Source: a bacterium (lineage in GTDB: Bacteria; CAIJMQ01; JAADFP01). From it: a stretch of 5,611 bases of DNA. Numbering within the stretch: position 1 is the first letter of the stretch; each line of letters starts with the position of its first letter. The notes under the pieces were generated by a model. That model did no database searches, was not told the DNA's origin, and saw only the letters and a program-made list of their open reading frames with translations. Both the position numbers and the translations under genes were made by a program. This document shows positions 1-5,611 of this stretch, piece after piece. The stretch covers positions 1 through 5,611 of the forward strand of contig JALUVB010000285.1 of assembly GCA_027021085.1 (NCBI GenBank), written 5' to 3'.

Positions 1-14
1 GAAGTGGTCTTTAA

Positions 15-899
15 ATGAAATACGGAGAGATAACTGTTACCGGTGAAACGAGAGTTATTGGCTTGCTTGGTTACCCGGTAGAGCATACTGTCTCGCCTTT
101 CATGCAAAACTCTGCTTTTCGGGCATTAGGCCTGAGCTATGTTTATGTGCCTTTTTCTATACCCCCTGAAAATCTTTTAGAAGCCCTTAAATCCATGAAA
201 GTGCTTAACTTTGCAGGGTTTAATGTAACTATTCCTCATAAAAAGGCAGTTGCCAAATATCTGGACAAGGTGGAGGGTTTTGCCCGAAAGATAGGATGTG
301 TGAATACGGTTGTTCATCGGGAAGGTAAATTTGTTGGTTTTAATACGGACGGTAAAGGATTTTTAATGTCCCTGGAAGAGGAGAAAATAGAAATAGAAGG
401 CAAAGATGTTTTGCTAATCGGAGCAGGCGGAGCAGCCTGGGCTATAGCCTTCTCTATAATGGAGAAGGCTCCCAAAAGGCTTTTTATTCTGAATCGCAAC
501 ATGGATAATGCCGAAGCTCTGCGCTTGAGACTTTCCATGACCTTCCGGAAAGCCACTATACTCACTCTTCCGCACCAAAAAGAGCCGTTAAAGTATACGC
601 TTCAGGTGACAGACCTGCTGATTAATACTACTCCGGTGGGTATGGATGGGAAATCTCTTCCTGAATTTATTGACCCGAAGCATCTTTCAGAAGGTGCCGT
701 AGTCTATGACCTGATATATTCTCCTCCTCTTACTCCTCTTCTAAAAATGGCAAAGAAGAGGAAGCTAAGAGTAATAAACGGAGAAAAGATGCTTCTTTAT
801 CAGGGAGCATTGGCCTTTAAGTTGTGGACGGGAAAAGAGCCTCCGGTAGAGGTAATGAGAAAAGCACTGGACAAAATATTAAGCCAGAAGAAAAAATAG
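15..899 (+). CDS. aroE: Shikimate dehydrogenase (NADP+)
   Basis: AroE catalyses the reversible NADPH-dependent reduction of 3-dehydroshikimate to shikimate, in the cytoplasmic route to chorismate and aromatic amino acids. The 294-residue protein is slightly longer than the usual 270-290. The N-terminal substrate domain shows HTVSP (24-28), the NVTIPHK block (70-76) with the catalytic Lys76, Asn97 in CVNT, and Asp112 in GFNTDG. A Rossmann glycine motif GAGGA (136-140) and Asn-Arg (160-161) form the cofactor site. INTTPVGM (203-210) and YQGALAF with Gln263 complete the family pattern. Two positions differ from E. coli AroE: Thr25 replaces a substrate-binding serine, and the basic pair after NR is reduced (NRNMDN). 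The start has only a weak ribosome site. In the first 18 bases one frame reads to a TGA that overlaps this ATG (ATGA), and another ends in TAA just before it, so an upstream coupled gene is likely but unidentifiable. Confidence 0.96.
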   Translation: MKYGEITVTGETRVIGLLGYPVEHTVSPFMQNSAFRALGLSYVYVPFSIPPENLLEALKSMKVLNFAGFNVTIPHKKAVAKYLDKVEGFARKIGCVNTVVHREGKFVGFNTDGKGFLMSLEEEKIEIEGKDVLLIGAGGAAWAIAFSIMEKAPKRLFILNRNMDNAEALRLRLSMTFRKATILTLPHQKEPLKYTLQVTDLLINTTPVGMDGKSLPEFIDPKHLSEGAVVYDLIYSPPLTPLLKMAKKRKLRVINGEKMLLYQGALAFKLWTGKEPPVEVMRKALDKILSQKKK

Positions 900-908
900 A
901 GAGATTAA

Positions 909-1703
909 GTGGCCACAGATATCTTTTGGAAAATTTTTCTTTTTATCCTGGGAAGTACAGTAGGTAGCTTTCTCAACGTGGTTATTTACCGGGTTCCCCG
1001 GCGCATCTCCATAGTCTATCCCTCCTCACATTGTCCGCAATGTGGCAATTCTATCCGCTGGTTTGATAATATTCCTTTGCTGAGTTACCTGTTCCTGCGA
1101 GGTAAATGCAGGTACTGTGCGCTTAAAATATCTTTTCAGTACTTCCTGGTGGAACTTATCAGTGGTTTCTTGTTTCTATTCCTTTTTTCGAAATACCAAT
1201 TTACTCCATATTTCTTTATCTATCTTATGCTCTCCTTGGACCTGGTGATAATAAGTTTTATTGACTGGGAACACTATCTTATCCCCGATATTTTTACTCT
1301 TACCCTTATACCTCTCGGTTTCGCGGTTAGTTTTTTCTTCCCTTCGCTATACGGTGCAGGGTTATCTCCCATAAGAGCGTTCTATTCTTCGTTATTGGGC
1401 GGTGTTATTGGCTTTATTTCTCTTTTACTCATTGGATTGCTGGGAAAGGTACTTTTTCGTAAGGAATCCATGGGCGGAGGAGACCTAAAACTTTTAGCCG
1501 GGATTGGTTGTTTCATCGGGGTTAAGGGAGTGTTACTTACTATATTTGTCTCTTCTATTACCGGTGCTATTGTCGGTGGAATACTCCTGGCCATAAAATT
1601 AAAGAAGAAAGGAGAATATATTCCCTATGGGCCATTCTTAGCTCTGGGTGCACTTGTCTATATTCTCTGGGGGAAATGGATAGCCGGATTTTTTTCTTTT
1701 TAG
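909..1703 (+). CDS. pilD: Prepilin peptidase / N-methyltransferase (A24 family, PilD/GspO type)
   Basis: This inner-membrane aspartic protease removes the short leader of type IV pilins or type II secretion pseudopilins. The form with an N-terminal domain also N-methylates the new first residue. The 264-residue protein is full length. GSFLNVVIYRVP (19-30) is the family's opening signature. Four zinc-type cysteines in two CxxC pairs (42/45 and 67/70) mark the methyltransferase domain. The two catalytic aspartates are Asp119 (FIDWEHYLIPD) and Asp192 in MGGGDLKL. YIPYGPFLALGA (238-249) is the conserved C-terminal block. Several hydrophobic stretches (about 80-97, 101-118, 127-145, 161-180, 195-228 and 244-262) fit a polytopic membrane protein. 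The start is GTG, because an in-frame TAA lies immediately upstream at 906-908, and the family motif follows at the usual distance. It lies 9 nt after aroE and is probably co-transcribed with it. No pilin gene is visible here. Confidence 0.95.
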   Translation: MATDIFWKIFLFILGSTVGSFLNVVIYRVPRRISIVYPSSHCPQCGNSIRWFDNIPLLSYLFLRGKCRYCALKISFQYFLVELISGFLFLFLFSKYQFTPYFFIYLMLSLDLVIISFIDWEHYLIPDIFTLTLIPLGFAVSFFFPSLYGAGLSPIRAFYSSLLGGVIGFISLLLIGLLGKVLFRKESMGGGDLKLLAGIGCFIGVKGVLLTIFVSSITGAIVGGILLAIKLKKKGEYIPYGPFLALGALVYILWGKWIAGFFSF

Positions 1704-1779
1704 TCGGATAAAAAAGTTTTTTAAGTTTATGAAGTGCTTTGAGAGCCTTGTCATTACTAGGTTTCCGCTTTTTGACAAT

Positions 1780-1797
1780 TTATGAAATTTTTCACTT
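1780..1797. promoter_or_regulatory. Putative Rex operator, upstream site
   Basis: The core 1783-1794 reads TGAAATTTTTCA, with perfect 5-bp inverted arms around a 2-bp centre. Over 18 bp it matches 11 of the 14 fixed positions of the known Rex consensus (TTGTGAA, four bases, TTCACAA). Its right end overlaps the first two bases of the -35 box of the rex promoter, so a bound dimer would be expected to block RNA polymerase. The assignment rests on sequence resemblance and on its position in front of rex, which is commonly autoregulated. Confidence 0.6.
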
Positions 1798-1824
1798 GAC
1801 AGGGGGTAAATAATCTGATAAAGT
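1796..1824 (+). promoter_or_regulatory. Sigma70-type promoter for the rex operon
   Basis: A perfect -35 hexamer TTGACA (1796-1801) is followed by a 17-bp spacer and the -10 hexamer TAAAGT (1819-1824), which matches 4 of 6 consensus bases. A TG dinucleotide at 1816-1817, one base before the hexamer, gives an extended -10 element that would offset the weaker hexamer. Transcription would start near 1830-1832, leaving a leader of only about 12-14 nt before the rex ATG. It is the best promoter I can see in the 140-bp gap and should drive rex and the genes behind it. Confidence 0.65.
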
Positions 1825-1842
1825 TAATGAAAATTTTCATAA
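1825..1842. promoter_or_regulatory. Putative Rex operator, downstream site at the transcription start
   Basis: Bases 1827-1840 form a perfect 14-bp palindrome, ATGAAAATTTTCAT, with further outer T/A pairing at the 18-bp edges. It shares the TGAA/TTCA half-site cores with the upstream site and matches 11 of 14 fixed positions of the Rex consensus. Its centre is 45 bp from that of the upstream site. It starts directly after the -10 box, covers the predicted transcription start, and ends two bases before the rex ATG, which suits an autoregulatory repressor site. Confidence 0.62.
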
Positions 1843-1843
1843 A

Positions 1844-2485
1844 ATGAAGAGAATTCCGGAGGTAACAGTAGAGAGGTTGATTAAATATCTTCGTTTTGTG
1901 GAAGAAATGGAAAAAGAAGGAATGAGAAATTTAACCGCGAAGCAGATAGCAGGAAGTCTCGGTTTGAATCCTCATTTAGTGAGGAAGGATCTGGCTTACT
2001 TTGGGCAGTTCGGGAAAAGAGGGAAGGGATACCAGACCGAGAAATTAAAGGAAACACTGCGGAAAATTATGGGGCTTGATAAAAGATGGAGGGTGGCTCT
2101 GGTAGGGGTAGGTAACCTCGGTTCAGCGCTTCTTCGTTACCCGGGATTTAAAGAGAGAGGTTTCGATGTTATATGTGCGTTTGATACCTCTCCCCAGAAA
2201 ATAGGAAAACAGATTGGAGCGGTAAAGATAGAAAGCATGGATAAGATAGAGGAGATTATTAGCAAAGAAAATATAAAGATAGCTATTTTGTCTATTCCCA
2301 AGGAGGCAGCGGAGGAAGTTTCTGACCGGTTGCTGAAAGCTGGAATAATGGGAATTCTTAATTTTGCCCCCAGGCATTTGCAGTATTCGTATCCTTTTAG
2401 AGTACTGAATGTTGACCTCTCACTTTATTTAGAAAGTTTGACCTTCTACTTGGAGAATGATGGAAAGAAAAACCTTAGTATGTAA
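1844..2485 (+). CDS. rex: Redox-sensing transcriptional repressor Rex
   Basis: Rex is a cytoplasmic dimeric repressor that binds DNA when NAD+ is plentiful and leaves it when NADH rises, releasing fermentation, hydrogenase and respiratory genes. The 213 residues match the family length. Residues 4-65 form the winged-helix domain, with the family signature VRKDLAYFGQFGKRGKGY (46-63). The Rossmann domain shows GVGNLGSAL (88-96), Asp114 in AFDTSP at the end of the second strand, and GILNFAPRHL (170-179). The C-terminal helix NVDLSLYLESLTFYL (189-203) is the domain-swapped dimer element. The ATG at 1844 is chosen because Rex proteins typically begin a few residues before the IP-x-x-T segment seen here. 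No Shine-Dalgarno sequence precedes it, and the predicted leader is very short. It is the first gene of the operon and overlaps the next gene by 29 nt. Two operator-like palindromes in its promoter imply autoregulation. Confidence 0.97.
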   Translation: MKRIPEVTVERLIKYLRFVEEMEKEGMRNLTAKQIAGSLGLNPHLVRKDLAYFGQFGKRGKGYQTEKLKETLRKIMGLDKRWRVALVGVGNLGSALLRYPGFKERGFDVICAFDTSPQKIGKQIGAVKIESMDKIEEIISKENIKIAILSIPKEAAEEVSDRLLKAGIMGILNFAPRHLQYSYPFRVLNVDLSLYLESLTFYLENDGKKNLSM

Positions 2486-3509
2486 AATTCCCCGCAAGGA
2501 ATTGGGGGAATTTATTGCCTGGCTGGAAGAGGAGTGTCCGGTCTATGGAATCAGGAAAAGAGACGACAAATTAAGTTTTGGAAAAATTGAAAAGCCGGAT
2601 GAAGTAGTGGTAGGGGGAGCCAGGATTACCCAGCCGGTTTTCAAGAGCCTTCTATTTCCTCCCCGCGAAAAGGTAGCCACCTATTTTACCGGGGAAAGTA
2701 ATGCGGGGGAAAAAGAAGCAGAGAAGAAAATTATCTTTGGAGTGAAGAGCTGCGATCTTAAAGGGTTATTGGTTTATGATAAGGTTTTCAGGGATTCTTC
2801 TCCTGCGGATCCTTTTTACCTGGACAGGCGGGAAGAATACTACATAATCTCTTCGGATTGCACTGCACCTTTATCCACCTGTTTCTGCTCTTTTGTGGAA
2901 ATCAACCCTTACCCGGAAACTCTTTTCGATTTAAATTTAACTCCTCTGGAAGATATTATTTTGTTGGAAGTAGGAAGTAAGTGGGGAGAGTTTGTAGTAA
3001 AGAAGTATCCTACCTATCTGGCTCAGCCGGAAGACCTGGAGAGAAGGAAGAAATTCAGAGAGGATTTGACAGAAGAGGTGAGAAAAATAAATGAAGGAAT
3101 CTTCCCCTTGTCGCGGCCTTATGCCAACCTGATGAGGTTAGAGCTGGAGTCTCCTGCATGGGAAAGTGAGTCCGAATTCTGTGTTGCTTGTGGGGGTTGC
3201 ACGGCTATTTGCCCTACCTGTTACTGTTACCTTTTATACGATGAGAAGGGAAAAGAGAATTACGAAAAAATAAGAATCTGGGATTATTGCCAGTATCCCT
3301 CCTTTGCTCAGGAAGCGGGCGGCGCCAATCCCCGCAGGAAGTTAACGGAGAGATTTCGTCATCGCTATGCTCATAAGTTTGATTATGGAATGGTAAGGAA
3401 TGGTATTTACGAGTGCTCAGGATGTGGGAGATGCATTGAGGTTTGTGCGGGTAAAATAGACATGCGTAAGGTTTTTAAGAAAGTGGCAGAAAGCAGGACA
3501 GAGTCATGA
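2457..3509 (+). CDS. 4Fe-4S dicluster subunit, sulfhydrogenase-beta (HydB) / AsrA type
   Basis: This is an electron-transfer subunit of the family that includes the beta subunit of archaeal sulfhydrogenases and AsrA of anaerobic sulfite reductase, which relays electrons between an NAD(P)H-flavin partner and the catalytic subunits. The N-terminal half contains GVKSCDLKGLLVYDKVF (95-111) and a cysteine cluster C135, C142, C144 (TCFC), both typical of the family. Two CxxCxxCxxxC ferredoxin motifs follow, at C242/245/248/252 and C320/323/326/330, for two [4Fe-4S] clusters. The first motif runs on into PTCYCY (C255, C257), a family hallmark, and C278 lies between the motifs. There is no signal peptide or membrane segment. 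GGAGA at 2452-2456 gives better spacing for the second ATG (2460), so the true protein may be 349 residues. The start lies inside rex, and the stop overlaps the next gene as ATGA, so translation is probably coupled at both ends. Membership in HydB versus AsrA cannot be settled from this gene alone. Confidence 0.86.
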   Translation: MMERKTLVCKIPRKELGEFIAWLEEECPVYGIRKRDDKLSFGKIEKPDEVVVGGARITQPVFKSLLFPPREKVATYFTGESNAGEKEAEKKIIFGVKSCDLKGLLVYDKVFRDSSPADPFYLDRREEYYIISSDCTAPLSTCFCSFVEINPYPETLFDLNLTPLEDIILLEVGSKWGEFVVKKYPTYLAQPEDLERRKKFREDLTEEVRKINEGIFPLSRPYANLMRLELESPAWESESEFCVACGGCTAICPTCYCYLLYDEKGKENYEKIRIWDYCQYPSFAQEAGGANPRRKLTERFRHRYAHKFDYGMVRNGIYECSGCGRCIEVCAGKIDMRKVFKKVAESRTES

Positions 3510-4342
3510 TAAGGAATTCTTATTTACCTATTCCGGGAGAGCTGGTCAAGGTGGTGGAGGAGACCTCCAATATAAAGACTTTTCGTATAGTACCTGAGGA
3601 AGAATTCTCCTTTCAGGCAGGGCAATTTATAGAGCTAACTGTTCCCGGGGTAGGAGAGGCACCCTTTACTCCTTCTTCTTCTCCTTTTGAAAAGAAATTT
3701 CTGGAAGTAACCGTAATGAAAGTAGGACGTGTAACCACTGCCTTACACGAATTGGAACCCGGGGTTAAGCTGGGGATCAGAGGCCCTTTTGGTGCACCGT
3801 ATCCCCTGGATGTATTTGCCGGTAAAGACGTGGTTATAGTGGGAGGCGGAGTGGGCTTAGCTCCCTTGAGGGCTCTTTTTCTTACCTTAATGGAAGAAAA
3901 AGATAAATATAAAAAAATAATATTTTGCTGTGGCGCAAAGACTCCGGAAGATTTTATATACAGGGAAAGTATTCTGGATAAGTGGCACAGAGAATTCTCC
4001 GACAAGGTGTGTTTTCGGATAACTGTTGACCAGGCAGATGAAAAATGGAAAGGAAACGTAGGGCTGGTAACTACTACATTAGATGGGTTGAATGGGGAAA
4101 TCTCTAATTTTGATACATCTGTAGCAGTGGTGTGTGGGCCTCCGGTAATGATGAAATTTACCACCTTTAAGCTTCTTGAGGTAGGCTATAAACCGGAAAG
4201 TATCTATCTTTCCATGGAAAAGAATATGTCCTGTGGGTTAGGTAAATGTGGGCATTGTATGATGGGCCCTTACTATGTGTGCAAAGATGGCCCGGTATTT
4301 CCTTACAGTAAGCTAAAAAATATGCCTAAAGTATGGGATTGA
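3506..4342 (+). CDS. FAD/NAD(P)-binding oxidoreductase with 2Fe-2S site (HydG/AsrB/PyrK type)
   Basis: This is the predicted NAD(P)H-reacting flavoprotein of the complex. It would pass electrons between NAD(P)H, FAD, its own 2Fe-2S cluster and the dicluster subunit encoded just upstream. The 278-residue protein has the ferredoxin-NADP reductase fold. A flavin domain covers about 10-102, with AGQFIEL (38-44) and APFTPSSSP (52-60) in the place of the usual flavin-binding RxYS motif. The nucleotide domain has IVGGGVGLAPLR (111-122) and CGPPVMM (210-216). The C-terminal CGLGKCGHC motif with a later cysteine (C243, C248, C251, C259) is the 2Fe-2S site of PyrK, sulfhydrogenase gamma and AsrB. The ATG overlaps the preceding stop as ATGA, with AGGA at 3495-3498 as ribosome site. 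The pairing with a HydB/AsrA-like gene favours a sulfhydrogenase- or sulfite-reductase-type diaphorase module over a PyrK role, as no pyrimidine gene is near. NADH versus NADPH preference cannot be told. Confidence 0.88.
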   Translation: MIRNSYLPIPGELVKVVEETSNIKTFRIVPEEEFSFQAGQFIELTVPGVGEAPFTPSSSPFEKKFLEVTVMKVGRVTTALHELEPGVKLGIRGPFGAPYPLDVFAGKDVVIVGGGVGLAPLRALFLTLMEEKDKYKKIIFCCGAKTPEDFIYRESILDKWHREFSDKVCFRITVDQADEKWKGNVGLVTTTLDGLNGEISNFDTSVAVVCGPPVMMKFTTFKLLEVGYKPESIYLSMEKNMSCGLGKCGHCMMGPYYVCKDGPVFPYSKLKNMPKVWD

Positions 4343-4344
4343 AA

Positions 4345-4821
4345 ATGAAAAAATTGTTTATAGATATGGATATCTGCGAAAAGTGCCCCAAGTGTGTGGT
4401 GGAATGTGACTATTATTACCATCCGGGTAACATAGGTATCATTGACCTGAGGGAATTAATCAGTTTTGCAATTTACTGCCGTAGATGCAAGGAGGCGCCC
4501 TGCGTTAATTCCTGTCCCAGGGAGGCGTTGGCTAAGATTGAGGATGAGATGGTGCGCAGGAATAGCTACCTTTGTATAGCATGTTATACCTGCATGGCTG
4601 CTTGCCCGTTTGGTACTATCTTCAGGGAAACTACACCTTACCTCACTTCGCGTTGTGATTTTTGTATTGATAGGAGTAATGGGAAAAAACCTGTTTGCGT
4701 AGAAACCTGTACCTACGGGGCATTAGACTGGAGAGAGGGAGAGGAAGAGGAGGAAAAGGAGACTTTCCAGATAGGCGAGCGTTTATTGGTGCATATTAAA
4801 AAATGGAAAAGGGATATTTAA
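4345..4821 (+). CDS. Four-cluster 4Fe-4S electron-transfer subunit (HycB/CooF/DmsB-like)
   Basis: This small soluble electron-wire protein resembles the polyferredoxin subunits HycB, HydN and CooF, which link an electron donor to membrane-bound hydrogenases. Counting from this start it has 158 residues and exactly sixteen cysteines in four groups: C11/14/17/21, C45/48/53/57, C77/80/83/87 (followed by Pro) and C104/107/118/122. That is the interleaved layout of proteins with four [4Fe-4S] clusters. An acidic run EGEEEEEKE (131-139) precedes a basic C-terminus. I prefer the ATG at 4345 because GGGA (4335-4338) lies 6 nt before it and the protein then opens directly into the first cluster motif. 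An in-frame ATG at 4333 would add four residues and overlap the upstream gene by 10 nt. The stop abuts the next ATG with no gap. It lacks a twin-arginine signal, so it should face the cytoplasm. Confidence 0.87.
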   Translation: MKKLFIDMDICEKCPKCVVECDYYYHPGNIGIIDLRELISFAIYCRRCKEAPCVNSCPREALAKIEDEMVRRNSYLCIACYTCMAACPFGTIFRETTPYLTSRCDFCIDRSNGKKPVCVETCTYGALDWREGEEEEEKETFQIGERLLVHIKKWKRDI

Positions 4822-5611
4822 ATGGATAATTCTCTCTTCTCTTTTTTGGTGTTTCCCGGGTTCCTGTTTATTGCCATTGTGGGGCTGCTCTTCGTGGGGA
4901 TAGACAGGAAGCTTTCTGCCAGGTTCCAGTGGAGGTTGGGGCCGCCTATCTGGCAGCCCTTCATAGACTTTATGAAATTGCTCAGCAAGGAAGTGGTTTT
5001 GCCAAGAAACGTAAATAAGGCAATGTTTTTCCTGTCACCCCTGATGGGGTTATCCGGGGTAATAGTTGCTTCCCTTCTGCTGTTCCGTGCTCCTCTTAAT
5101 CCGCATGGCGCATTTATGGGAGACATTGTTGTATTTATCTATTTGCTTCTTTTAATACCGCTTTCCGTTATATTGAGTGCCTCGTCTTCTGCTAACCCGC
5201 TTTCTTCTGTAGGTAGTTCGCGCGAGATAAAAATGGTTCTCTCTTACGAATTGCCTTTTATCCTGGCCATATTTACCGCTGTATTAAAGGTAGGGAGTTT
5301 GAAAATGGGCGACTTCTTGCTCTATCAGTCTCAGAGAGGGGCCCTGTTTCTTACCAGTCCCTCCTGTGTATTTGCCTTTGTTGCTGCCTTCCTGGTTATC
5401 CAGGCGAAATTAGCCCTGGCCCCTTTTGACATACCAGAGGCAGAAACAGAAATTATGGGTGGGACGCTTATTGAGTATTCTGGTCCGTTACTGGCTTTAT
5501 TTTACCTGGTAAAGGCCATACTCTACTTTACTCTTACTGCCTTCCTGGTATTTATTTTCTGGGGCGGGATTACTTTTACTGGATGGGGAGCGGTTCTCTC
5601 CCTGCTTAAAA
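4822..5611 (+). CDS. Complex I subunit 1 / NuoH-EchB-HycD family membrane subunit (3' end beyond the window)
   Basis: The reading frame is open from the ATG at 4822 to the window edge (263 codons plus one base), so the protein is incomplete only because the sequence stops. NuoH-family proteins form the membrane base of complex I and group 4 [NiFe] hydrogenases, coupling electron transfer in the peripheral arm to ion pumping. Matching blocks are DRKLSARFQWRLGPP (28-42) leading to QPFIDFMKLLSKE (45-57), SSREIKMVLSYELP (132-145), and APFDIPEAETEIMGG through EYSG (200-221), the conserved acidic loop near the quinone or coupling site. Hydrophobic segments lie near 10-26, 70-87, 101-119, 138-157, 183-199 and 222-248. 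The GSSRE variant resembles the hydrogenase-type (EchB/HycD) branch as much as classical NuoH. AAGGGA (4809-4814) is a well-spaced ribosome site, and the ATG directly follows the previous stop. Usual length is about 290-330, so most of the gene is present. Confidence 0.9.
   Translation, partial: MDNSLFSFLVFPGFLFIAIVGLLFVGIDRKLSARFQWRLGPPIWQPFIDFMKLLSKEVVLPRNVNKAMFFLSPLMGLSGVIVASLLLFRAPLNPHGAFMGDIVVFIYLLLLIPLSVILSASSSANPLSSVGSSREIKMVLSYELPFILAIFTAVLKVGSLKMGDFLLYQSQRGALFLTSPSCVFAFVAAFLVIQAKLALAPFDIPEAETEIMGGTLIEYSGPLLALFYLVKAILYFTLTAFLVFIFWGGITFTGWGAVLSLLK

Follow-up and report, generated by a model that had tools for sequence, protein, structure and literature searches.

We assign a probability of roughly 0.7 to the reading that the 5,611-base window analysed here, one entire contig, contains the beginning of an operon for an ion-translocating NAD(P)H:H+ oxidoreductase, predicted to be a membrane-bound, Mrp-linked group 4 [NiFe] hydrogenase. 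This reading is carried by the subunits, metal ligands, gene order, co-inheritance and Rex sites shown below. The initial annotation of the window had proposed a hybrid of a soluble-type NAD(P)H module and a group 4-like membrane arm, a proposal that is now well supported by ligands, antiporter subunits, gene order and trees. The gene combination is real, recurs in many phyla of uncultured bacteria and has been noted once before.

The window holds the 5' half of a predicted Rex-controlled operon

Seven genes, all on the + strand, fill the window in the order aroE, prepilin peptidase, rex, hydB, hydG, hycB and nuoH. The gene for the NADH/NAD+-sensing repressor Rex (1844..2485) matched NF003995 above its cut-off (2.9e-74). 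It is followed by hydB (2457..3509), encoding a HydB/AsrA-like iron-sulfur subunit, and hydG (3506..4342), encoding a HydG/AsrB-like subunit with FAD, NAD(P)H-binding and [2Fe-2S] domains, both assigned by profile and solved-structure matches. Next come hycB (4333..4821), encoding a HycB/CooF-like linker of the HycB/DmsB type with four [4Fe-4S] clusters and offering an alternative in-frame ATG at 4345 as a possible start, and nuoH (4822..5611), encoding a NuoH/MbhM-like membrane anchor (NADHdh PF00146, 8e-53) that is broken off at residue 263 by the contig end. The four genes after rex had been described as packed without gaps, and they are indeed tightly packed: the overlaps measure 29 nt (rex/hydB), 4 nt (hydB/hydG) and 10 nt (hydG/hycB), while hycB and nuoH abut, nuoH starting 1 base past the hycB stop.

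HydB matched the NCBIfam profiles ShyB (7e-53), HydB (3e-44) and AsrA (9e-37), all under the equivalog cut-offs, and HydG matched AsrB (2.5e-68) and HydG (2e-57). Compared with the solved Pyrococcus furiosus sulfhydrogenase I (SHI), HydG matched the gamma subunit (9nez_C) at 1.6e-56 and HydB the beta subunit (9nez_B) at 1.8e-39. All four domain assignments made earlier hold, except that the term 'dicluster' for HydB probably allows for too few clusters: 15 cysteines are invariant across 24 sequences, giving room for three [4Fe-4S] clusters. An AsrABC sulfite reductase was rejected, as AsrA and AsrB scored 127 and 230 bits against equivalog cut-offs of 323 and 289; no AsrC-like third gene was found in the sister-species operon described below. 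The best explanation of the gene arrangement is an operon rex-hydB-hydG-hycB-nuoH... under putative Rex control, of which the window represents the 5' half.

A sister species and a second contig supply the remainder of the operon

On contig JAADFP010000157.1 of a same-genus sister species (L031), whose NuoH is 93% identical to that of the window, the genes form the unbroken run pilD-rex-hydB-hydG-hycB-nuoHBCD-nuoM-nuoL-mrp-nuoI. Positions 4635-14474 of this locus provide the continuation from nuoH, with nuoB, nuoC, nuoD, the antiporter and Mrp genes and nuoI; besides a HycF-like NuoI, this downstream half encodes three antiporter-like and further Mrp subunits. The sister hydB carries a frameshift, from which the window's hydB is free. 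Hydrogenase subunits with NiFe ligands and antiporter-like subunits, for which the initial annotation had suggested searching downstream, were thus both found, on the sister contig as well as on a second contig of the window's own genome.

This genome comprises 1.93 Mb in 307 contigs and is 94% complete. Within it, the antiporter and 49 kDa families matched only that one contig (C128; L071), whose 10.4 kb carry nuoC (cut), nuoD, nuoM, nuoL, an MbhD-MbhE fusion, mnhB, mnhC, mnhD, mnhE, mnhF, mnhG and a nuoI-like gene. About 1 kb, comprising the end of nuoH, nuoB and the start of nuoC, is absent between the window (contig C285) and C128, and we infer the linkage of the two contigs from the sister species, which alone bridges this gap. 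The sole Oxidored_q6 gene found in the window's assembly belongs to another hydrogenase and is not the nuoB of the operon; NuoB was read in the sister species, the copy of the window genome lying in the assembly gap.

NuoD and NuoB retain the ligands of a [NiFe] hydrogenase

As judged by its metal ligands, the catalytic half downstream of the window is a group 4 [NiFe] hydrogenase. NuoD contains the motifs RICGICSTSH and DPCYCCTER with all four [NiFe] cysteines, a glutamate that corresponds to MbhL E21 and, past the last motif, a tail of 34 residues, and the sister-species NuoB contains the hydrogenase-type CxxC. The NuoD CxxC pair, the E21-equivalent and the NuoB CxxC are kept in every full-length member of the family of related loci. 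Criteria for the NiFe ligands and for the MBS/MBX type were taken from PMC7684303; the latter type was rejected, since it requires loss of two of the four NiFe cysteines and of E21, which are retained here. An ordinary Nuo operon or respiratory complex I was rejected as well, given the NiFe cysteines and a genome in which no NuoF-type gene was found.

Compared with solved relatives, NuoD scored 316 bits with MbhL, 276 with HycE, 239 with complex I and 201 with MbsL, and the best solved match of NuoH was MbhM. Matches to solved subunits of SHI, MBH and formate hydrogenlyase (FHL) settle the predicted folds. The electron acceptor had been left as H+ or another, unknown one; H+ is the predicted acceptor because the complete [NiFe] ligand set is present, and the qualifier 'unknown' can be dropped.

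The relay subunits resemble those of formate hydrogenlyase

In the HycB-like protein, 16 cluster cysteines correspond to four [4Fe-4S] clusters, of which the N-terminal one is lost in six relatives (L033, L044, L047, L048, L062 and L075). The NuoI-like subunit combines two clusters with two CxxC-type pairs near the C-terminus; three cysteines of this quartet are kept in 18/18 sequences, while at the fourth position 16 sequences have Cys and the window species carries His. A comparable Cys quartet lies in the HycB-contacting extension of E. coli HycF (PMC9474812). A HycB-like linker combined with a HycF-type quartet suggests an FHL-like relay in which HydBG would take the position of formate dehydrogenase.

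The gene combination is conserved and inherited as one unit

The genes hydG-hycB-nuoH-nuoB occur in the same order and on the same strand in 29/29 other loci that have hydG and nuoH on one contig, and neighbours within hydB-hydG-hycB-nuoH-nuoB mostly overlap or abut. Wherever a locus extends far enough upstream, HydBG is present; the set was gathered by NuoH similarity, so that close relatives without HydBG may have been missed. Conversely, HydBG was absent from the 1.5 kb on each side of 22 NuoH homologues outside the family, and a plasmid search returned only distant AsrA/HydB-like proteins. Depositors labelled the loci as Caldisericota, Eisenbacteria, Clostridia, Latescibacterota, Omnitrophota, Desantisbacteria, Spirochaetes, Bipolaricaulota or plain bacterium; nearly all 29 are flagged as MAGs, with no obvious cultured isolate among them. 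In a MAG as fragmented as that of the window, an ordinary known group 4 cluster might have come to lie beside unrelated neighbours by chance or misassembly. However, this explanation is refuted by the same four genes in identical order in 29 independent loci, and we give it practically no weight.

Trees, which the initial annotation had recommended along with the comparison of gene order, were run on NuoD and HydG. Family NuoD sequences lie on one side of a branch supported at 100/98 in a tree without the group 3b sequence (with it, one branch of the tree measures ~7 changes per column), and family HydG sequences are separated at 100/100. Distances between HydB or HydG sequences track those between NuoD sequences (r 0.84-0.87; 0/2000 shuffles as high), an agreement that shows inheritance as one unit and not physical contact.

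Several loci depart from the common layout. A molybdopterin oxidoreductase gene lies between hydG and hycB in L032 and L035, L077 encodes a distant homologue, and in L075 and L042 nuoD is followed directly by nuoI with no Mrp genes in between. Three antiporter-like subunits are encoded in the window's genome, the sister species, a further genome (G002, L073) and L046, and two in most others. A separate set of loci (L057-L061; Zipacnadia, Verrucomicrobia) has a molybdopterin oxidoreductase and hydBG beside an FHL-like hydrogenase. Because the catalytic subunits of this set group with HycE (100/99), HydBG was probably recruited by group 4 hydrogenases in at least two events.

Predicted Rex operators link the operon to NADH/NAD+

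Allowing up to 2 mismatches, the Rex consensus TTGTGAANNNNTTCACAA gave 11 matches in 538 kb of family loci, and 11/11 fell within -250 to +100 of the rex or hydB open frame, regions that make up ~3% of the 538 kb. Three boxes are perfect (L034, L046 and L074), and two of the 11 (both in L041) belong to an adjacent group 3b operon. The window itself has a weak Rex-operator-like palindrome at 1780..1797 (+ strand; 3 mismatches to TTGTGAANNNNTTCACAA) and a second one at 1825..1842 (+ strand), which has 3 mismatches to the general consensus and 1 to TTATGAANNNNTTCATAA and ends 1 base ahead of the rex start codon. Both are common to the sister species, where the sequence of the box at 1780 likewise lies upstream of rex.

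These predicted boxes, weak as the window's own are, tie operon expression to NADH/NAD+. As quoted in PMC5317091, Rex represses NADH-oxidising genes when NADH/NAD+ is low, so the operon should be on at NADH excess. Rex control thereby favours NADH over NADPH as the pyridine nucleotide, and fixed HydBG together with Rex operators across phyla points to NAD(P)H as an electron partner, against the ferredoxin guess of the hydrogenase database HydDB.

Proposed mechanism and alternative readings

In the reading that we prefer, NAD(P)H would deliver electrons to the FAD and [2Fe-2S] cluster of HydG, from which they would pass through the [4Fe-4S] clusters of HydB, the four HycB-like clusters, the two HycF/NuoI-like clusters and the NuoB proximal cluster to the [NiFe] site of NuoD, where H+ would be reduced. 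NuoH would couple this electron flow to the antiporter-like subunits moving H+/Na+. The layout would follow formate hydrogenlyase, except that a sulfhydrogenase-type NAD(P)H module takes over from formate dehydrogenase. Docking of HydBG into a single complex, the electron path and ion pumping are what we infer from the genes.

Direction, taken as NADH oxidation to H2, is the least certain element. Rex would lift repression at high NADH, favouring this direction. With NADH at about -280 mV in cells and H2 at -414 mV standard (PMC9304861), making H2 from NADH is energetically uphill and depends on a low H2 level, on an inward ion gradient or flux, or on co-oxidation of ferredoxin. It is conceivable, at odds well short of even, that the enzyme has a dual input, with reduced ferredoxin entering through the HycB-/NuoI-like subunits and NAD(P)H through HydG, both reducing H+, so that ferredoxin aids the uphill step and pays for ion movement. 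The energetics speak for such an enzyme, as two or three antiporter-like subunits are hard to power with NADH alone; PFOR-type genes are present in the genome (two POR_N genes, besides part of an FTHFS gene), and MBH, the closest enzyme of solved structure, runs on ferredoxin (PMC9474812). However, a ferredoxin site is not demonstrable by sequence, and HydG is of the simple sulfhydrogenase type, in which a second flavin was not seen.

Rather doubtful, at about one chance in four, is operation in reverse, in which H2 oxidation would reduce NAD(P)+ and export ions as an H2-driven supply of NADH. This would be exergonic at high H2, and a second hydrogenase in the genome, HysAB-like [NiFe(Se)] and located beside hyp genes, makes H2 part of the metabolism; but repression by Rex at low NADH/NAD+, as stated in PMC5317091, would switch the operon off when NADH is most needed. 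The HysAB-like enzyme also led us to reject the hybrid as the cell's only hydrogenase and, because it is there, HypD in the same genome gives the hybrid weak support. Since the dual-input and reverse readings share the architecture of NAD(P)H-driven proton reduction, the confidences placed in the rivals overlap with that in the leading reading.

HydDB labels group 4g putatively ferredoxin-coupled, and papers on Omnitrophota adopt that view. Ferredoxin might then be the sole physiological donor, and HydBG either a side branch or an independent soluble enzyme exchanging electrons between ferredoxin and NAD(P)H that merely happens to be encoded in a shared operon. We consider this unlikely, as HydBG is fixed in all loci that reach far enough upstream and is co-inherited as a unit, and as a plain MBH has no use for the four-cluster HycB linker or the HycF-type quartet.

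Rnf, NuoF and [FeFe] hydrogenase were not found in the window's genome, whose 94% completeness limits such absence calls. This is no more than compatible with the earlier suggestion that the complex could stand in for Rnf or Nuo; in the literature, Omnitrophota that have 4g hydrogenases possess Rnf as well. If NAD(P)H is indeed an electron partner, models of energy metabolism change for Omnitrophota, Bipolaricaulota, Desantisbacteria and other uncultured lineages, and a second, independent route has brought an NAD(P)H module onto a complex I-type membrane arm. A speculative extension, to which we give only a minor share of belief, is that the family is a widespread, unnamed class of energy-converting hydrogenases using NAD(P)H and ferredoxin jointly and moving ions, a proton-reducing counterpart of complex I with independently gained HydBG in place of NuoEFG, which would explain many '4g' enzymes of candidate phyla.

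Comparison with known systems

With P. furiosus MBH (group 4d) the operon shares the NuoH, NuoB, NuoC and NuoD core and Mrp subunits, but MBH is ferredoxin-fed and has neither HydBG nor a HycB-like linker, whereas the window's species has these and three antiporter-like subunits. In the NuoD tree the hybrid family forms its own clade, with MbhL on a long branch outside. HydB and HydG are shared with the group 3b sulfhydrogenase SHI, which is soluble and has the HydA/HydD catalytic pair; as this pair is absent from the hybrid operon, a group 3b enzyme was rejected. The four-cluster HycB linker and the HycF-type Cys quartet are features of E. coli FHL (group 4a), but the sister-species operon contains no formate dehydrogenase and NuoD falls outside the HycE clade. 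The hybrid is thus predicted to work like FHL but is not classed as FHL.

The combination is not categorically new, because it was noted in PMC6349859 and HydDB has a group 4g. For Saganbacteria RX5A, PMC6349859 (2019) described as 'enigmatic' a group 4 [NiFe] hydrogenase, nearest to those of Zixibacteria and Omnitrophica, with Mrp-like, cooF, asrA, asrB and molybdopterin oxidoreductase genes that might make up an oxidoreductase module. Compared by description only, RX5A resembles the hybrid in its group 4 hydrogenase, Mrp-like genes, cooF, HydB-like asrA and HydG-like asrB, but the molybdopterin oxidoreductase is absent in the window species, occurring in L032 and L035 and, as a distant homologue, in L077. 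An already described cluster, one of the findings named beforehand as speaking against the hybrid, therefore exists in part, while another, an ordinary Nuo operon, was not found. HydDB treats group 4g as loosely clustered and of unknown function, and the 4g label is used for Mrp-linked Omnitrophota enzymes, including those of families FEN-1320 and CAIMPC01. These seem to be the same as the hybrid family; two of its loci, L049 and L043, appear from their record names to belong to FEN-1320 and CAIMPC01. Beyond these earlier descriptions, the present analysis contributes the clade tests, the link to Rex across phyla, the proposed FHL-like relay and the case for NAD(P)H as electron partner.

Neighboring genes and variants of the hybrid operon

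Upstream of rex, the window carries aroE and a gene for a type IV prepilin peptidase (15-1703), the latter adjoining rex in the sister species too; both genes are probably unrelated to the hydrogenase. The sister-species hydB (L031, 1334-2388) is broken in two by a frameshift. Because the copy in the window is intact, this break is probably an artifact of sequencing or assembly.

The operon also occurs without Mrp/antiporter genes between nuoD and nuoI, as found in the homologous loci L075 (5906-15246, minus strand) and L042, and in L075 this Mrp-less form is followed by hypF. Furthermore, a metagenome-assembled genome of NPL-UPA2 harbors nuoH-nuoB-nuoC-nuoD of the hybrid family with intact NiFe ligands (L036, 39-3503). 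The presence of these hydrogenase genes contrasts with the first NPL-UPA2 genome paper, in which no well-known hydrogenase was reported (PMC6305446).

Other hydrogenases and their association with HydBG

Besides the hybrid enzyme, the window's genome encodes a second [NiFe] hydrogenase on contig C22 (L087, 4368-11665), where HysAB-like small and large subunits are followed by a 780-aa frame, which has the size of HypF, and by HypD. Inspection of the HysAB-like small subunit for a Tat signal revealed no obvious one.

The sulfhydrogenase-type HydBG module was also detected beside other hydrogenases. At locus L041, a group 3b operon with Rex boxes, comprising rex, hydB, hydG and the small and large subunit genes (2037-6641), lies directly upstream of a hybrid group 4 operon (7590-19323) on the same strand, and both kinds of HydBG-linked hydrogenase are therefore found side by side. 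In Zipacnadia and Verrucomicrobia (L057-L061), a molybdopterin oxidoreductase gene together with hydB and hydG adjoins a group 4 hydrogenase resembling formate hydrogenlyase. This arrangement probably represents a second, separate joining of HydBG with a membrane-bound hydrogenase.
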